Source: Fictibacillus arsenicus
GTDB lineage: Bacteria; Bacillota; Bacilli; Bacillales; Fictibacillaceae
Reading direction: 5' to 3'
DNA: 64,000 nucleotides
Assembly (NCBI RefSeq): GCF_001642935.1
Contig: NZ_CP016761.1
Location: forward strand, 3,038,001 to 3,102,000
A model generated the notes under the pieces. The model had not been told where the DNA came from, made no database searches, and saw only the letters and a list, made by a program, of their open reading frames with translations. Positions within the stretch are counted from its first letter, which is position 1, and each line of letters opens with the position of its first letter. This document shows, one piece after another, positions 1-64,000 of this stretch. Position numbers and translations under genes: made by a program.

Positions 1-50
1 GCAATGTTTATACCTGTTACCTTGTGTATGGATGGTTTTGTAGCCTGCAT
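1..50 (-). CDS. argJ: Start of argJ (glutamate N-acetyltransferase), partial
   Basis: Only the first 16 codons are in the window, reading leftwards from ATG at position 50 (MQATKPSIHKVTGINI). A strong AGGAGG ribosome binding site lies 8-10 bases upstream, right after the argC stop. In Bacillaceae argC is followed by argJ in the arginine operon, and ArgJ proteins begin with a short variable stretch around a 'V-x-G' motif. The identity rests on position and on this short N-terminus, so it is an inference rather than a domain match. Confidence 0.6.
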   Translation of the reverse strand, partial: MQATKPSIHKVTGINI

Positions 51-68
51 CTATCCTGCCTCCTCTTT

Positions 69-1103
69 TTATGGGAACAATGGTGATTGTTGCAGTCCCT
101 CTGATTCGTTTAAGCCGACCATGATATTCATATTTTGTACTGCTTGCCCGGCAGCACCTTTGATTAGATTGTCAATTACAGATACAACAGTGATTCGATT
201 TGTCCGTTCATCAATCGCAAATGTTAAATCACAATAGTTTGAACCGTACACCTGTTTTGTAAAAAGATCTGTATTTTCCTTAAAAACACGGACAAAAGGT
301 TTTGATTTATAGGATTCATTGAAAATCTCACTGACAGTATGAGATTGGATATCGTCCGCCAGCTCTGCATACATAGTAGCCATTATCCCTCTAGTCATCG
401 GTACAAGATGAGTCGTAAAGGTAATGTTAACTTCTGTATCAGCAAGGGTTTTCAACGTTTGTTCTATCTCTGGTATATGCTGATGTTTGTTCATCTTATA
501 AACACTCAGACTATCATTTGCTTTCGTAAAATGAGATGCTTTTTGAGGCGAAGCCCCAGCACCTGATAGTCCGCTTTTCGCATCAATGATCAGTGTTTTC
601 GGGTTTATCAGTTTTGTTTTTACTAAAGGTAATATTCCGAGCAGCGCTGCTGTAGGGTAACAACCCGGATTTGCGATTAAAGCCGCTTCTTTTATTTCCT
701 TCTTGTTCCATTCCGATAAGCCGTATACCGCTTTATTTACAAAAGAAGTGTTCGGAGGCTTCTTTCCATACCATTTTCGATATGTATCTGCCTCTTTTAA
801 TCGAAAATCTCCTGCCAAATCTATCACGCGCATCTTCCGGTCAAGGAGCGGAGGAAGAAGTTCTGATGATACCCCGCTTGGAGCTGAACAAAACAGAACA
901 TCGAGTTCATCCGTCTCTAACTGCTCAAACGAGCGAAGTTTATTTTCGTTAATCCCAAGCAAGTGAGGTGCTTCATCAGAAAGTAATTGACCTTGTTTTG
1001 AGGATGAATAGAGAAATACCTCTTTGATTTCTGGATGTGCGGTTAACAGCCGGAACAATTCTAATCCACCATATCCGGTTACTCCAATAATTCCAGCTCT
1101 CAA
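69..1103 (-). CDS. argC: N-acetyl-gamma-glutamyl-phosphate reductase
   Basis: Reduces N-acetyl-glutamyl phosphate to the semialdehyde with NADPH in arginine biosynthesis; cytoplasmic. The 344-residue length is normal for the family. The N-terminal nucleotide-binding loop is GVTGYGG (residues 7-13) and the catalytic cysteine is Cys148 in NPGCYPTA. The start is a TTG at 1103 preceded by GGAGTG. It is the first gene of an operon continuing into argJ. A well-formed sigma-A promoter lies just upstream. AT-rich sequence around that promoter could hold arginine-repressor boxes, but I cannot define one with confidence. Confidence 0.95.
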   Translation of the reverse strand: MRAGIIGVTGYGGLELFRLLTAHPEIKEVFLYSSSKQGQLLSDEAPHLLGINENKLRSFEQLETDELDVLFCSAPSGVSSELLPPLLDRKMRVIDLAGDFRLKEADTYRKWYGKKPPNTSFVNKAVYGLSEWNKKEIKEAALIANPGCYPTAALLGILPLVKTKLINPKTLIIDAKSGLSGAGASPQKASHFTKANDSLSVYKMNKHQHIPEIEQTLKTLADTEVNITFTTHLVPMTRGIMATMYAELADDIQSHTVSEIFNESYKSKPFVRVFKENTDLFTKQVYGSNYCDLTFAIDERTNRITVVSVIDNLIKGAAGQAVQNMNIMVGLNESEGLQQSPLFP

Positions 1104-1134
1104 ACCACATCACTCCTTTAATAAGTTAAGGTTC

Positions 1135-1163
1135 ATTATAGAACTGTATAAAAATTAATTCAA
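1135..1163 (-). promoter_or_regulatory. Sigma-A promoter of argC
   Basis: On the minus strand a TTGAAT -35 box (1158-1163) is separated by exactly 17 bp from a perfect TATAAT -10 box (1135-1140), 32 bp ahead of the argC start codon. Confidence 0.7.
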
Positions 1164-1212
1164 GAGTATATTTATTAATTTTTTATTTCTTACAAAATTC
1201 GTTCGTTTTTAA

Positions 1213-1250
1213 TAAAAAAAGAATGCACCCGCCATTTCGGGTTCATCCTT
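1213..1250 (-). terminator. Rho-independent terminator
   Basis: Inverted arms GGATGAACCCG and CGGGTGCATTC are followed on the minus strand by a T-run. It lies between the second gene block and the argC promoter and may be a back-up terminator for the upstream transcripts. Confidence 0.5.
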
Positions 1251-1354
1251 TTATTTTGCTTGATCTCGTAGTAGTTTCAGTTAAAAAACTGCCCCTTAAG
1301 AAATACCTCACCAGGTATTGGAGCAAGAATTCCCGTGGTAAATCGTATTAATCC

Positions 1355-1425
1355 CACGTTAGCCAGTATTTTTCTCACGTTAAATTAGATAATCGCACGT
1401 TATTTGTAAAATAACCACGAGTCGA
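1355..1425. repeat. Short 20-21 bp periodic tract, CACGTTA units
   Basis: CACGTTA recurs at 1355, 1376 and 1396, with a degraded CACGA at 1416, giving steps of 21, 20 and 20 bp. The bases between the motifs are not conserved. It lies between a terminator (1472-1530) and the terminator at 1213-1250, in a stretch of about 430 bp without a gene. It is one of seven tracts of similar period in the window. Confidence 0.6.
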
Positions 1426-1471
1426 CACACATGGACAAATTTCGCAACTCACATACCCCTATACCCAATCA

Positions 1472-1530
1472 CGAAAAAAGCTTACTTGTTTTTGACGGCT
1501 TTTATAAACCATCTCACAAGTAAGCTTTTA
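1472..1530 (-). terminator. Terminator of the short-chain dehydrogenase gene
   Basis: Perfect 14-base arms AAAAGCTTACTTGT (1476-1489) and ACAAGTAAGCTTTT (1516-1529) with an A-run on the + strand side, which is a T-run for leftward transcription. It starts just downstream of the stop at 1541. Confidence 0.75.
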
Positions 1531-1540
1531 GCAAGTTATA

Positions 1541-2320
1541 TTATTGTCTTAAAAATCCGCCTTCAGAATGGATGATTTGTCCTGTAATCCACTCGGCTTC
1601 TGGTGAAGCTAAAAACGCGATCAACCTTGCTGCATCTTCAGGTTTGCCGATTCTTCCTAAAGGAAACTTCGGCAATAATACTTCTTTAAGAACTTCTGTC
1701 ATCCATCCGGTATCGGTCGGTCCAGGATTTACAGCATTAACTGTAATCCCTTTATGACCTAGTTCCGCAGCCATCGTTACCGTTAAAGCGTCAATCGCAC
1801 CTTTTGTAGCGGCATAAGCCATTTCACCTGTCATCGGACCTTTTGACTGGCCAGAAGTCAGATGAATGATGCTTCCCTTTGATCCTTTAAAACGTTTTGC
1901 GAATTCCACACTTAAAAGAGCAGTCGCGCGAAGATTTATGGCGTAATGCTTGTCCAGCATCTCGCTTGTTGTTTCTTCCCAAGTGTGGTTTTGTGAAAAA
2001 CATGCATTATTAACAAGAATACTTGGCGAGCCAAGTTTTTGTTCGATCAGATTAAAGAGATTAGGAATCTGGTTCGATTCTGCTAGATCAATCTCTTTAT
2101 ATACAGCTTGAACTCCAAAATTTTGAAGCTTTCCAACCAAAATATCTGCATCACTTTGATAATCGCCTTCATGCATCTGTTTGTCATATGTGCCCCATGT
2201 AGTGAAAAAAATATTTGCACCTTTTTCAGCGAGCTGTAAACAGATTGCAGCGCCGATTCCGTTCAATCGGCTTGCTCCAGTTACAACCGCTGTTTTTCCT
2301 TCCAGAGGACGAATGGTCAT
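1541..2320 (-). CDS. SDR-family oxidoreductase
   Basis: A 259-residue classical short-chain dehydrogenase/reductase, an NAD(P)(H)-dependent cytoplasmic enzyme of unknown substrate. The N-terminal TGASRLNGIGAAI (residues 15-27) is a cofactor loop with an insertion of two to three residues compared with the usual TGxxxGIG. The NNA motif is at about residue 105 and the catalytic YAATK (YxxxK) at about 169-173. An AGGAGG precedes the ATG. The stop of the upstream dehydrogenase gene is 12 bases from this start, so the two genes are probably co-transcribed. Substrate specificity cannot be read from the sequence. Confidence 0.85.
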   Translation of the reverse strand: MTIRPLEGKTAVVTGASRLNGIGAAICLQLAEKGANIFFTTWGTYDKQMHEGDYQSDADILVGKLQNFGVQAVYKEIDLAESNQIPNLFNLIEQKLGSPSILVNNACFSQNHTWEETTSEMLDKHYAINLRATALLSVEFAKRFKGSKGSIIHLTSGQSKGPMTGEMAYAATKGAIDALTVTMAAELGHKGITVNAVNPGPTDTGWMTEVLKEVLLPKFPLGRIGKPEDAARLIAFLASPEAEWITGQIIHSEGGFLRQ

Positions 2321-2332
2321 TTGTTTTCCTCC

Positions 2333-3298
2333 TTAGCTGACAGGAGTTTCAGCCGCTTTGCCATCTAAAACAAATGCGATGTTACGACCAGCCAGCTCTG
2401 CCATCTTCATTCTCGTTTCCACACTTGCACTACCAATGTGAGGCAAAGCCACAACTTGATTCATCGTTAGAAACGGATGATCCACTGCGATCGGTTCTTT
2501 TTCAAAAACATCTAATCCGGCTCCAGCTATTATGCCGTTTTGAAGAGCATCCACTAGTGCTTCTTCATCAACTGATGCTCCTCGTCCAGCATTAATAAAA
2601 ATAGCGCTTTTTTTCATCGCCTGAAAGGCTTCCCTGTTAAACATGCCTTTCGTTTCTGCTGTAAGCGGGGCAAGACAAACAACAAAATCAGACTCCTTCA
2701 GCAGATCATAAAAATCCTTATATTCAGCATTTAAGTTTCTTTCTGCGTCAGGTTTACGATTTCGGTTGTAATATAAGATGTTCATATCGAATCCATTTGC
2801 ACGTCTTGCTACCGCTTCACCAATTCGCCCCATACCTACGATTCCGATTGTCTTATGATGAACATCAGCTCCTGCCAGCAATAAGGGACCCCAGCTGTTC
2901 CATTTACCTTCTTTCACGTAGTTGGCTGATTCAACAACACGCCTGGCTGCCGCCAAGATTAATGCAAAGGCTAAATCAGCTGTTGAATCGGTCAGAACAT
3001 CTGGTGTATTGCATACCGTTACGTTATTTTCTTTTGCTTTATGTATATCAATATTGTCATAACCTACTGCGAGGTTAGCTACAACTTTCAATGAAGGGGC
3101 ATTATCCAAAAGTTCACCATCCACTTTGTCTGACAGCATCGTTAATAACCCTTCAGCTTTTTGTGCTTCCTTTAAAAGAACTTCACGAGGAACGGCTTTC
3201 TCCTCATGCGGCCACATGCCGACTTCCGCTTTTTCTTTTAGGGCATTAAGTGTTTCTTCAGGCAGCTTTCTTGTGACATATACATATGGTTTTTGCAT
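2333..3298 (-). CDS. D-2-hydroxyacid dehydrogenase (glyoxylate/hydroxypyruvate reductase type)
   Basis: Member of the D-isomer specific 2-hydroxyacid dehydrogenases, which interconvert 2-keto acids and D-2-hydroxy acids with NAD(P)H. The 321 residues include the Rossmann loop GMGRIGEAVARR (about 155-166), INAGRGASVDE (about 236-246, catalytic Arg) and the C-terminal HIGSAS (about 287-292, catalytic His). Length and motifs resemble GyaR/GhrB-type glyoxylate or gluconate reductases. AAGGAG precedes the ATG. First gene of a probable two-gene unit with the SDR gene. Confidence 0.85.
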   Translation of the reverse strand: MQKPYVYVTRKLPEETLNALKEKAEVGMWPHEEKAVPREVLLKEAQKAEGLLTMLSDKVDGELLDNAPSLKVVANLAVGYDNIDIHKAKENNVTVCNTPDVLTDSTADLAFALILAAARRVVESANYVKEGKWNSWGPLLLAGADVHHKTIGIVGMGRIGEAVARRANGFDMNILYYNRNRKPDAERNLNAEYKDFYDLLKESDFVVCLAPLTAETKGMFNREAFQAMKKSAIFINAGRGASVDEEALVDALQNGIIAGAGLDVFEKEPIAVDHPFLTMNQVVALPHIGSASVETRMKMAELAGRNIAFVLDGKAAETPVS

Positions 3299-3340
3299 CC
3301 GCTTTCACTCCTTATTTTTATTTTCGCATGAACGTACAGA

Positions 3341-3374
3341 AAAAACAAAAAAGAGCTCTTACGGAGAGCCCTTT
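3341..3374 (-). terminator. Terminator of yutH
   Basis: Arms AGGGCTCT and AGAGCTCT followed by a T-run on the minus strand, between yutH and the hydroxyacid dehydrogenase gene. Confidence 0.6.
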
Positions 3375-3378
3375 ATCG

Positions 3379-4401
3379 TCAAATCATTGGAACGAGCCAG
3401 TCAACCATCGGAATATTTAATTCACGCACAGGTAAACCAATCGATCTGAAAAAGCTTTTAAGAAAATACTCATTTTGTCTTTCATACGAGATTAAGTCAG
3501 TAAAGCGGCGTACATATAGTTCTTTTCCTATATCCCTCTCATTTTTATAATGGCCTTCAACTGTATCAAAATATTGTGAAGGGAATAAGAGTCTTCCATA
3601 CAACAATCTCCAAGCACCTTTCGACAGAGGTTTTACCTTTTCATAGTCATCAATTAAATTTAATACTTCGTCACTTCTAAACTGTGGCTGATAAATTTTT
3701 TCACGAATGCATTCCGCCATATCTCTCATCGGACTATCAATAACCCAGCCCACAGGCAATTTAATAAAACCGCTAGAAGATCTCAGCCAGGAGCGTTCAC
3801 TAAAACGGTCATAACAGATTGCAGCAGACCCGATTCCCTTTGGACCTCTTTCTAATTGATAGTCTGTGATGTACTGAATGGCATTCTCTGCAAGTCCCTC
3901 ATAATAAGGAAAAGTCGTTATAAATAGATGGTCAAAATCATTTTTTTGTTTTCTCGCTGACACTTCAGCATATGTGTTGTGCATTTCATCAACACGGTTC
4001 ATCCATAAGAGTGGCCATTGCCCATAGGCAACCTGCTGAACCGGGTAATATTGCTCGAGCCCTTTACCCCTTTTATGAAATTCTGCCAGCTCCATTCCTA
4101 ATGAAACATTCCGCTGTTCTTCCTTCTTATGAGACTTTTTGAAGATGATTACGGATTCTCCATCTACATATGCACTAGGCATGTTTGTAATGGTCGGATG
4201 AAGTACGGGCAAGTTGCTTTCTCCCCGCTGCTGCAATAAATCACTGATGAATATCATTTCCTGCAATTTCTCATATGTCATCTGCTGCTGAGGAATAACA
4301 ATATACTGGTCTCCCTTGCAGGTAAATGTCCGGTACCCGGATTCCGATCGTCTGTCTTCACAAACAAGTTGATAATGATGAAAAATATCTCTTTCAAACA
4401 A
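3379..4401 (-). CDS. yutH: YutH-like spore coat protein (CotS-related kinase fold)
   Basis: Related to the CotS/YutH family of spore coat-associated proteins, which have an aminoglycoside-phosphotransferase-like fold. The TTG at 4401 fits best, because GGTGGGGGG lies about 7 bases upstream and the protein then begins LFERDIFHHYQL, as YutH homologues do. A longer reading frame to 4416 exists but would start inside the ribosome binding site. The HxxGxDxxxxN catalytic signature of true kinases is not evident, so enzymatic activity is doubtful. The next gene upstream, yutG, is divergent, the same neighbourhood as in B. subtilis. Confidence 0.75.
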   Translation of the reverse strand: MFERDIFHHYQLVCEDRRSESGYRTFTCKGDQYIVIPQQQMTYEKLQEMIFISDLLQQRGESNLPVLHPTITNMPSAYVDGESVIIFKKSHKKEEQRNVSLGMELAEFHKRGKGLEQYYPVQQVAYGQWPLLWMNRVDEMHNTYAEVSARKQKNDFDHLFITTFPYYEGLAENAIQYITDYQLERGPKGIGSAAICYDRFSERSWLRSSSGFIKLPVGWVIDSPMRDMAECIREKIYQPQFRSDEVLNLIDDYEKVKPLSKGAWRLLYGRLLFPSQYFDTVEGHYKNERDIGKELYVRRFTDLISYERQNEYFLKSFFRSIGLPVRELNIPMVDWLVPMI

Positions 4402-4582
4402 AGGCGATCCCCCCACCTATCAGCTTTCCACGGCTGCAAGATCATTAACATCCGCATATATGGATACACCATTGTATGCCCATATTGGCGAAGTGGTTAG
4501 CTTTTTTTGATAAATTCATAACTTTATCGTGAAAACATATACTATACAAAGCTAAGGAGACTACAGGAAAAGGAGTACAGGG

Positions 4583-5080
4583 ATGCAAAATAAAAAAGTG
4601 GAAAATGTCGAAGAAACAGCACGCAAATTGCTGAACGAACGGGGCGTTACGGTAAACGATATAGCTGAACTCGTTTATTTTCTCCAAGTCCCCTACCATC
4701 CTGATTTAAAAATGGATGTATGCAGAGAAAATGTTGAAAGAGTCATTGCAAAGCGTGAAGTTCAAAATGCCATATTAACTGGCATCGGGCTTGATGTTCT
4801 AGCTGAAGAAAAGAAGTTAGAACAGCCGCTTCAAGAAATTTTGGCTAGAGATGAGAGTCTTTATGGTATTGATGAAATTATTGCACTTTCTATAGTAAAT
4901 ATATATGGTTCGATTGGATTTACGAACTACGGATTCATCGACAAACAAAAACCTGGTATTTTAGAAAAATTAAATGATAAGTCTACTGGCAAAGTTCACA
5001 CGTTTTTAGATGATATTGTAGGTGCAATCGCAGCAGCGGCATCCAGCCGACTGGCACACAGGGCTGCAAACACGGAATAA
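4583..5080 (+). CDS. yutG: YutG, phosphatidylglycerophosphatase A family
   Basis: 165-residue protein of the PgpA/YutG family. In other bacteria PgpA dephosphorylates phosphatidylglycerol phosphate, whereas the Bacillus YutG proteins are short soluble members of unproven activity. Visible family features are the helical N-terminus with ARKLLNERGV, the central DEIIALSIVNIYGSIGFTN and the C-terminal HTFLDDIVGAIAAA. GGAG precedes the ATG. It is monocistronic, divergent from yutH and closed by its own terminator. Confidence 0.75.
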   Translation: MQNKKVENVEETARKLLNERGVTVNDIAELVYFLQVPYHPDLKMDVCRENVERVIAKREVQNAILTGIGLDVLAEEKKLEQPLQEILARDESLYGIDEIIALSIVNIYGSIGFTNYGFIDKQKPGILEKLNDKSTGKVHTFLDDIVGAIAAAASSRLAHRAANTE

Positions 5081-5084
5081 TAAT

Positions 5085-5132
5085 AAGGCTTAAGAACAAG
5101 AGAGAAATTCTTTTGCCCTTAAGCCTTTTTTG
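5085..5132 (+). terminator. Terminator of yutG
   Basis: Arms AAGGCTTAAG (5085-5094) and CTTAAGCCTT (5118-5127) followed by seven T residues, directly after the yutG stop. Confidence 0.8.
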
Positions 5133-5159
5133 TTGTTGCTATTTAAGATAACAGGGGGA

Positions 5160-5196
5160 AGTTGATTTCCGCTTCTGGATGCTTGCTCCAATCAAC
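5160..5196. repeat. Internally deleted copy of the dispersed MITE-like element
   Basis: GTTGATTTCCGCTTC runs directly into GCTTGCTCCAATCAAC. These are the two inner inverted ends of the approximately 220-bp dispersed repeat (see 20155-20372) with the middle missing. The remaining palindrome is 37 bp. Confidence 0.6.
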
Positions 5197-5225
5197 TGTT
5201 TATCTTCACAACAATATTTCGGTGT

Positions 5226-5993
5226 TTATTTAATCTCCCACTCATCTAAACCGTTAACTGTGTACGTTGGATGGATATCGATATCTTCGAGATGCTTTTT
5301 TGTTGTTACCCCTGTATGAACAAGGAGTGTGTCCAGTCCTGTTCGAATCCCTGCTAAAATATCGGTTTGGTAGTTATCACCGATCATCAGCGATTCTTCT
5401 TTTTTAGTACCTAATGTTTTAAGTGCCATTTCCATAATAATCGGCTCAGGTTTTCCGATAAAAATAGGCTCAGTCTGCGTTGAAACCGTGATAACAGAAG
5501 TCAGCGAGCCGTTTCCAGGCAAAAGCCCTCTTTCTGTAGGAAGAGCAATATCTCCATTGGTTGAGATGAATGTAGCTCCGTTTCTAACCGCTAGACAAGC
5601 TTTAGCTAATTTCTCATAAGTAATAGAACGGTCAATGCCAATTACAACATAGTCTGGATTTTCATCCACAAGTTCTAAGCCCTTTTCCGTAAGAGCTTCT
5701 CTAATGCCGTCCTCACCGATACAGTAAACCTTCGCACCTTCTTTTAGATTCGATATGTAGCTGGCTGTTGCCATGCTCGTTGTGAAAACATGGTCAGTAG
5801 TAGCAGGTATTTCAAACCCTTTCAATACTTCTGCAACTTGTTTCTTAGTTTTTGAAGAGTTATTCGTAACAAATAAATATGGAAGATTAAGCTCGTTCAG
5901 CTTTTTAACGAATTCAACCGCCTCATGGATTCTTTCCGTTCCTCTGTACATCGTGCCATCTAAATCAATCAAAAATCCTTTATATGCTTTCAT
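5226..5993 (-). CDS. yutF: HAD-family phosphatase YutF (NagD type)
   Basis: 255-residue HAD hydrolase of subclass IIA, the NagD/p-nitrophenyl phosphatase group, which dephosphorylates small sugar or nucleotide phosphates in the cytoplasm. Motif I is LIDLDGTMYRG, motif II TNNSSKTK, and motifs III/IV are GKPEPIIME and MIGDNYQTDI. The ATG at 5993 is chosen because GGAGA sits 8 bases upstream and the protein then starts MKAYKGFLIDLDGT. An in-frame extension to 6047 would run through the terminator of the upstream gene. The preceding gene is the SufR-like regulator. Confidence 0.9.
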   Translation of the reverse strand: MKAYKGFLIDLDGTMYRGTERIHEAVEFVKKLNELNLPYLFVTNNSSKTKKQVAEVLKGFEIPATTDHVFTTSMATASYISNLKEGAKVYCIGEDGIREALTEKGLELVDENPDYVVIGIDRSITYEKLAKACLAVRNGATFISTNGDIALPTERGLLPGNGSLTSVITVSTQTEPIFIGKPEPIIMEMALKTLGTKKEESLMIGDNYQTDILAGIRTGLDTLLVHTGVTTKKHLEDIDIHPTYTVNGLDEWEIK

Positions 5994-6036
5994 TAATTTC
6001 TCTCCTTTATGTACATTTATCATTCTGCCCATTGCC

Positions 6037-6071
6037 AAAAAAAACACACCTGAAGCAGGTTATCCTTCAGA
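6037..6071 (-). terminator. Terminator of the SufR-like regulator gene
   Basis: CTGAAG arms around a 9-base loop, with a run of eight T residues on the minus strand. The hairpin overlaps the stop codon of the regulator at 6060. Confidence 0.6.
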
Positions 6072-6716
6072 TGCAGCTCTTTTTTCTTTAATGACATAAC
6101 AGCAATAATCGCCGCCTTTTGCCATACATGTCTTCCGTTCAATGTCATCTGTATTAAGCATTCTTTTAAATAAAGATAGTTCACATGAACAAGCTTGCTG
6201 ATATTCATTGGCTACCATAGCGATCGGACAATTATACTCAGTTAGGACATAAGTACCGGGATCCTCACCCTTTTGCCAATCAACCATATATCCTGCTTCA
6301 TTTTGAATGTTAGCCAGTTCATTCACTTTTTGCTCAAACTGAGTCAGGTTGTTCATACGATCTTTATATTTATCCTGAAGCCGGTTTTCACGTCTTTTAA
6401 ATAAGCCATCTACCGTTTCAGTTCCACTCAGGTCTTCAATATCTCTTAAAAATTCAACGGTCAATCCGGAATAGTTTCGCGGGAATTGTTCATCACCGCT
6501 TGCGGTCAAATGATAAAAATGGATAGGTCTTCCCATGGCTTGACGCACAAGCGTTGTTTCAATAACATGGTCCCTCTCCAATGTATTGAGGTGGCGTCTA
6601 ACAGCCATTTCTGTAATCCCTAGGGATTTAGCCATTTCCGTAACGGTCATCCGTTTATTTCTTTTTAAAAGATAGATGATCTCATCACGTGTTGAGGTGT
6701 GATTCTTCACAGTCAT
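6060..6716 (-). CDS. SufR-like DeoR-type regulator with Cys-rich C-terminus
   Basis: The N-terminal winged helix-turn-helix (residues about 5-70: RDEIIYLLKRNKRMTVTEMA, then GITEMAVRRHLNTLE) belongs to the DeoR/ArsR-like group. The C-terminus holds cysteines in NCPI, CSC, TCM and CC. The first two are spaced C-x12-C, as in SufR proteins, which bind an Fe-S cluster and repress suf genes. An Fe-S or redox-sensing role is therefore inferred from family knowledge; the later spacings differ from cyanobacterial SufR. The start at 6716 follows AAAGGATGGTG. A suf operon lies 20 kb away in this window, but no direct link can be seen. Confidence 0.7.
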   Translation of the reverse strand: MTVKNHTSTRDEIIYLLKRNKRMTVTEMAKSLGITEMAVRRHLNTLERDHVIETTLVRQAMGRPIHFYHLTASGDEQFPRNYSGLTVEFLRDIEDLSGTETVDGLFKRRENRLQDKYKDRMNNLTQFEQKVNELANIQNEAGYMVDWQKGEDPGTYVLTEYNCPIAMVANEYQQACSCELSLFKRMLNTDDIERKTCMAKGGDYCCYVIKEKRAASEG

Positions 6717-6799
6717 CACCATCCTTTTTACCATTTTACCGTAAACATAAGAAAACGTACATTTTTAAATAAAAATGTTTAAAAACTATTTAGTCCCAT

Positions 6800-7240
6800 T
6801 TATTCCGGTAAAAATGCAGATACCGGCCCTAATTCTTCTTCTAAATACCGCTTAACATGAGCTGGAAAAGCTGACAGTTCCGGCATATATTTTTTTATCG
6901 TATTGTATGTTTGTTCAACATCTGATTGCGGATAATCCTGAACGAGCGATTTACGCATAATTACTACACTTTTTAAAGATGCTGCTTCATTACTTGGCAA
7001 TACTTTTTCATCAATAAGAATATCCAGAATGTCTTCAAAGCTGCCTGGATCACGCATGATAAAACCGTCGATGATCATATTACCAACGTCCATCATGGAT
7101 TCAATAAGCAAATGGCCGATTCGTTCTACAGCAAGAACTTTAACACGATTTTCTGGAAAAGACATTGTTTCAAATGTTGATATTAATTCATTCATATACA
7201 CTAAATGCTCGTTGATTTTCTTGCGGTCAACAAAATACAT
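6800..7240 (-). CDS. yutE: YutE, DUF86 / HepT-like protein lacking the catalytic His
   Basis: Member of the DUF86 family, which also contains the HepT ribonuclease toxins (signature R-x4-H-x-Y). Here the matching stretch reads R-KSLV-Q-D-Y, so the catalytic histidine is replaced by glutamine and RNase activity is unlikely. The protein is helical, 146 residues from the ATG at 7240, which is preceded by AAAGGTG. No MntA-type nucleotidyltransferase antitoxin is adjacent, in keeping with a housekeeping YutE rather than a toxin-antitoxin pair. The gene sits between the SufR-like regulator and the divergent DUF3055 gene. Confidence 0.75.
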   Translation of the reverse strand: MYFVDRKKINEHLVYMNELISTFETMSFPENRVKVLAVERIGHLLIESMMDVGNMIIDGFIMRDPGSFEDILDILIDEKVLPSNEAASLKSVVIMRKSLVQDYPQSDVEQTYNTIKKYMPELSAFPAHVKRYLEEELGPVSAFLPE

Positions 7241-7348
7241 AGTCATCACCTTTTGTAAGTTTATCAAGTAAAGTGTAACATAAAAGAAGAGAATTCATTT
7301 ATCCTAAAAATGAAAATTATCACTAAGAAATTTGAGGAGGCTTTATAT

Positions 7349-7618
7349 ATGTCAGATGAAACATTTTTCTTGTATGACGATACAGAAAAAACGGAAACCC
7401 GCTTTGTAAGCTTTATGGGGAAAAATACACGATTCGATTTAGCTATTACTAAAACAAGCCGTCATTACGGAAAATCACTTGTGCTGAATATGCTTGGCAG
7501 TCACTTTGCTATTATTGGACAGGATGATTTAGAAGAAGAAGGCTATTTGGAGCATGCTTTTAACTTAACGGAAGAGGATGCTATGGAGCTGCGTGAATTT
7601 TTAGCGGAGGTTATTTAA
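7349..7618 (+). CDS. DUF3055 (SAV0927-like) small protein
   Basis: Small acidic cytoplasmic protein of 89 residues. FFLYDDTEKTETRFVSFMG and the C-terminal LTEEDAMELREFL resemble the DUF3055 family found across Bacillales next to yutE and yutD. The ATG at 7349 is preceded by GAGGAGG at good spacing; an in-frame ATG at 7310 has no ribosome binding site. Function unknown. Confidence 0.7.
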   Translation: MSDETFFLYDDTEKTETRFVSFMGKNTRFDLAITKTSRHYGKSLVLNMLGSHFAIIGQDDLEEEGYLEHAFNLTEEDAMELREFLAEVI

Positions 7619-7633
7619 AGGCTTTTTGGGGAA

Positions 7634-7895
7634 TTTTTGTTGCTCTTGAATGAGATTAATTTCCGTTGCAGGGCTCGCTTTCCTCAGGGTGTGCGATGAG
7701 CCCAATCGTCGCTTAGCGACATTGATTGGTCTCATCTGTCCCACTCATCCTGCAGGACAAGGAAGGCTCCGGCAGCGATACATCGCACGAAGAAAATGTG
7801 ATTTTCATTTTCGAGGAGTCTCGCCCTTCCACTCCAATTAATTTTCCAAGGAAGAGTTTTCCTAAATATCCCAGTAGCAACATCTTTAGATACGC
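7634..7895. repeat. Dispersed MITE-like element, copy B (diverged)
   Basis: Diverged copy: TTGTTGCTCTTGAATGAG, then GATTAATTTCCG ... CTCGCTTTCC at one end and CCAATTAATTTTCC ... AGTAGCAACATCT at the other. First of three adjacent copies that fill the 860 bp between the DUF3055 gene and the next gene. Short open frames inside these copies are not credible genes. Confidence 0.65.
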
Positions 7896-7908
7896 TCTTT
7901 TCTTAAGG

Positions 7909-8126
7909 CTCTTTTCTAAAAGATTGTTGCTTTAGGCTTTTTCTATTCTCATCATGTGCTAGTTGATAGGAGCGCAAGGTTGCCGACTCCTACGGGACGA
8001 GCGGTCAGGTGGAGACTCCTAACGGCGCAAAGCGGCAGGAGGCTCACCGCACGCCCCGTGGAAAGCGAGCAACCTGGAGCGGAAATCAACTACTTTCAAA
8101 AGCAACAATGTATGCGAAAACAGGCT
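7909..8126. repeat. Dispersed MITE-like element, copy C
   Basis: Nearly complete copy from CTTTTCTAAAAGATTGTTGC to GCAACAATGTATGCGAAAAC. The conserved GC-rich interior is GGAGACTCCTAACGGCGCAA, then GGAGGCTCACCGCACG, then GGAGCGGAAATCAAC. Its orientation is opposite to copy B, so B and C form an inverted pair. Confidence 0.8.
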
Positions 8127-8140
8127 TTCTTAAAGGTAAA

Positions 8141-8382
8141 AAGCAACCTTGCAAGATGATTGGAGTGCAAGGTGCGTGCCTACCACATGAGAAGCTTCTC
8201 GCTAGGCATGCGACGAGGAAGCTCACATCGGTAGCATTTACTTGTAGACGCAGGAGCAAGGATACTTCCATGAAGCGGTCAGGTGAGACTCCTAATGGTG
8301 CAGAGCGCCAAGGAGGCTCACCGCACGCCACGCGGAAAGCGAGCATCCTGGAACGGAAATCAACTACTTCACAAATGAGGTT
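8141..8382. repeat. Dispersed MITE-like element, copy D (subtype with extra module)
   Basis: Same ends and GC-rich core as copy C, plus an additional module (CTCGCTAGGCATGCGACGAG ... TTGTAGACGCAGGAG). Related modules occur in the copies at 35905, 52517 and 42996, defining a second subtype. Confidence 0.7.
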
Positions 8383-8484
8383 TCACTCAAAATGTACCAA
8401 GCAAGAATCATCTTCTACGGGACAAACTTTAAGTAAGGATAGAGATAGCCTTTATCCTAAACTGGCCCCGAGAGGATGGTTTTT

Positions 8485-8772
8485 TTGTTCGAAAAAGAGA
8501 CAAAGCAGTATACTGATTTTTCGAATGTAGAGACCGGTCGCAACTATGTGCTTCCTGAAGATCTGCCTGAAGGTCCGTACGGTTCCCCTATCAAAAGGGC
8601 TTTAGGGAAATCAACTCCGTGGAGAGAAGAGCAGCGTTATTACAGTGCCTTTAACTACGAAAATAAAACCTTGCATGAAGGACTTGAAAGACATGATCCT
8701 GGCGCACATCCAACCCACGATGACCCAGAGTATCATTCTGAACAGCCTTACGATGATTCTCGCGGCTCATAA
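8485..8772 (+). CDS. Conserved small acidic protein (possibly DUF3905)
   Basis: About 95 residues, hydrophilic, with conserved-looking blocks NYVLPEDLPEGPYGSPI, STPWREEQR and HDPGAHPTHDDPEYHSEQP. This resembles small Bacillaceae cytosolic proteins that I associate from memory with DUF3905. The TTG at 8485 is 8-9 bases after GAGAGG; the ATG at 8476 would overlap that ribosome binding site. The left end of the insertion sequence lies only 9 bases after its stop. Function unknown. Confidence 0.55.
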   Translation: MFEKETKQYTDFSNVETGRNYVLPEDLPEGPYGSPIKRALGKSTPWREEQRYYSAFNYENKTLHEGLERHDPGAHPTHDDPEYHSEQPYDDSRGS

Positions 8773-8781
8773 AACAAAGAA

Positions 8782-10534
8782 AAAGGGGCTGACTCAAAAG
8801 TGTAAAAACTTTTGAGGTTCAGCCTCTTTTTCTGTAAAAGTGTCTCTATATGTTTTTAGGCGGCCTTCTTGGCCGCCGATTTTAATAGGTTGTGGGCTAA
8901 ACTGATCAGCCCAACCTCGATATTTACCTTCGGTAGTCCACGGAGCGAAAACCGCCGGAACGACCGATTGCCCTTGAACTGACCGAAAACACTCTCTATG
9001 TCGATTTTTCTTCTCGCATAGAGTTGTTTTCCTTCGTCTGTCCAAAGGCGTTTTTTTGCTTTCGATTTTAGTTCCTGATAGGTCTCATTCACTTGCGTAC
9101 TTCTTCCATCCTTTGATGTTGTGCATTCTTTTCGAAAGGGACAACCCTCACATTCGTTACACTTATAAACTTTGATTGTGGATTCATACCCTGATTCCGT
9201 TTTTTGTTTCTTTTCCCCGGTGAGATAGAGAAGTTTGCCTGCAGCACAAGTGAACGTGTCTTTTTTTACATCATAAAACCAGTTCGATTGGTGATGAGGA
9301 TTCTTCTTAAAAGACCTTTTTTGTTCTTTCTCAAACAAACCATATTTAATGTATGCTTTCTGCTTTTTCCCTTCTAAATACGCATAGTTTTCTTCAGAAC
9401 CATAACCGGCATCTGCGATAATGCGTTTTGGATCAATATCAAATTTTGCTTTGACTTCTTGAAGATGCGGGATAAGACACCGTGTGTCTCCCGGGCGCTG
9501 GTGCAGGGTATACGATAAAATGAACTGATTGTTGGAGGCCATTTGCACATTATACCCGGGTTTTAATTGTCCGTTCTTCATATGATCTTCCTTCATACGC
9601 ATGAAGGTCGCATCGGGATCTGTTTTGGAAAAACTTTTTCGATCGCCACATATGGATAATTGCTTCTTATATTTAAGACTTCTTGGCAGATAGTCTTTCT
9701 TCATGACCTTTACAGCTTTTTTCAGTTCTTTGTTTTTTGGTTCTTTTTCCAGTTTTTCTTCCCATTCATCTACTTTGTTTTGAATTTTCTCAGGTGAAAT
9801 CACGGTCTTTTCTTTGTCTTCACAAGACGCTTCTTCTCTCCAAACACCATCAATCTGGGTGATAAGCTCTTCGACTTTCCCCTCAAGTTTTTCCTTATAT
9901 TTTTCCGTACTCTTCTTCCAAACAAATGTATAACGATTGGCGTTTGCCTCAATTTTTGTACCATCTAGAAAGTAGGATTCGAGCTGAACTTGTCCTTCTT
10001 CTACTAAAAGAACGAGCACTTGTTTAAATAAATCGTCTATTAATCCTTTTAATCGTTCTGAACGAAAACGGTTAATGGTCCGGAAATCGGGTGTTTGAAA
10101 ACCACTCAGCCATATTAGGGGAAGATGCACGGTTAGTTGGTGGGCAATTTCTCGCCCAGAATACATGCGCTGCGTGTAGGCATAGACCAAAACCTTCGTC
10201 ATCATTTTAGGATGATACGTGCTTCGTCCACCGCCAGGATAATATTTAAGAAAATGTTCATCAGGAATACGTTCAATCATTTCGTTTACAACGCGAGCTA
10301 CATTATGTAGGGGAATTAATTCACTAATATCCATTGGAAGAGTCAATTGGTCCATGTTATAATCGATGAAAGAAATATGATCATGTTTCATAAAAAAATC
10401 GCTCCTTTTAGTTGGTTGTGTTGTGGTGACTTAATCATACTAAATAGGGCGATTTTTTTATTGTGCAAAAAGACATATTAAAAAAGGCTGACACCAAAAG
10501 GTCACGTTATGTGTCCTTTTGAGTCAGCCCCTTT
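8782..10534 (-). mobile_element. IS1182-family insertion sequence, about 1.75 kb
   Basis: Perfect 19-bp terminal inverted repeats AAAGGGGCTGACTCAAAAG at 8782-8800 and, as its complement, at 10516-10534 bracket a single transposase gene. Each end also forms a terminator-like hairpin (GGCTGA ... TTCAGCC on the left, GGCTGACACC ... GAGTCAGCC on the right), which would insulate the transposase from outside transcription. I see no convincing target-site duplication: the left flank is ACAAAGAA and the right flank ACTTTTTT. The element joins the small acidic gene to yutD. Confidence 0.85.
8856..10391 (-). CDS. IS1182-family transposase (DDE)
   Basis: A 511-residue DDE transposase that appears intact. 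The N-terminal DUF772-like domain contains ARVVNEMIERIPDEHFLKYY and YHPKMMTKVLVYAYTQRMYS. The central catalytic region shows YFLDGTKIEANANRYTFVWK (first Asp) and IIADAGYGSEENYAYLEG (second Asp). The C-terminal domain has the zinc-like CNECEGCPFRKEC and RRKIDIESVFGQFKGNR (catalytic Glu). A coiled-coil-like charged insert lies around residues 165-235. Because it is full length, the element may still be mobile. Confidence 0.9.
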   Translation of the reverse strand: MKHDHISFIDYNMDQLTLPMDISELIPLHNVARVVNEMIERIPDEHFLKYYPGGGRSTYHPKMMTKVLVYAYTQRMYSGREIAHQLTVHLPLIWLSGFQTPDFRTINRFRSERLKGLIDDLFKQVLVLLVEEGQVQLESYFLDGTKIEANANRYTFVWKKSTEKYKEKLEGKVEELITQIDGVWREEASCEDKEKTVISPEKIQNKVDEWEEKLEKEPKNKELKKAVKVMKKDYLPRSLKYKKQLSICGDRKSFSKTDPDATFMRMKEDHMKNGQLKPGYNVQMASNNQFILSYTLHQRPGDTRCLIPHLQEVKAKFDIDPKRIIADAGYGSEENYAYLEGKKQKAYIKYGLFEKEQKRSFKKNPHHQSNWFYDVKKDTFTCAAGKLLYLTGEKKQKTESGYESTIKVYKCNECEGCPFRKECTTSKDGRSTQVNETYQELKSKAKKRLWTDEGKQLYARRKIDIESVFGQFKGNRSFRRFSLRGLPKVNIEVGLISLAHNLLKSAAKKAA

Positions 10535-10800
10535 ACTTTTTTTAACACAAAATACGGACATCCGAAATTGCAATATTCATATATGTATTCCGGCAATGTA
10601 CTGATTTTCGTATCGAACGTAGCCTTTTCGTGATTATCTTCAAAAAAACCACGCAAACGAAGTTGTTCGTAACCGAGGTCACCAACAATATAATCGTATT
10701 TATGTAAAATTTCACTGTAGCGCGCTTTAAATTGTTCCTCATTAAAGGCTTCCCGTACATCTTCAATCACTTCATAGGAATAATTACCAACTGTAATCAA
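10507..10800 (-). CDS. yutD: YutD (DUF1027), C-terminus supplied by the IS end
   Basis: Conserved Bacillales protein of unknown function. The core DVREAFNEEQFKARYSEILH ... YDYIVGDLGYEQLRLRGFF ... YEYCNFGCPYFVLKK is typical. Start is TTG at 10800, 7 bases after AGGTGA. The last codons and the stop (10507-10534) lie inside the right inverted repeat of the insertion sequence, so the tail GLTQKDT is IS-encoded. The conserved domain is complete, so the protein is probably functional, with a short altered tail. Confidence 0.8.
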   Translation of the reverse strand: MITVGNYSYEVIEDVREAFNEEQFKARYSEILHKYDYIVGDLGYEQLRLRGFFEDNHEKATFDTKISTLPEYIYEYCNFGCPYFVLKKVKGLTQKDT

Positions 10801-10922
10801 AAATGCTTCACCTCATTTCCTGATACTTATTTTACCATGTTTCGGCCATCAACAGCCAACAATTTCTTTGTAAAGTATTTGCGTTTAAGGTCATTCTAAT
10901 GGATAAGGAGGTGAAAACACCT

Positions 10923-11534
10923 GTGAAAAAATTAGGAATGCTTTTATGTTTAGCCATCGTTCTCTCAGGATGCGGTGGTGACGACCAAAAGAAAATGGGA
11001 CAGGAATATAAATTTTCAAGAACTAATGTCAAAGATGAAAATCGGATTGGCAACAACAAGAATTACGGGGATTTTGGATATATGCGCCATATGTCCGGGG
11101 ACAAAGTAAAAACAGGAAATGCTGTACCTTACTTAAACCGTCAAAAGCTTGCAGATATGATCTCAGACATGGTTCTTCAGCTTCCAGACATTAAAGATGT
11201 CGGGACTCTTGTGACGGATGAAGAAGTATTAATCGGATATAAGACGACGAACAAAGACAGAAATGCTGCAGCTGACCAAGTTAAAATGACTGCATTCTCT
11301 GTTGTTCCGAGATATTATCACGTATATGTAACTGATGAAAAAGGCATGATTAATAAAATTGAACAATATCAAGCTTTAAATAATGATACAGAGGATATTG
11401 AAGGAATCATCGACCGCCTGATTCAAGAAATGAAGAAAGCTCCACAGGGTAAGAAATGGAATTATGGAGAAAATGAAAACGGCGAAATGAATGGTGAAAC
11501 TAACCCGATGCGCGGTGAAATGGAAGGAAAATAA
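10923..11534 (+). CDS. yutC: YutC, YhcN/YlaJ-type sporulation lipoprotein
   Basis: Secreted lipoprotein with signal peptide KKLGMLLCLAIVLSGC, where LSGC is the lipobox, followed by a YhcN/YlaJ domain (RQKLADMISDMVLQLPDIKD, then VGTLVTDEEVLIGY). Members of this family are made in the forespore and affect spore outgrowth. A GTG at 10923 lies 12 bases after AAGGAGG and gives a compact signal peptide; the ATG at 10899 lacks a ribosome binding site. The C-terminus is polar and repeats GEM/GEN. Convergent with lipA across a shared terminator. Confidence 0.75.
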   Translation: MKKLGMLLCLAIVLSGCGGDDQKKMGQEYKFSRTNVKDENRIGNNKNYGDFGYMRHMSGDKVKTGNAVPYLNRQKLADMISDMVLQLPDIKDVGTLVTDEEVLIGYKTTNKDRNAAADQVKMTAFSVVPRYYHVYVTDEKGMINKIEQYQALNNDTEDIEGIIDRLIQEMKKAPQGKKWNYGENENGEMNGETNPMRGEMEGK

Positions 11535-11568
11535 AAACCAGAAGCAGATTTTTGCTTCTGGTCTTTTT
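11534..11568. terminator. Bidirectional terminator between yutC and lipA
   Basis: CCAGAAGCA and TGCTTCTGG arms with A-rich and T-rich flanks serve both converging genes. Confidence 0.75.
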
Positions 11569-11571
11569 GTA

Positions 11572-12456
11572 TTAAATGTTTTGGGCTGCGGCATTTACTT
11601 GCTCATCCGCATGATAAGAAGAACGTACTAGCGGCCCTGACTCACAATGTTTAAATCCTTTGCTGAAGGCAATATCGCGAAGTTCTTTAAACTCTTCAGG
11701 TGTATAATACTTTTGTACTTTTAAATGCTTTTTGGTCGGCTGCAAATATTGACCGATTGTCATGATATCCACATTATTTGCACGCAAATCATCCATTGTT
11801 TCGATGATCTCATCCCATGTTTCACCAAGTCCGATCATAAGGCTTGATTTAGTCGGAATGTTTGCATTCATTTCTTTTGCACGGCGCAAGAATTCCATCG
11901 TTCGATCATAAGTAGCACGTGCACGAACTCTTGGAGAAAGTCGTCTTACTGTTTCAATATTGTGGTTCATAATATCCGGTTTTGCATCCATCAATGTTTT
12001 CAGTGCATCAATGTCACCCAGCATATCAGATGGAAGAACTTCGATTGAACAGAACGGATTACGTGCGCGAACTGCACGAACAGTTTCTGCAAAGACATGT
12101 GCTCCGCCGTCTTTTAAATCGTCACGGGCAACAGCAGTTATAACGACGTGTTTAAGTCCCATTTGTTCTACAGATTCAGCAACGCGTTCTGGTTCTTGAA
12201 GATCCAATTCAGTAGGCAAGCCTGTTTTTACAGCACAAAAACGGCATGCTCGGGTACAGATGTCACCTAAGATCATAAATGTTGCTGTTTTACGGATAGC
12301 CCAGCACTCATGAATGTTAGGACATTTCGCCTCTTCACAAACAGTATGTAGCTTCTTTTCTCGCATCATTTTCTTTAGTTCTTTATAATTTTCGTTTGTG
12401 TTTAGCTTTATTTTCAACCATTCCGGTTTACGTACATATTCTTCTTTCTTTGCCAT
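11572..12456 (-). CDS. lipA: Lipoyl synthase
   Basis: Radical-SAM enzyme that inserts two sulfur atoms into protein-bound octanoate to make lipoyl groups, as needed for example by GcvH, encoded at 41.6 kb. The auxiliary cluster motif [12 protein letters not shown] is followed by the radical-SAM motif [10 protein letters not shown], and the C-terminal [11 protein letters not shown] is typical. Start chosen at 12456, because GGGGTG lies 6 bases ahead and the protein then begins [15 protein letters not shown]. Two further in-frame ATGs directly precede it. Confidence 0.95.
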
Positions 12457-12647
12457 CATCATCACCCCAAATTTTCTTGGTCTGAAAGTCACATTTTTGT
12501 TTAGATTTAAACATTATTCCCATCAATACTCTACCATACGACAGCCAAAACTCCAAACATGAGTTTTTTTCCAGCATTTTTCCTTCATGTTTTTTTGTAA
12601 GTTCAACAAACTAATGGTAAATGAAAGAAAGGAGTGGTTTGGGACGT

Positions 12648-13649
12648 ATGAGGAAATTTACAGTCCTGTTCCTCACTCTGGCAGCCCTTCTAATGACCTT
12701 TCTTCCTGAAAGAAGCAGCGAGGCAGCCGAGCGATTTACTAAAGAAGATGTTGACAGGCTGAGCCTTTATAAAAAAATGGAGTCTGTCACACTAATTCCA
12801 TGGCATTATTTTGCGGGCGTCGATCAGTATGAAAGAAGTGTCCGAAAAGCGAGACGCGACCTTCCGGCAAGAAAAGGGCTAGTGGGCATATACTTTTCCC
12901 CTATTCAATGGTCAGGACCAATCAATCCGATAATGGATGATACAAATCCTGAGCGAATTGCCATGTTTGGCGGAATCGGAAAAGATGGCAACAATGATGG
13001 AATTGCTGATCGAAACAACGATGAAGATATTCTGTTTACATTCGCTGAGATCATTCAAAAACATGGTCACGATATTGAAAATTTCAGAATCGGGCTTTGG
13101 AGTTATTATCAAAGAGACAAAGCTGTGGATATCATTATGGAAAACGCAATGATCTATGAGACATATGGTACTGTTTCTTTAGATAAACATAGCTTTATTG
13201 TGCCTTTAAGATCCAACTACAGCTATCGTAGCACATGGGGTGACCGCCGCGGATTTGGCGGGCTTCGTATCCATGAAGGAACTGATATTTTTGCTGATTA
13301 TGGTGTTCCAGTGAAAGCTGTCTCGTATGGAGTCGTAGAAGTCAAAGGATGGAACCGCTTTGGCGGATGGAGAATCGGGGTTCGTGACATTAATAACGTG
13401 TATCACTATTACGCTCATTTAGGGAGTTTTAATAAAAGCATTGAAAAAGGCTCGATCGTAGAACCAGGTACTGTGCTTGGCTATGTCGGCAGTACAGGAT
13501 ACGGTCCTCCTGGAACGTCAGGAAAGTTTCCGCCGCATCTTCATTTTGGAATGTACCGGGATAACGGGATTACAGAGTGGGCATTTGATCCGTATCCATA
13601 TTTAAAAGCGTGGGAACGCCAGGAAAGAGTCGATAGCAAGAGAAGATAA
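12648..13649 (+). CDS. lytH: LytH-like sporulation M23 endopeptidase
   Basis: Secreted M23 metallopeptidase. In B. subtilis LytH removes L-Ala side chains during cortex formation under sigma-K control. A signal peptide (MRKFTVLFLTLAALLMTF) precedes a lytic-transglycosylase-like helical stretch and a C-terminal peptidase with GGLRIHEGTDIFADYGVPV (zinc His and Asp), HYYAHLG and PPHLHFGMY (HxH). The ATG at 12648 gives a clean signal peptide; an in-frame ATG at 12621 has no ribosome binding site. It stands alone between lipA (divergent) and metPS (convergent). Confidence 0.88.
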   Translation: MRKFTVLFLTLAALLMTFLPERSSEAAERFTKEDVDRLSLYKKMESVTLIPWHYFAGVDQYERSVRKARRDLPARKGLVGIYFSPIQWSGPINPIMDDTNPERIAMFGGIGKDGNNDGIADRNNDEDILFTFAEIIQKHGHDIENFRIGLWSYYQRDKAVDIIMENAMIYETYGTVSLDKHSFIVPLRSNYSYRSTWGDRRGFGGLRIHEGTDIFADYGVPVKAVSYGVVEVKGWNRFGGWRIGVRDINNVYHYYAHLGSFNKSIEKGSIVEPGTVLGYVGSTGYGPPGTSGKFPPHLHFGMYRDNGITEWAFDPYPYLKAWERQERVDSKRR

Positions 13650-13650
13650 T

Positions 13651-13679
13651 AAAAAGAAGCTGAAGCAGCCTCTTTTTTG
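13651..13679 (+). terminator. Terminator of lytH
   Basis: AAGAAGCTG / CAGCCTCTT hairpin followed by TTTTTT, immediately after the lytH stop. Confidence 0.6.
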
Positions 13680-13700
13680 TTGGGATGAACGCGTATTCCG

Positions 13701-14057
13701 TATGGCGATCATAAATTCCGTATGGCGATCATAAATTCTGTATGGCGATCATAAATTCCGTATGGCGATCATAAATTCCGTATGGCGATCATAAATTCCG
13801 TATGGCGATCATAAATTCCGTATGGCGATCATAAATTCCGTATGGCGATCATAAATTCCGTATGGCGATCATAAATTCCGTATGGCGATCATAAATTCCG
13901 TATGGCGATCATAAATTCCGTATGGCGATCATAAATTCCGTATGGCGATCATAAATTCCGTATGGCGATCATAAATTCCGTATGGCGATCATAAATTCCG
14001 TATGGCGATCATAAATTCCGTATGGCGATCATAAATTCCGTATGGCGATCATAAATC
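13701..14057. repeat. 20-bp tandem repeat, about 18 copies
   Basis: The unit TATGGCGATCATAAATTCCG is repeated head to tail from 13701, with 17 complete copies and a partial eighteenth ending at 14057. Only one copy deviates (TTCTG for TTCCG near 13740). The array ends in CTCGAGCTGCGCTCTG followed by ATTTATGATC, an inverted match to part of the unit. Because 20 is not a multiple of 3, every frame meets a stop, so it is not coding. There are no spacers, so it is not CRISPR. Confidence 0.97.
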
Positions 14058-14089
14058 TCGAGCTGCGCTCTGATTTATGATCTAAGAAT

Positions 14090-14131
14090 GAAAAAAGCTG
14101 ATTCCTCAAACGAGAAATCAGCTTTCTTTTT
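14090..14131. terminator. Terminator of metPS
   Basis: AAAAAGCTGATT and AATCAGCTTTCTTTT arms, with A-rich and T-rich flanks. It ends metPS on the minus strand and overlaps the metS stop. Confidence 0.7.
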
Positions 14132-14234
14132 ATTTTTTTCTAGAAACCCGTACCACATTCCCTATACTAGCCAGCAAGCCACCCCAAAGGATCACCATGC
14201 CGATAACCATCATTGCAATCGCACTGCCTGTCAT
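14130..14234 (-). CDS. metS: MetS, small subunit of methionine/alanine importer
   Basis: A 34-residue single-span membrane protein (MTGSAIAMMVIGMVILWGGL, then LASIGNVVRVSRKK). It starts one base after the metP stop and has its own GGAGGTCAGCTGAT ribosome binding site. Tiny subunits of this kind accompany NSS-family carriers in MetPS systems and are required for transport in Corynebacterium. The positively charged tail suggests a cytoplasmic C-terminus. Confidence 0.85.
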   Translation of the reverse strand: MTGSAIAMMVIGMVILWGGLLASIGNVVRVSRKK

Positions 14235-14235
14235 A

Positions 14236-15738
14236 TCAGCTGACCTCCCTTTTCTCTTGTACAGCATTTGTTTTCCATTTCACTAAGCTTAGTAAGAACC
14301 CAAGTACGATAACACCAATAGCAACAGCTAATCCATACGTAACGACTAATCCAGTCGGATATCCGCCATAGTTTTCAGCAATGTTTTGTTTAATGTTATC
14401 AAACATCATGTAGCCAAGAAGAATTGGTGTTATAACACCAAGGCATATTTTCCACCATAATCCTGTTCTTAAATCCGAAATAACATTCGCATGATCTTGA
14501 AGTCCCTTCATCTGTTTGAAGAACCAAGCGATAAGTACAACTTCAACAAGACCTGCTAATGTAATTCCAAAGTTGTTAATGAAGTAGTCTGTAATATCAA
14601 GCATGTACAATCCGCCTTTTGTTGCGAAAAGTAAAGAGATTACAGAAGCAACTCCTCCACCCATAAGTACTGCTTTTGTTCTGGAAATTCCGAATTTATC
14701 TTGTAATGCTGCAACATATGTTTCAACGATTGAGATTAGCGATGTCATACCCGCAAATACAAGTGTTAAGAAGAACATTGTTCCGAAGAAGGCATTTCCT
14801 CCTGGGAACTCATTAATAATTGCCGGGAAGACTTCAAAAGCGAGTCCGATACCGCCTTTTACAACTTCAGCAACAGGCAGCCCTTGCTGCATAGCCATGA
14901 ATCCTAGTGCTGCAAAAACTCCGATACCAGCAAGAAGTTCAAAACCTGAGTTTGCAAATCCAGTTATAAATGCATTGTTATTAATATCAGATTTCTTTGG
15001 CAGATAGCTCGAATACGTCACCATGATTGCAAAAGCAATAGATAATGAGAAGAAAATCTGACCGTAAGCCGCTACCCATACCTTACCGTTATTGATCATA
15101 CTCCAGTCAGGTGAGAAGAACGTATTTAATCCTTGACCTGCACCTTCAAGAGTTACTGCACGAATAACAATTAATAAGAACATAATCACTAGAGCAGGGA
15201 TAAAAATTTTATTGAATCTTTCAATACCTTTTGAAACGCCCTTATATAATACTAATAGCGTTACTACCCACACGATTAAAAGCGCAATTACTACTCCTGG
15301 AACAAGACCGCCAACCTCGCCTGGCTTAGCACTTAATTGCAGCACTTCACCGTAAAAGAAATCAGAAGGCTTGTCTCCCCATGTAAGATTTAAAGAGTAA
15401 ATAGAGTACTTGAGTGCCCATGCAATGATTACTGCATAATAAGTTGAGATGACAAACGCTACAAATACTTGCCACCATCCAAGCCATTCCGCATTCTTGT
15501 GAAGACGGAAATAAGATAGCGGTGCTGATCCTCTGTACTTATGTCCTAGTGTAAATTCCAGGATCAATAAGGGAATACCTGCCGTTAATAGTGCTACTAA
15601 GTAAGGGATAAAGAATGCTCCTCCACCGTTTTCATAAGCAACAGCTGGAAATCTCCAGATGTTACCCAATCCGATCGCAGAACCGACTGCTGCTAAAATA
15701 AAACCGTAGCGGCTTCCCCATTGTTGCCGATCTTCCAT
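14236..15738 (-). CDS. metP: Na+-dependent methionine/alanine importer MetP (NSS family)
   Basis: A 500-residue neurotransmitter:sodium symporter homologue with about 11-12 membrane spans. The family signature is in TM1: RYGFILAAVGSAIGLGNIWR, then FPAVAYENGGGAFFIPY. The last part has the NSS-like FAGMTSLISIVETYVAALQD. Together with the adjacent metS this identifies a MetPS-type importer. GGGGA precedes the ATG. No SAM riboswitch is seen upstream, unlike metNIQ at 36 kb, so the two methionine systems appear to be regulated differently. Substrate is inferred from the metS neighbour. Confidence 0.85.
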   Translation of the reverse strand: MEDRQQWGSRYGFILAAVGSAIGLGNIWRFPAVAYENGGGAFFIPYLVALLTAGIPLLILEFTLGHKYRGSAPLSYFRLHKNAEWLGWWQVFVAFVISTYYAVIIAWALKYSIYSLNLTWGDKPSDFFYGEVLQLSAKPGEVGGLVPGVVIALLIVWVVTLLVLYKGVSKGIERFNKIFIPALVIMFLLIVIRAVTLEGAGQGLNTFFSPDWSMINNGKVWVAAYGQIFFSLSIAFAIMVTYSSYLPKKSDINNNAFITGFANSGFELLAGIGVFAALGFMAMQQGLPVAEVVKGGIGLAFEVFPAIINEFPGGNAFFGTMFFLTLVFAGMTSLISIVETYVAALQDKFGISRTKAVLMGGGVASVISLLFATKGGLYMLDITDYFINNFGITLAGLVEVVLIAWFFKQMKGLQDHANVISDLRTGLWWKICLGVITPILLGYMMFDNIKQNIAENYGGYPTGLVVTYGLAVAIGVIVLGFLLSLVKWKTNAVQEKREVS

Positions 15739-15891
15739 TGTTGTTTCCCCCTTTTTGATAAAGTCAAAAATTTTACAATTGTTACTGTTTTCTGACTATT
15801 CTGGGTTTAGTATATTACAATTAAATGAATCCTGTCAAAATGTTTTTAGTAATTTTGTCGTAATATAGCGAATCAGGTCGTATAAATATAA

Positions 15892-15924
15892 GAAAAAGTG
15901 CCCGGTTTAAAACCGGGCACTTCC
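15892..15924 (-). terminator. Terminator of the NhaC-family gene
   Basis: Perfect arms GTGCCCGGTT and AACCGGGCAC with a T-run on the minus strand (AAAAA at 15892-15896). Confidence 0.8.
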
Positions 15925-15927
15925 AAA

Positions 15928-17517
15928 TTAAGCTCTTATTGTATTTTTATTAACACTATCTTTACCGGACCATTTTTTTATTAGGACTATTGAAACAGCG
16001 AAAACAGCAAATGCTGCAAGCAGTCCGATCCAAACACTTCCTGTTAATCCTAATGCTAAATAGCCAATGGCTGAAATAACAGCGGCAATTAAACTATAAG
16101 GAAGCTGCGTCATTACGTGATCGATATGATGGCTTCCCGCTCCTGTAGAAGAAAGAATGGTTGTATCAGAAATTGGTGAACAATGGTCTCCAAATACTGA
16201 TCCAGCAAGTACTGCAGCTAATACAGGCAGCATAAGTTCAACATTCGTAGAAGCTGCAATCTCTGCAGCAATAGGAAGCATTACACCAAAGGTTCCCCAT
16301 GATGTACCTGTCGCAAAGGCCATAAGACCAGACAATACAAATAATACTAACGGCAGATAAGCCAGGTTCATGTGCTGATCCACTAATCCAGCTAAATATT
16401 TTCCTGTTCCGAGACTATCGATTACTGAAATAATCGTCCACGCAAAAATTAAAATCGTTACAGCACCCATCATGGATTGTGCGCCTCTACCCAATCCTCT
16501 TGCTAATCCAGAAGCTCCCATCTTTTTAGGCAAGAAGAAAAGGATTGCTGTAGCTAAACCAATTAATCCTCCATAAAGCAGAGACTTCGGTACATCTGTA
16601 TTTTCAAAAATGGATAGAAGAGTAACCTTTGTAGGTTCTTCTAGACCCTTTACATTTTCAATACCAGTATAGAACATGAAACCAACTGTTGCTGCGATTA
16701 AAAGAACGATCGGCCACACAAGGTCTCTCACTTTTCCTTTATCACTTTCTTCAAGCTTAATGCCTTCACCAATTGCTCCTTTTTTCTCTGGATCAATAAC
16801 TTCTCCAGTAGCTAAAGCACGTTGTTCATGCTGTTTCATCGGACCGAAATCCAATTGAAAATAAGCAACTGCAAATACCAAAATAAGTGCAAAAACTGCA
16901 TAAAAATTCATTGGAATCATTTGAATAAAAGCACTAAACGCTGAAATATTTGTGATCTCATGAGTTGCTAAAATCGTTCCAATAATACCGATAATATAAG
17001 CACCCCAGCTTGATACCGGAGAGATTACACAAACAGGCGCAGCCGTTGAATCTAGATAATAAGCAAGCTTAGCACGTGAAATTCTGTGGCGGTCTGTTAT
17101 AGGTCTGCTAACATTTCCGACAGCTAATGAATTGAAATAGTCATCGATAAAAATTACTAGTCCAAAAACCACTGTCAGAATTTGAGCACCTCGTCTAGTC
17201 TTTACTCGGGAGATAGCCCATTCACCAAAAGCGCGGCTTCCGCCAGCCATGGAGATAATACTTGTCATCATTCCCAAGATCAATAGGAACAATAGAATAT
17301 AGACGTTCCACTCGTTCAGGGCTCCATCTGAAATAAAATGCCCTTTAACAATCGTTCCAATCTCTTTCAATGTTGCTCCAATATTAAAGTCATGAAGCAG
17401 TAATGCGCCTGCTACAATCCCCGCCCCTAGCGAGATAAGTACTTGCCTAGTTAAAATAACCATTAATATGGCTAATACTGGCGGTATTAATGAATAAATC
17501 GAATTCTCAAATTCCAT
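15928..17517 (-). CDS. NhaC-family carrier, probable lysine transporter
   Basis: A 529-residue NhaC-superfamily protein with about 12 membrane spans. Visible family motifs are VIFIDDYFNSLAVGNVSRPI, LAYYLDSTAAPVCVISPVSS, FATGTSWGTFGVMLPIA and the hallmark GSVFGDHCSPISDTTILSS. The family includes Na+/H+ antiporters and amino-acid carriers. The leader contains a lysine riboswitch, and comparative work has proposed such NhaC members (named LysW there) as lysine transporters. Lysine transport is therefore the best call; the direction of transport cannot be read. AGGAGGAACATC precedes the ATG. Confidence 0.85.
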   Translation of the reverse strand: MEFENSIYSLIPPVLAILMVILTRQVLISLGAGIVAGALLLHDFNIGATLKEIGTIVKGHFISDGALNEWNVYILLFLLILGMMTSIISMAGGSRAFGEWAISRVKTRRGAQILTVVFGLVIFIDDYFNSLAVGNVSRPITDRHRISRAKLAYYLDSTAAPVCVISPVSSWGAYIIGIIGTILATHEITNISAFSAFIQMIPMNFYAVFALILVFAVAYFQLDFGPMKQHEQRALATGEVIDPEKKGAIGEGIKLEESDKGKVRDLVWPIVLLIAATVGFMFYTGIENVKGLEEPTKVTLLSIFENTDVPKSLLYGGLIGLATAILFFLPKKMGASGLARGLGRGAQSMMGAVTILIFAWTIISVIDSLGTGKYLAGLVDQHMNLAYLPLVLFVLSGLMAFATGTSWGTFGVMLPIAAEIAASTNVELMLPVLAAVLAGSVFGDHCSPISDTTILSSTGAGSHHIDHVMTQLPYSLIAAVISAIGYLALGLTGSVWIGLLAAFAVFAVSIVLIKKWSGKDSVNKNTIRA

Positions 17518-17590
17518 GATGTTCCTCCTTCTTCTAATTAGCCATCCATGTTGAGGAGTTTATACAGGACGCTGAGGAAAAAAAGACAAA

Positions 17591-17845
17591 ATAAAAAGCG
17601 ATTAATAGACAAGGAAATAACCTGCTATCAATCACTTAAGTAATTTATGGTTTTCCTCATCGATCAGTAGTCCTCCACTGCGTAGTTACCCTCGCAGTGA
17701 CAGTTTTACACTTATTTAGTGTAAACCCAGCAAAAATGAACAGACCGTCATTTTTTGCTTCGGCGGAAGTTCCTTTCCTTTTTCTTCACAGACGTCACTC
17801 TCTGAAAAAGTACTCTTAAAATCCGCTCCTCTACCCCATCGGTGA
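17591..17845 (-). ncRNA. Lysine riboswitch (L box) with terminator
   Basis: On the minus strand the leader carries L-box landmarks in order: GGTAGAGGAGCGGA, TTAAGAGTAC, GCCGAAGCAAAAAATGA, TTTGCTGGGTTTACAC, AAACTGTCACTGCGAGGG and GCAGTGGAGGACTACTG. The expression platform is a terminator with arms AGTGATTGATAG and CTATTAATCGCT followed by TTTTTATTTT (17591-17637). Lysine binding would favour termination. The NhaC-family start codon is about 75 bases downstream. Confidence 0.93.
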
Positions 17846-17883
17846 TAGGCTTAAAGACATATAAAATTTAAAATTCACTTATC

Positions 17884-17911
17884 ATTATAACAAAGTTCGC
17901 ATATTGGTCAA
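17884..17911 (-). promoter_or_regulatory. Sigma-A promoter of the lysine-riboswitch leader
   Basis: TTGACC (17906-17911), a 16-bp spacer, then TATAAT (17884-17889) on the minus strand, about 40 bases before the aptamer. Confidence 0.65.
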
Positions 17912-17944
17912 CCCTGATAGAAGTTGTTAATTTAAGGAAGCCTT

Positions 17945-18799
17945 TTATTCAGCTGATTCATCTGCAACTTCATCGGCAGCACTTTCCTCTATTGCCTCAG
18001 CATTTTCTTCCTTCTTCTTTTTAGCATCTTCTTTATCTTTTATATTGGGATCAATTGGAAGTGCTGGCTGAATCGGATCTCCTGATTGATTATAATAAAT
18101 CGGTACTTCTCCAGGAATAAACTGTCCCATGATCTGTATCGGTCTCGTAACTGTAGCTGTTTCAGTAGCAAAAGGGATAACTACTTTCGCCTTTACCGTG
18201 ACAATGATATTAATTGAGATCCACGTATTATTAATACCAACCGTTTCAATTTTCTCTTCGATGTCTGTGTTTACATCGCCTACGATCGTAAACTTAATCG
18301 GAATTTTCGGACCTAAGTTTGCGAGTAAAGAGTTTTCAGTTGCCTGCCCCAATGGGATAGACATAATTACTCCGGGTTCATTTGAATGATTTTTTGATAA
18401 ACCTAATTCATTTGACTCAATACTTTTCGGAATACGGCCTTCTTCAATTTCCTTCAAAAACTCTTGAACAACAATGGCTGATTGATTTTGTACTTTATTC
18501 ACTATTTGCTGGTTCACACCTGCATATACAATATTCCCATCTTTATCTTCTTTAGAGACTAGAATGTCTTGCATATCAATCGAATCAAACAATTTATTAA
18601 TAATGGCTTCATTAATCGCCAAGGATGCGATCTCTTCTGTTTTTCTTTGAGCTACATGCATCAAAGTAGGTTCAATTCCACGGTCCACCAGCCACAATCC
18701 TTGAAGTGTGATAAATACAAAAAGAGTAAAGGAAATAAGCACAACATATCGAAACGGAAGCGGCCCTTTTCGCAGTCTCATTTTTTTTCGTTTAAACAA
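17945..18799 (-). CDS. yunB: Sporulation protein YunB
   Basis: A 284-residue protein with one N-terminal membrane anchor (RYVVLISFTLFVFITLQGLW) and an extracytoplasmic domain. It resembles YunB, a sigma-E-dependent sporulation protein of unknown mechanism; the N-terminal GPLPFRYV is characteristic. The acidic C-terminal tail is rich in Ala, Glu and Asp. A TTG at 18799 is 7 bases after AAGGGGGG; the longer frame to 18835 would place that ribosome binding site inside the gene. It follows dfrA on the same strand. Confidence 0.82.
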   Translation of the reverse strand: MFKRKKMRLRKGPLPFRYVVLISFTLFVFITLQGLWLVDRGIEPTLMHVAQRKTEEIASLAINEAIINKLFDSIDMQDILVSKEDKDGNIVYAGVNQQIVNKVQNQSAIVVQEFLKEIEEGRIPKSIESNELGLSKNHSNEPGVIMSIPLGQATENSLLANLGPKIPIKFTIVGDVNTDIEEKIETVGINNTWISINIIVTVKAKVVIPFATETATVTRPIQIMGQFIPGEVPIYYNQSGDPIQPALPIDPNIKDKEDAKKKKEENAEAIEESAADEVADESAE

Positions 18800-18855
18800 A
18801 AGGTAACCCCCCTTTCCTACAATGTATGCAGACAAGAGGGGGGCTCATTCGAGTT

Positions 18856-19338
18856 TTAAGACTTAATTTTTTCGTATACTACCAATTCATGAGGATATTT
18901 GTTTTTTTCATCAACGATTCCTTCTGTCCGGGATACCTCTTTCCACTCGTTATCATTTAATTCAGGAAAATAAGTATCGGCTTCAAACGTATGATGAATC
19001 TCGGTAATATATAAGCGGTCTGCAACAGGAAGAAACTGCTTGAAAATCTCTGAACCGCCTATTACACATATTTCTTCAGCATTTATTTGCAGTACTTCAT
19101 CTACAGAATGAACAATAGTTGTCCCTTCTGCCTCATAACTTTGATCTCGGGTAACTACGATATTTTCTCGACCAGGCAGCGGTTTGCCGATCGATTCATA
19201 TGTTTTTCTGCCCATAACTATTGGTTTCCCCATCGTTGTTTTCTTGAAATGCTTTAAATCATTAGGAAGGTACCACGGCAGATCATTATCTTTTCCGATG
19301 GCCCGGTTTTCATCCATAGCTACGACAAAAGAAATCAT
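18856..19338 (-). CDS. dfrA: Dihydrofolate reductase
   Basis: A 160-residue type I DHFR, NADPH-dependent, regenerating tetrahydrofolate after thymidylate synthesis. Motifs: [20 protein letters not shown] (substrate loop with the DLPW motif), [10 protein letters not shown] (cofactor) and VIGGSEIF. It overlaps the thyA stop by four bases (ATGA), so it is translationally coupled to thyA. Confidence 0.95.
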
Positions 19339-20129
19339 ACACTCACCTCACCTTTAATATGAGGATGCGCCTCATAATCAACGAGTTCAAAATCATCAAA
19401 AGTAAAATCAAAGATATTTGTAACACTCGGATTCAATTTCATTTTAGGCAGTGGCTTCGGTTCCCGTGTCAGCTGCAGCTCAACCTGCTCGATATGATTC
19501 AGATAGATATGAGCATCACCAATCGTATGAACGAATTCTCCAGGCTTCAGACCGGTCACCTGAGCCACCATCATCGTTAATAGGGCATATGAAGCGATGT
19601 TAAACGGAACACCCAAGAAGCTGTCAGCAGAGCGCTGGTATAACTGACATGAGAGCTTTCCATCTGCAACGTAAAACTGAAACAGCAAATGACATGGAGG
19701 CAAAGCCATATTTGGTACATCTGCAGGATTCCATGCTGAAACAATCAATCTTCTTGAATCAGGGTTATTTTTAATATCATTAATCACGTTTGAGATTTGA
19801 TCGATTGTATCCCCGTTTGGAGCGGACCATGAACGCCACTGATGGCCGTAAACAGGTCCTAAATTTCCCTCTTCATCTGCCCATTCATCCCAGATTCGAA
19901 CTTTGTTTTCTTTTAGATAGGCGATATTTGTATCACCTTTTAAGAACCATAAAAGTTCATGAATGATTGATTTTAAATGAAGCTTTTTTGTTGTCACGAG
20001 GGGAAAACCATCTTCCAAGTCAAATCTCATTTGACGTCCAAATACAGAGACCGTTCCAGTGCCTGTCCGATCTTCTTTTTTCGTGCCATTATGTAAAATA
20101 TCTTGAAGAAAATCCAAGTATTGTTTCAT
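19335..20129 (-). CDS. thyA: Thymidylate synthase
   Basis: A 264-residue ThyA-type enzyme converting dUMP and methylene-tetrahydrofolate to dTMP. The active site is [12 protein letters not shown] (catalytic Cys), and [13 protein letters not shown] binds phosphate. At 264 residues it matches the short E. coli ThyA/B. subtilis ThyB form. Upstream of it lies dispersed repeat copy E, which therefore sits in the promoter region of thyA-dfrA. AGGAGG precedes the ATG. Confidence 0.95.
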
Positions 20130-20154
20130 TTTTATCGCCTCCTATTTTTCTTGG

Positions 20155-20372
20155 GCAGTTTTCGTAACTGTGATTGCTATTGGAAGATGTTGATTTCCGC
20201 TCCAGGTGCTCGCTTTCCGCGGGGCGTGCGGTGAGCCTCCTGGCGCTTTGCGCCGTTAGGAGTCTCACCTGTCCGCTCGTCCCGCAGGAGTCTCGCACCT
20301 TCCGCTCCAATCAACTTTTCAACGAAGATTTTTCTAAAAATGTCCGTAGCAATAATCTTTTAGAAAAAGCCA
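20155..20372. repeat. Dispersed MITE-like element, copy E
   Basis: Well-preserved copy in the orientation opposite to copies C and I: GATTGCTATTGGAAGATGTT, GATTTCCGCTCCAGGTGCTC, GCTTTCCGCGGGGCGTGCGG ... GCTCCAATCAAC ... GTAGCAATAATCTTTTAG. It occupies most of the 390 bp between the divergent thyA and yunC genes. Confidence 0.8.
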
Positions 20373-20521
20373 TTTCCTATTATCGTATCACAGAGGGCAG
20401 TCCTGTCCAATCTTTAGATTAAATTCTTTTTTGTTCATTATTTCGCCTTAAAATTAGCTTCAACACCTAACACTTTTTCCTTTTTTACACATAAAAATAG
20501 TAAGGAGAAAGGAGTGGAAGC

Positions 20522-20824
20522 ATGTTAGAGATGAACCCGATTTTAATAGAAGGACATCCGTTTACCGCTGTCACCCTTCGTTTGCCAAAAACAAATTTTA
20601 TGGCTGTTTTTAACGAGAATGGATATATTATGTGCGGAGCTTTAGATGTAGCCTTATTGAACGAAAAGTTAGCAGACCGTAAAATTATTGCAGGGCGTGC
20701 TGTAGGAGTAAGAACGATCGAGCAGCTGCTGGATGCACCTTTAGAATCTATTACACTTGAAGCAAGGGAAAAAGGTATTGAGGTTGGTATGCAAGGGAGA
20801 AAAGCACTTTTAAAGATGCTTTAA
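20522..20824 (+). CDS. yunC: YunC, DUF1805 protein
   Basis: A 100-residue member of the DUF1805 family. The conserved glycine-rich part reads MCGALDVALLNEKL ... IIAGRAVGVRTIEQLLDAP. Function unknown; the fold is a small alpha/beta protein in structural studies, as I recall. AAAGGAG precedes the ATG. Monocistronic with a perfect terminator; the neighbouring yunF-like gene is convergent. Confidence 0.82.
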   Translation: MLEMNPILIEGHPFTAVTLRLPKTNFMAVFNENGYIMCGALDVALLNEKLADRKIIAGRAVGVRTIEQLLDAPLESITLEAREKGIEVGMQGRKALLKML

Positions 20825-20828
20825 AAAT

Positions 20829-20858
20829 AAAAAACTGCGCAGCATCGCGCAGTTTTCT
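20829..20858. terminator. Terminator of yunC
   Basis: Perfect arms AAAACTGCGC and GCGCAGTTTT with a 6-base loop. It also ends the converging small membrane-protein gene. Confidence 0.8.
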
Positions 20859-21071
20859 TTATGCTTTAAAACGGTCTCTGGTGACTTTTAATGAGATTAG
20901 ATTGATACATAACACCAGTGTCAGAAATTGAATCCGTTCAGAGTTGTTTGTAAATATGTAGATAAATAGCAAATAAACGCCACTGACGACAAACGCAATC
21001 TGTAAGTAGTACATCATCTGAATCAATTTTTTGAAATCCAAGGTGATCCCCACTTTCTTCATCCAGCTCAC
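20859..21071 (-). CDS. Small membrane protein, two predicted spans
   Basis: 70 residues with two hydrophobic segments (YYLQIAFVVSGVYLLFIYIF and IQFLTLVLCINLISL) separated by a short polar turn, and a basic C-terminus. I do not recognise the family. A GGGGATCACC-type ribosome binding site may favour a start a few codons downstream. It sits between yunC (convergent) and yunF. Confidence 0.45.
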   Translation of the reverse strand: MSWMKKVGITLDFKKLIQMMYYLQIAFVVSGVYLLFIYIFTNNSERIQFLTLVLCINLISLKVTRDRFKA

Positions 21072-21166
21072 GTTATTTAATTCACCTTAATAGTATATCA
21101 GGCTGTTTACTAAATTGAATCTTTTATTACCTTTTGAAATTAATTTGTAATATTAGGAAATTAATT

Positions 21167-22009
21167 TTAAAATAAATCGAGCTGGCGGGGTGCCAGAAAA
21201 TCGTATTGTATATCTAAAAGATCGATCATTTCCTTTGCATTATCTGCTGCATCTCCGCCTGAATTGTTGTTAAACAAGATTGTAAGGTTCTTAGTTTCGG
21301 AAGCTAACGTCTGAATGCGCTCTTTCCACTCCAGCAGTTCTGCTTGATTATAACGGTACAAATAACGGACTTCTCTCCAATTTGGCTGTCCTGAATTGTT
21401 CCATCCGTATACGTTTCTGCCATGCAAACGAATCAGTGTTTTTTCCTCTGTTGTATGCATGACAATCGGTATAGAACCGCTCCCTGCCTGCGGCTCATCG
21501 CAAACCGTGTGTATCCACTGTTCTTCGTCTATGAACCGAAGTGTTTTTTCCTTCATCTCTTCACTAAACCATGTTTGATTCCGAAACTCTAAAGCTACTG
21601 GAATATCACCCATCATCTCTTTTGCATATCGAAGATCCTGAACATTTTCTTTTTTACAGTCGAACCATGGCGGATACTGAAAAAGAACCATCTCCAGTTT
21701 TCCTGAAGTGATCACCGGCTGGATAGATTGTATGAACGCGTCGAACATTTGTTTACCAGAATCAAAAGGCAGCTTTCCTCTCGAATGGCCTGTCATCCCT
21801 TGATACGCTTTAACAACAAAGGAAAAATCCTTTGGTGTAGCTGCAACCCACTTTTCATAGTTTTTTGCAGGCTGAACCGCATAAAAGGAAGAATCCACTT
21901 CTACAACAGGGAAATGACCGCTGTAAACCGCCAGTTTATCTCTTGCAGGAGTACCGTCCGGATAAAGTGAATCGTGATCTCCCCATCCCGTTACACCTAT
22001 TTTTATCAT
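21167..22009 (-). CDS. yunF: DUF72 protein YunF
   Basis: A 280-residue DUF72 family TIM-barrel-like protein: MIKIGVTGWGDHDS at the N-terminus, VVEVDSSFYAVQP, VALEFRNQTWF and LHGRNVYGWN are typical conserved blocks. Biochemical role unknown. GGTGAGTTTAGAGA precedes the ATG. The nitroreductase gene lies 27 bases upstream on the same strand, so they may be co-transcribed. Confidence 0.85.
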   Translation of the reverse strand: MIKIGVTGWGDHDSLYPDGTPARDKLAVYSGHFPVVEVDSSFYAVQPAKNYEKWVAATPKDFSFVVKAYQGMTGHSRGKLPFDSGKQMFDAFIQSIQPVITSGKLEMVLFQYPPWFDCKKENVQDLRYAKEMMGDIPVALEFRNQTWFSEEMKEKTLRFIDEEQWIHTVCDEPQAGSGSIPIVMHTTEEKTLIRLHGRNVYGWNNSGQPNWREVRYLYRYNQAELLEWKERIQTLASETKNLTILFNNNSGGDAADNAKEMIDLLDIQYDFLAPRQLDLF

Positions 22010-22036
22010 TCTCTAAACTCACCTGCCTGTAAGTTT

Positions 22037-22783
22037 TTAAGTTTTATTTAATCCCTTTTCACGAACAAATTCTTTCATATAAGCTCGCTTCGGAGACGAC
22101 ATTGAAGTGGTGATTTGTGTCACCCATCCTTCCGTACGTTTGCCGCCAGTTCGCTTCTTATAATATTCAGCTGTTTCCTTTTCATATTGATTTAAAAGTT
22201 TTTTCGTTTCCTCATTCTTCTTATACCCGTTTTTATGAAAAACAGACTGAATTGGCAAACGAGGTTTCTTACCGGGCTCAGCATCTGGATACCCTATAGC
22301 CATGCCAAACAGGGGCAGCACATGTTCCGGGCAATCGAGCAGTTCGGAGACTTCTTTAAGATTGTTTCGTATTCCGCCTATGTATACGATTCCCAGTCCT
22401 AGGGATTCAGCTGCAACCGCCACATTTTGTGCAGCAAGGGAAGCATCAACTGTACCTACCATGAAAGCTTCTGTTGATTGAATGGTGTCGTTAATATTCT
22501 TGTCTAGCATTTCAGCAGCTACTTTATGACGGTTATAATCTATACAAAAAACAAAGAAATAGCCGTTGTCAGCAACATAAGACTGATTGCCTGCAAGTTC
22601 AGCGAGTTTTTGCTTCTTCTCCTGATCTTCAACCCCGATAATGGTGCATACCTGCTGATAGCTTGATGTTGAGGCAGCCTGTGCACATTCAACAAGTGTC
22701 GTAATCATTTCTTCACTTATTGATTTGTCTTTAAATTTACGAATTGATTTATGAGCTAGTATGGTCTCTATCACTTCATTCAT
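22037..22783 (-). CDS. NADPH-dependent FMN oxidoreductase (NfrA-like)
   Basis: A 248-residue flavin reductase/nitroreductase of the NfrA type that uses NAD(P)H to reduce flavins, quinones or nitro compounds. The N-terminal HKSIRKFKDKSI supplies the FMN-binding Arg residues; LGLGIVYIGGIRN and GMAIGYPD are conserved. The C-terminal extension with RTGGKRTEGWVTQI, which binds NADPH in NfrA/Frp enzymes, is present. AGGAG precedes the ATG. Confidence 0.85.
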   Translation of the reverse strand: MNEVIETILAHKSIRKFKDKSISEEMITTLVECAQAASTSSYQQVCTIIGVEDQEKKQKLAELAGNQSYVADNGYFFVFCIDYNRHKVAAEMLDKNINDTIQSTEAFMVGTVDASLAAQNVAVAAESLGLGIVYIGGIRNNLKEVSELLDCPEHVLPLFGMAIGYPDAEPGKKPRLPIQSVFHKNGYKKNEETKKLLNQYEKETAEYYKKRTGGKRTEGWVTQITTSMSSPKRAYMKEFVREKGLNKT

Positions 22784-22842
22784 GAGGGTGGATGCTCCTT
22801 TATTTTATAGTGATTGTTGATTGCATTATATACTTTTTTAAA

Positions 22843-22880
22843 GCAAAAAAGCGAACCCAAGGAATTGGATTCGCTTTGAA
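22843..22880 (-). terminator. Terminator of the SRPBCC gene
   Basis: AAAGCGAATCCAA / TTGGGTTCGCTTTTTTGC hairpin with a T-run on the minus strand. Confidence 0.65.
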
Positions 22881-22905
22881 ATTACATATAGAATTAAAGA
22901 ATTAT

Positions 22906-23355
22906 TCAGAAACTGCTTAACATTCGTTTGTCTAGATGTTCAAGCACTAATGGCCAGGCATCTTCATGCTTGTCTCTCGATACTCCATCTGAAAATCCTG
23001 AATGCGTAAGGCGGATTCTTGTTCCACTCTGAACCGCTTCCATTTCAACGGTCACAACTGTTTCAGCACCCTCTGTTCCACCAGAACCTGTTACCCATGT
23101 TATTTCAACGAGTCGGTCTTGTTCAAGCCTTAGAAAACGTCCGTAATGAGGGTGACGCTGTTCTTCAAAAACTGTTTCAAAGTAAAATGGTGTATTAACT
23201 TCTCCATACATTAATAATGTCCCAGGAGCAGCAAACCATAGATCAAACTGCTTCGTCCAAGCGCGGAATAATACGTCAGGGCTTGCATGCATTTGACATT
23301 CTACCGTTAAGCTAAAAGGTCTTTTTGTTAAATCGGGAATGGTAATTGGTTTCAT
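22906..23355 (-). CDS. SRPBCC (AHSA1-like) domain protein
   Basis: A 149-residue START/Bet v1-like protein of the SRPBCC superfamily, with [20 protein letters not shown] at the start and [10 protein letters not shown] near the end. Members bind hydrophobic ligands or act in stress responses; no specific role can be assigned. The ATG at 23355 follows TTTTGGAGGAGACCTT; the longer frame to 23421 is less likely. Confidence 0.75.
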
Positions 23356-23520
23356 AAGGTCTCCTCCAAAACTAAAAATAATTTCTTTGAAAATGCCAGG
23401 TAAAGAATGGTGAAATAACATGTCGAGCAGTTTTACTCAAATCTCTATCGATCCAAGCATCTTGTTTTAATGAGAAGATTCGGTTGATAGAACCAATTAT
23501 AAGCCCGAACTAATTAATGG

Positions 23521-23582
23521 TTTATGAGCCTTTTAAAATAATTTATGGTTCTTCAAAAAGATTTATAGGCTTTTCGACACGT
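23521..23582. repeat. 21-bp periodic tract, TTTATGG-type units
   Basis: Three successive 21-bp units begin TTTATGAGCC (23521), TTTATGGTTC (23542) and TTTATAGGCT (23563); only the first part of each is conserved. A fainter unit may precede them (AATTATAAGCCC). It lies between the SRPBCC and VOC genes, both on the minus strand. Confidence 0.6.
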
Positions 23583-23621
23583 CATCGACAGCATTTCATA
23601 TTTAGGTTCTCAAGACCCTTT

Positions 23622-24071
23622 TTATAAAGCCTCCCATTCGCTTAACAGCATTACATCTTTGTCCGTCTTTTTACCTTCTGGCAGTAGACAAAGAAACTCC
23701 AATGAGTTTCCGTCCGGGTCCCGAAAATACAGATTGGCGGAAGGTGTCCATGTTTGCACCATTGGTTCGGTCGGTTCCAATCCAAAAGCCGCCCTTAGTT
23801 CAATCCCTTTTTCTAATAACCATTCCCGGGCGTTCTTAATCTCCTCATACCCGATCTTAAAGGCGAAATGACTCGTATGGAATTCTTGTTCTGACACTTC
23901 CCAAACCCCTAGCATCTGCTCCCTTTTTTGGTTTTTATCAAACCAGAAGAAGGCTACCCTTCTTTCTTCAATCGTATGAGCGATATCCATACCAAGCTTT
24001 TTATAAAAAACAATGGCTGCTTCTAAATTCCTTGTCTTCACATGTGTTTCATATAACGTACCAGGCATCAT
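23622..24071 (-). CDS. VOC-family (glyoxalase/dioxygenase-like) protein
   Basis: A 149-residue vicinal-oxygen-chelate fold protein. The two beta-alpha-beta modules start at TLYETHVKTRNLEAAIVFYK and SHFAFKIGYEEIKNAREWL, and the end is NLYFRDPDGNSLEFLCLLP. Metal-ligand candidates are His9, His79 and the Glu of LEF. Relatives include fosfomycin-resistance proteins and glyoxalases, but nothing here fixes the substrate. AAGGAGG precedes the double ATG. Confidence 0.78.
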   Translation of the reverse strand: MMPGTLYETHVKTRNLEAAIVFYKKLGMDIAHTIEERRVAFFWFDKNQKREQMLGVWEVSEQEFHTSHFAFKIGYEEIKNAREWLLEKGIELRAAFGLEPTEPMVQTWTPSANLYFRDPDGNSLEFLCLLPEGKKTDKDVMLLSEWEAL

Positions 24072-24125
24072 GATGCATTTATCCTCCTTGCTCTCTATAT
24101 TCCTACTAGAATCATTTTTCTAAGA

Positions 24126-24314
24126 TTATAAAGCCCCTCTCTCTAAAACAGGGATACCGTTTATTGAGATATATTTGTATATTTCACCTTTACTCACAGT
24201 AAAGACTTTATCATACTTCTGATTACTCATATCTTTAACACCAAGAATTTCACATACAAATCTTAAAGGATCTCCACAGTGTAGTACCTTTATCTGAGTT
24301 TCTTTATCAACCAT
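24126..24314 (-). CDS. Small hypothetical protein
   Basis: 62 residues (MVDKETQIKVLHCGDPLRFV ... FTVSKGEIYKYISINGIPVL). The composition is protein-like and no other frame is better. AAGGAATG lies a little far upstream. I do not recognise a family. It is the last gene before the sufB-repeat island and could belong to it. Confidence 0.4.
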   Translation of the reverse strand: MVDKETQIKVLHCGDPLRFVCEILGVKDMSNQKYDKVFTVSKGEIYKYISINGIPVLERGAL

Positions 24315-24371
24315 TTATATTTCATTCCTTATAAGGTATAAATACAGTTTCAAGATTTAACCCTAAAAGTC

Positions 24372-24557
24372 CTCCCTTATTCCACGATCTGGCTCGTTTA
24401 TTGAATAAAAAGAATTTTATAACTAAAAGAGAAAAAAATTTTCTAGTTGGCACAAAGTTTGCACGACACTAATTGCACATAAAAAAGCCTCGGTATATAC
24501 CTTATATACCAAGGCTTCTCGAATTTTATACGATTGAACCTTCCATCTGGAACTTGA
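24372..24557. repeat. sufB 3'-end repeat, copy R1
   Basis: Contains in order a palindrome (CTTATTCCACGATCTGGCTC, then GTTTATTGAATAA), GTTGGCACAAAGTTTGCAC, a copy of the sufB terminator (GCCTCGGTATATACC ... ATACCAAGGC) and the last codons of sufB with one or two changes (tail KFQMEGSIV). It matches 26664-26850 (R3, the real sufB end) at roughly four bases in five over about 185 bp, and R2 at 24981. Confidence 0.85.
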
Positions 24558-24629
24558 AAGAAATGCAAGCGAAAGCCTAAATGGGCGACCTTGGGAAGGA
24601 CTTGAAGATCCTTATGAGGTCGCCAAAAT

Positions 24630-24767
24630 TTAGATTTTTGTGTTTTTCTTTTTCGCACGATTTGCAAGTTCTGATACAGGTTCTTTGCTGAATTCAACAT
24701 CGGGGCTCATTCCCTGTGGATTTACACTTGATGCCTTTCGACCCTTTCCTGTGCTCTTCTTTGCCAT
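24630..24767 (-). CDS. SspL-like small acid-soluble spore protein
   Basis: 45 residues, strongly basic, with MAKKSTGKGRKASS followed by VNPQGMSPDVEF and SELANRAKKKNTKI. The NPQG and SEL...RAKK.NTK blocks resemble SspL, a minor SASP made in the forespore. GGGGGTG lies 8 bases before the ATG at 24767. It lies between sufB repeats R1 and R2. The name is by similarity remembered from B. subtilis SspL; a distinct SASP family is possible. Confidence 0.65.
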   Translation of the reverse strand: MAKKSTGKGRKASSVNPQGMSPDVEFSKEPVSELANRAKKKNTKI

Positions 24768-24980
24768 ATTTTTCACCCCCTGTATCTATAGGATTAGCCG
24801 TAAGATATATTTATATTTTACATAATTTTGTCTGTATACCATTTGAAAATATCGATCCCTTATCTTCTTTAAAACTTTTTATTCCATTTAAAGTTGCACA
24901 TTTTACTATAAGCTGATTTCGTGGATTAACTACTGCCCTTATTATTATTAAGAATTTTTCATTTTTAATTTCATGATCTC
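24768..24980. other. AT-rich spacer without a recognised gene
   Basis: About 210 bp of AT-rich sequence between the sspL-like gene and repeat R2. It must contain the sspL-like promoter; I see no other feature. Confidence 0.4.
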
Positions 24981-25088
24981 AAAGTTGGCACGACGCTAAT
25001 TCCCACATAAAAAAAGCCTTGATATATTCCTTATATACCAAGGCTTTTCAGACTTTATCCGATTGAACCTTCCATCTCGAACTTGATT
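24981..25088. repeat. sufB 3'-end repeat, copy R2
   Basis: AAAGTTGGCACGACGCTAAT, then the sufB-type terminator (GCCTTGATATATTCC ... ATACCAAGGC) and the sufB terminal codons encoding KFEMEGSIG, identical to the real C-terminus. An additional GTTGGCACAAAGTTGGCACG lies 100 bp further on, at 25191. On the minus strand, sequence between the two codes a short frame ending NFVPTEFEEY, which recalls tails of tyrosine integrases seen next to such sites; this last point is only suggestive. Confidence 0.8.
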
Positions 25089-25443
25089 AACGAAGGATTT
25101 CACAACATATTCAATAGATGTAAATCCTTGTTAAATCAAGGTTTTTCCGTGTTTTGATTTTAAAAACATTTCAATACTCTTCAAATTCAGTTGGCACAAA
25201 GTTGGCACGAATAAATTTCACTACAACTATTGAAAATCTAGTAACTCCCTAAATATCACTACTAAAGAACGAAACTGGTATATAATTTTCTAAGTAAATC
25301 ATATGGATAAACCTGAATATTCTTTATATTTAGTTTTTTATCATGAAAGTATGATTAATATTTTATGTCCATTATTGTGTATAGTTGATAAAATAGCTTT
25401 GTTATTTGAAAGAGAATACATAATAGAAAGAGGTTGAATTTTA

Positions 25444-26379
25444 ATGAAATCGTTGAGCAACATTTTTAATTCATCTACATTTAGAAAAATTGTGCCTGTA
25501 CTATTATTTCTTTCATGTGCAACGCTTGTATGTTTATCAAACAATAACGTTGATGCTAAATTAACAAAACCCCAAAAACAAGGAACTGAAAATAATCATG
25601 TTTTTGCCAAGCTTGGAGAAAAATTTGATGCTAAACTCGGAGTCTTTGCGTTGGATACTGGTACAAACCAAACAGTAAACTATCATCCAGATGAGCGTTT
25701 TGCTTATACATCTACTCATAAGGCTCTAGCTGTAGGAGCACTTTTACAACAGAAATCAATAGAAGACCTTAATAAAACAATTACGTATACACGCGAGGAT
25801 CTTGTCACTTATAGTCCGATTACAGAAAAGCATGTTGATACGGGGATGACTCTTAAGGAGCTTTCGGATGCTTCTCTTCGATACAGTGACAATACTGCTG
25901 GAAACCTTATTCTTAAACAACTGGGGGGACCGACTGGATTTAAAAAAGCACTGGAGGAAATTGGTGATAATGTTACCACCCCTGAGCGATTTGAGCCAGA
26001 TTTAAATGAAGTTAATCCAGGTGAAACTCATGATACAAGTACACCAAGAGCACTTGCTACCAGTCTTCAGGCTTTTACACTGGGAGATAAACTCCCAACT
26101 GAAAAACGTGAACTTTTAATAGGTTGGATGAAGAGAAATACTACTGGAGATGCGTTAATTCGTGCTGGAGTGCCGAAAGGGTGGGAAGTGGCTGATAAGA
26201 CTGGAGCAGGATCATATGGTACGCGAAATGACATTGCCATCATTTGGCCACCAAAAGGAGACCCAATTGTTCTTGCTGTACTTTCGAGTCGTGATCAAAA
26301 AGATGCTGATTATAACGACAAGCTTATTGCTGAAGCAACAAAAGAAGTAATTAAGGTCCTCAAAGTCAAAAATAAATAG
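25444..26379 (+). CDS. penP: Class A beta-lactamase (PenP-like)
   Basis: Secreted serine beta-lactamase hydrolysing penicillins. Signal segment to about residue 38, then all class A motifs: S90-THK93 (active-site Ser and Lys), S148-D-N150, E184 in the omega loop RFEPDLNEVNPGE, and K252-TG. It looks very close to B. licheniformis PenP, except that the active-site motif is STHK rather than the STIK I remember. No blaI/blaR regulator is in the window. It lies between sufB repeats R2 and R3, so it is probably an acquired gene. Confidence 0.95.
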   Translation: MKSLSNIFNSSTFRKIVPVLLFLSCATLVCLSNNNVDAKLTKPQKQGTENNHVFAKLGEKFDAKLGVFALDTGTNQTVNYHPDERFAYTSTHKALAVGALLQQKSIEDLNKTITYTREDLVTYSPITEKHVDTGMTLKELSDASLRYSDNTAGNLILKQLGGPTGFKKALEEIGDNVTTPERFEPDLNEVNPGETHDTSTPRALATSLQAFTLGDKLPTEKRELLIGWMKRNTTGDALIRAGVPKGWEVADKTGAGSYGTRNDIAIIWPPKGDPIVLAVLSSRDQKDADYNDKLIAEATKEVIKVLKVKNK

Positions 26380-26558
26380 AAAATCATTGTACTAAAAAAG
26401 GTTACATTAAGCAGCCCTGTGCATATATGAGCTGAACTTTGTAATTACTAAGAATATGTGGTTGTTTTCCAAAAGATGGAGTAGATAAAAGCTATTAAAA
26501 ACATTTCAAAAAAACTTTTCATATGAAGGAAGCAGTAAAAAACATAAATTAATTTATT

Positions 26559-26596
26559 TAAATTGCAGGATAACTTTTATCTTGCAATTTTTTTAT
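26559..26596 (+). terminator. Terminator downstream of penP
   Basis: AAATTGCA / TGCAATTT arms followed by seven T residues, about 180 bases after the penP stop. The stretch between (GTTGTTTTCCAAAAGATGG at about 26460) resembles one end of the dispersed MITE-like element and may be a remnant. Confidence 0.55.
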
Positions 26597-26663
26597 GCTC
26601 TTTTAAGGTGTGTCGTTGTAATAGAAGAATTAAAAGTACGCGGTGTTAAAAATTTTTTTTGCT

Positions 26664-26850
26664 CTCTCTTATTCCACATTCTGGGCCGTTTGTTGAATAA
26701 GAAAAATTTTATAATTTAAAAAGCAAAGAAAAAAATTCCGAGTCGAGTTGGCACAACACGAATTTACACACAAAAAAAGCCTCGGTATATTTCTTATATA
26801 CCAAGGCTTTTTATAATTTATCCGATTGAACCTTCCATCTCGAACTTGAT
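26664..26850. repeat. sufB 3'-end repeat, copy R3 (resident copy)
   Basis: Last 33 bases of the genuine sufB plus its terminator and about 105 bp beyond: TCTCTTATTCCACATTCTGG, TTTGTTGAATAAG, GAGTTGGCACAACACG and GCCTCGGTATATTTC ... ATACCAAGGC. R1 and R2 repeat the same arrangement to the left, all in the same orientation. Confidence 0.85.
26772..26814 (-). terminator. Terminator of the suf operon
   Basis: GCCTTGGTATAT / ATATACCGAGGC arms with a run of seven T residues on the minus strand, 4-46 bases past the sufB stop. Copies exist at 24481 and 25012. Confidence 0.85.
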
Positions 26851-28215
26851 CAGGCGGTTCATTTCTACTGCATATTCCATTGGAAGCTCTTTTGTAAATG
26901 GCTCGATGAATCCCATTACGATCATTTCTGTTGCTTCCTGTTCAGAAACACCACGGCTCATGAGGTAGAATAACTGATCTTCTGAAACCTTAGATACAGT
27001 TGCTTCGTGCTCAAGCGTAATGTTATTGTTTAGAATCTCGTTGTACGGAATTGTATCTGATGTGGATTGGTTATCCATGATAAGCGTGTCACACTTAATG
27101 TTGGATTTTGATCCGTCAGATTTACGTCCGAAGTGAGCAATACCACGGTATGTTACTTTACCGCCATGCTTAGAGATCGACTTGGATACGATTGTAGATG
27201 AACAATCCGGTGCAAGGTGCAATACTTTTGCTCCTGCATCCTGATGCTGTCCTTTACCAGCGATTGCGATAGATAGAATTGTACCTTTCGCACCGCGGCC
27301 TTTCATGATAACAGCAGGATATTTCATCGTTAGACGAGACCCGATGTTTCCATCTACCCATTCCATCGTTGCGTTCTCTTCAGCTACAGCACGCTTTGTA
27401 ACAAGGTTGTAGATGTTGTTCGCCCAGTTTTGAATCGTTGTGTAACGGCAATAAGCGTTCTTTTTAACGATGATTTCAACAACCGCACTATGAAGTGAGT
27501 TTGTTGAATAAACGGGCGCAGTACAACCTTCTACGTAGTGTACTGAGCTGTCTTCATCCGCAATGATAAGCGTACGCTCGAACTGACCCATGTTCTCAGA
27601 GTTGATTCGGAAGTATGCTTGAAGCGGAGTATCACATTTTACGCCTTTTGGTACGTAAATGAATGATCCACCAGACCATACTGCAGAGTTTAGAGCTGAG
27701 AATTTATTATCTGAAGGTGGAATGATTGTTCCGAAATACTCACGGAAGATCTCTTCGTGCTCTTTTAAAGCTGTATCTGTATCTGTGAAAAGAATCCCTA
27801 AATCAGAAAGGTCTTCTTTCATGTTGTGATAAACAACCTCAGATTCATATTGTGCAGATACACCTGCAAGGTATTTTTGTTCAGCTTCTGGAATTCCAAG
27901 CTTGTCAAAAGTAGCCTTGATTTCCGCAGGTACTTCATCCCAAGATTTCTCGGATTTTTCAGATGGCTTAACATAATACGTAATATCATCAAAGTTTAAG
28001 TCCTTCATGTCTCCGCCCCATTGCGGCATCGGCATTTTGTAGAACTGCTCTAATGACTTTAATCGGAATTCAAGCATCCACTCAGGTTCACTCTTCATGC
28101 GTGAAATTTCTTCAACGATCTCTTTTGTCAAACCACGCTTAGATCTGAAAATGGATACGTCTTTATCTCTAAAACCATATTTATATTCGCCGATATCCGG
28201 CATCTTCTTAGCCAT
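26818..28215 (-). CDS. sufB: Fe-S cluster assembly scaffold SufB
   Basis: A 465-residue SufB, partner of SufC and SufD in the SufBCD scaffold that builds Fe-S clusters. The typical C-terminal domain shows [40 protein letters not shown] and [19 protein letters not shown], the last with a conserved Cys. Last gene of sufCDSUB. Its 3' end is present three times in the region (R1-R3), which points to use as an integration site. Confidence 0.96.
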
Positions 28216-28269
28216 TGCAGAATCCCTCCTTACTGGATTGGCACTCTAATTCTTAAACTCAAGAGGAAC

Positions 28270-31220
<2,951 letters not shown>

Positions 31221-31239
31221 GTATAGTCCCCCTTATTGC

Positions 31240-32025
31240 TTACGCTTCTTGACCGACAGTTTCGTCTTTAATACCTAACTCTTCTTTAATCCAGTCATAA
31301 CCTTCAGCTTCAAGGCGCTGAGCGAGTTCAGGTCCTCCAGATTTCACAATACGGCCTTGCATCATTACGTGTACTTTGTCTGGTGTGATGTAGTTCAATA
31401 AACGCTGGTAGTGAGTAATGATTAAGCATCCGAAATCAGGGCTGCGCATTTCATTAACACCTTTTGCTACTACTTTAAGAGCATCGATATCTAGTCCTGA
31501 GTCGATTTCATCAAGGATTGCTAATTTCGGCTCAAGCATCATCATTTGCAGAATTTCGTTACGCTTCTTTTCTCCGCCAGAGAATCCTTCGTTTAAGTAA
31601 CGGTGAGCGAAAGCGTTATCCATTTCAAGGTGATCCATCTTCTTGTCTAACTCACGGATGAACTTCATTAGTGAAATTTCGTCGCCTTCTTCACGCTTTG
31701 CATTAATTGCAGAACGAAGGAAGTCTGCGTTGGTAATACCGCTTACTTCTGATGGATATTGCATAGCTAGGAATAGACCAGCTAGTGCACGCTCATCAAC
31801 TTCCATTTCTAAAAGGTCTTCACCATTGAATGTAACCTTCCCTGATGTTACTTCGTATTTCGGGTGCCCCATTAACGCTGCAGAAAGAGTAGACTTACCT
31901 GTTCCGTTCGGCCCCATGATCGCATGGATTTCTCCACCATTTATTTCGAGATCTAAACCTTTAATAATCTCTTTATCTTCAATCGATACACGAAGATTTT
32001 CAATCTTTAAATTAGGTGCTGACAT
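31240..32025 (-). CDS. sufC: Fe-S cluster assembly ATPase SufC
   Basis: 261-residue ABC-type ATPase energising SufBD. Walker A GPNGTGKST, signature FSGGEKKRNEIL, Walker B LAILDEIDSGLD and switch His in ITHY. First gene of the sufCDSUB operon, preceded by GGAGG. Confidence 0.96.
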   Translation of the reverse strand: MSAPNLKIENLRVSIEDKEIIKGLDLEINGGEIHAIMGPNGTGKSTLSAALMGHPKYEVTSGKVTFNGEDLLEMEVDERALAGLFLAMQYPSEVSGITNADFLRSAINAKREEGDEISLMKFIRELDKKMDHLEMDNAFAHRYLNEGFSGGEKKRNEILQMMMLEPKLAILDEIDSGLDIDALKVVAKGVNEMRSPDFGCLIITHYQRLLNYITPDKVHVMMQGRIVKSGGPELAQRLEAEGYDWIKEELGIKDETVGQEA

Positions 32026-32082
32026 AATACAACCTCCATTAAGAAATCATTCTTAAGATTTTTGAAATAAGGCATTAAATAG

Positions 32083-32136
32083 CCATTCTCAATTTATTCT
32101 CATTCTAATCTTATAACAAATGAAAAGTATGTTCAA
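32083..32136 (-). promoter_or_regulatory. suf operon promoter with overlapping direct repeats
   Basis: On the minus strand TTGAAC (32131-32136), 17 bp, TAAGAT (32108-32113). Directly downstream lie direct repeats AATGAGAAT and ATTGAGAAT, centred about 11 bp (one helical turn) apart at about 32083-32105. This is a plausible operator. A Fur- or SufR-type protein could be considered, but no known consensus is matched cleanly. Confidence 0.5.
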
Positions 32137-32198
32137 GGGAACGAGCCATGAACTTTACCATTGTGTTCATATAATTCATTGTTTATTTGAGAAATTCG

Positions 32199-32246
32199 AA
32201 AAAAGGCTAACTCATCAGGCATTATATCACCTTTTGAGTCAGCCTT
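32199..32246 (-). terminator. Terminator resembling the IS end
   Basis: Arms GGCTGACTCA and TGAGTTAGCC followed by TTTTTT on the minus strand, after the 50-residue frame at 32271. GGCTGACTCAAAAGG is identical to part of the terminal inverted repeat of the IS at 8782-10534. Confidence 0.65.
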
Positions 32247-32270
32247 TTGTTTTTATTCCCTATCTTATCT

Positions 32271-32423
32271 TTACGGCGTATGATTTCTAGTTGCATCAGC
32301 CGCTACTTCTAAACCTTTTTTATATTCCTTTTCACGGTCTTTCTCAACATCTAACCGCTTCTCCAAGTCCCTTTCATACTCTGCAAAACCGCAACCATGT
32401 GATTGGTGCATTGCTTTTTCCAT
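32271..32423 (-). CDS. Small hydrophilic protein (50 residues)
   Basis: Frame MEKAMHQSHGCGFAEYERDL ... KKGLEVAADATRNHTP, rich in Lys and Glu. It has no ribosome binding site at the ATG. A longer form starting at an ATT codon at 32459 would lie 7 bases after AAAGGA, so the true start is uncertain. A terminator follows directly. The codon pattern looks protein-like, but I do not recognise the family. It sits between sufC and yurZ. Confidence 0.45.
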   Translation of the reverse strand: MEKAMHQSHGCGFAEYERDLEKRLDVEKDREKEYKKGLEVAADATRNHTP

Positions 32424-32669
32424 TTCAGATGTATGCTTTACTTTTATGGGGTGGATAATGAATCAATCCTTTCGAGTTTAGATAGTTATAGCTTATCAGC
32501 AGCTCTTCAGATCCACAACTTGCATATGATACAATGCCAAGTTTTGTGAGAGGGTACTGCGTGCTTTCATCTATAGAAGATGAACATCCCTTTATAATCC
32601 TGCTGAATCCGCTACATTACTTCCATTACCTTTTTTAATATAAATAAAACATGTTAATGTATGGAAAAG

Positions 32670-33050
32670 TTAATGGCGTGGTTTATTCAACTCTTTAATA
32701 CACTCTTGAACAAGGGTTACTCCCTGGCTCATAGCTGCTCCACCGCCGAATGCGGCAGACACGCCTACAGCTTCCAGGATTTCATTTTCAGAACATCCTT
32801 GGTCAAGACATCCCTTTGTATGATAAATGATACAATACTCATCTTGTGAATAAATACTGATCCCTAGCGCAATAAGCTGTTTATATTTTTCGGAAATTTC
32901 GCCTTCCTTAAAACAGTGGCGCGTAAATTCGTTATATGCATGTGTTAATTCAGGCATATTTTCGTTATATTTTCCTAAACCTTCTTTATACCGGATAAGA
33001 TGATATTGTGCAGAGTTTGATCCTGGCATTTGTTGATCTTCTTGTTTCAT
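32670..33050 (-). CDS. yurZ: Carboxymuconolactone decarboxylase-family protein YurZ
   Basis: 126-residue AhpD/CMD-fold protein. [20 protein letters not shown] carries the C-x3-H active-site pattern of this family, with [20 protein letters not shown] following. AhpD-like members are thiol-dependent reductases; the role of YurZ is unknown. Its place between metQ and sufC is the same as in B. subtilis. Confidence 0.8.
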
Positions 33051-33150
33051 TTTGTCGTTACACTCCTGTCACGTTTTAGTAAACAGGATTAGTATGGGTT
33101 TTTTTTGTGGGTGATATGTAAGGAGAAAGGATTCTTTAAAGAAATACACC

Positions 33151-33248
33151 ATCATATAAAAAGTCTGCATAATTACATAAAAAATGACTATCATCACATA
33201 AAAATGACTTACTATCACATAAAAATACGTCCTCATCACATATTTTTT
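33151..33248. repeat. 21-bp periodic tract, ATCACATAAAAA units
   Basis: Four complete 21-bp units start at 33151 (ATCATATAAAAAG), 33172 (ATTACATAAAAAA), 33193 (ATCACATAAAAAT) and 33214 (ATCACATAAAAAT), plus a partial one at 33235 (ATCACATATTTT). The first 12 bases are conserved, the last 8-9 are not. It lies between metQ and yurZ. Confidence 0.8.
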
Positions 33249-33286
33249 CAATTCCATCCATTTATTGTCCACCTTAAATTAAACAT

Positions 33287-33319
33287 AAAGGGTGCCTCAT
33301 CAAGTGGAGACACCCTTCA
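33287..33319 (-). terminator. Terminator of metNIQ
   Basis: AAGGGTGTCTC / GAGGCACCCTT hairpin just past the metQ stop, with a weak T-run. Confidence 0.55.
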
Positions 33320-33324
33320 TTCAT

Positions 33325-34143
33325 TTATTCAGTTACAGGCACTACTGCACCTTCGTATTTCTTTTCAATGAAATCTTGAATTTCTTTCGAACGCAATACT
33401 TCAACTAGAGCTTTAACAGATTTCTTATCTTTATCTCCTTCTCGTACTGCAATAATGTTTACGAATGGAGAATCTGAGCCTTCAATTGCGATAGCGTCTT
33501 TTTGCGGATTTAGACCTGCATCAATCGCATAGTTCGTGTTGATCAGTACTGCATCCCCTTCACCGTTTTTATATGCTTTTGGCAGCATTCCTGCATCAAC
33601 ATCTGCTTTGAACTTTAATTTCTTTGGATTTTCTACAATATCTTTAACTTGCGCTTCAGTACCAGCGCCTTCTTTAACTTTGATTAGACCTTCTTTTTCT
33701 AAAAGACCAAGCATACGCCCGTGGTCAGCTACAGAGTTAGACATGATGATCGTAGCACCTTGTGGCAATTCATCTAGAGACTTGTATTTTTTAGAATAAA
33801 CTCCGATAGGCTCAATGTGGATGCCGCCTGCGTTTTCAAATTTATAACCGTGGTCTTTCATTTGTGATTCTAAATAAGGAACGTGCTGGAAGTAGTTTGC
33901 TCCGATTTCTTTTTCATCCAGAGATTTGTTTGGAAGTACATAATCCTGGAACGTTTTGATCTCGAGCTCTACACCTTTTTCTTTTAGAAGTGGTTTTGCT
34001 TCTTCAAGAATTTCAGCATGAGGTACGTTTGATGCCCCGACAATCAGCTTTTCGTCGCTGATGCCACCTTCTGTTTTATTGCCGCAAGCTGCTAGTGCTG
34101 CACCAACTACAGCAAGCAAAATAATAGAAAATACTTTTTTCAT
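33325..34143 (-). CDS. metQ: Methionine-binding lipoprotein MetQ
   Basis: 272-residue NlpA-family substrate-binding lipoprotein of the MetNIQ importer. Signal peptide KKVFSIILLAVVGAALAAC with lipobox LAAC. Conserved IVGASNVPHAEILEEAKPLL and NYFQHVPYLESQ. Last gene of the operon. Confidence 0.93.
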   Translation of the reverse strand: MKKVFSIILLAVVGAALAACGNKTEGGISDEKLIVGASNVPHAEILEEAKPLLKEKGVELEIKTFQDYVLPNKSLDEKEIGANYFQHVPYLESQMKDHGYKFENAGGIHIEPIGVYSKKYKSLDELPQGATIIMSNSVADHGRMLGLLEKEGLIKVKEGAGTEAQVKDIVENPKKLKFKADVDAGMLPKAYKNGEGDAVLINTNYAIDAGLNPQKDAIAIEGSDSPFVNIIAVREGDKDKKSVKALVEVLRSKEIQDFIEKKYEGAVVPVTE

Positions 34144-34168
34144 GTGATTTCCTCCTTGTTGTATGTGC

Positions 34169-34837
34169 TTATCTTTTATCTAAAGCTGTTGTGAATTGAT
34201 CTCCTATCCATTGAATAACAAATACGATGACCAAGATCAGAACAGTTGAAACTAAAGTTACTTCTGCATTATCCCGCTGGTAGCCTTCCATATAAGCAAG
34301 GTTTCCAAGTCCTCCTGCTCCAACTACACCAGCCATTGCTGTGTAGCTTACAAGAGCAATCGCAGTAACGGTAATACCAGAAATAAGTGCTGGGGTGCTT
34401 TCGGGAATAAGTACTTTGAAAATAATTTGAGTGTTTGTTGCACCCATTGATTTCGCTGCTTCAATTACTCCTTTATTAATTTCTCTCAAAGCAATCTCAA
34501 CCATACGCGCGTAAAATGGAGCTGCTCCGACAATCAAAGCTGGCAGTGCTGCTTCTGCTCCAAGCATTGTCCCTACAATAAAGCGCGTAAAAGGAATCAG
34601 CAAAATAATTAATATAATAAACGGAATAGAACGGAACACGTTAACAATAATGGCAATGATGCTATTTAAGAATTTGTTTTCCCACAGGTTGCCTGGAGCG
34701 GTTAAATATAAGGCAAGCCCCAAAGCGAGACCTAAAATGAATGTTACAAAAACGGAAATAGCCGACATATATAAAGTTTCTTTCGTTGCTTCTAAAACAA
34801 CATCCCACTGAACGTTCGGGAACCAAGTACTAAGCAT
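34169..34837 (-). CDS. metI: Methionine ABC transporter permease MetI
   Basis: 222-residue permease with five or six spans. The EAA loop ALREINKGVIEAAKSMGATN contacts MetN. Overlaps the metN stop by 8 bases and is followed by metQ. Confidence 0.93.
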   Translation of the reverse strand: MLSTWFPNVQWDVVLEATKETLYMSAISVFVTFILGLALGLALYLTAPGNLWENKFLNSIIAIIVNVFRSIPFIILIILLIPFTRFIVGTMLGAEAALPALIVGAAPFYARMVEIALREINKGVIEAAKSMGATNTQIIFKVLIPESTPALISGITVTAIALVSYTAMAGVVGAGGLGNLAYMEGYQRDNAEVTLVSTVLILVIVFVIQWIGDQFTTALDKR

Positions 34838-35855
34838 TATGAATCACCTCAACTTCTACCTGAACACTATTTAAAAATTCCATAGCGTTAGAAAGTGCCG
34901 CTTCAGAACCTTTTATTTGGATAAATAATGTACCGTATGGACCATTTTGAGTTTGAGTAATTTTACCTTGCAGGATATTAACATCCACTTCAAAGTTTCG
35001 GATCAGCTCTGTAATTAAAGGCTGCCCGGCACTGCCTCCTACAAAAGTAAGCTGAACAATTCTGCCTTCAGGAAACTCCTCTATAAATTGCTTTATGGTA
35101 TCCACTGTTTCTTCTGGTTCTGTAACTTGTTTTACAAAATCCTTTGTAATGGATTCTTTAGGGTTTTTAAAGACGCTCAGTACATCGCCTTCTTCTACCA
35201 CTTTTCCTTTTTCCATTACTGCAACTCGGTGACAGATTTTTCGTATGACGTGCATTTCATGTGTGATCAACACGATAGTTAGACCTAGCTTCTGGTTGAT
35301 TTCTACTAGAAGATCTAAAATACTGTCGGTTGTTTTTGGATCAAGTGCTGAAGTGGCTTCATCACATAATAAAACTTTCGGTTCGTTGGCAAGTGCTCTC
35401 GCAATACCAACCCGCTGTTTTTGGCCCCCGCTCAGCTGTGAAGGATATGAACCGCCTCTGCCTTCTAGTCCGACAAGATCAATCAGCTCGTCAACACGCT
35501 GCTTGATTTTCTCTTTCGGATATCCAGCGATTTCTAACGGGAAAGCAATGTTCTCTCTAACGGTTCTCGACCATAAAAGGTTGAAGTGCTGGAATATCAT
35601 ACTTATTTCCTGTCTAGCTTCTCTAAGTTTTTTAGAAGATAGCTCAGACATATTTTTTCCGCCGATCGTAACCGTACCGCTTGTCGGTCTTTCCAGCATG
35701 TTAAGAATTCGGATAAGTGTACTTTTCCCTGCTCCGCTGTATCCAATAATGCCGTAAATTTCACCTTGTTTTATGTTTAAATCTACCGAATCAACAGCCT
35801 TCACTTCACCATCTTTGGTTTGAAAGACTTTACGGACTGAATGTAAATTAATCAA
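34830..35855 (-). CDS. metN: Methionine ABC transporter ATPase MetN
   Basis: 341-residue ATPase with Walker A GYSGAGKST, signature LSGGQKQRVGIA, Walker B VLLCDEATSALD and the C-terminal NIL regulatory domain (about 265-341), which senses intracellular methionine. The TTG at 35855, 9 bases after GAGG, gives the usual 341 residues starting LINLHSVRKVF; a longer frame reaches 35897 inside the dispersed repeat. Expression is under the SAM riboswitch at 36138-36322. Confidence 0.95.
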   Translation of the reverse strand: MINLHSVRKVFQTKDGEVKAVDSVDLNIKQGEIYGIIGYSGAGKSTLIRILNMLERPTSGTVTIGGKNMSELSSKKLREARQEISMIFQHFNLLWSRTVRENIAFPLEIAGYPKEKIKQRVDELIDLVGLEGRGGSYPSQLSGGQKQRVGIARALANEPKVLLCDEATSALDPKTTDSILDLLVEINQKLGLTIVLITHEMHVIRKICHRVAVMEKGKVVEEGDVLSVFKNPKESITKDFVKQVTEPEETVDTIKQFIEEFPEGRIVQLTFVGGSAGQPLITELIRNFEVDVNILQGKITQTQNGPYGTLFIQIKGSEAALSNAMEFLNSVQVEVEVIHNA

Positions 35856-35904
35856 TAGAACTAACCTCATTTCCATCTGTAATACTTTAAATTGCAATTA
35901 GAAG

Positions 35905-36125
35905 CTGTTGATTTCCGCTCCAGGATGCTCGCTTTCCGCGGGGCGTGCGGTGAGCTTCCTCTGCGCTTTGCGCCGTTAGGAGTCTTAATAAAACCTGTGT
36001 GCTCCTGCGTCTACAAGCAACTCCTAACGAAGTGAGTTTCCTCGTCGCATGCCTTGCGAGGAAGAATACTCAAGTAGCTGGCACGCTAATCCCGCTGGAG
36101 TCTCGCACCTTGCAATCCAATCAAC
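35905..36125. repeat. Dispersed MITE-like element, copy F, inside the met leader
   Basis: Copy with the extra module: GCTGTTGATTTCCGCTCCAG, GCTTTCCGCGGGGCGTGCGG ... GCGTCTACAAGCAACTCC, TCGTCGCATGCCTTGCGAGG ... CGCACCTTGCAATCCAATCA. It lies between the riboswitch terminator and the metN start, so it is transcribed as part of the metNIQ mRNA. Confidence 0.75.
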
Positions 36126-36137
36126 AAACCATTCAAA

Positions 36138-36322
36138 TAAAAAAATGCCCTCTGCTTCAATATGAGCAGAAAGGCATATAATATTCTATGCGCGTTCTCC
36201 TCATCTCCCAAGACAATTGAATGCCTTGCAGGAATTGGCACCTTTCTAGTCAGTATGGATTACATACAGCTAGCGGTTGCCGGGTTTCATAGGGCCAGTC
36301 CCTCCACCTCTCGTGATAAGTT
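36138..36322 (-). ncRNA. SAM riboswitch (S box) with terminator
   Basis: The minus strand reads CTTATCACGAGAGGTGGAGG, GACTGGCCCTATGAAACCCG, GCAACC, then GGTGCCAATTCCTGC and GAGATGAGGAGAACGCGC. These are the classic S-box landmarks. The expression platform is a terminator ATGCCTTTCTGC / GCAGAGGGCAT followed by TTTTTTT (36138-36178). SAM binding should stop transcription of metNIQ. Confidence 0.96.
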
Positions 36323-36356
36323 AAAGCGTTGCGTTATTAAGTTAAAACGATGCATT
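36315..36356. repeat. Two-unit 21-bp tract in the met leader
   Basis: GATAAGTTAAAGCG (36315) and ATTAAGTTAAAACG (36336) head two 21-bp units that share 15-16 positions. They lie between the promoter and the S box. Confidence 0.45.
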
Positions 36357-36374
36357 TTTGAATCACTGAGATGA

Positions 36375-36403
36375 ATAATATCACCGCTGTCGATTCGTGT
36401 CAA
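36375..36403 (-). promoter_or_regulatory. Sigma-A promoter of metNIQ
   Basis: Perfect TTGACA (36398-36403), 17 bp spacer, TATTAT (36375-36380) on the minus strand. The -35 box overlaps the last codons of yusD. Confidence 0.8.
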
Positions 36404-36744
36404 ACATTTTTAACACTTTTAATCAAGACGCCTGCAGATATTTGTTCCCAATGAGAGCTTAAATAGAATATGGCTTCCCATTTCAGCCGCTGTCTTAACG
36501 TCCCGTGAAACTCGATCATCTCTTGGCGAAGGAGTGTTGTAAGCTTCATTTTCCCATCTAGCATCATAGATAGATACTTTGGATTTCCTCTGAAAACAAC
36601 GATACGATTACGTTCTCCTTCTCTGTAATCAATCCTCAAGGTAGTTTCATCATTGAGACTAAATCTAGGTTTAACCGGAATGTTATACAATGGCAAGTAT
36701 GGACTTTTTCCAATCTGTCTTTCAAAAAAGGTGACATCCAGCAT
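36400..36744 (-). CDS. yusD: SCP2-like protein YusD
   Basis: 114-residue protein with a sterol-carrier-protein-2-like domain (VVFRGNPKYLSMMLDGKMKL ... IEFHGTLRQRLKWEAIFYLS). Ligand unknown. The position upstream of the met operon matches B. subtilis yusD. A clear ribosome binding site (GGGGGG) precedes the ATG. Confidence 0.65.
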   Translation of the reverse strand: MLDVTFFERQIGKSPYLPLYNIPVKPRFSLNDETTLRIDYREGERNRIVVFRGNPKYLSMMLDGKMKLTTLLRQEMIEFHGTLRQRLKWEAIFYLSSHWEQISAGVLIKSVKNV

Positions 36745-36871
36745 ATAAAATCCCCCCGAATTGGTTGTTATTTCACCTTTTCGAGAGGAACGGAGTGTTT
36801 ACCTTTATAAAGCGTTCGACAGTCAGTAAAAATCGTTTTTGTAATTACGACAGTATTAACCATATTTAGTG

Positions 36872-37993
36872 CTAATGTTTGTTACGATGTTTGTCGCGAT
36901 CTTGCTTATTGCGGTCCTGTTTATTGCGGTCCTGTTTATTGCGGTCCTGCTGATTTTTCTTGTGATGATTATTCGCGTTTCGGTTTTGATGTTCATTATT
37001 CTTTTGTTTATTGCTGTTAAACGCACGATTTTGATGCTTGTTATCGCTATTATTTAACTTTCTTTCTTTAGGCTTCACCAATTTTTCTTGTTTCTTGTTA
37101 TGGTGATTATCTTGATTGTGATGCTTTTCTCTGTGCTTTTTAACTTCTTTTGGTTGGCTAACTGCTTTTTTAGGGACTGCTATTTTTATGTCATTCTTTC
37201 GTTCATGGGCTTCGGTGTTAATTTTCCTTGGGTGCGGTAAGCTTTGTATGTCATTAGAGGATAAAGTATTTACTTTTAGCTCTTGAAAGTTAACCTCTTT
37301 TATCTTCTCTTCTGTTAAAGTCTTGCCGTTTATGTTTGCAGTTTGAAATGCTTTATATTTTCCTGAAGACACTCCAAGCTGCTTTGCTTTTTCACGAGTG
37401 TCAGGATTAGACTCTGAAACAGTGATACGGACAGGGTATTTTACAACAGTCTTCTTCACGATTGAATTTACTGCTTCATCTAGAGCTGCTTCAGTCTTAT
37501 CATTGCCTTCTTCACTGGAAATGGTTGTGATGAGCATAGAATGGTCTGATTCCATATAACCTTCTTCTTCATATGCCTTAATAAGCTGATCAGCAAAGTC
37601 TTCAAATGAAAATTGATTTTCAACGTTCAGATCATATTTATCTATGATTTTTTTTGCCTCGTCATTAAATGCATCAATTTGGATAACCTGCATTTCCTCA
37701 TCTACGCCCACTTCTAAGCTTGGATTAATATCAAAGCTTACATAAGCCGCTGCCGCTGACTCGCTTCCAATCGGGATCAAACCTGATAGAAGAACAACAG
37801 CAAGTATCGCTGCTACAGATGGCACCACAAAAAGACTTCTTTTCCTTTCCGAAAAATAAGAAGCCTGATATTCTCTGCCCACTGATGGATTTTTGCCTGC
37901 TGGTACTCTTACCGTTACAAATGTTCCATCTTTCATAAGCAAAGTCGCTTTTCTGTTGTTAACCTCTATTACAATGCCGCTGCCGCTTTTCAA
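36872..37993 (-). CDS. rsgI: Anti-sigma-I factor RsgI
   Basis: 373-residue membrane anti-sigma factor of SigI. The cytoplasmic RsgI N-domain (residues 1-55: GIVIEVNNRKATLLMKDGTF) is followed by one span (LFVVPSVAAILAVVLLSGLI), the conserved extracytoplasmic YVSFDINPSLEVGVD, and a very basic, low-complexity tail rich in Asn, His, Lys and Gln. The tail ends in tandem NKQDR repeats encoded by 15-bp DNA repeats near 36905-36945. TTG start at 37993 after GGGAGGG. Partner of the upstream sigI. Confidence 0.9.
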   Translation of the reverse strand: MKSGSGIVIEVNNRKATLLMKDGTFVTVRVPAGKNPSVGREYQASYFSERKRSLFVVPSVAAILAVVLLSGLIPIGSESAAAAYVSFDINPSLEVGVDEEMQVIQIDAFNDEAKKIIDKYDLNVENQFSFEDFADQLIKAYEEEGYMESDHSMLITTISSEEGNDKTEAALDEAVNSIVKKTVVKYPVRITVSESNPDTREKAKQLGVSSGKYKAFQTANINGKTLTEEKIKEVNFQELKVNTLSSNDIQSLPHPRKINTEAHERKNDIKIAVPKKAVSQPKEVKKHREKHHNQDNHHNKKQEKLVKPKERKLNNSDNKHQNRAFNSNKQKNNEHQNRNANNHHKKNQQDRNKQDRNKQDRNKQDRDKHRNKH

Positions 37994-38082
37994 TTGTATC
38001 CCTCCCGCAAGTTGCAGGATCAGTAGTAATTACAGGCAAGAGGAAGTAATCCCCCTTACCATGCAATCATATATACCTCACC

Positions 38083-38838
38083 TTAAGGCTGAATGTATGA
38101 TTTCAGCGCTTGGAAATCGCCTAAATATATTAATGATACCGCTATTATATACTTTCGATTTCTCTCTATGGTTTTACGACTACAGGATACCATATTTAAT
38201 AAATCTTTTATCGGCAATTGCTTTTTTTCCTTTAAAAATGCGGCAAGTTCTTCATTTTCTGCTAAAAGGCGAGCAATTTCTTTGGCATTTTCACGTGCAT
38301 CAACGTGTTTTGGACAATGTTTGCTTAAAACTTTAAAGTTTAGTCCGAATGTTTTTAAAAGCTTTTGATACTCTTCTATTTCATAAACACGGTTTTCTAC
38401 TTGAATCTGATCTTCAAAATGATCCATAGCTGCCTTTTGTTCAGCATAGCTTTCTTCTAAACGGCCTTCTTCATCTTCTTCATCCGGCTGGAGAAAAATC
38501 AATCTGTTTTGACGAACTTCTTTACGGATATAGTCAATGACACGGCGTCTGATTACCATATCTGCAAAGGATAAAAAGCGGCTGCCTTGTCCTTCTTGAT
38601 ATTGATCTATCGCTTCATTAAAGGCAAAAAGACCTACACTAAACTCATCCATTGTTCGATCTATATATTGACTGCACACTTTTGATGTAACTTTTTTAAT
38701 GAATGGTTGGTAATCACCAATTAGTTCATTTCTTAATTTTTCATCGTTTCTTTCCTGGATCGTTAATACTTTATCTTCTATGCTTGTCATTTTGTTCTTT
38801 GCTATAGGAAATACTGCATTTAAATTTAAAGATGTCAT
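38083..38838 (-). CDS. sigI: RNA polymerase sigma factor SigI
   Basis: About 251 residues, sigma-70-like SigI group: region 2 (GDYQPFIKKVTSKVCSQYID ... FSVGLFAFNEAIDQYQEGQG, RFLSFADMVIRRRVIDYIRK) and a SigI-specific C-terminal domain with LPIKDLLNMVSCSRKTIERN. In B. subtilis SigI responds to heat stress. The ATG at 38838 lies 10 bases after GGGGTG; a TTG 9 bases upstream is an alternative. Forms an operon with rsgI. Confidence 0.9.
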   Translation of the reverse strand: MTSLNLNAVFPIAKNKMTSIEDKVLTIQERNDEKLRNELIGDYQPFIKKVTSKVCSQYIDRTMDEFSVGLFAFNEAIDQYQEGQGSRFLSFADMVIRRRVIDYIRKEVRQNRLIFLQPDEEDEEGRLEESYAEQKAAMDHFEDQIQVENRVYEIEEYQKLLKTFGLNFKVLSKHCPKHVDARENAKEIARLLAENEELAAFLKEKKQLPIKDLLNMVSCSRKTIERNRKYIIAVSLIYLGDFQALKSYIQP

Positions 38839-39137
38839 GATTATCAATCACCCCTGCTAAAAAAATTACTTGTTTTATTCGATCTTCGTTTGTTTTTGTT
38901 TTCATAAAATCATTCTTATTTACCACTAATCGTTCGGGAGCAAACATGTAACAAGCTCTCCTATTCATTTATACCACGACTTTTGACATTTGTAGGATAC
39001 AGTTCTATAACAATATTACAGCCCTCGTAACAATTGTGACTTTCTTGTTAAAAAACTGAATAGACGAAAATAACTGATAATTAACTCTCTAACTGAGAAA
39101 CCCCTTATTCCGACAAGGTCTGACTAATTTTTGCATT
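38839..39137. other. sigI upstream region
   Basis: About 300 bp between sigI and the yusE terminator. It should hold the sigI promoter. I could not find a convincing SigI-type (CCCCC ... CGAA) or sigma-A promoter, and no gene. Confidence 0.4.
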
Positions 39138-39175
39138 TAAAAAAACACACTATCTAATGTTACAGATAAGTGTGC
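39138..39175 (-). terminator. Terminator of yusE
   Basis: CACACTTATCT / AGATAGTGTG arms followed by seven T residues on the minus strand. Confidence 0.75.
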
Positions 39176-39291
39176 AGAAGACATTAATTTACCATATTTT
39201 TCTTAAGGAAAAACCCCCTAAAAAATCATTTTTCAAAAGAATTAGGAGGACTTTAATGAAATATGGGGCTTTTCCCACATTTTATTACAAA

Positions 39292-39633
39292 TTATTTTTC
39301 CTTATTTAAGAAATCTATCATCGTTTGATAAATATTTCCTGCCGATTGAAGGGCATAGATCTTTTTCACTGCCATCCCTCTCGATAGCACCATTAGACAA
39401 GGGACACTCGTAATTCCATATTGATCTGCAAGTTCGGGCATCTCATTAATATTGCATACTCCAGTCTGCATATTGTTTCCTCTTTGAGCTCGAACTGTTT
39501 CTATTGCTACTTCCATCATTTTTTTTCCCATCTTACATGTACCACATAATGGTGTTTCCAAGTAGAGAAAGAAAGGCTTATGTATGGATTGTTCGATAAC
39601 ATGTTCCCAATTCGTTCTTGTGATTTCTTTCAT
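39292..39633 (-). CDS. yusE: Thioredoxin-like protein YusE
   Basis: 113-residue thioredoxin fold. The active-site motif is C-G-T-C within YLETPLCGTCKMGKKMMEVA, and the cis-proline loop is SVPCLMVL. Probably a cytoplasmic thiol oxidoreductase. Same position as B. subtilis yusE, upstream of sigI here. Confidence 0.8.
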   Translation of the reverse strand: MKEITRTNWEHVIEQSIHKPFFLYLETPLCGTCKMGKKMMEVAIETVRAQRGNNMQTGVCNINEMPELADQYGITSVPCLMVLSRGMAVKKIYALQSAGNIYQTMIDFLNKEK

Positions 39634-39840
39634 ATATTACTCCGTTATTTATCTGAAGGCAGATTAAGCAGCCTGTCATATTCATCAGAAGGCTGTTTTT
39701 TCCATCAGTTATTTATGATTTTTATTTTGATCTCTTGTATAAGAATATCACGAATTATTATATGATGGTTAACTGCTTTATTTTTATTGTCTTTTTCAAG
39801 AATGATTTCACCTTTTTAGCATCGCTGATCCAGTAAATAG

Positions 39841-40065
39841 AGGCTGTTTTCCAAAAGATTGTTGTTTCCTCGTCATTCAGTGAATCCTCTACATTGACAA
39901 GTTGATAGGAGTGTAAGATGCGAGACTCCTGCGGGAGTAACGGGACAGGTGAGACACAGCAGGTGCAAAACGACAAGGTAGCTCACCGCACGCCCCGCGG
40001 AAAGCGAGTATCTGAAACGGAAATCAACCTCTTTCAAGAGTAACAATGATTGCGAAAACAGCCTA
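39841..40065. repeat. Dispersed MITE-like element, copy G (complete ends)
   Basis: The clearest copy: AGGCTGTTTTC (39841-39851) and its exact complement GAAAACAGCCT (40055-40065) close a 225-bp element. Inside are AAAGATTGTTG / GTAACAAT and the TTGATAGGAGTG / GAAATCAACC inner ends around a GC-rich core. AAATA occurs close to both ends and could be a target duplication, though it is one base off on the left. Confidence 0.8.
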
Positions 40066-40072
40066 AATAAAC

Positions 40073-40133
40073 AAGAAAACCTCTTTTCCCTTCATCAGAA
40101 AGCACCGATGAAACGCAGGGGAAAAAGAGGATT
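40073..40133 (-). terminator. Terminator of yusF
   Basis: Long hairpin with CCTCTTTTTCCCC / CCCTTTTCCTCTT-type arms (40080-40130), beside the MITE-like copy, downstream of yusF. Confidence 0.5.
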
Positions 40134-40243
40134 TCTTACGACCCATTGAAACAAGCCTCCCATTCTTCTCATTTATCCAAATTTCTTTTTGGGAGCAGTT
40201 AACATGCAAAGGTATATTTAATTCATGTGAAGCTACCATTATT

Positions 40244-40591
40244 TCATCCTAAACAGTTTTTATGAATATTAAAGTGAGCACCTACTAATACTTTTGCCAA
40301 GTACATAAGAGGTGTCGTCGCAACTTCTCTGTACATCTTATTAATATATAAATGCTCTGCATTCGGGAGCTCCCGCTGAAGCTGTTTTCGTAGCTTATGA
40401 CCTGCTTCATCAGCATCCACAAGGATATAAACATCTCTATCTTCGATTGCTAATGCAAGCTCTTCTAATTTATCCAAACCTAATGTGCCATTCGTACAAA
40501 TAATTTCAACCGGTTCATTTAAGATTGCGGAAAGCTTTTCTTTATCGGATTTCCCTTCGACAATGATTACTTTATTCATGCTTCCATTCAT
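40244..40591 (-). CDS. yusF: Toprim-domain protein YusF
   Basis: 115-residue small Toprim protein, similar to RNase M5/DnaG-type Toprim modules: VIIVEGKSDKEKLSAIL (Glu), CTNGTLGLDKLEEL and YILVDADEAGHKLRKQLQ (DxD). Small Toprim proteins of this group are nuclease-related, but no substrate is known. AGGAGAGATGAGTA precedes the ATG. Confidence 0.8.
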   Translation of the reverse strand: MNGSMNKVIIVEGKSDKEKLSAILNEPVEIICTNGTLGLDKLEELALAIEDRDVYILVDADEAGHKLRKQLQRELPNAEHLYINKMYREVATTPLMYLAKVLVGAHFNIHKNCLG

Positions 40592-40769
40592 TACTCATCT
40601 CTCCTATACATTGAAGAACTATTAAATGAATGCATCGCTTAAATATATATATTTGCTTTATATTATTAAAATCCTGCAAGAGATGTTCTTTATTACTATT
40701 CCCCTTTTTACTATATTACTACCCCAAATTTAAAGCAGTAAGCTAATCGGCCTAATTGCCTTCAATCGC
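40592..40769. other. Intergenic spacer, yusF promoter region
   Basis: AT-rich spacer between divergent yusF and gsiB. Short runs such as TTACTATTCCCC and TTACTACCCC recur, but no clear structure is seen. Confidence 0.35.
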
Positions 40770-40795
40770 GTTTTAATCTCTTCAATAAAGGTTAT
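40770..40795 (+). promoter_or_regulatory. Sigma-B promoter of gsiB
   Basis: GTTTTA (40770-40775), a 14-bp spacer and GGTTAT (40790-40795) closely match the general-stress consensus GTTTAA-N13/14-GGGTAT, 50 bases ahead of the start codon. B. subtilis gsiB is a strong sigma-B gene. Confidence 0.65.
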
Positions 40796-40845
40796 TCAAG
40801 GAATACATCCAGAAATTTAATACGTTCAAAAGGAGGAGATTACCA

Positions 40846-41151
40846 ATGGCTTTGACTGAAAAAATGACGAGGGAAGAAGCAGGGCGACTTGGAGGAAAAA
40901 AGACTTCGAAATCTCATGGCAAGGAATTTTTCCAGCAGATCGGAAAAAAAGGGGGAACAACTACTGCGGAATCTCACCAAGCAACCTTTTACCAGGAGAT
41001 CGGCAGAAAAGGCGGGAAATCAACGTCCCTTTCACATAACAAAGATTTTTATCAAAAAATCGGCCAAAAAGGCGGACAAGCCACCTCAAAAACCCATGAC
41101 AAGAGCTTTTATCAAAACATCGGTGCTAAAGGCGGAAGTGTAAGCCGGTAA
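40846..41151 (+). CDS. gsiB: General stress protein GsiB (KGG repeats)
   Basis: 101 residues, very hydrophilic, built from about four 20-residue repeats of the type FYQxIGxKGGxxTSxSHxKD (KGG motif, LEA-like). MTREEAGRLGGKKTS at the start is typical of GsiB. Such proteins protect against desiccation and other stresses. AGGAGG precedes the ATG. Convergent with yusG. Confidence 0.92.
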   Translation: MALTEKMTREEAGRLGGKKTSKSHGKEFFQQIGKKGGTTTAESHQATFYQEIGRKGGKSTSLSHNKDFYQKIGQKGGQATSKTHDKSFYQNIGAKGGSVSR

Positions 41152-41187
41152 ATGTCTACTAATGATATGAATATGTGGGCTTTTTGA

Positions 41188-41292
41188 ATTAATTTGAAAA
41201 TTGGTAATGATAATTTGACGACTTTCTTTAATAATTTGACGAATTATCCAATTAATTTCACCTAATGGCTAACTAATTTCACCAATCCATTT
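41188..41292. repeat. 21-bp periodic tract, TAATTTGAC units
   Basis: Five exact 21-bp steps start at 41188, 41209, 41230, 41251 and 41272, headed ATTAATTTGAAAA, GATAATTTGACGA, AATAATTTGACGA, ATTAATTTCACCT and ACTAATTTCACCA. The first 11-12 bases are conserved; the rest varies. Located between convergent gsiB and yusG, before their shared terminator. Confidence 0.85.
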
Positions 41293-41296
41293 TCTA

Positions 41297-41331
41297 TAAA
41301 AAAGAGGATGATTATCATATCATCCTCTTCG
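41297..41331. terminator. Terminator between gsiB and yusG
   Basis: AAGAGGATGAT / ATCATCCTCTT perfect arms with A-rich and T-rich sides. Confidence 0.75.
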
Positions 41332-41335
41332 TCTG

Positions 41336-41575
41336 CTAGCACCAGCCTTTATCGCACTCGTCTACATATTTTGTTGGGTTAGGTATTTCAGCTGGTTTTT
41401 CACGTTTATAGATTTTGTCTGCATCGAATTCAAAACCCTCAGCCATTTCATACATATTCCCTTGATTCGTAAATCGAATCTGGCCGATCTCATCTTGGTC
41501 AAGGTACAGCGACATGGAGCCGCCTTTCATTTTGCCAAATACTCTTGAAGTCACATCTCGTCTATCTTCGTTCAT
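41336..41575 (-). CDS. yusG: YusG, DUF2553 protein
   Basis: 79 residues: FGKMKGGSMSLYLDQDEIGQ, MAEGFEFDADKIYK and the tail YVDECDKGWC. Conserved in Bacillus between yusF and gcvH; function unknown. GGAGGGAT precedes the ATG. Confidence 0.78.
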   Translation of the reverse strand: MNEDRRDVTSRVFGKMKGGSMSLYLDQDEIGQIRFTNQGNMYEMAEGFEFDADKIYKREKPAEIPNPTKYVDECDKGWC

Positions 41576-41639
41576 AAAAAAATCCCTCCAAAAAAGAAAT
41601 GAGCAATACGCCTATTCTTTCCTGAAGAGATTCTTTTCA

Positions 41640-42026
41640 TTAATCTTCTTTAATTAATTCCTCATATTGTTCAGCTGTCATTAATTTTTCAAGCTCAGAG
41701 GAATCTGAAAGTTCTACTACTACCATCCATGCTTTCTCATATGGAGATTCGTTAACTAGTTCTGGGCTGTCATCAAGGTCTGTGTTTACTTCTACAACTT
41801 TTCCAGATACAGGAGCGTAAAGCTCAGAAACTGTTTTTACAGATTCTACACTGCCGAAAGGCTCGTCCGCTGTAAGCTCATCTCCAACTTCAGGAAGCTC
41901 AACAAACACGATATCTCCAAGCTCGTCTTGTGCAAATGCCGTAATACCGATACGAACTTTATTGCCGTCTTCTGTTTTAGTCCACTCGTGTTCTTCTGAA
42001 TAGCGTAACTCTTTTGGAAATTCCAT
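41640..42026 (-). CDS. gcvH: Glycine cleavage system H protein
   Basis: 128-residue lipoyl-carrier protein that shuttles the aminomethyl group in glycine cleavage and, in Firmicutes, feeds lipoate to other complexes. The lipoyl lysine is in [33 protein letters not shown] precedes the ATG. The lipA product at 11.6 kb would modify it. Confidence 0.96.
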
Positions 42027-42099
42027 GTGTAATCCCTCCAGCTTTTCTTTGTTTTTATAGTAACTACAATAAATTTTTTTATCATAGTCAGCAACAATT

Positions 42100-42459
42100 T
42101 TACTTTTTCCAAGTGTTTTCGTACTGATCTTCTTTAAAGCCCACTGTTACGCTTTGCCCGTCTGTTGCGATTGGCCTTTTGATCAGCATGCCATCAGATG
42201 CTAATAGTTCAAGAAGTTCATCATCTGAAGCCGTTTTCATTTTCTCTTTCATACCTAATTCACGATACTTCATGCCGCTTGTATTAAAGAATTTTTTAAT
42301 CTCCAACCCGCTCTTTTGAACTAAATCTATAAGTTCTTCCTTTGAAGGTGGGTTGTCCACGATATGTACAGGCTGAAAGGCTACTTCATTTTCTTTAAGC
42401 CATTTTTTTGCTTTTTGGCATGTTGAGCATTTTGGATATTCGTATACTGTCAGTAGCAT
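42100..42459 (-). CDS. yusI: ArsC/Spx-family protein YusI
   Basis: 119-residue thioredoxin-fold protein of the ArsC/Spx family: [20 protein letters not shown] with the redox CxxC, and [20 protein letters not shown]. Spx relatives bind RNA polymerase; whether YusI does is unknown. The ATG at 42459 follows AAAGGGGTGATATA. Same neighbour (gcvH) as in B. subtilis. Confidence 0.85.
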
Positions 42460-42684
42460 TATATCACCCCTTTTCATAGTACCACAAACTAGTGTCACCA
42501 ATAAAACAAGAAATTTTACACTTTTTAAATTGCTCTTTTTTTATAGTTAGCTGTTATTCGATCGTTTTTGTGCCATTGACAAAAACGTGCAATCAACCGT
42601 AACGGCTTTGCAGCAAACGTTAATTTTGTAAGCCTTTCAGAATGGAGCTGGAGGGCTTTTTTTGGTTGTTCTATAATGTCGGCG

Positions 42685-42831
42685 AGGGTATAAGAAGGGG
42701 GCAGAATTTGTCGAGGATTGTAGACTCGTGGATAAACAGGTGAAACTTTTCGATTGAGGGATAAAACTCGTGGATAAACTGGCCAGATTTCTGGATTGAT
42801 GCCGCTTTTTTCTGGAATCGAACTCTCGGAC
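42685..42831. repeat. 21-bp periodic tract with CGTGGATAAAC units
   Basis: Seven exact 21-bp steps from 42685 to 42831. The best conserved are CGTGGATAAACAGGTGAAAC (42727) and CGTGGATAAACTGGCCAGAT (42769), with related TCTGGATTGATGCC (42790) and TCTGGAATCGAAC (42811). Because 21 is a multiple of three, the minus strand reads as a degenerate heptapeptide repeat (PVYPRVL, PVYPRVY), but the frame lacks a ribosome binding site. Located in the 680-bp gap between yusI and fadE. Confidence 0.8.
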
Positions 42832-42995
42832 AAATCTGAATACCCCGTTAGGTATCGTATTAAAACAGTTTCGGCACCCGAAACTGCACCTGTTTTGAAC
42901 GTTTTACGATCGGTTCAACCTGACTTACTTAGATTTTTGTAGAATCACCTCATTTTCACCCTGAAAATTGAATATTCCTTTTAAAAATGGATGGG
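42832..42995. other. Spacer with a short palindrome
   Basis: Contains AACAGTTTCGG CACC CGAAACTG, an imperfect hairpin around 42863-42887, and otherwise nothing I recognise. Confidence 0.35.
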
Positions 42996-43065
42996 GGTGG
43001 AAAACTACGTCTAGAAGCAGCGTGCCAACCATCTGGGGATCCTTCTCGCAAGGCATGCGAGGTAT
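42996..43065. repeat. Fragment of the MITE-like element (extra module only)
   Basis: ACGTCTAGAAGCAGCGTGCC ... TTCTCGCAAGGCATGCGAGG matches the additional module of copies D, F and J. Both element ends are missing. Confidence 0.55.
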
Positions 43066-43073
43066 TAACAAAA

Positions 43074-43118
43074 TAAAAAAAGGCCCTCCTGCAAAGCAAG
43101 AGGGCAAAGTTTTTTTTG
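43074..43118 (-). terminator. Terminator of fadNAE
   Basis: GCCCTC / GAGGGC arms with A- and T-runs on both sides, 25 bases past the fadE stop. Confidence 0.7.
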
Positions 43119-43142
43119 AAGGTTGGCGTAAATAAAATTTAA

Positions 43143-44927
43143 TTAAACAACGTAGCGTTCTTCTTCAAGAAGCAATACAGCGATTTCCCGCTTCTTCTTG
43201 ATAACATTCACAGGCGTATGGCGTGTCAGCTTCTTTAATGCAGAAAGCATCATGCGCAGCATATCCCCTTCTTCAACAGCAATAATGGATTCCTTCGCAT
43301 GTGCTTCAATGCGGTTGAATGCTTCCTGGCAATACACTTCTGTGTATAGAAGCTTTTGTTTTGCCTTTTCTGCTCCAGACTTATTGATGGCTTTTTCCGT
43401 ACGTAAAAGTACAGATTCCATGCTGTAGATCTCGCTGATAATATCAGCAAGATTAGCTAATACCTCTTGCTCTTGTTCAAGCTTTGGACCGAATTTTTGA
43501 ACAGCAAGGCCAGCAGTCATCAAGAAAATTTTCTTAGCCATAGAAACTAAGTACTTTTCTTGATCCAGCGGTTCAGTACCGACTTCTACAGGCATAAGCA
43601 TCATCAGTTCTTGCTGAAGAGCTGTTGCTTTTTGGATCAATGGCAGTTCATTTTTCATCGCTTTTTTAACGAGTGTCCCCGGAACAAGCAAGCGGTTGAT
43701 CTCGTTCGTTCCTTCAAAAATACGGTTAATACGTGAATCACGATATGCTCCCTCGATCTCGTATTCTGACATGAAGCCGTATCCGCCATGGATTTGAACG
43801 CCTTCATCTACTACATAATCAAGTGTTTCAGAAGCAAATACTTTGTTTAAAGAACATTCAATCGCATATTCTGCAATCGCTTTTGCAAGCTCACGTCCGT
43901 CTTTTTGCTTTTCATCTGAAAGTGCGCCTAACCGGTTTTCGAACAGCCCTACTGTTCTGTAAACAGAGCTTTCAGATGCGAATGTCGAAATTGCCATGTT
44001 CGCAAGCTTTTCTTGAATCAAGCTGAAAGAACTGATTTTGCGTTTGAACTGCTGGCGTTCGTTTGCATATTTTACAGAAACCTCAAATGCTCGTTTCGCA
44101 GCTCCCACACATCCCAAAGCTAGCTTGTATCGGCCGATATTCAGAATGTTAAATGCGATCAAGTGCCCTTTGCCAGCTTCCCATAACAGATTTTCCTTTG
44201 GTACAGCTACATCTTCCAAAATCAATGTACGTGTAGATGAACTCTTGATACCCATCTTCTTTTCTTCCGGTCCAGTAGAGACACCTTGTAACCCTCTTTC
44301 AACGATAAAAGCTGAGAATTTTTCGCCGTCGATTTTTGCATATACAACGAAAACATCAGCAAATGCAGAGTTCGTAATCCACTGCTTTTCACCATTTAAA
44401 ATATAATGAGTACCTTCAGCATTAAGCTTCGCTGTTGTTCTCGCCCCAAGTGCATCTGATCCTGAACCCGGCTCTGTTAAGGCGTAAGCTGCAATTTTTT
44501 CACCAGTTGCTAACTCTGGCAGATACTTTTTCTTCTGTTCTTCGTTTCCAAAAAGAACAATTGGAAGAGAGCCGATACCTACATGAGCTCCATAGCTGAT
44601 TGAAAAACCGCGTCCGCGCGCAAATTTTTCAGTGATCAACGATGACGAAATCTTATCTAGACCAAGTCCGCCATATTCTTCTGGAACATCTGCGCCTAAA
44701 AGACCAAGCTCACCTGCTTTTGTAAGCAATTTGCGTGATACCTCAAAGTCATGGTCTTCCATCTTTTCAAGGTGCGGCACCACTTCTTTTGCTACAAAAT
44801 CTTCAGTAGTCTTTGCGATCATTAAATGTTCTTCTGAAAAATCTTCCGGTGTGTAAATATCTGCTGCAGCGAGGTCTTCGATTAAAAAACTTCCGCCGAT
44901 GATCTCTTTTTCCACTGTGTTTGACAT
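43143..44927 (-). CDS. fadE: Acyl-CoA dehydrogenase FadE
   Basis: 594-residue FAD-dependent acyl-CoA dehydrogenase, the first oxidation step of fatty-acid beta-oxidation. Signatures AAYALTEPGSGSDALGARTT and QIHGGYGFMSEYEIEGAYRD. The extra C-terminal domain (about residues 400-594) is typical of this long FadE type. Third gene of fadNAE. Confidence 0.94.
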   Translation of the reverse strand: MSNTVEKEIIGGSFLIEDLAAADIYTPEDFSEEHLMIAKTTEDFVAKEVVPHLEKMEDHDFEVSRKLLTKAGELGLLGADVPEEYGGLGLDKISSSLITEKFARGRGFSISYGAHVGIGSLPIVLFGNEEQKKKYLPELATGEKIAAYALTEPGSGSDALGARTTAKLNAEGTHYILNGEKQWITNSAFADVFVVYAKIDGEKFSAFIVERGLQGVSTGPEEKKMGIKSSSTRTLILEDVAVPKENLLWEAGKGHLIAFNILNIGRYKLALGCVGAAKRAFEVSVKYANERQQFKRKISSFSLIQEKLANMAISTFASESSVYRTVGLFENRLGALSDEKQKDGRELAKAIAEYAIECSLNKVFASETLDYVVDEGVQIHGGYGFMSEYEIEGAYRDSRINRIFEGTNEINRLLVPGTLVKKAMKNELPLIQKATALQQELMMLMPVEVGTEPLDQEKYLVSMAKKIFLMTAGLAVQKFGPKLEQEQEVLANLADIISEIYSMESVLLRTEKAINKSGAEKAKQKLLYTEVYCQEAFNRIEAHAKESIIAVEEGDMLRMMLSALKKLTRHTPVNVIKKKREIAVLLLEEERYVV

Positions 44928-44945
44928 AATTATTCTCCTCCTTTT

Positions 44946-46127
44946 TTATCCAACAAGTTCAAATACGCCTGCTGCACCCATTCCGCCGCCGATACACATT
45001 GTCACAATACCGAACTGCTCGTTTCGTCGCTTCATTTCGTGAAGCAATGTAAGCGTAAGTTTCGTTCCGGAGCATCCAAGCGGATGTCCAAGTGCAATGG
45101 CCCCGCCATTCACGTTTACTTTGCTTTCATCGAGGTTCAGTTCACGGATAACCTGAACTGCCTGCGAGGCGAAAGCCTCATTCAATTCAAATAATCCGAT
45201 ATCTGAAAGCTCCAGACCTGCCATTTTCAATGCTTTTGGAATAGCAGCAACAGGGCCGACTCCCATAATATCCGGCGCCACTCCTGCCACCGCAAAGGAA
45301 CGGAATTTCAACAGAGGTGTTAATCCTTCGGCGATCGCTTTTTCTCTGTTCATTACTAACACAGAGGCTGCTCCGTCACTTGTCTGCGAAGAGTTTCCTG
45401 CTGTTACAGAACCTGTCGGAGTAAATGCCGGGCGCAGTTTGCCTAACACTTCTAAAGAAGTATCTGGACGAACACCCTCGTCGACAGAAACCGCGATTTC
45501 TTTTTCAACAAGCTTTGATTGCTCATCCAGCCAGCGCTTCATAACGGAAACCGGAACGATCTCATCATTAAACTTTCCTTCTTTAATAGCCGCTGCAGCT
45601 TTTTGGTGGCTTCTTACTGCAAATTCATCCTGATCCTGACGCGAAACGCCGAATCTTCTAGCCACTTCTTCAGCCGTGTGCCCCATTCCCATATAATATT
45701 GAGGAACCGTTTCTACCAAATAAGGATTTGGTTTTACGACGTGCCCCACAACGGGTACAAGACTCATAGATTCTGCTCCGCCTGCAATGATAGCGTCAGC
45801 AGCGCCAAGCATAATCTTTTCTGCACCATAAGCAATACTTTGCAGACCCGAAGAACAGAACCGGTTGATCGTAATAGCCGGTACCGTTTCAGGCAGACCA
45901 GCACGGGCTCCAATCAAACGAGCCATGTTCATTCCTTGTTCTGCTTCAGGAACAGCACATCCAATGATCAGATCATCGATCGGACCATCGTAATTTCCAG
46001 CACGCTGTAGTGTTTCTTTAATCGTTACTGCCGCTAATTCATCCGGTCTCATATGTGCAAAAGATCCTTTTTTTGCTTTCCCGACAGCTGTACGAGCACC
46101 TGCAACTATGACTGCATCTTTTAACAT
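44946..46127 (-). CDS. fadA: Acetyl-CoA acyltransferase (thiolase) FadA
   Basis: 393-residue degradative thiolase cleaving 3-ketoacyl-CoA. Nucleophilic Cys in [38 protein letters not shown] and the C-terminal [13 protein letters not shown] (second Cys). Lies 15 bases downstream of fadN. Confidence 0.95.
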
Positions 46128-46142
46128 TCGTTTCTTCCCCCC

Positions 46143-48539
46143 TTAGTTTCTTAGCGGCTTGCCTTTTACAAGCATATGCTGCATTCTTGCCTGGCTCTTT
46201 GGTTCTCCTGCAAGGCTTAAAAATGCTTCTCTTTCAAGATCAAGTAAATATTGTTCATCCACATATGTTCCTTCAGGCACTCTTCCTCCTGCTAAAACAA
46301 ATGCTAGTTTCTTAGCAATTTTTAAATCATGTTCAGAAATGTATTGGCTGAAATGCATCGTTTGTGCACCGAGTGCGAGCGTTGCATATCCAGCTTCCCC
46401 AACCACTGGTATCTTCTTTTTAACAGGCGCAGTGTAACCAAGGTCTGAAAGTGCAAGGACCTGACTTTTCGCATCATGTAAAATATGATCGCCATTTACT
46501 GAGATGTTGTCTTCGTTTCGTAAGAATCCTAGTTTTCTAGCTTCTTGTGCTGATGTTGAAACTTTCGCCATGGCGATCGTTTCAAATGCCTGATTCGCCA
46601 CCTTTTGCAGATCGCCTTTCGCACCTTCCGGAAGCTGTTCTAATAGGCGGATATAGAGCTCTTTGTTTCCGCCTCCCCCAGGAATGAGTCCTACTCCAGT
46701 TTCTACGAGACCCATGTAAGTTTCAGATGACATCTGCAATCTTGCAGCCGGCAATGATACTTCAACTCCGCCGCCTAGTGTCATTCCGAAGTTTGCAGCT
46801 ACAACAGGCTTTGAACTGTATCTCACTCTTGCCATCGCTTGCTGGAACTGACGGACCATCATATCGAGTTCAAAAAAGTTTTCATCTTGTGCTTCCATTA
46901 AAATGAGCATGAGATTTGCTCCAACACAGAAGTTCTTACCTTGGTTTCCGATGACAAGCCCTTTGTAGTTTTTCTCTACTTCGTCGATCGCCTGATGAAG
47001 CATCATAATGATCTCAGGTCCGATCGCATTATTCGGTGACGTAAATTCAAGGCCCGCTACATCATCACCTAAATCGATCAAGGTAGCTCCGCCATTTTTC
47101 GTGATCACATTGCCTTTTTCTTTAAGACGGCTTAAGTGAACCACTTTCTTATTTTCTTCTACAGGCAAATAGGTTCCATTGTGGTAGTACGACACTTCAC
47201 CTTCAGCTTTTGAGTAGAATGATGTCTTCTCTGATTGAAGCAATTCTTCCACCCATTGTGGAATCGTCTCTCCTTCAGCCTTCATTCTTTCTACCGACTC
47301 TGGCAGACCGATTGCATCCCAAATCTCAAAAGGTCCGTGTTCCCAGCCAAATCCCCACCTCATCGCCTGGTCGATCGCTACAAGATCGTCCGCAATTTCA
47401 TAGCATTTCTCTGCCGAATACAAAAGAACGGGTTTAATGATGTCCCATAGGAGCTTGCCTGCACGATCTTCACTATATAAAAGCGCTTTCACTTTCTGGT
47501 TTGTTGTTTTCATTTGTTTAGCAGCTTCAAGTGTTGCTGTTTTCATCTTTGAACGCGGCTTGTATTCGAGTGTTTTAGGGTCAAGCTCTAAAATTTCGCT
47601 GCCTGTTTTGCTTCTTTGCTTTAAATAGAAGCCCTGGCCATTTTTGCTTCCTGTCCACCCTTTATCAACCATTTCATTTAGAAAATCAGGAATTTCAAAA
47701 ACTTCTTTTTCTTTCCCGTCTACTTGTTCGTACACGTTTCGAGCTACATGAAGGAATGTATCAAGACCAACGACATCCAGCGTTCTGAACGTTGCTGATT
47801 TTGGACGGCCGATAAGAGGTCCAGTTACAGAATCCACTTCACCGACAGTATAGCCTTGTTTCATCATTTCCTGCATCGTTACCATAAGTCCATATGTGCC
47901 AATGCGGTTCGCGATAAAGTTCGGTGTATCTTTTGCTTCAACTACACCTTTTCCGAGAACGTTCTCACCAAAATTTCTGATGAACTGTACGATTTCAGGT
48001 TTCGTATCTTCAGTAGGAATGATCTCCAAAAGTTTCAAGTATCTTGGAGGATTAAAAAAGTGAGTTCCTAAAAAGTGAGATTTAAAATCTTCGGATCGGC
48101 CTTCAGCCATCGCACGAATGGATATACCAGACGTATTAGAAGTTACAATGCTTCCGGGCTTGCGGTATTGATCAACCTTTTCAAAAAGCTTTTGCTTAAC
48201 ATCGAGACGTTCTACGACAACCTCAATGATCCAGTCTACTTCTTTCAGCTTCTCTAGATCGTCCGTTAAGTTTCCAATTGTAATTAAATCAAGGTTTTCT
48301 TTCACCGCCAGCGGGGCTGGTTTTTGTTTAAGTAATTTTCGTGTTGCTGTTAAGGTAAATTTGTTACGGAATGCCGGGTGATCTTCTGTGATCCCCTTTG
48401 TTTTTTCTTCTTCACTTAAAGAAGGCGGGACAATATCCAATAACAAGGTTGGGATTCCGACGTTCGCTAGATGAGCAGCAATGCCCGATCCCATTACACC
48501 AGACCCTAGTACGGCGGCTTTTCGGATTTGACGAGACAA
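46143..48539 (-). CDS. fadN: 3-hydroxyacyl-CoA dehydrogenase / enoyl-CoA hydratase FadN
   Basis: 798-residue bifunctional enzyme. The N-terminal NAD-binding dehydrogenase has AVLGSGVMGSGIAAHLANVG, THFFNPPRYLKLLEIIPT and the domain end near residue 420. The C-terminal crotonase-like half (about 490-700) has IGNQGKNFCVGANL and GMTLGGGVEVSLPAARLQ. TTG start at 48539 after GGGGGAAG. A FadR-type operator lies just upstream. Confidence 0.94.
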   Translation of the reverse strand: MSRQIRKAAVLGSGVMGSGIAAHLANVGIPTLLLDIVPPSLSEEEKTKGITEDHPAFRNKFTLTATRKLLKQKPAPLAVKENLDLITIGNLTDDLEKLKEVDWIIEVVVERLDVKQKLFEKVDQYRKPGSIVTSNTSGISIRAMAEGRSEDFKSHFLGTHFFNPPRYLKLLEIIPTEDTKPEIVQFIRNFGENVLGKGVVEAKDTPNFIANRIGTYGLMVTMQEMMKQGYTVGEVDSVTGPLIGRPKSATFRTLDVVGLDTFLHVARNVYEQVDGKEKEVFEIPDFLNEMVDKGWTGSKNGQGFYLKQRSKTGSEILELDPKTLEYKPRSKMKTATLEAAKQMKTTNQKVKALLYSEDRAGKLLWDIIKPVLLYSAEKCYEIADDLVAIDQAMRWGFGWEHGPFEIWDAIGLPESVERMKAEGETIPQWVEELLQSEKTSFYSKAEGEVSYYHNGTYLPVEENKKVVHLSRLKEKGNVITKNGGATLIDLGDDVAGLEFTSPNNAIGPEIIMMLHQAIDEVEKNYKGLVIGNQGKNFCVGANLMLILMEAQDENFFELDMMVRQFQQAMARVRYSSKPVVAANFGMTLGGGVEVSLPAARLQMSSETYMGLVETGVGLIPGGGGNKELYIRLLEQLPEGAKGDLQKVANQAFETIAMAKVSTSAQEARKLGFLRNEDNISVNGDHILHDAKSQVLALSDLGYTAPVKKKIPVVGEAGYATLALGAQTMHFSQYISEHDLKIAKKLAFVLAGGRVPEGTYVDEQYLLDLEREAFLSLAGEPKSQARMQHMLVKGKPLRN

Positions 48540-48558
48540 AATAGACTTCCCCCTTTAT

Positions 48559-48576
48559 TGAATGAATGCTCATTCA
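48559..48576. promoter_or_regulatory. FadR operator upstream of fadNAE
   Basis: Perfect palindrome TGAATGA-ATGC-TCATTCA, matching the Bacillus FadR consensus TGAATGAMTAANCATTCA, 20 bases ahead of the fadN start. Long-chain acyl-CoA would relieve repression, from family knowledge. Confidence 0.85.
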
Positions 48577-48664
48577 TTTTTTATCCATAAAAAAATTAAT
48601 TAGCCTATACTCAATATAAAATATATTCAGAATTTTAGCAATAGTTCAGAACTATTTCTTTAAA

Positions 48665-48882
48665 ATTGTTTCTAAAGGATTGTTGCTTTTGGCTTTTGCG
48701 ATTTTCATCATTTGCAAGTTGATTGGAGCGCAAGGTGCGAGACTCCTACGGGACGAGCGGTCAGGTGGAGACTCCTAATGGCGCAAAGCGGCAGGAGGCT
48801 CACCGCACGCCCCGTGGAAAGCGAGCAGCCTGGAGCGGAAATCAACTACTTTCAATGGCAATAATGTATGATAAAACAGCTT
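48665..48882. repeat. Dispersed MITE-like element, copy I
   Basis: TTCTAAAGGATTGTTGCTTT, AAGTTGATTGGAGCGCAAGG, GGAGACTCCTAATGGCGCAA ... GGAGCGGAAATCAACTACTT, GGCAATAATGTATG, AAAACAGC. It is very close in sequence to copies C and K. Fills the gap between fadN and the proline dehydrogenase gene. Confidence 0.85.
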
Positions 48883-48886
48883 TTAA

Positions 48887-48919
48887 TAAAAAAAGAACTC
48901 CCATGTAGAGAGTTCTTTT
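48887..48919 (-). terminator. Terminator of the proline dehydrogenase gene
   Basis: AAGAACTC / GAGTTCTT arms followed by seven T residues on the minus strand. Confidence 0.8.
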
Positions 48920-48958
48920 GCAGTCTATTGTTATTTTTGCTTAAAGTAATATACTAAA

Positions 48959-49876
48959 TTACTTTCCGAATACACCTTTTAGTACAAACATAACGTTTGC
49001 TGGTCTTTCAGCAAGTCTTCTCATGAAGTAGCCATACCAGTCGTTTCCGTATGGTACGTAAATACGCATCTTGTACCCTTCTTGCATCAGCTGATCCTGG
49101 CGTTCTACACGAATGCCATAAAGCATCTGGAATTCGAATTGGTCGTAAGGAATGTTGTGCTTATCAACAAGTTCCTTTGTATATTGAATGATCTCATCAT
49201 CATGAGTTGCGATTGCAGTATAATTGCCGTTTAACAGGTGTGTTTCAATCAATTTTTTAAAATTGTTATCCACGTCACTTTTTTCAGGATAAGCCACTTT
49301 AGGAGATTCTTTATAGGCACCTTTAACAAGACGCAAGTTAGGCTGATATTCATTAAGATTCTGTACATCTTCTAATGAACGGTACAGATATGCCTGAATT
49401 ACAGTCGAGATATTATCATATTCTTTTTTCAGCTGTTTAAAGATCTGTAATGTTTTTTCACAGCGGGAATAATCTTCCATATCAATCGTGATAAAGACAT
49501 TATGTTTTACAGCTGCATCCATGATTTTTTTCATGTTGCTGAGAACCAGTTCATCGCTGATGTCTAATCCCATCGAAGTCATCTTTAATGAAAGCTGTGA
49601 ATCAAGCTTTTCTTTTGCAATCGCTTTGATCGCTTGAATACAGTGTTCTGTCATCTCAGCTGCTTCACGTTCGCTGTCTACAAATTCACCTAAATGATCG
49701 ATCGTAACAGGCATACCTTTTTCATTTAGTTTTTTAATTGCTGAAATCGAGCTTTCAAGTGTTGCTCCTGCTACAAAACGCGCTGCACCAAAACGCAAAC
49801 CATACTTTTTAGCCAAGCTCGTCATAGATTTGTTTTTAGCTAAAAATAAGAAAAAATTACGCATTGCTTGTTCCAA
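48959..49876 (-). CDS. Proline dehydrogenase (YusM-like)
   Basis: 305-residue FAD-dependent proline dehydrogenase making pyrroline-5-carboxylate. Conserved VTIDHLGEFVDSEREAAE, FITIDMEDYSRCEKTLQIF, LRLVKGAYKESPKVAYPEK, FEFQMLYGIR and YVPYGNDWYGYFMRRLAERP. TTG start at 49876 behind GGGGG. B. subtilis has yusM (also called fadM) at the same place upstream of fadN. Confidence 0.92.
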   Translation of the reverse strand: MEQAMRNFFLFLAKNKSMTSLAKKYGLRFGAARFVAGATLESSISAIKKLNEKGMPVTIDHLGEFVDSEREAAEMTEHCIQAIKAIAKEKLDSQLSLKMTSMGLDISDELVLSNMKKIMDAAVKHNVFITIDMEDYSRCEKTLQIFKQLKKEYDNISTVIQAYLYRSLEDVQNLNEYQPNLRLVKGAYKESPKVAYPEKSDVDNNFKKLIETHLLNGNYTAIATHDDEIIQYTKELVDKHNIPYDQFEFQMLYGIRVERQDQLMQEGYKMRIYVPYGNDWYGYFMRRLAERPANVMFVLKGVFGK

Positions 49877-50012
49877 TCTAATTGCCCCCTATTACACTTT
49901 CTTATATATTAAATTTGGTTAATTTCTTATTCGATGTAACCGCTTTAAATATATCATTCTTTTTGCAAAGTTTGTCGATTTTGCAAAATTTAAATTTTTT
50001 AAATGGGCAAAA

Positions 50013-50036
50013 GAAAAAACAGCCTAAATGGCTGCT
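50013..50036 (-). terminator. Terminator of yusN
   Basis: CAGCC / GGCTG hairpin with TTTTTT on the minus strand. Confidence 0.55.
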
Positions 50037-50045
50037 GCTTTTCTC

Positions 50046-50297
50046 TTAATTATGATTTGTTCTACGATGCTCTTCGTTTAATTTCTTTATTTCGCTGATC
50101 AGGTCCTTCATCGCTTCCTTTGCATCAGGATAACTCTCGTTCCAGTGCTTGGCTAGCGGCGGCATACTTTTAGCAATACTAGAATACAAAACATATGCTT
50201 TTACCATTTCAACATGCTCAGGTTCTGTTTTGCCGATCAAGAGTTCAGTATATTTTTCAATCAGCCCGTCAAGCTGAGATTGCAATTTTTTATCCAA
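50046..50297 (-). CDS. yusN: YusN, DUF2573 protein
   Basis: 83-residue helical protein (LQSQLDGLIEKYTELLIGKT ... SMPPLAKHWNESYPDAKEAM). TTG start behind GAGGAG. Function unknown; found next to yusM in Bacillus. Confidence 0.75.
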   Translation of the reverse strand: MDKKLQSQLDGLIEKYTELLIGKTEPEHVEMVKAYVLYSSIAKSMPPLAKHWNESYPDAKEAMKDLISEIKKLNEEHRRTNHN

Positions 50298-50318
50298 GAC
50301 TAACTCCTCACTTTCTCT

Positions 50319-51404
50319 TTATAGGAATAGTGATGACATCACTGCTAAATAGAGTGAACATGCAGCTAAAATAGAACCGCCGAACACTGGCAGGAATTCT
50401 ATTTTTCTCTTAATTCCAATGAAAACTCCTGTTAAAAGAATCATACAAGCAAACAGCCAGCCAAGGCTCATCAGCGATATTTCAATTCTCAACATTGGAT
50501 TGTCCCCGGGATTCAATCCTGTTATGAAGGAGAATAATGGCGAAGGCTTCTCCATTTTCAGTGTTTCCGCTATATCATGCGGAGGAGTCTGCTGGCTCAT
50601 CACAGCTGTTGCTGCAAATACAAAGAACAACAGGATTCCTTCAGCTCTGATCCATTTCTTTAAGGACAAAGAGCTGTCCCCATCTTTGAGCTTCTTTTTT
50701 AACCACACACCATTAATAAGACTATAAAAGATAACAACAAAAAGCAAAATATGCTTTATCAATAACGCTTGTCCATAATTCAGTAAATATCCGTTTACAT
50801 ATTCAGGTACGATGTATGACATCAGCCATATTCCAGCCCCGATTACGATGAAAAGACAAACAAGCGCGAAAGGTGTAAACCATTTATAAAAAGATAACCC
50901 TGGTATCTTATCTTTGCTAAAAAAACCAACTGCAAGAAGGGTACCTGACCATGCAGTAACGGCTAAGAAATGAAGAGAATGCGCAAAAATACCTAATGAA
51001 TTTAAACTGGCTGCATGGCTGGCATAACCGATGGATAGTGCCATCCCTGTTAACAACACTAAAGAAAGCCCTGCAAAGAACCGCTCTTCACCTACGTCGT
51101 TAAACATGACCATAAAAAATAATAACACCGATATGCCGGTTAAAAACAGCCAGCCTTTTCCTATTTCAAAACTGAAAACGATATTTTGAAATGTAAGCCA
51201 ATACCCGATACCCTCTCCTAAATGAAGAGTAAGCCTCATCAGTTCTCCGATGCCGAAAACAGGTACTAAGGCAATAAGGAAAAGCAGCCATCGTTTCTGT
51301 ATATGAACTTCAGGTCTTTTTGTTTTAGGAACAGAATAAAGGATACATGTACCGATGAGAATGGAAAAACATAAATACAGCATTGCCTTAGCAACAATAA
51401 ACAT
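50319..51404 (-). CDS. CopD-domain copper resistance membrane protein
   Basis: About 361 residues, eight or more hydrophobic spans, with the CopD-type region HSLHFLAVTAWSGTLLAVGF and FSKDKIPGL. In CopCD/YcnJ systems CopD takes copper into the cytoplasm. No CopC domain is present here. The ATG at 51404 is 9 bases after AGGAG. Upstream of yusN by 22 bases. Confidence 0.75.
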   Translation of the reverse strand: MFIVAKAMLYLCFSILIGTCILYSVPKTKRPEVHIQKRWLLFLIALVPVFGIGELMRLTLHLGEGIGYWLTFQNIVFSFEIGKGWLFLTGISVLLFFMVMFNDVGEERFFAGLSLVLLTGMALSIGYASHAASLNSLGIFAHSLHFLAVTAWSGTLLAVGFFSKDKIPGLSFYKWFTPFALVCLFIVIGAGIWLMSYIVPEYVNGYLLNYGQALLIKHILLFVVIFYSLINGVWLKKKLKDGDSSLSLKKWIRAEGILLFFVFAATAVMSQQTPPHDIAETLKMEKPSPLFSFITGLNPGDNPMLRIEISLMSLGWLFACMILLTGVFIGIKRKIEFLPVFGGSILAACSLYLAVMSSLFL

Positions 51405-51497
51405 ACTAATAAACTCCTTCACAACAAGTCTATATCTATTGTAGCAGGGATTGGAAGAAGACGAAAAAATAAGATTGACAATATGACGAATTCCAAT

Positions 51498-51547
51498 AAA
51501 AAAGCTGATTCACCCAGCTTTAACAGCTTTTTTGTGAATCAGCTTTT
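51498..51547 (-). terminator. Terminator
   Basis: Perfect 14-base arms AAAAGCTGATTCAC and GTGAATCAGCTTTT, just after the stop of the gene at 51550. Confidence 0.75.
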
Positions 51548-51549
51548 AT

Positions 51550-52416
51550 TTATCTATTTCCTCTTTGAACGACTTTCGATAGAAATTTTACACCGTCTTC
51601 ATAACTAAACTTCTTTGCAGCACGTCTAAATTCTTTTAAGCCTTTGCGTGTTACATTAAAGTATGGATCGATCAATCCCTCTTCCTTCAGATGGTTAGCC
51701 GTTTCTAACGTAATCGAATGCTGTATCTCTCTCATCTTATGGTTGAACTGTTCTAGACTTGCATTCAAAACAAATTCTTTTCCTAAAAGCTGCACTACAT
51801 CTTTAGCGGTAGCCGTTTGAACAGTATGTTCATCCTGATTATCTTCCAGGTGCTGTTCGTCCTCTTCGTATTCTTCTTCAATCATTTCTTCCGGTTCAAG
51901 CAACGAAGTAATACGTACGACCTCTTGTTTTGCCAGCATGATTTCTTTTTCTTTCTGTAAGAGATAATCAATATAATCTCGCTTATCATCTTCATGAAGA
52001 TCTTCATCGATTAATCTGTTTGTGATTTCTTTTTGAACTTGTTTCATTCGTTTAACTTGTTCTTCTAAAGTTAATAATTGGCGTTCCATTTCTTCTCTGT
52101 CTGATTCATTTAGTGTAACTTCTGGTTCGATCATCTCTTCCGCTTCTTCTGTCACATTCTGTTTATTTTTTTTAGTAACAGGAAGTAAAAATTTTCCGGC
52201 TGCTGAAAAAGCCTGGAGCGCTTCATTTATTTTTACATAAAACATACTGCAGATCCCGATTGCAAAAATGGCTAGAATAAACGCCAGCATATCGGAAAAA
52301 TGAAACGTAAATTTAGTTACAGCAATTTTAAACATTAAGACCATTGAAAAAAGACTGATTAAAATAATTTTAAACCAATGATTGCGAAGTTTAATTTTCT
52401 CATCTGTTGTTCTCAA
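51550..52416 (-). CDS. Membrane protein with coiled coil, unknown function
   Basis: 288 residues: two N-terminal membrane spans (IILISLFSMVLMFKIAV and LAFILAIFAIGICSMFYV), a long charged coiled coil (about residues 95-200, rich in Glu, Gln, Lys, Arg) and a C-terminal part with GLIDPYFNVTRKGLKEFRRA resembling a small winged-helix-like tail. TTG start behind GGGGG. I do not recognise the family. It stands alone between CopD and the ger genes. Confidence 0.6.
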   Translation of the reverse strand: MRTTDEKIKLRNHWFKIILISLFSMVLMFKIAVTKFTFHFSDMLAFILAIFAIGICSMFYVKINEALQAFSAAGKFLLPVTKKNKQNVTEEAEEMIEPEVTLNESDREEMERQLLTLEEQVKRMKQVQKEITNRLIDEDLHEDDKRDYIDYLLQKEKEIMLAKQEVVRITSLLEPEEMIEEEYEEDEQHLEDNQDEHTVQTATAKDVVQLLGKEFVLNASLEQFNHKMREIQHSITLETANHLKEEGLIDPYFNVTRKGLKEFRRAAKKFSYEDGVKFLSKVVQRGNR

Positions 52417-52516
52417 AGTAATTGCCCCCTTTAAACTCGCTACTCTATAGCTCTATATAGGAATAACTTTATAACTATTCGTAAGAGATCTGTTTTTTTG
52501 TCCGCGTTTTTAAAAA

Positions 52517-52798
52517 AGACTGTTTTCTTATACTTTGATGCTTTTGAAAGAGGTTAATTTCCACTTCAAGACTCGCTTTCCGCAGGGTGTGCGTTGAGCC
52601 TGATCGAAGATATTAAAGATATGGAGTCATAGAAGCGTATTGCTCCTGCGTCTACAAGATAATTCTATCGAAGAGGACTTCCTCGTCGCATGCCTTACGA
52701 GAAGGTTACTCAGGTGGTTGGCACGCACCTTGCACTCAATCAACTTGTCAATGAAGAGAATGAAAAATGAACCAAAAGCAACAATCTATAAGAAAGCA
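52517..52798. repeat. Dispersed MITE-like element, copy J (extra module)
   Basis: GACTGTTTTCTTATAC, GAAAGAGGTTAATTTCCACT, CTCGCTTTCCGCAGGGTGTG, GCTCCTGCGTCTACAAG, TCGTCGCATGCCTTACGAG ... CACTCAATCAACTTG, AAAAGCAACAATC. It lies exactly where a gerB gene would be expected downstream of gerC. Confidence 0.7.
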
Positions 52799-52801
52799 TC
52801 A

Positions 52802-52838
52802 AAAAATGAAAAACAGCAGACACAAACAGCTGCTGTCC
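52802..52838 (-). terminator. Terminator of the ger operon
   Basis: ACAGCAG / CTGCTGT arms followed by TTTTTC on the minus strand. Confidence 0.55.
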
Positions 52839-52846
52839 AAATTCCA

Positions 52847-53935
52847 TTATTCAATTACTCCCGATTCAACGATTTCAATTTCTGTTGATACGGTTATCTT
52901 CATATCAGGGTACTGTTTCTGAAATCTTTTAAAATCCCAATTCTTTTCCCGACGTCTTACCTGGTCCCCCAATCCTAGCGGGTCAACATTTAACATCTGA
53001 AACTTAGTGATTATTCTTTTGGCATCTTTATTAATTTGTTTTTTAAATGTCTTTTCAATAAGTTCGATATTCGGCTTTTCTTCTAAGTTTAACCAAGGGG
53101 GATATTCATGGATCTCACCTAAAATTTTCACCTTAATATCGAATTCAGGAACACCATTTACTTTTCTTACCTTATAAGATGTAGTTCCTTTTATATTGCG
53201 AATAACTGCATGCCCCTCTTGTTTTCCTTTTTTCAGTTCAACTTCATAGTGCCCAGTCTTTGATCCATCGACCATCACTTTAAATACAAAAGATTCAATG
53301 TGGTTAATTTTTCCTGCGTATTTATCATCCTTAAAAAGGGCGATTCCCTCAAGCTGCATTGCCTTTTTTTCTGTTCTAACGATAGGCAAAAACGGATCTA
53401 TTCCTTCTCCGTAATAACTGTATAAAAAAACATGCAAATTTGTTTTCGGGAGATTTTCACTCTCAATATTTTGTTCGATCAAATTCATAAGATAAATGGA
53501 AGGAAGAGGTGCAGCCGTATATTTTGTTGTTAATAATTCGTTTGTACTGTTATCTACAACTGATAAATATAAACGATTACCTACGTTTGGGTCACGGTAT
53601 AGTGAGTTAACGATGTCTAATATTCCTTTTTTTGCAAATTTTTTGTTAAAGAGCACGATTCTTAATTGTCCTGTAGACAGAGTTTTGGGTGATTTTGTGT
53701 TTAGCTTTGAACGAATAAAACGGCTAGTATGTGATACTGCTGAAAGTGATTCAACTCGAACCGTGCCATCAGGATCAAAGATAGGATAGGTTATCGTTCC
53801 CTTAATATTATGATTAGGAAGCTCATCAAAACCAACAGCATGAATGAGCTGTACTTCATCAATGATTTGTTTTGGTACACATCCGATTAATAAGGAAAGA
53901 ATAGAAACTATGAAAATGCTCTTTATTTTCATCAT
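52847..53935 (-). CDS. GerC-type germinant receptor lipoprotein
   Basis: 362-residue Ger(x)C lipoprotein: signal KSIFIVSILSLLIGC with lipobox LIGC, then EVQLIHAVGFDELPNHNIKG and the family's three-domain layout to LGDQVRRREKNWDFKRFQK. GerC proteins are spore inner-membrane receptor subunits needed for nutrient germination. Overlaps the stop of the gerA gene by four bases. No gerB follows. Confidence 0.88.
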   Translation of the reverse strand: MMKIKSIFIVSILSLLIGCVPKQIIDEVQLIHAVGFDELPNHNIKGTITYPIFDPDGTVRVESLSAVSHTSRFIRSKLNTKSPKTLSTGQLRIVLFNKKFAKKGILDIVNSLYRDPNVGNRLYLSVVDNSTNELLTTKYTAAPLPSIYLMNLIEQNIESENLPKTNLHVFLYSYYGEGIDPFLPIVRTEKKAMQLEGIALFKDDKYAGKINHIESFVFKVMVDGSKTGHYEVELKKGKQEGHAVIRNIKGTTSYKVRKVNGVPEFDIKVKILGEIHEYPPWLNLEEKPNIELIEKTFKKQINKDAKRIITKFQMLNVDPLGLGDQVRRREKNWDFKRFQKQYPDMKITVSTEIEIVESGVIE

Positions 53936-55455
53936 TCATCGATGTCCTTCTTTTTTCTCATTTCTTTTATCTTGTTTTTAGACGGAAGCTGAGTGCCTAA
54001 GCTAATTGGCCTTTTTAACATCCTATTGTAAGGCAGCCTGATCACTGTGTCTGTCATGTCTAAAAGACGCGGAGGATAGAGCGGTGCCATATATGGTCTT
54101 CCGAGTGACTCCAGTCTTAACAGGTGAACCAGGATAAAACTCATCGCAAGAACGATACCAACCCCGCCCCAGATGGCTGCAAGAAAGATAAACGGGAAAC
54201 GCAATATACGGATTGTGTTGGCCATCTTATAGATCGGTGTAGTAAATGAAGCAAGAGCTGATAACGATACAACGATTAGTAAGATGTTACTTGTCAATCC
54301 AGCCTCAACCGATGCCTGTCCGATAACAATACCTCCAACAATACCCAGTGTCTGGCCAACCTTAGTCGGCAAACGTGCTCCCGCTTCCCGCAGCAACTCA
54401 ATGGTTAACTCGAGAAACAATACTTCTAATATGGGAGGAAACGGAATATTAACACGTGATGAAATTAAAGGAGCAAGCAGATCTTTAGGAATCATCTGAT
54501 AATGGAACGTTAACACAGCTACGTAAATAGGCGTCGCGAAGGTAGAAAAAATAACAGAAATAAATCGGATGAACCGGAAGAGTGAACCAAGCACCCACGA
54601 TAAATAATAATCTTCAGGTGATACAAAATACTCTGAAATTCCTGTCGGTCCAAGCAATGCTTGAGGTGAGCCTTCTGAAAGTATAGCTACCTGTCCATAA
54701 TTCAGCATAGAAATAACCCGGTCAGGACGTTCTGTTGTAACGAGTTGTGGAAATACTGATTTTGAGTTATCGGAGATCATTTGTTCCAAATACGAACTGT
54801 CTGGAATCACTTCAGACTCAATATCTTTTATTCTTTGAATAACAGTATTAATATTTTCTTTTTCTGCTATTCCTTCTAAATAAGCAATTATTACACGGGT
54901 TTTTGAAAACTTGCCTATTATTATTTCTTTAAAGCGAAGCTCGGGTACCGGCAGTCTTCTTCTAATTAAATATAGGTTGCTGTCCAGATTTTCTATAAAG
55001 GCTTCTTTTGGTCCGATAACGGAAAATTCAATTTCAGAAACTGACACTGGACGGTTAGTAGAAAAATTCTCAGCTCGGATAACAGCACATTCTTCATCAT
55101 ATTCACCGAACTGTACGACAATAAATCCACGCAGGAGCTTATTTTGAATTTCTTTTATATCATTTGTGATTGTTACACTTTCAATCGGCAAAATATCTTT
55201 TAAGTCTTTGAGGTCTTTAAAATCCTTGCTGTGAATAAGGTAAGGGAGAAAATCACGATGCAGCAATTCACCGTCAATCATAGCTTTATAATAAGAGATG
55301 TACACATTGTGATGAACCGTTTTTTGAGGATAATGGATAAAATCTGCCGAGTCTTTCGCATTATCAATCAATTCTGTGATATTTGCATATGTATTATTAG
55401 ATAAATCAATCGTATGACTCTGCTCTTTCGGCTTCTTTTTCAGCCATTTCATCAT
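53932..55455 (-). CDS. GerA-type germinant receptor subunit
   Basis: 507-residue GerA/SpoVAF family membrane protein. A large cytoplasmic N-domain (about 1-240: FVVQFGEYDEECAVIRAENF) is followed by GPTGISEYFVSPEDYYLSWV and four or five spans with SSRVNIPFPPILEVLFLELT and GARLPTKVGQTLGIVGGIVI. ATG at 55455 behind AGGTGG. Normally encoded with GerB and GerC; here only GerC is found. Confidence 0.9.
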   Translation of the reverse strand: MMKWLKKKPKEQSHTIDLSNNTYANITELIDNAKDSADFIHYPQKTVHHNVYISYYKAMIDGELLHRDFLPYLIHSKDFKDLKDLKDILPIESVTITNDIKEIQNKLLRGFIVVQFGEYDEECAVIRAENFSTNRPVSVSEIEFSVIGPKEAFIENLDSNLYLIRRRLPVPELRFKEIIIGKFSKTRVIIAYLEGIAEKENINTVIQRIKDIESEVIPDSSYLEQMISDNSKSVFPQLVTTERPDRVISMLNYGQVAILSEGSPQALLGPTGISEYFVSPEDYYLSWVLGSLFRFIRFISVIFSTFATPIYVAVLTFHYQMIPKDLLAPLISSRVNIPFPPILEVLFLELTIELLREAGARLPTKVGQTLGIVGGIVIGQASVEAGLTSNILLIVVSLSALASFTTPIYKMANTIRILRFPFIFLAAIWGGVGIVLAMSFILVHLLRLESLGRPYMAPLYPPRLLDMTDTVIRLPYNRMLKRPISLGTQLPSKNKIKEMRKKKDIDE

Positions 55456-55511
55456 GATGTACACCACCTCTTTTCTCTTTCTTAATATGAGAAAAGGTTA
55501 GAGTAAATATA

Positions 55512-55552
55512 CAAAAAGGCATTCCAGCAGCTAGCTTTGGAATGCCTTTTTA
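55512..55552 (-). terminator. Terminator of the pyrH-like gene
   Basis: AAAAAGGCATTCCA / TGGAATGCCTTTTT arms, perfect. Confidence 0.8.
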
Positions 55553-55561
55553 AACACTTGT

Positions 55562-56296
55562 TTAAACAAGTGCTGTTTCTATATTATTGCTAATAAACGT
55601 CCCAATATCTTCACCGCTGCATATTTTCAAGAACGAGCCCTCTTGATTAAAATCGAAAAGGTGGATCGGCAAACCGTAGTCTCTTGCCAAAATAAGTGCG
55701 GATTGATCCATAACTTTTAAATTATTTTTTATCGCTTCATCATAATGAAGCGTAGCGTATTTCCTTGCTTCTTTAAATCGATTTGGGTCGCTGTCATACA
55801 CCCCGTCAACACCTTGTTTTGCACAAAGAATGGCATCGCAATTCATTTCTAGAGCCCTTTGTACAGCAGGATAATCGGTTGTGACGTATGGCTGGCCATT
55901 ACCGCCTGCAAAAATGAGGACATATCCTTTATCTAAATGATGAACAGCTCTCAGCCTAATATAAGGTTCCGCAACTGCACTTATTGGAACAGAACTCATC
56001 ACTCTTACTTCCCGGTCCATCTTGCTCTTCAAGACCCCTCTTAACATTAAACTGTTTATAACTGTTCCTAATGTCCCGATCTGATCTGCTTCTACCCTTT
56101 CAATTCCCCAATATTCGGCTAAGTTTCCTCTGAATATGTTGCCTCCTCCAACGACTATTGCCACTTCAATCCCTTTTTCAATGACGGATAAAACTTCTTT
56201 TGCAATGTGATTTAAAGAAAGATGATCAAACCCTGTTCCTTGATTTCCAGCAAGGGCTCCGCCGCTTAGTTTAATTAAAACCCGTCTATAACGCAT
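55562..56296 (-). CDS. Second UMP kinase-like protein (PyrH paralogue)
   Basis: 244-residue amino-acid-kinase-fold protein of the PyrH family: LIKLSGGALAGNQG, VVGGGNIFRGN, VDGVYDSDP and LKVMDQSALILARD. It differs from canonical PyrH at the GTGNPYFSTDT loop, which here reads GNGQPYVTTDY. It is not in a tsf-pyrH-frr context, so the housekeeping pyrH is presumably elsewhere. The ATG at 56296 follows GGAGGAGAAG. A leader peptide and terminator precede it, which suggests attenuation. Confidence 0.8.
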   Translation of the reverse strand: MRYRRVLIKLSGGALAGNQGTGFDHLSLNHIAKEVLSVIEKGIEVAIVVGGGNIFRGNLAEYWGIERVEADQIGTLGTVINSLMLRGVLKSKMDREVRVMSSVPISAVAEPYIRLRAVHHLDKGYVLIFAGGNGQPYVTTDYPAVQRALEMNCDAILCAKQGVDGVYDSDPNRFKEARKYATLHYDEAIKNNLKVMDQSALILARDYGLPIHLFDFNQEGSFLKICSGEDIGTFISNNIETALV

Positions 56297-56316
56297 CTTC
56301 TTCTCCTCCTCTATAT

Positions 56317-56354
56317 AAAAAAAGAACAAATGACAATGAATATGTCATCTGTTC
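56317..56354 (-). terminator. Terminator between leader peptide and pyrH-like gene (candidate attenuator)
   Basis: 12-base arms GAACAGATGACA and TGTCATTTGTTC (one mismatch) followed by seven T residues on the minus strand, 21 bases before the start of the pyrH-like gene. The leader stop codon TGA lies inside the first arm. Confidence 0.75.
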
Positions 56355-56416
56355 TCCCTGGATAAAAGACGGCGGAATTTCAAGTTTTGCTGCACTATTT
56401 TTTGTACATTAACCAT
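56345..56416 (-). CDS. Leader peptide of the pyrH-like gene
   Basis: A 23-residue basic frame beginning MVNVQKIVQQ and ending LLSRENR, with AGGAGG at good spacing. The ribosome binding site is part of a 9-bp perfect stem (GGCGGAATT with AATTCCGCC at 56371-56379), so translation start may be structured. The frame ends inside the first arm of the terminator at 56317-56354. Confidence 0.6.
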   Translation of the reverse strand: MVNVQKIVQQNLKFRRLLSRENR

Positions 56417-56447
56417 CAATTCCGCCTCCTCTTCTTATTCTTCTTCC

Positions 56448-56453
56448 ATTATA
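56448..56453 (-). promoter_or_regulatory. Possible -10 box of the pyrH-like leader
   Basis: TATAAT on the minus strand, 32 bases ahead of the leader start. A -35 box is only weakly matched (TTCACT with 18 bp spacing). Confidence 0.4.
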
Positions 56454-56624
56454 TACTTACCAGCTTGTGTAAGTGAAATGTAATTATCCTAACCATCATT
56501 CATTTTATATTAAACGTTTGACCATTTTTTTGAAATATAGACACGTTACCTATGCCCTTTTAGTAACAAGATACATATAATGCATGGACAAGAGTAGTCA
56601 AAATCATTATCAGGAGGAAATATT

Positions 56625-57194
56625 TTGAAAAACAATAACTGTCCAACAATGCTATCTTCAAGAGAGTTATGCAAATTATTGGGCCAAACAATCCGGGTTA
56701 ATACTGGCGGCCCAGAATCAAGAGTAGGGAGATTAGTTTGTGTAGGCAAAGACTTCCTTGCCATTGAATCGTCCGACAAAGACGGTAAAGGTAAAGGTAA
56801 AGGAGGCGACGGCAAAGGCAAAGACGGTAAAGGAAGACATAGAGATAAAAATTTAATCTTTTATCAGCTTCGCCATGTAAAAGCCATTGTCCTTGAAGCA
56901 GACGAAATTTGCTGCTGGAACAATTCTAAGAAATGCACAAATGATACATTCTGCGATGTATTGAATCATTTCTTCAACCACAAAGTAAAAGTTAATCGTG
57001 GAGGACCAGAAACCGTAGAAGGTGTACTTGTAGGAGTAAACAACAGTACGATTAAAGTAATCCGAGGCGACGAAGTTATCTTTATCACAATTGAGCACAT
57101 CAAGAGTTTCAGCCAAGTTGGCGGATGCCATGATGAAAGCAGCAGCCACAAGAAAGAGTCTTCTAGCAAGAAAGAATCTTCATCTAAAAAGTAA
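56625..57194 (+). CDS. CotB-like spore coat protein with Lys/Gly-rich insert
   Basis: 189 residues. Two copies of the CotB-type domain: LLGQTIRVNTGGPESRVGRL ... YQLRHVKAI and HKVKVNRGGPETVEGVLVGV ... TIEHIKSFS. The first is interrupted by a KGKGKGG/DGKGKDGKG stretch (about residues 50-66). The C-terminus is a Ser/Lys tail (KKESSSKK repeats), as in CotB, where it is phosphorylated. TTG start behind AGGAGG. Confidence 0.8.
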   Translation: MKNNNCPTMLSSRELCKLLGQTIRVNTGGPESRVGRLVCVGKDFLAIESSDKDGKGKGKGGDGKGKDGKGRHRDKNLIFYQLRHVKAIVLEADEICCWNNSKKCTNDTFCDVLNHFFNHKVKVNRGGPETVEGVLVGVNNSTIKVIRGDEVIFITIEHIKSFSQVGGCHDESSSHKKESSSKKESSSKK

Positions 57195-57273
57195 AGATCT
57201 GCTGTGGTGAAACGCCATGAAATTTAGCTGAGCTTTATTAACAAGGCTGTTACAGACTTTTATTTTTAAAGCC

Positions 57274-57307
57274 ATGTCCTGTTTTATTATTAAAACAGGA
57301 CTTTTTT
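57274..57307 (+). terminator. Terminator of the first CotB-like gene
   Basis: GTCCTGTTTT / AAAACAGGAC arms followed by TTTTTT. Confidence 0.8.
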
Positions 57308-57352
57308 AAAGATGAGAGATTTATACAAAACTTCCATTAAAGGAGGATTATT

Positions 57353-58018
57353 TTGAGCATTTTCAATAATTTTGTTGAAGAGACAGTGGACCTCTTCATA
57401 AGTGGTAACAAAATCATCACGGGAATGATGATTGATATCGGATCAGATGTAATCGTTATTTTTGACGGGGAAGATTTCGTCTATATACCTAAACTGCATA
57501 TCCATCGAATTAATACCAACACAGAATACGAAACTGAAATTAAAAAACCTGAGTATTCCCCAATTGATTTAGTGGATGAAACGTATTCACTCAGGAAAGT
57601 TTTAACGAATGCAAAAGGTTTATTTTCAGAGGTGTTTATCACGAGCAATCAATCGATCCACGGATACATCACAAACATCATGAATGATTATTTCATCTTT
57701 TACTCTCCGGTATATAAAATGATGCTGATTCCAATGAACCATCTAAAATGGCTTATTCCCTATAAAGAAAGTGAACGGCCATATACCCTTTCAAATGAAG
57801 AACTGCCTTTAGTTCCCCTAAACACGGCTTTAGCCCGAACGTATACTGAGCAGTTAAAAAAATATGAAGGAAAACTGGTTATTTTCGACCTAGGGAAAGA
57901 TCCGAACAAGATCGGCAAGTTAGTCAGAGTAGACCAAAATCAGCTTCAACTGACAACCGGAAGAAATAAATCTGTGTATCTTAATATTCAGCATATTAAA
58001 ACCTTGCACCTTCCGTAA
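57353..58018 (+). CDS. CotB-related coat protein, GGPE motifs lost
   Basis: 221 residues with three Sm-like repeats ending in FVYIPKLHIHRIN, FIFYSPVYKMMLIPMNHLKW and KSVYLNIQHIKTLHLP. The layout is like CotB (repeat ending in H-I/V-K), but the GGPE motif is missing. TTG start behind AAAGGAGG. Probably a coat or outer-spore protein, judged from the repeats and the neighbouring CotB-like gene. Confidence 0.6.
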   Translation: MSIFNNFVEETVDLFISGNKIITGMMIDIGSDVIVIFDGEDFVYIPKLHIHRINTNTEYETEIKKPEYSPIDLVDETYSLRKVLTNAKGLFSEVFITSNQSIHGYITNIMNDYFIFYSPVYKMMLIPMNHLKWLIPYKESERPYTLSNEELPLVPLNTALARTYTEQLKKYEGKLVIFDLGKDPNKIGKLVRVDQNQLQLTTGRNKSVYLNIQHIKTLHLP

Positions 58019-58023
58019 AAAAA

Positions 58024-58052
58024 CAAAAAAACTTCGCAATGAAGTTTTTTTC
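58024..58052 (+). terminator. Terminator
   Basis: ACTTC / GAAGT hairpin followed by seven T residues. Confidence 0.6.
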
Positions 58053-58119
58053 ATTCCATATCAGTAATACATATTTTTATGTGCAGCTACAGAAGGGCTT
58101 GATGTAAGCCAAGTGTTCC

Positions 58120-58848
58120 TTATGAAAAATGAGTTAACACTAACGAACTAAGAAGACCGATCGATGTTATTAAACCAACAGCTGCGCCTGCATCTTCGTG
58201 TGCTTCAGGAAGCATTGTAGAAGCTACCATCGCCATAATCGCTCCTCCTGCAAATGCACCAATTAATGAAAGAGATGCTACAGATGCTCCTTCTAATAAT
58301 ACGAAACCCAGTAGAGCGGCAATAGCAGATATAACGAATACCGATATCCACATACCTATTATTTTCTTTTTGGAAAAACCTTCTTTTAACAATCCAATCG
58401 AGCTGGACAAGCCTTCAGGAAAATTACTTAAAAAAATGGCTATCACGAGCAGCCAGCTTACTTTGCTTTGTTCAATCAAACTAGCACCGATCAAAACAGA
58501 TTCCGGTATAGCATCTAATAGAGTTCCAAAGAAAATGGCCATGCCAACACCTTTAGCCTTTTTGACACCTGACTTTTTTCTTTCGTGGCCACCCTTTTTT
58601 GAAAGAATGCTATTTATAATCGTAAATATGGCAGAGCCAGAAATAAATCCAATGGCTGTAATCATTAAGTTGCTTTGTTCAACAGCTTCAATCAACAATT
58701 CAAATGAAACAGCTCCGATTAAAATACCCGTTCCAAAAGCCATTATCCAGGCTGTCCATTTTTTAGGAATATGAAGGGCAAGTCCTGTAAAGCATCCCAG
58801 CAATACAGCAGAACCTGCTACTCCTCCCCAAAAGGCGGCTTGCAGCAT
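58120..58848 (-). CDS. ZIP-family metal transporter, metal-binding His replaced
   Basis: 242 residues, eight hydrophobic segments, ZIP/GufA fold. The two conserved metal motifs normally read HN-x-PEG-type; here they are DAIPESVLIG and SNFPEGLSSS, so both histidines are replaced (Asp and Ser). It may have different metal specificity or another role. Start at 58848 follows GGGATGAAGC. Confidence 0.75.
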   Translation of the reverse strand: MLQAAFWGGVAGSAVLLGCFTGLALHIPKKWTAWIMAFGTGILIGAVSFELLIEAVEQSNLMITAIGFISGSAIFTIINSILSKKGGHERKKSGVKKAKGVGMAIFFGTLLDAIPESVLIGASLIEQSKVSWLLVIAIFLSNFPEGLSSSIGLLKEGFSKKKIIGMWISVFVISAIAALLGFVLLEGASVASLSLIGAFAGGAIMAMVASTMLPEAHEDAGAAVGLITSIGLLSSLVLTHFS

Positions 58849-58906
58849 GCTTCATCCCCTCTCTTTTTTTATCACCTTTTCCTTAAAGCATTTTTTCTAT
58901 ACACAA

Positions 58907-58949
58907 TAAAAAAGAATAGTGGATGCACAAAGGGCTCATCCACTATTCT
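58907..58949. terminator. Terminator of the MscS-like gene
   Basis: Perfect 12-base arms GAATAGTGGATG / CATCCACTATTC with a T-run on the minus strand. Confidence 0.8.
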
Positions 58950-58960
58950 CAGTTATTTCT

Positions 58961-60709
58961 TTAAAAGTCGTTGCGTTTAGGATCGTTGTTTTTATTAATG
59001 CCAAATTCATCACTTGGCGTATTTAAATGGTTAAATTGACGATCACGTGCAATCGTATGAGGTTTTTCTAAATCAACGTTCCCAGACTCTTTTTCAGTTT
59101 TAGAGCTGTCCGTACGGAAATCCTTTAAGCTTGTTTTGTCTTTCCACTCGGCCGGGTCTGGACTTTGAATCGTAGTCTGCTCCATTCTTCTGCTTAATTT
59201 ATTCAGCGTGCGTCCTGCTGCTTCACGTCCGCCTAATCCGAAAGCAAGTCCAAACGCAATGGTGAATCCGCCTAAGATCAGGATGAACGCAGCGTTTACG
59301 ATTGTCTTCGCAACACCAAGCTGGTCAAGAGCCATGAAGAACGCAAGCGTAATGATTGTATATTTCGCAATGTTGCCAAGCAGCTTGCCCTCTGTTTGTT
59401 GTTTTACCATGCTCATCACAACACGTTTCACAAGGTCACCTGCATAGAATCCGATACCAAGGACCAGTACTGCAGTTAACACCATTGGGATATAAGCAAG
59501 AACAACAGATAGGATACTTACTAAGCTTTCAAGGTTAACAAGCTGAAGTGCTTCAATTGTAAATAACAATACAACAAGAATCTGTGCAGCGTAACCAATA
59601 ATTTGTGAAATGGTAAGCGTTTGATCGCTCTTATGAAGAGAGCCAAGACCCATCTTATGGAAGATGCCGTTAAAACCAACGCGTTCCAATAATGAAGTTA
59701 CAGCATTCTTCACCCATTTACCAATCCATAGCCCTGCTGCGACAAGAATAATCGCTACGATGATATTTGGAATCATATCCATGATCTGGCCAAGCATTCC
59801 GATAGCAGGTCCGGAAATTCCGTTAATATCAAGCGTCTCAAGCGCTGAGATCACGACTGGAATCAAAATAAATACATAAACGATCGTACCAATGATTTGT
59901 GATAATGATGTTTTATCTAAAGCACGTTCAGCACCTAATTTTGATGCTAAGCGATCTGTACCGATGCTTTGTAAAAAGTTTACTAGGATCTCTTTTACAA
60001 CCTTAGCTACAATCCAGCCGACAAACAGGATAATAGCTGCTCCTAAAAGTTTAGGTAAGAATGCAAAGAATCCGGAGAGCATTCCTTCTAGAGGTTCAGA
60101 AATGGCATCAATGCCTAGTGCAGCTAATACTGCAGGAAGGAATAGCAGAAGCGTCAGATAAAATACGGCTTTTGATGCAGAAAGTACGGCTTTGTTAGAC
60201 TGCCCTGGTTCACGCGTCAGTTTCCAGCGATTAAGAAGTCTTTCAAATGCTGTATTCTGGCCTAGTTTTCTTACTAAGATGGATAATCCAGAAGCAATTA
60301 ACCAAGCAACCGCTGCAATTAACGCTGCTTTTAATAGATTTGGAATAGCAGCTGCGATAACGCCCAGTGCATTTGAAATTGGCTCAGCTACATATGGAAG
60401 GCTAAGCATGTTCAAGAACATAACAATAGCGACAGCCATAAGAATCCAAAATACCACTTTGCTTATGATTTCTTCTGAGGAATATTTACTGGACCTCGTT
60501 TTCTCAACATGGTCACCCTCTGTATCAGGTTTCATCCATCTTGCTACTTTATTATCAAAATCTGTTTTATGAAGTGCTTTCTTCACTGCTTTTGAAACTA
60601 ATGAGGCGATCAGCCAGCCAATTAATAAGACAAGAATAGCTAGAAGCAAATCTGGCAATCTACCTAAATAGGCCATCCAAGAATCAGTTACTCCGTTGTA
60701 ATCGTACAT
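58961..60709 (-). CDS. Mechanosensitive-channel-like protein with repeated TM helices
   Basis: 582 residues with about 12 spans, arranged as repeats of a 'conserved TM helix' unit: LLAILVLLIGWLIASLVSKA, LIAAVAWLIASGLSILVRKL, AIILFVGWIVAKVVKEIL, VAIILVAAGLWIGKWVKNAV, and the last FAFGLAFGLGGREAAGRTLN. The C-terminal GGREAAG helix is like MscS TM3. The hydrophilic tail ends in KNNDPKRNDF. AAGGAGG precedes the ATG. Confidence 0.8.
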   Translation of the reverse strand: MYDYNGVTDSWMAYLGRLPDLLLAILVLLIGWLIASLVSKAVKKALHKTDFDNKVARWMKPDTEGDHVEKTRSSKYSSEEIISKVVFWILMAVAIVMFLNMLSLPYVAEPISNALGVIAAAIPNLLKAALIAAVAWLIASGLSILVRKLGQNTAFERLLNRWKLTREPGQSNKAVLSASKAVFYLTLLLFLPAVLAALGIDAISEPLEGMLSGFFAFLPKLLGAAIILFVGWIVAKVVKEILVNFLQSIGTDRLASKLGAERALDKTSLSQIIGTIVYVFILIPVVISALETLDINGISGPAIGMLGQIMDMIPNIIVAIILVAAGLWIGKWVKNAVTSLLERVGFNGIFHKMGLGSLHKSDQTLTISQIIGYAAQILVVLLFTIEALQLVNLESLVSILSVVLAYIPMVLTAVLVLGIGFYAGDLVKRVVMSMVKQQTEGKLLGNIAKYTIITLAFFMALDQLGVAKTIVNAAFILILGGFTIAFGLAFGLGGREAAGRTLNKLSRRMEQTTIQSPDPAEWKDKTSLKDFRTDSSKTEKESGNVDLEKPHTIARDRQFNHLNTPSDEFGINKNNDPKRNDF

Positions 60710-60816
60710 TTTATTCCTCCTTTTATGCTTGATATAAATATCTCTTCATAAGCTGTACTTTCCCAATGAGATTGTCAGTTAAACTACATACATAAAAAAA
60801 CGGTAGGAGGATATAT

Positions 60817-60845
60817 TTTACAATTTTCAAAGAATCCTATATAAT
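60817..60845 (+). promoter_or_regulatory. Sigma-A promoter of the ABC exporter operon
   Basis: TTTACA (60817-60822), 17-bp spacer, TATAAT (60840-60845). Confidence 0.75.
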
Positions 60846-60863
60846 AGGGTTATTGCCGTCTAG

Positions 60864-60877
60864 TGCAAACGCTTTCA
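60864..60877 (+). promoter_or_regulatory. cre site (CcpA) in the ABC exporter leader
   Basis: TGCAAACGCTTTCA fits the consensus TGNAANCGNWNNCW at every defined position. It lies about 12 bases past the expected transcription start, where CcpA usually represses. Confidence 0.7.
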
Positions 60878-60893
60878 AAAGGAGAGGGATTAA

Positions 60894-60923
60894 ATGTGGA
60901 CTTTATACATAGACTCTAAGTAA
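60894..60923 (+). CDS. Nine-residue leader peptide of the ABC exporter operon
   Basis: MWTLYIDSK followed by TAA, with AAGGAG nine bases ahead of the ATG. A terminator follows 53 bases later, before the ABC genes. Arrangement is like the leader peptides that control antibiotic exporters such as bmrCD; this is an inference. Confidence 0.55.
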   Translation: MWTLYIDSK

Positions 60924-60975
60924 TTTTATATCCCTTTATGACCTGACGCCTCATAGTGAGCAAATAATTTTATAT

Positions 60976-61016
60976 GCACACATGCCCGCAGGAATTTGTC
61001 TGTGGTTTTTTTGTGC
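60976..61016 (+). terminator. Terminator before the ABC genes (candidate attenuator)
   Basis: CCGCAG / CTGTGG stem (one G-U pair), 8-base loop and seven T residues, with outer GCAC/GTGC pairing. The first ABC gene starts 23 bases further on, so transcription must read through. Confidence 0.65.
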
Positions 61017-61038
61017 CCATTTTTAAGGAGTGACACAT

Positions 61039-62064
61039 ATGATCGAAGTTAAAGATCTTGCCAAACATTATAAAATTGCAAAGCGTGACCCCGGACTTCG
61101 CGGGGCTGTTAAATCATTGTTTTATAGAAAATATGAAACGAAAGAAGCGGTTAAAGGAATCAGCCTAACTATTAATGCAGGTGAAATGGTTGGTTACATC
61201 GGTGCAAACGGAGCTGGTAAATCGACCACGATTAAAATGCTGACCGGTATCCTTACCCCTACCTCAGGTGAAGTAAAAGTAAACGGTATCGTTCCTTATG
61301 AAAATCGTAAACAAAATGCTTCGCACATCGGTGCTGTATTTGGCCAGCGCACTCAATTGTTCTGGGATATTCCTGTTAGAGAAAGCTATGAGCTGTTAAA
61401 GCATATTTACGAGATTCCTCAAAAACAATATGAAGAAACACTGGCTGAATTTGTTGATGTGCTCCATCTTGAACCATTGCTTGGTATCCCCGTCAGGCAG
61501 CTCTCTTTAGGACAAAAGATGAGATGTGAGCTTGCAGCGGCCTTTTTGCACCGTCCAAAAGTGGTCTATCTCGATGAGCCGACAATCGGACTGGATGTTG
61601 CAGTTAAAGTGAGGATCCGCAGCTTTATTAAGCAGATGAACGCCAGGTATGGGACGACTGTACTTCTAACGACTCATGACATGCAGGACATTGAAGAGAT
61701 CTGTCAGCGAATCATTATCATTGATGATGGAAGAGTTATTTATGACGGGTCTATCCAAAATATTAAATCGCAATTTGGCGACAAGCGCGTTATTCATTTT
61801 GAATTAGAAAACTCGGATGATTTTGCTTTGCCTCAAGAACTTGCACATGTTGCACAGTTGATGCCTCGTGAAGAAGAGGAGCTGCACAAAATTTCGATCA
61901 CTTTTAGCAGCAGGGACATATCCGGAGCAGAATTGATCAGTATCATAATGAATCACTATACCGTTGCCGACCTTACGATTGCTGATCCAAAAATCGAAAC
62001 TATCGTTGAAGAAATATACGGCAAAGGGATGAAAAAGGAGGTGCATCATGAGGAAGTACATTGA
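61039..62064 (+). CDS. ABC transporter ATPase
   Basis: 341 residues. Walker A GANGAGKST, signature LSLGQKMRCELA, Walker B VVYLDEPTIGLD, switch TTHD. N-terminal RGAVKSLFYRKYETKEAVKG is typical of the ATPases paired with DUF990-type (ABC-2) permeases. ATG at 61039 behind AAGGAG. Overlaps the next gene by 17 bases. Confidence 0.9.
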   Translation: MIEVKDLAKHYKIAKRDPGLRGAVKSLFYRKYETKEAVKGISLTINAGEMVGYIGANGAGKSTTIKMLTGILTPTSGEVKVNGIVPYENRKQNASHIGAVFGQRTQLFWDIPVRESYELLKHIYEIPQKQYEETLAEFVDVLHLEPLLGIPVRQLSLGQKMRCELAAAFLHRPKVVYLDEPTIGLDVAVKVRIRSFIKQMNARYGTTVLLTTHDMQDIEEICQRIIIIDDGRVIYDGSIQNIKSQFGDKRVIHFELENSDDFALPQELAHVAQLMPREEEELHKISITFSSRDISGAELISIIMNHYTVADLTIADPKIETIVEEIYGKGMKKEVHHEEVH

Positions 62065-62836
62065 GTTTGCCCGTGTACAGATGCAAGTTCATGCGGCCTA
62101 TTCTGCATGGTTTTGGGCAAATACGTTTTCAGTTCTGTTGAGAATGTTTGTTATCTATTTCTTCTGGCGGGCGGTATACAGCAATCGTTCAGAAATTGAA
62201 AGTTTGTCTTTTGATGGAATGATTACCTATATCATTATCGCGATGTTTCTGCAAATGTTCGTTTCTGGTGTTGGCCGGGAACTTGCTCATACAATCAAGG
62301 ATGGTAATGTTGCCATTGAACTTATGCGCCCTTATCACTTGATCACTCGCCTTATTGCTATGGATATAGGCGATAAAGTAATCTACTTTATCCGTGGTGC
62401 GCTGCCTTTAGGAATACTTGCATTTGTTTTTATGGATGTAACTTTGCCTGCAACCTGGCAATCTGGAATCTTATTTCTCCTTAGTGCACTAATGGGAATA
62501 TGGATTGGAACATTCTTTGATTTATTAATCGCCATCCTTGCCTTTTGGACTATTAATCTATGGGGACTGGAAGTAATGAAAGAAGCGGTTGTTTCTTTTT
62601 TCTCTGGTGCACTCGTTCCGCTTATTTTGTTTCCAGAATGGTTTCAGACTGTAAGCCTCTTCTTGCCGTTTCAGGCCATGGTGTATGTGCCCGTAGCGAT
62701 CTACACGGGAATTTTGACTGGAACAGAAGCTTGGCTTGCAGTGGGTTCCCAGATTATATGGGCTGTTTTACTGTTTGGATTACTTAGAGTTTTATGGTCG
62801 GTGGCGATGAAGAAAGTAACGATTTTCGGAGGATAG
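62048..62836 (+). CDS. ABC-2 (DUF990) permease, first subunit
   Basis: 262 residues, six spans. Conserved RELAHTIKDGNVAIELMRPY in the loop after TM2. AAAAAGGAGG precedes the ATG, inside the upstream gene. With its neighbours it forms a three-gene ABC exporter; in some bacteria such systems export drugs such as viologens, but the substrate here is unknown. Confidence 0.85.
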   Translation: MRKYIEFARVQMQVHAAYSAWFWANTFSVLLRMFVIYFFWRAVYSNRSEIESLSFDGMITYIIIAMFLQMFVSGVGRELAHTIKDGNVAIELMRPYHLITRLIAMDIGDKVIYFIRGALPLGILAFVFMDVTLPATWQSGILFLLSALMGIWIGTFFDLLIAILAFWTINLWGLEVMKEAVVSFFSGALVPLILFPEWFQTVSLFLPFQAMVYVPVAIYTGILTGTEAWLAVGSQIIWAVLLFGLLRVLWSVAMKKVTIFGG

Positions 62837-62848
62837 GAGGGGACATTC

Positions 62849-63640
62849 TTGATACGGTACATGAAATTATATTACTTGTTTTGTAAACAGAATCTGAAAG
62901 TTATGATGGAATATCGAATGGATTTTCTGCTCGGCGTATTGTCTGTTATGCTTCAGCAATTTGCCGGTATATTCTTTGTGAAAATCGTTTTTGACCACAT
63001 TCATGAACTGAACGGCTGGACGTTTTATGAAATTTTATTCATTTACGGTATTGCAGCTACCGGCAGATCGATTCACCATATTTTCTTTGATAACCTATGG
63101 ACACTTGGCTGGCAATACATTCGCCCAGGAAAGTTTGACCGCCTTCTGATCCGGCCGATCAATCCGCTGTTTCATTTTATCGCAGACCGCCTTCAGCAAG
63201 ACGGGTTTGGCCAGCTGTTTATTGGAATTATTGTACTCGGAACGGCGATGCCGCACTTAGATATTTCATGGGGTTTCATGGAATATTTCATTCTTGTCAT
63301 TATGATTATTGCATCTGGTTTTATTTTCGTAGCGGTGAATCTCTTTTTTGCGACACTGTCTTTTTGGATGGTTGATAGCCTTCCAATCGTTTGGACGATC
63401 TTTAATTTAAGCGATTTTGCACGATATCCGCTGACGATCTATCATAAAGGAATCCAACACTTATTAACTTGGATCATTCCTTATGGATTTACAGCTTTTT
63501 ATCCTGCCGCATACTTTATAAAAGGTTCAGGATTTGAAAACCTCGCATTGCTCACACCTGTTATTGCAATCGTATCGTGCGCTTTAGCATACTGGTTTTG
63601 GAATCGAGGGCTTAAAGCCTTTACGAGTACAGGAAGTTAA
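62849..63640 (+). CDS. ABC-2 (DUF990) permease, second subunit
   Basis: 263 residues, six spans: KVMMEYRMDFLLGVLSVMLQ, WQYIRPGKFDRLLIRPINPL and FALSFW-like LFFATLSFWMVDSLPI. TTG start behind AGGAGG, 12 bases after the first permease. Confidence 0.85.
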   Translation: MIRYMKLYYLFCKQNLKVMMEYRMDFLLGVLSVMLQQFAGIFFVKIVFDHIHELNGWTFYEILFIYGIAATGRSIHHIFFDNLWTLGWQYIRPGKFDRLLIRPINPLFHFIADRLQQDGFGQLFIGIIVLGTAMPHLDISWGFMEYFILVIMIIASGFIFVAVNLFFATLSFWMVDSLPIVWTIFNLSDFARYPLTIYHKGIQHLLTWIIPYGFTAFYPAAYFIKGSGFENLALLTPVIAIVSCALAYWFWNRGLKAFTSTGS

Positions 63641-63644
63641 GAAA

Positions 63645-63696
63645 AAAGCCGGCTTCTATCCGTCTCTTTAAGCGGATAATGAAGTCAGCTTCTTTT
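63645..63696 (+). terminator. Terminator of the ABC exporter operon
   Basis: GCCGGCTTC with GAAGTCAGC (imperfect) and ATCCG with CGGAT inside, followed by TTTTTT. Confidence 0.6.
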
Positions 63697-63699
63697 TTC

Positions 63700-63924
63700 G
63701 GCCTCTTTTCTAAAAGATTGTTGCTTCCGATTCTTTTTTGAAAACACTTCATTGGCAAGTTGATTGAAGCGGAAGGTGCGAGACTCCTATGGGACGAGCG
63801 GTCAGGTGGAGACTCCTAATGGCGCAAAGCGGCAGGAGGCTCACCGCACGCCCCATGGAAAGCGAGCGCCTGGAGCGGAAATCAACCACTTTCAACAGCA
63901 ACAAAATTTACGAAAACAGCCTTT
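63700..63924. repeat. Dispersed MITE-like element, copy K
   Basis: GGCCTCTTTTCTAAAAGATT, AAGTTGATTGAAGCGGAAGG, GGAGACTCCTAATGGCGCAA, GCACGCCCCATGGAAAGCGA, GGAGCGGAAATCAACCACTT ... CGAAAACAGCC. Very similar to copy I, 15 kb away. Confidence 0.85.
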
Positions 63925-64000
63925 ATTTTTTAATTACTCCGCACAAAACGCGGTCCCCCGAATTTCCAGCAGGATCTGTTTTGTAATCATCTGCGTCTGC

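What the first reader, a model, noticed from the sequence alone, without database searches (positions are those of the whole stretch)
41188..41292. A class of intergenic tracts sharing a 20-21 bp period but not sequence
Seven unrelated intergenic tracts (1355, 13701, 23521, 33151, 36315, 41188, 42685) show the same step of 20-21 bp, each with its own unit. In the degenerate ones the first 7-12 bases of the unit are kept and the rest drifts. This tract has five exact steps. Random slippage would not be expected to fix the same step at seven loci. The period is two helical turns, which would place all conserved blocks on one face of the DNA: a possible binding platform, bend or nucleoid/termination element. 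None is inside a recognised gene.
Basis: partly seen in the sequence, partly recalled or inferred. Interest (0 to 1): 0.8.

Follow-up and report, generated by a model that had tools for sequence, protein, structure and literature searches.

The report
Phased two-turn repeat arrays beside genes
This bacterium carries many short stretches of DNA next to gene ends in which a roughly ten-letter word returns every 20-21 letters, two turns of the double helix; in the copies tested the words are kept by evolution while the letters between them drift, which points to an undescribed kind of protein docking site.

Summary
In a 31% sample of this Fictibacillus genome, intergenic DNA shows a sharp peak of word recurrence at 20-21 bp with harmonics; arrays of four or more units number 34 at this step and 0-1 at each of 12 other steps. 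Five of the seven tracts are secure; 23521 is weak and 36315 adjoins a SAM riboswitch.

Arrays form dispersed families. Family A (53 cap copies) usually has six cores every 20/21 bp, then a constant ~40-bp cap; different copies carry different cores before the same cap. Family B usually has five cores and another cap. Arrays of three or more units were never in divergent spacers and are enriched in convergent ones; they are gained, lost or replaced at orthologous sites.

In six orthologous family-A pairs, cores and cap change about three times more slowly than spacers. One core word (CGCTCA) at 20-21 bp step occurs in 17 of 199 Bacillales genomes, at 24-25 bp in none.

Best reading: selected protein-binding arrays on one DNA face at gene 3' ends. 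Binder and benefit are unknown. Seven searches of an open-access library found no description.

The parts
41190..41294 (.). The finding's array (called family D here): five 21-bp units, core TAATTTSAC, between the stop of the + gene 40846-41151 and a hairpin
   Evidence: orthologous spacers
41302..41329 (.). Hairpin (AAGAGGATGAT...ATCATCCTCTT), probably a terminator by its form, that ends the array spacer; kept in most congeners with or without array
   Evidence: sequence, congeners; terminator role inferred by eye
1355..1451 (+). Family-B element: cores at 1355, 1376, 1396, 1416 and cap CACGAGTCGACA...GACAAATTTCGC
13695..14082 (.). Family-C array: 18 near-identical 20-bp units (13695-14056) followed by an inverted copy of the core (GATTTATGAT)
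   Evidence: partial matches elsewhere in the genome
23521..23598 (.). Weak, degenerate three-unit tract (TTTATRRSYY); membership uncertain
33151..33250 (.). Array with core ATCACATAAAAA, five units at 21 bp; present in the orthologous spacer of Fictibacillus sp. BK138
36317..36395 (.).
42701..42824 (-). Family-B element on the minus strand: cap at 42730-42701, cores at 42730, 42751, 42772, 42793, 42814; conserved in BK138 and F. norfolkensis

Best explanation
These are selected, protein-binding DNA arrays. An unidentified sequence-specific protein is thought to bind a ~10-bp core that returns every two helical turns, so that the bound molecules line up on one face of the DNA as a short row of nearly set length (usually six cores in family A, five in family B) that ends at a conserved cap. 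New arrays arise by tandem duplication of a whole 20-21 bp unit; afterwards selection holds core, phase and cap while spacers drift. The arrays lie at gene 3' ends and most likely act there as a local boundary between transcription units (roadblock, supercoil sink or nucleoid anchor). Shown: period, core/spacer/cap anatomy, unit number, placement, gain and loss, rate contrast in family A. Inferred: protein binding, origin of old arrays by duplication. Guessed: the boundary role.
For: Sharp 20-21 bp peak with harmonics and 34 arrays of >=4 units against 0-1 at each of 12 other step pairs. Family-A steps 21/20/19/22 = 178/172/4/2, 51 of 71 parsed copies with six cores. In six clean orthologous pairs the cores change at 18/300, cap 15/252, spacers 54/283, right flank 30/173, fourfold sites 290/1225; core versus spacer Fisher p = 2e-6. 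Spacers holding arrays of >=3 units: 18 convergent, 22 co-directional, 0 divergent of 40 with both neighbours known. In family A the neighbour on the array side reads toward the element in 44 of 56. Fresh array of 18 near-identical units. CGCTCA triple at step 20-21 in 17 of 199 genomes, at step 24-25 in 0 of 199.
Against: No binder is known and none was sought by experiment. Cap A is confined to Fictibacillus and absent from one congener, G017, so nothing essential depends on it. At the finding's own spacer 11 of 16 congeners have no array. Sampled genomes of neighbouring genera have few or none. The rate contrast was measured on six pairs chosen for clean alignment, all family A. The replication-direction bias adds nothing beyond gene direction.
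Confidence: 0.5

Rival explanations
1. Dispersed selfish or mobile elements (REP- or MITE-like): array plus cap is copied as a unit by an unknown enzyme into safe places behind genes; cores and cap serve the element's own spread, not the host.
For: Copies with near-identical spacers at unrelated loci; 53 and 62 cap copies in two genomes; presence/absence between species and different families at one spacer; avoidance of divergent spacers fits safe-haven insertion.
Against: Family A has no terminal inverted repeat and no target duplication; cores and cap stay constrained at orthologous sites where spacers drift, whereas an inserted dead copy should decay evenly; no match on plasmids or phages.
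Confidence: 0.27
2. RNA element: the arrays act in the 3' UTR or as a small RNA whose repeated cores bind an RNA-binding protein, and the cap is a hairpin.
For: Arrays follow gene 3' ends in a set orientation; the cap has an inverted repeat ACGTGT/ACACGT that can fold.
Against: No compensatory change in 93 caps: 14 of 558 positions changed, 10 of them breaking the pair; fold energies close to shuffles (mean z -0.69 sense, -0.54 antisense, 40 elements); an RNA linker would not need steps of exactly 20-21.
Confidence: 0.1
3. Ordinary minisatellites: slippage makes tandem copies that then decay.
For: 18 near-identical copies at 13695; one orthologous pair differs by a 21-bp gap, one unit (L020/L302).
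Against: Decay would be even along the unit and is not; unit number is nearly fixed; one cap follows arrays of different cores; no other unit length is used to a like extent.
Confidence: 0.06

Closest known systems
Iterons of plasmid replication origins (recalled, not from a call)
   Same: A few (about 3-7) direct repeats of about 17-22 bp, set so that initiator molecules lie on one face of the DNA; conserved core, looser rest
   Different: Here tens of dispersed copies per chromosome in gene-end spacers, not one per replicon; no initiator gene identified; no plasmid or phage match to family A
parC centromeres bound by ParR, e.g. tandem 20-bp repeats (recalled)
   Same: About 20-bp step; a row of DNA-binding dimers would be the same kind of structure
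   Different: Many loci, many core sequences, chromosomal gene ends, no ParM/ParR pair looked for or found
REP/BIME elements of enterobacteria (recalled)
   Same: Dispersed, intergenic, at gene 3' ends, avoiding promoters
   Different: Direct two-turn-spaced cores instead of palindromic units; several unrelated core sequences
Borg tandem repeats (PMC9879509, passages seen)
   Same: Intergenic head-to-tail repeats; one described example has a 20-nt unit six times followed by a 21-nt unit; fast turnover
   Different: Borg units are described as perfect copies, with varied unit lengths and about half inside ORFs; no constant cap or drifting spacer is described in the passages seen
TAACTGA direct repeats of Beggiatoaceae (PMC4679880, abstract and outline seen)
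   Same: Many intergenic sets of short direct repeats, patchy taxonomic spread, unknown binder
   Different: One heptamer, mostly just upstream of start codons in the genome studied; no two-turn spacing with free spacers

Membership tests
Minisatellite / VNTR | Head-to-tail copies of a whole unit that vary in number | tested here: inconclusive
   Met by 13695 (18 near-identical units) but not by family A (six cores in 51 of 71, spacers nearly without information)
Minisatellite / VNTR | No part of the unit is held by selection | tested here: not met
   Core 6.0% against spacer 19.1% changed in six family-A ortholog pairs
REP/BIME | Intergenic, at gene 3' ends, avoiding divergent spacers | tested here: met
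   18 convergent, 22 co-directional, 0 divergent
REP/BIME | Palindromic, hairpin-forming unit | tested here: not met
   Units are direct repeats; whole elements fold close to shuffles; cap pairing shows no compensation
MITE / insertion element | Terminal inverted repeats and target-site duplication | tested here: not met
   Family A only: at most 0.5 bit left of the first core; no duplication signal in 67 elements. Family B ends in GGTAT/ATACC-like words in some copies, seen by eye and not tested
CRISPR array | Constant repeat with unique spacers beside cas genes | not tested
   Cores of 8-12 bp and spacers of 9-13 bp do not fit; cas genes were not searched for
Iteron / parC type binding array | Direct repeats at about two helical turns with a conserved core | tested here: met
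   Steps 178 x 21, 172 x 20, 4 x 19, 2 x 22; core constraint
Iteron / parC type binding array | Bound by a cognate Rep or ParR protein | not testable with these tools
   Needs pull-down or footprinting; no candidate gene was searched for

The most novel reading that the evidence does not exclude
A new class of bacterial chromosomal element defined by geometry rather than sequence: a nearly fixed number of short words at two-turn phase plus a constant cap, with the word exchangeable as a whole (before the same cap: GAGCG, GCGTG, GGGTG, and in other species CAGGTGG or TTCTATGAGC). It would imply a rapidly changing DNA-binding protein, or a set of paralogues, that co-evolves with its sites in patches across Bacillales and builds short one-face rows at gene ends.
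Probability: 0.35. Interest if true: 0.92.

Novelty: categorically new. Interest (0 to 1): 0.8.

Why it matters
Bacterial intergenic repeats are usually catalogued by sequence; this class shares period and anatomy instead, so such catalogues would miss it. If the arrays are binding sites, they point to an unknown, fast-evolving chromosome-organising or transcription-boundary system in Bacillales, with orthologous sites at which core replacement, gain and loss can be followed directly. That it is undescribed rests on seven searches of an open-access library; most subscription papers were out of reach.

Tried and rejected
Chance: rejected by shuffles (five shuffles of 286 spacers) and by control step sizes, 12 in the own genome and 13 in 77 other loci. 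Coding remnants: genes show only the general multiple-of-three signal, and the mixture of 20 and 21 breaks any frame. One sequence behind the peak: true for lag 29 (GAGACTCCT element), not for 20-21. RNA structure. Replication polarity: family-A caps point with the fork in 43 of 53 (hand count; terminus at about 2.12-2.2 Mb from GC skew), but genes lean the same way in most samples, so I read it as following gene direction. Regulator beside divergent copies: the ORFs at L225, L233 and L292 showed no obvious regulator by eye; no family search was made. Plasmid or phage copies of family A: no match. Terminal repeats and target duplication for family A: not found. A cap-B-like word near the finding's own tract (window 41164, 3 mismatches) is taken as chance. 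Close relatives: arrays of >=4 units in G019 2 of 108 spacers, G023 1 of 57, G024 1 of 56, G021 0 of 65, G033 0 of 114, G037 0 of 54. Cap A is absent from all 23 genomes of other genera searched and from congener G017. The reversed-pattern control gave 33 hits in 14 of 199 genomes, some clustered; these may be arrays of another core and were not examined. Literature searches returned nothing on this class.

Full report
What was examined. The window is positions 3038001-3102000 of a 4.06 Mb single-contig genome. By its 594-aa protein at 43143-44927 (an acyl-CoA dehydrogenase by recall) the closest named genome is Fictibacillus sp. BK138, 99% identity, so I take the genome to be a Fictibacillus species.

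The period is real. I sampled 60 evenly spread 20-kb stretches plus the window (1.264 Mb, 31%) and predicted genes with a simple in-frame hexamer score of my own. In 748 spacers of 50-1000 bp, exact recurrences of at least 8 bp (words of period 1-3 excluded) occur in 33 spacers at lag 20 and 44 at lag 21 (66 in union), against a mean of 4.1 for lags outside the series; harmonics at 40-42 (24, 21, 23), 61-63 (16, 11, 13) and 82 and 84 (11, 11) follow. Lag 29 (22 spacers) is mostly one dispersed repeat. In a first sample of 286 spacers, five dinucleotide shuffles gave a mean of 1.3 and a maximum of 6 per lag against 16 and 18 observed. Arrays of at least four units: 34 at step 20/21 and 0 or 1 at each of 12 other step pairs. 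A second Fictibacillus, G007, shows the same (10 and 18 of 244 spacers; other lags mean 1.4).

The seven tracts. Chain scores against 1000 shuffles each are. Five tracts are secure; 23521 is weak; 36315 has two clear units and overlaps/adjoins a SAM riboswitch.

Anatomy. Arrays fall into families that recur across the genome. Family A ends in a cap with consensus TGAGCGAACGTGTAATAAATATAAGAACACGTACCGTAAA. With up to three mismatches in a 27-bp stretch of it there are 53 copies in this genome, 62 in BK138, matches in 16 of 17 other congeners and none in 23 genomes of other genera; the reversed control gives none in all 41. I collected 93 distinct copies (the best-matching loci plus those in the samples, so not a full census). 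Information falls to near zero right after the cap and is at most 0.5 bit left of the first core. Of 71 copies whose cores could be parsed, 51 have six cores (3 to 8 overall). Steps are 21 (178), 20 (172), 19 (4), 22 (2); spacer positions carry 0.1-0.5 bit in the commonest type. Twenty-two of the 93 were not parsed; read by eye, some are GAGCG-type with a changed last core and several, from other species, carry other cores with the same cap, such as CAGGTGG or TTCTATGAGC. At one site with matching flanks this genome has GAGCG units and BK138 has GCGTG units before the same cap (L236/L300). Family B has cap CACGAGTCGACA, followed in many copies by GACAAATTTCGC; of 29 copies parsed with at least four cores, 20 have five including that of the cap; several of the 29 are orthologues of the 42685 element, so they are not independent.

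Placement. Of 40 spacers with arrays of at least three units and both neighbours known (43 in all), 18 are convergent, 22 co-directional and none divergent; 5.8 convergent and 10.0 divergent were expected by length (p = 4e-6 and 1e-5). For 30 of 53 own and 30 of 62 BK138 copies of family A, the neighbour on the array side reads toward the element in 44 of 56 (three own loci dropped for lack of a cap match at four mismatches, one without an upstream gene). In family B the cap end faces a gene 3' end in 9 of 10 own copies. My simple terminator scan found a terminator-like hairpin between gene and array in 21 of 57, so a strict link to terminators is not shown.

Evolution. At the finding's own spacer, of 16 congeners found by similarity, two have the same array with six units, one has a related core, one a family-B-type array (its left anchor matches poorly), 11 have none and one could not be anchored. 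The 42685 array aligns with BK138 and F. norfolkensis, and further congener loci carry the same cap and cores. For family A, ten own-BK138 pairs had matching flanks (one of them on one side only). All ten together: core 58/559, spacer 112/441, cap 28/422, flank 231/850 changed. The six that align unit by unit (I dropped the four with a missing unit, a changed core type, poor alignment or one flank only): core 18/300, spacer 54/283, cap 15/252, right flank 30/173; fourfold sites of seven window genes against BK138 290/1225. Spacers thus drift near the neutral rate while cores and cap are held. Gene conversion between copies would have to skip the spacers to give this, so I read it as purifying selection.

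Wider occurrence. In 77 loci of other Bacillales (803 spacers) arrays of at least four units number 7 at step 20/21 and 0-2 at each of 13 other step pairs; examples are Rossellomorea (L058), Sporosarcina (L124) and Metasolibacillus (L130); two of the seven (L088, L131) look less typical. One core word, CGCTCA three times at step 20-21, occurs in 17 of 199 genomes from 12 of 98 genera, 799 overlapping matches summed by hand from the table, 540 of them in five Fictibacillus; at step 24-25 it occurs in 0 of 199. The reversed control gave 33 hits in 14 genomes and 2.

Mechanism. Shown: period, anatomy, placement, turnover and the family-A rate contrast. Inferred: a protein reads the core, because pairing in the cap is not conserved (no compensatory change in 93 caps) and RNA folding is unremarkable, while almost only steps of two helical turns are used. 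Guessed: a boundary role between transcription units, from the position at gene ends. Main rival: a selfish dispersed element whose cores serve its own spread; against it stand the absent terminal repeats and target duplications in family A and the constraint after insertion.

Novelty. Seven searches of the open-access library gave no description. Nearest among what I saw are Borg tandem repeats (PMC9879509, passages) and TAACTGA repeats (PMC4679880, abstract and outline); two stem-loop surveys were seen only as listings. Comparisons with iterons, parC and REP are from recall. I rate it categorically new because each known kind considered failed a tested feature or could not be tested, with the caveat of the limited library.

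Noticed in passing
window 7639-8369, 20145-20317, 35892-36060, 39892-40074, 48669-48893, 52520-52758, 63749-63925: A separate dispersed repeat (GAGACTCCT...GCTTTCCGC type) recurs in this genome and in L055/L056; it makes the lag-29 peak and three of the 72 two-unit arrays.
   Followed up: partly
window 17660-17841 (minus): Lysine riboswitch, 123.1 bits.
   Followed up: no
window 36198-36322 (minus): SAM riboswitch, 83.5 bits; beside it, at 36399 minus, a word one mismatch from cap B at the end of the gene 36400-36744.
   Followed up: partly
own genome 3.427-3.461 Mb (L245-L252): The TCTATG array family is clustered: seven of its eight matches lie within 34 kb.
   Followed up: no
G126 against G154, G179, G204 (one genus, unnamed): CGCTCA triples number 28 in one species and 1, 0, 0 in three genus mates, which suggests recent gain.
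   Followed up: no
L058:11897-12120 (Rossellomorea aquimaris): A six-unit 21-bp array ends before ...CTCGCATACCCC, which resembles the end of family-B caps in Fictibacillus; may be chance.
   Followed up: no
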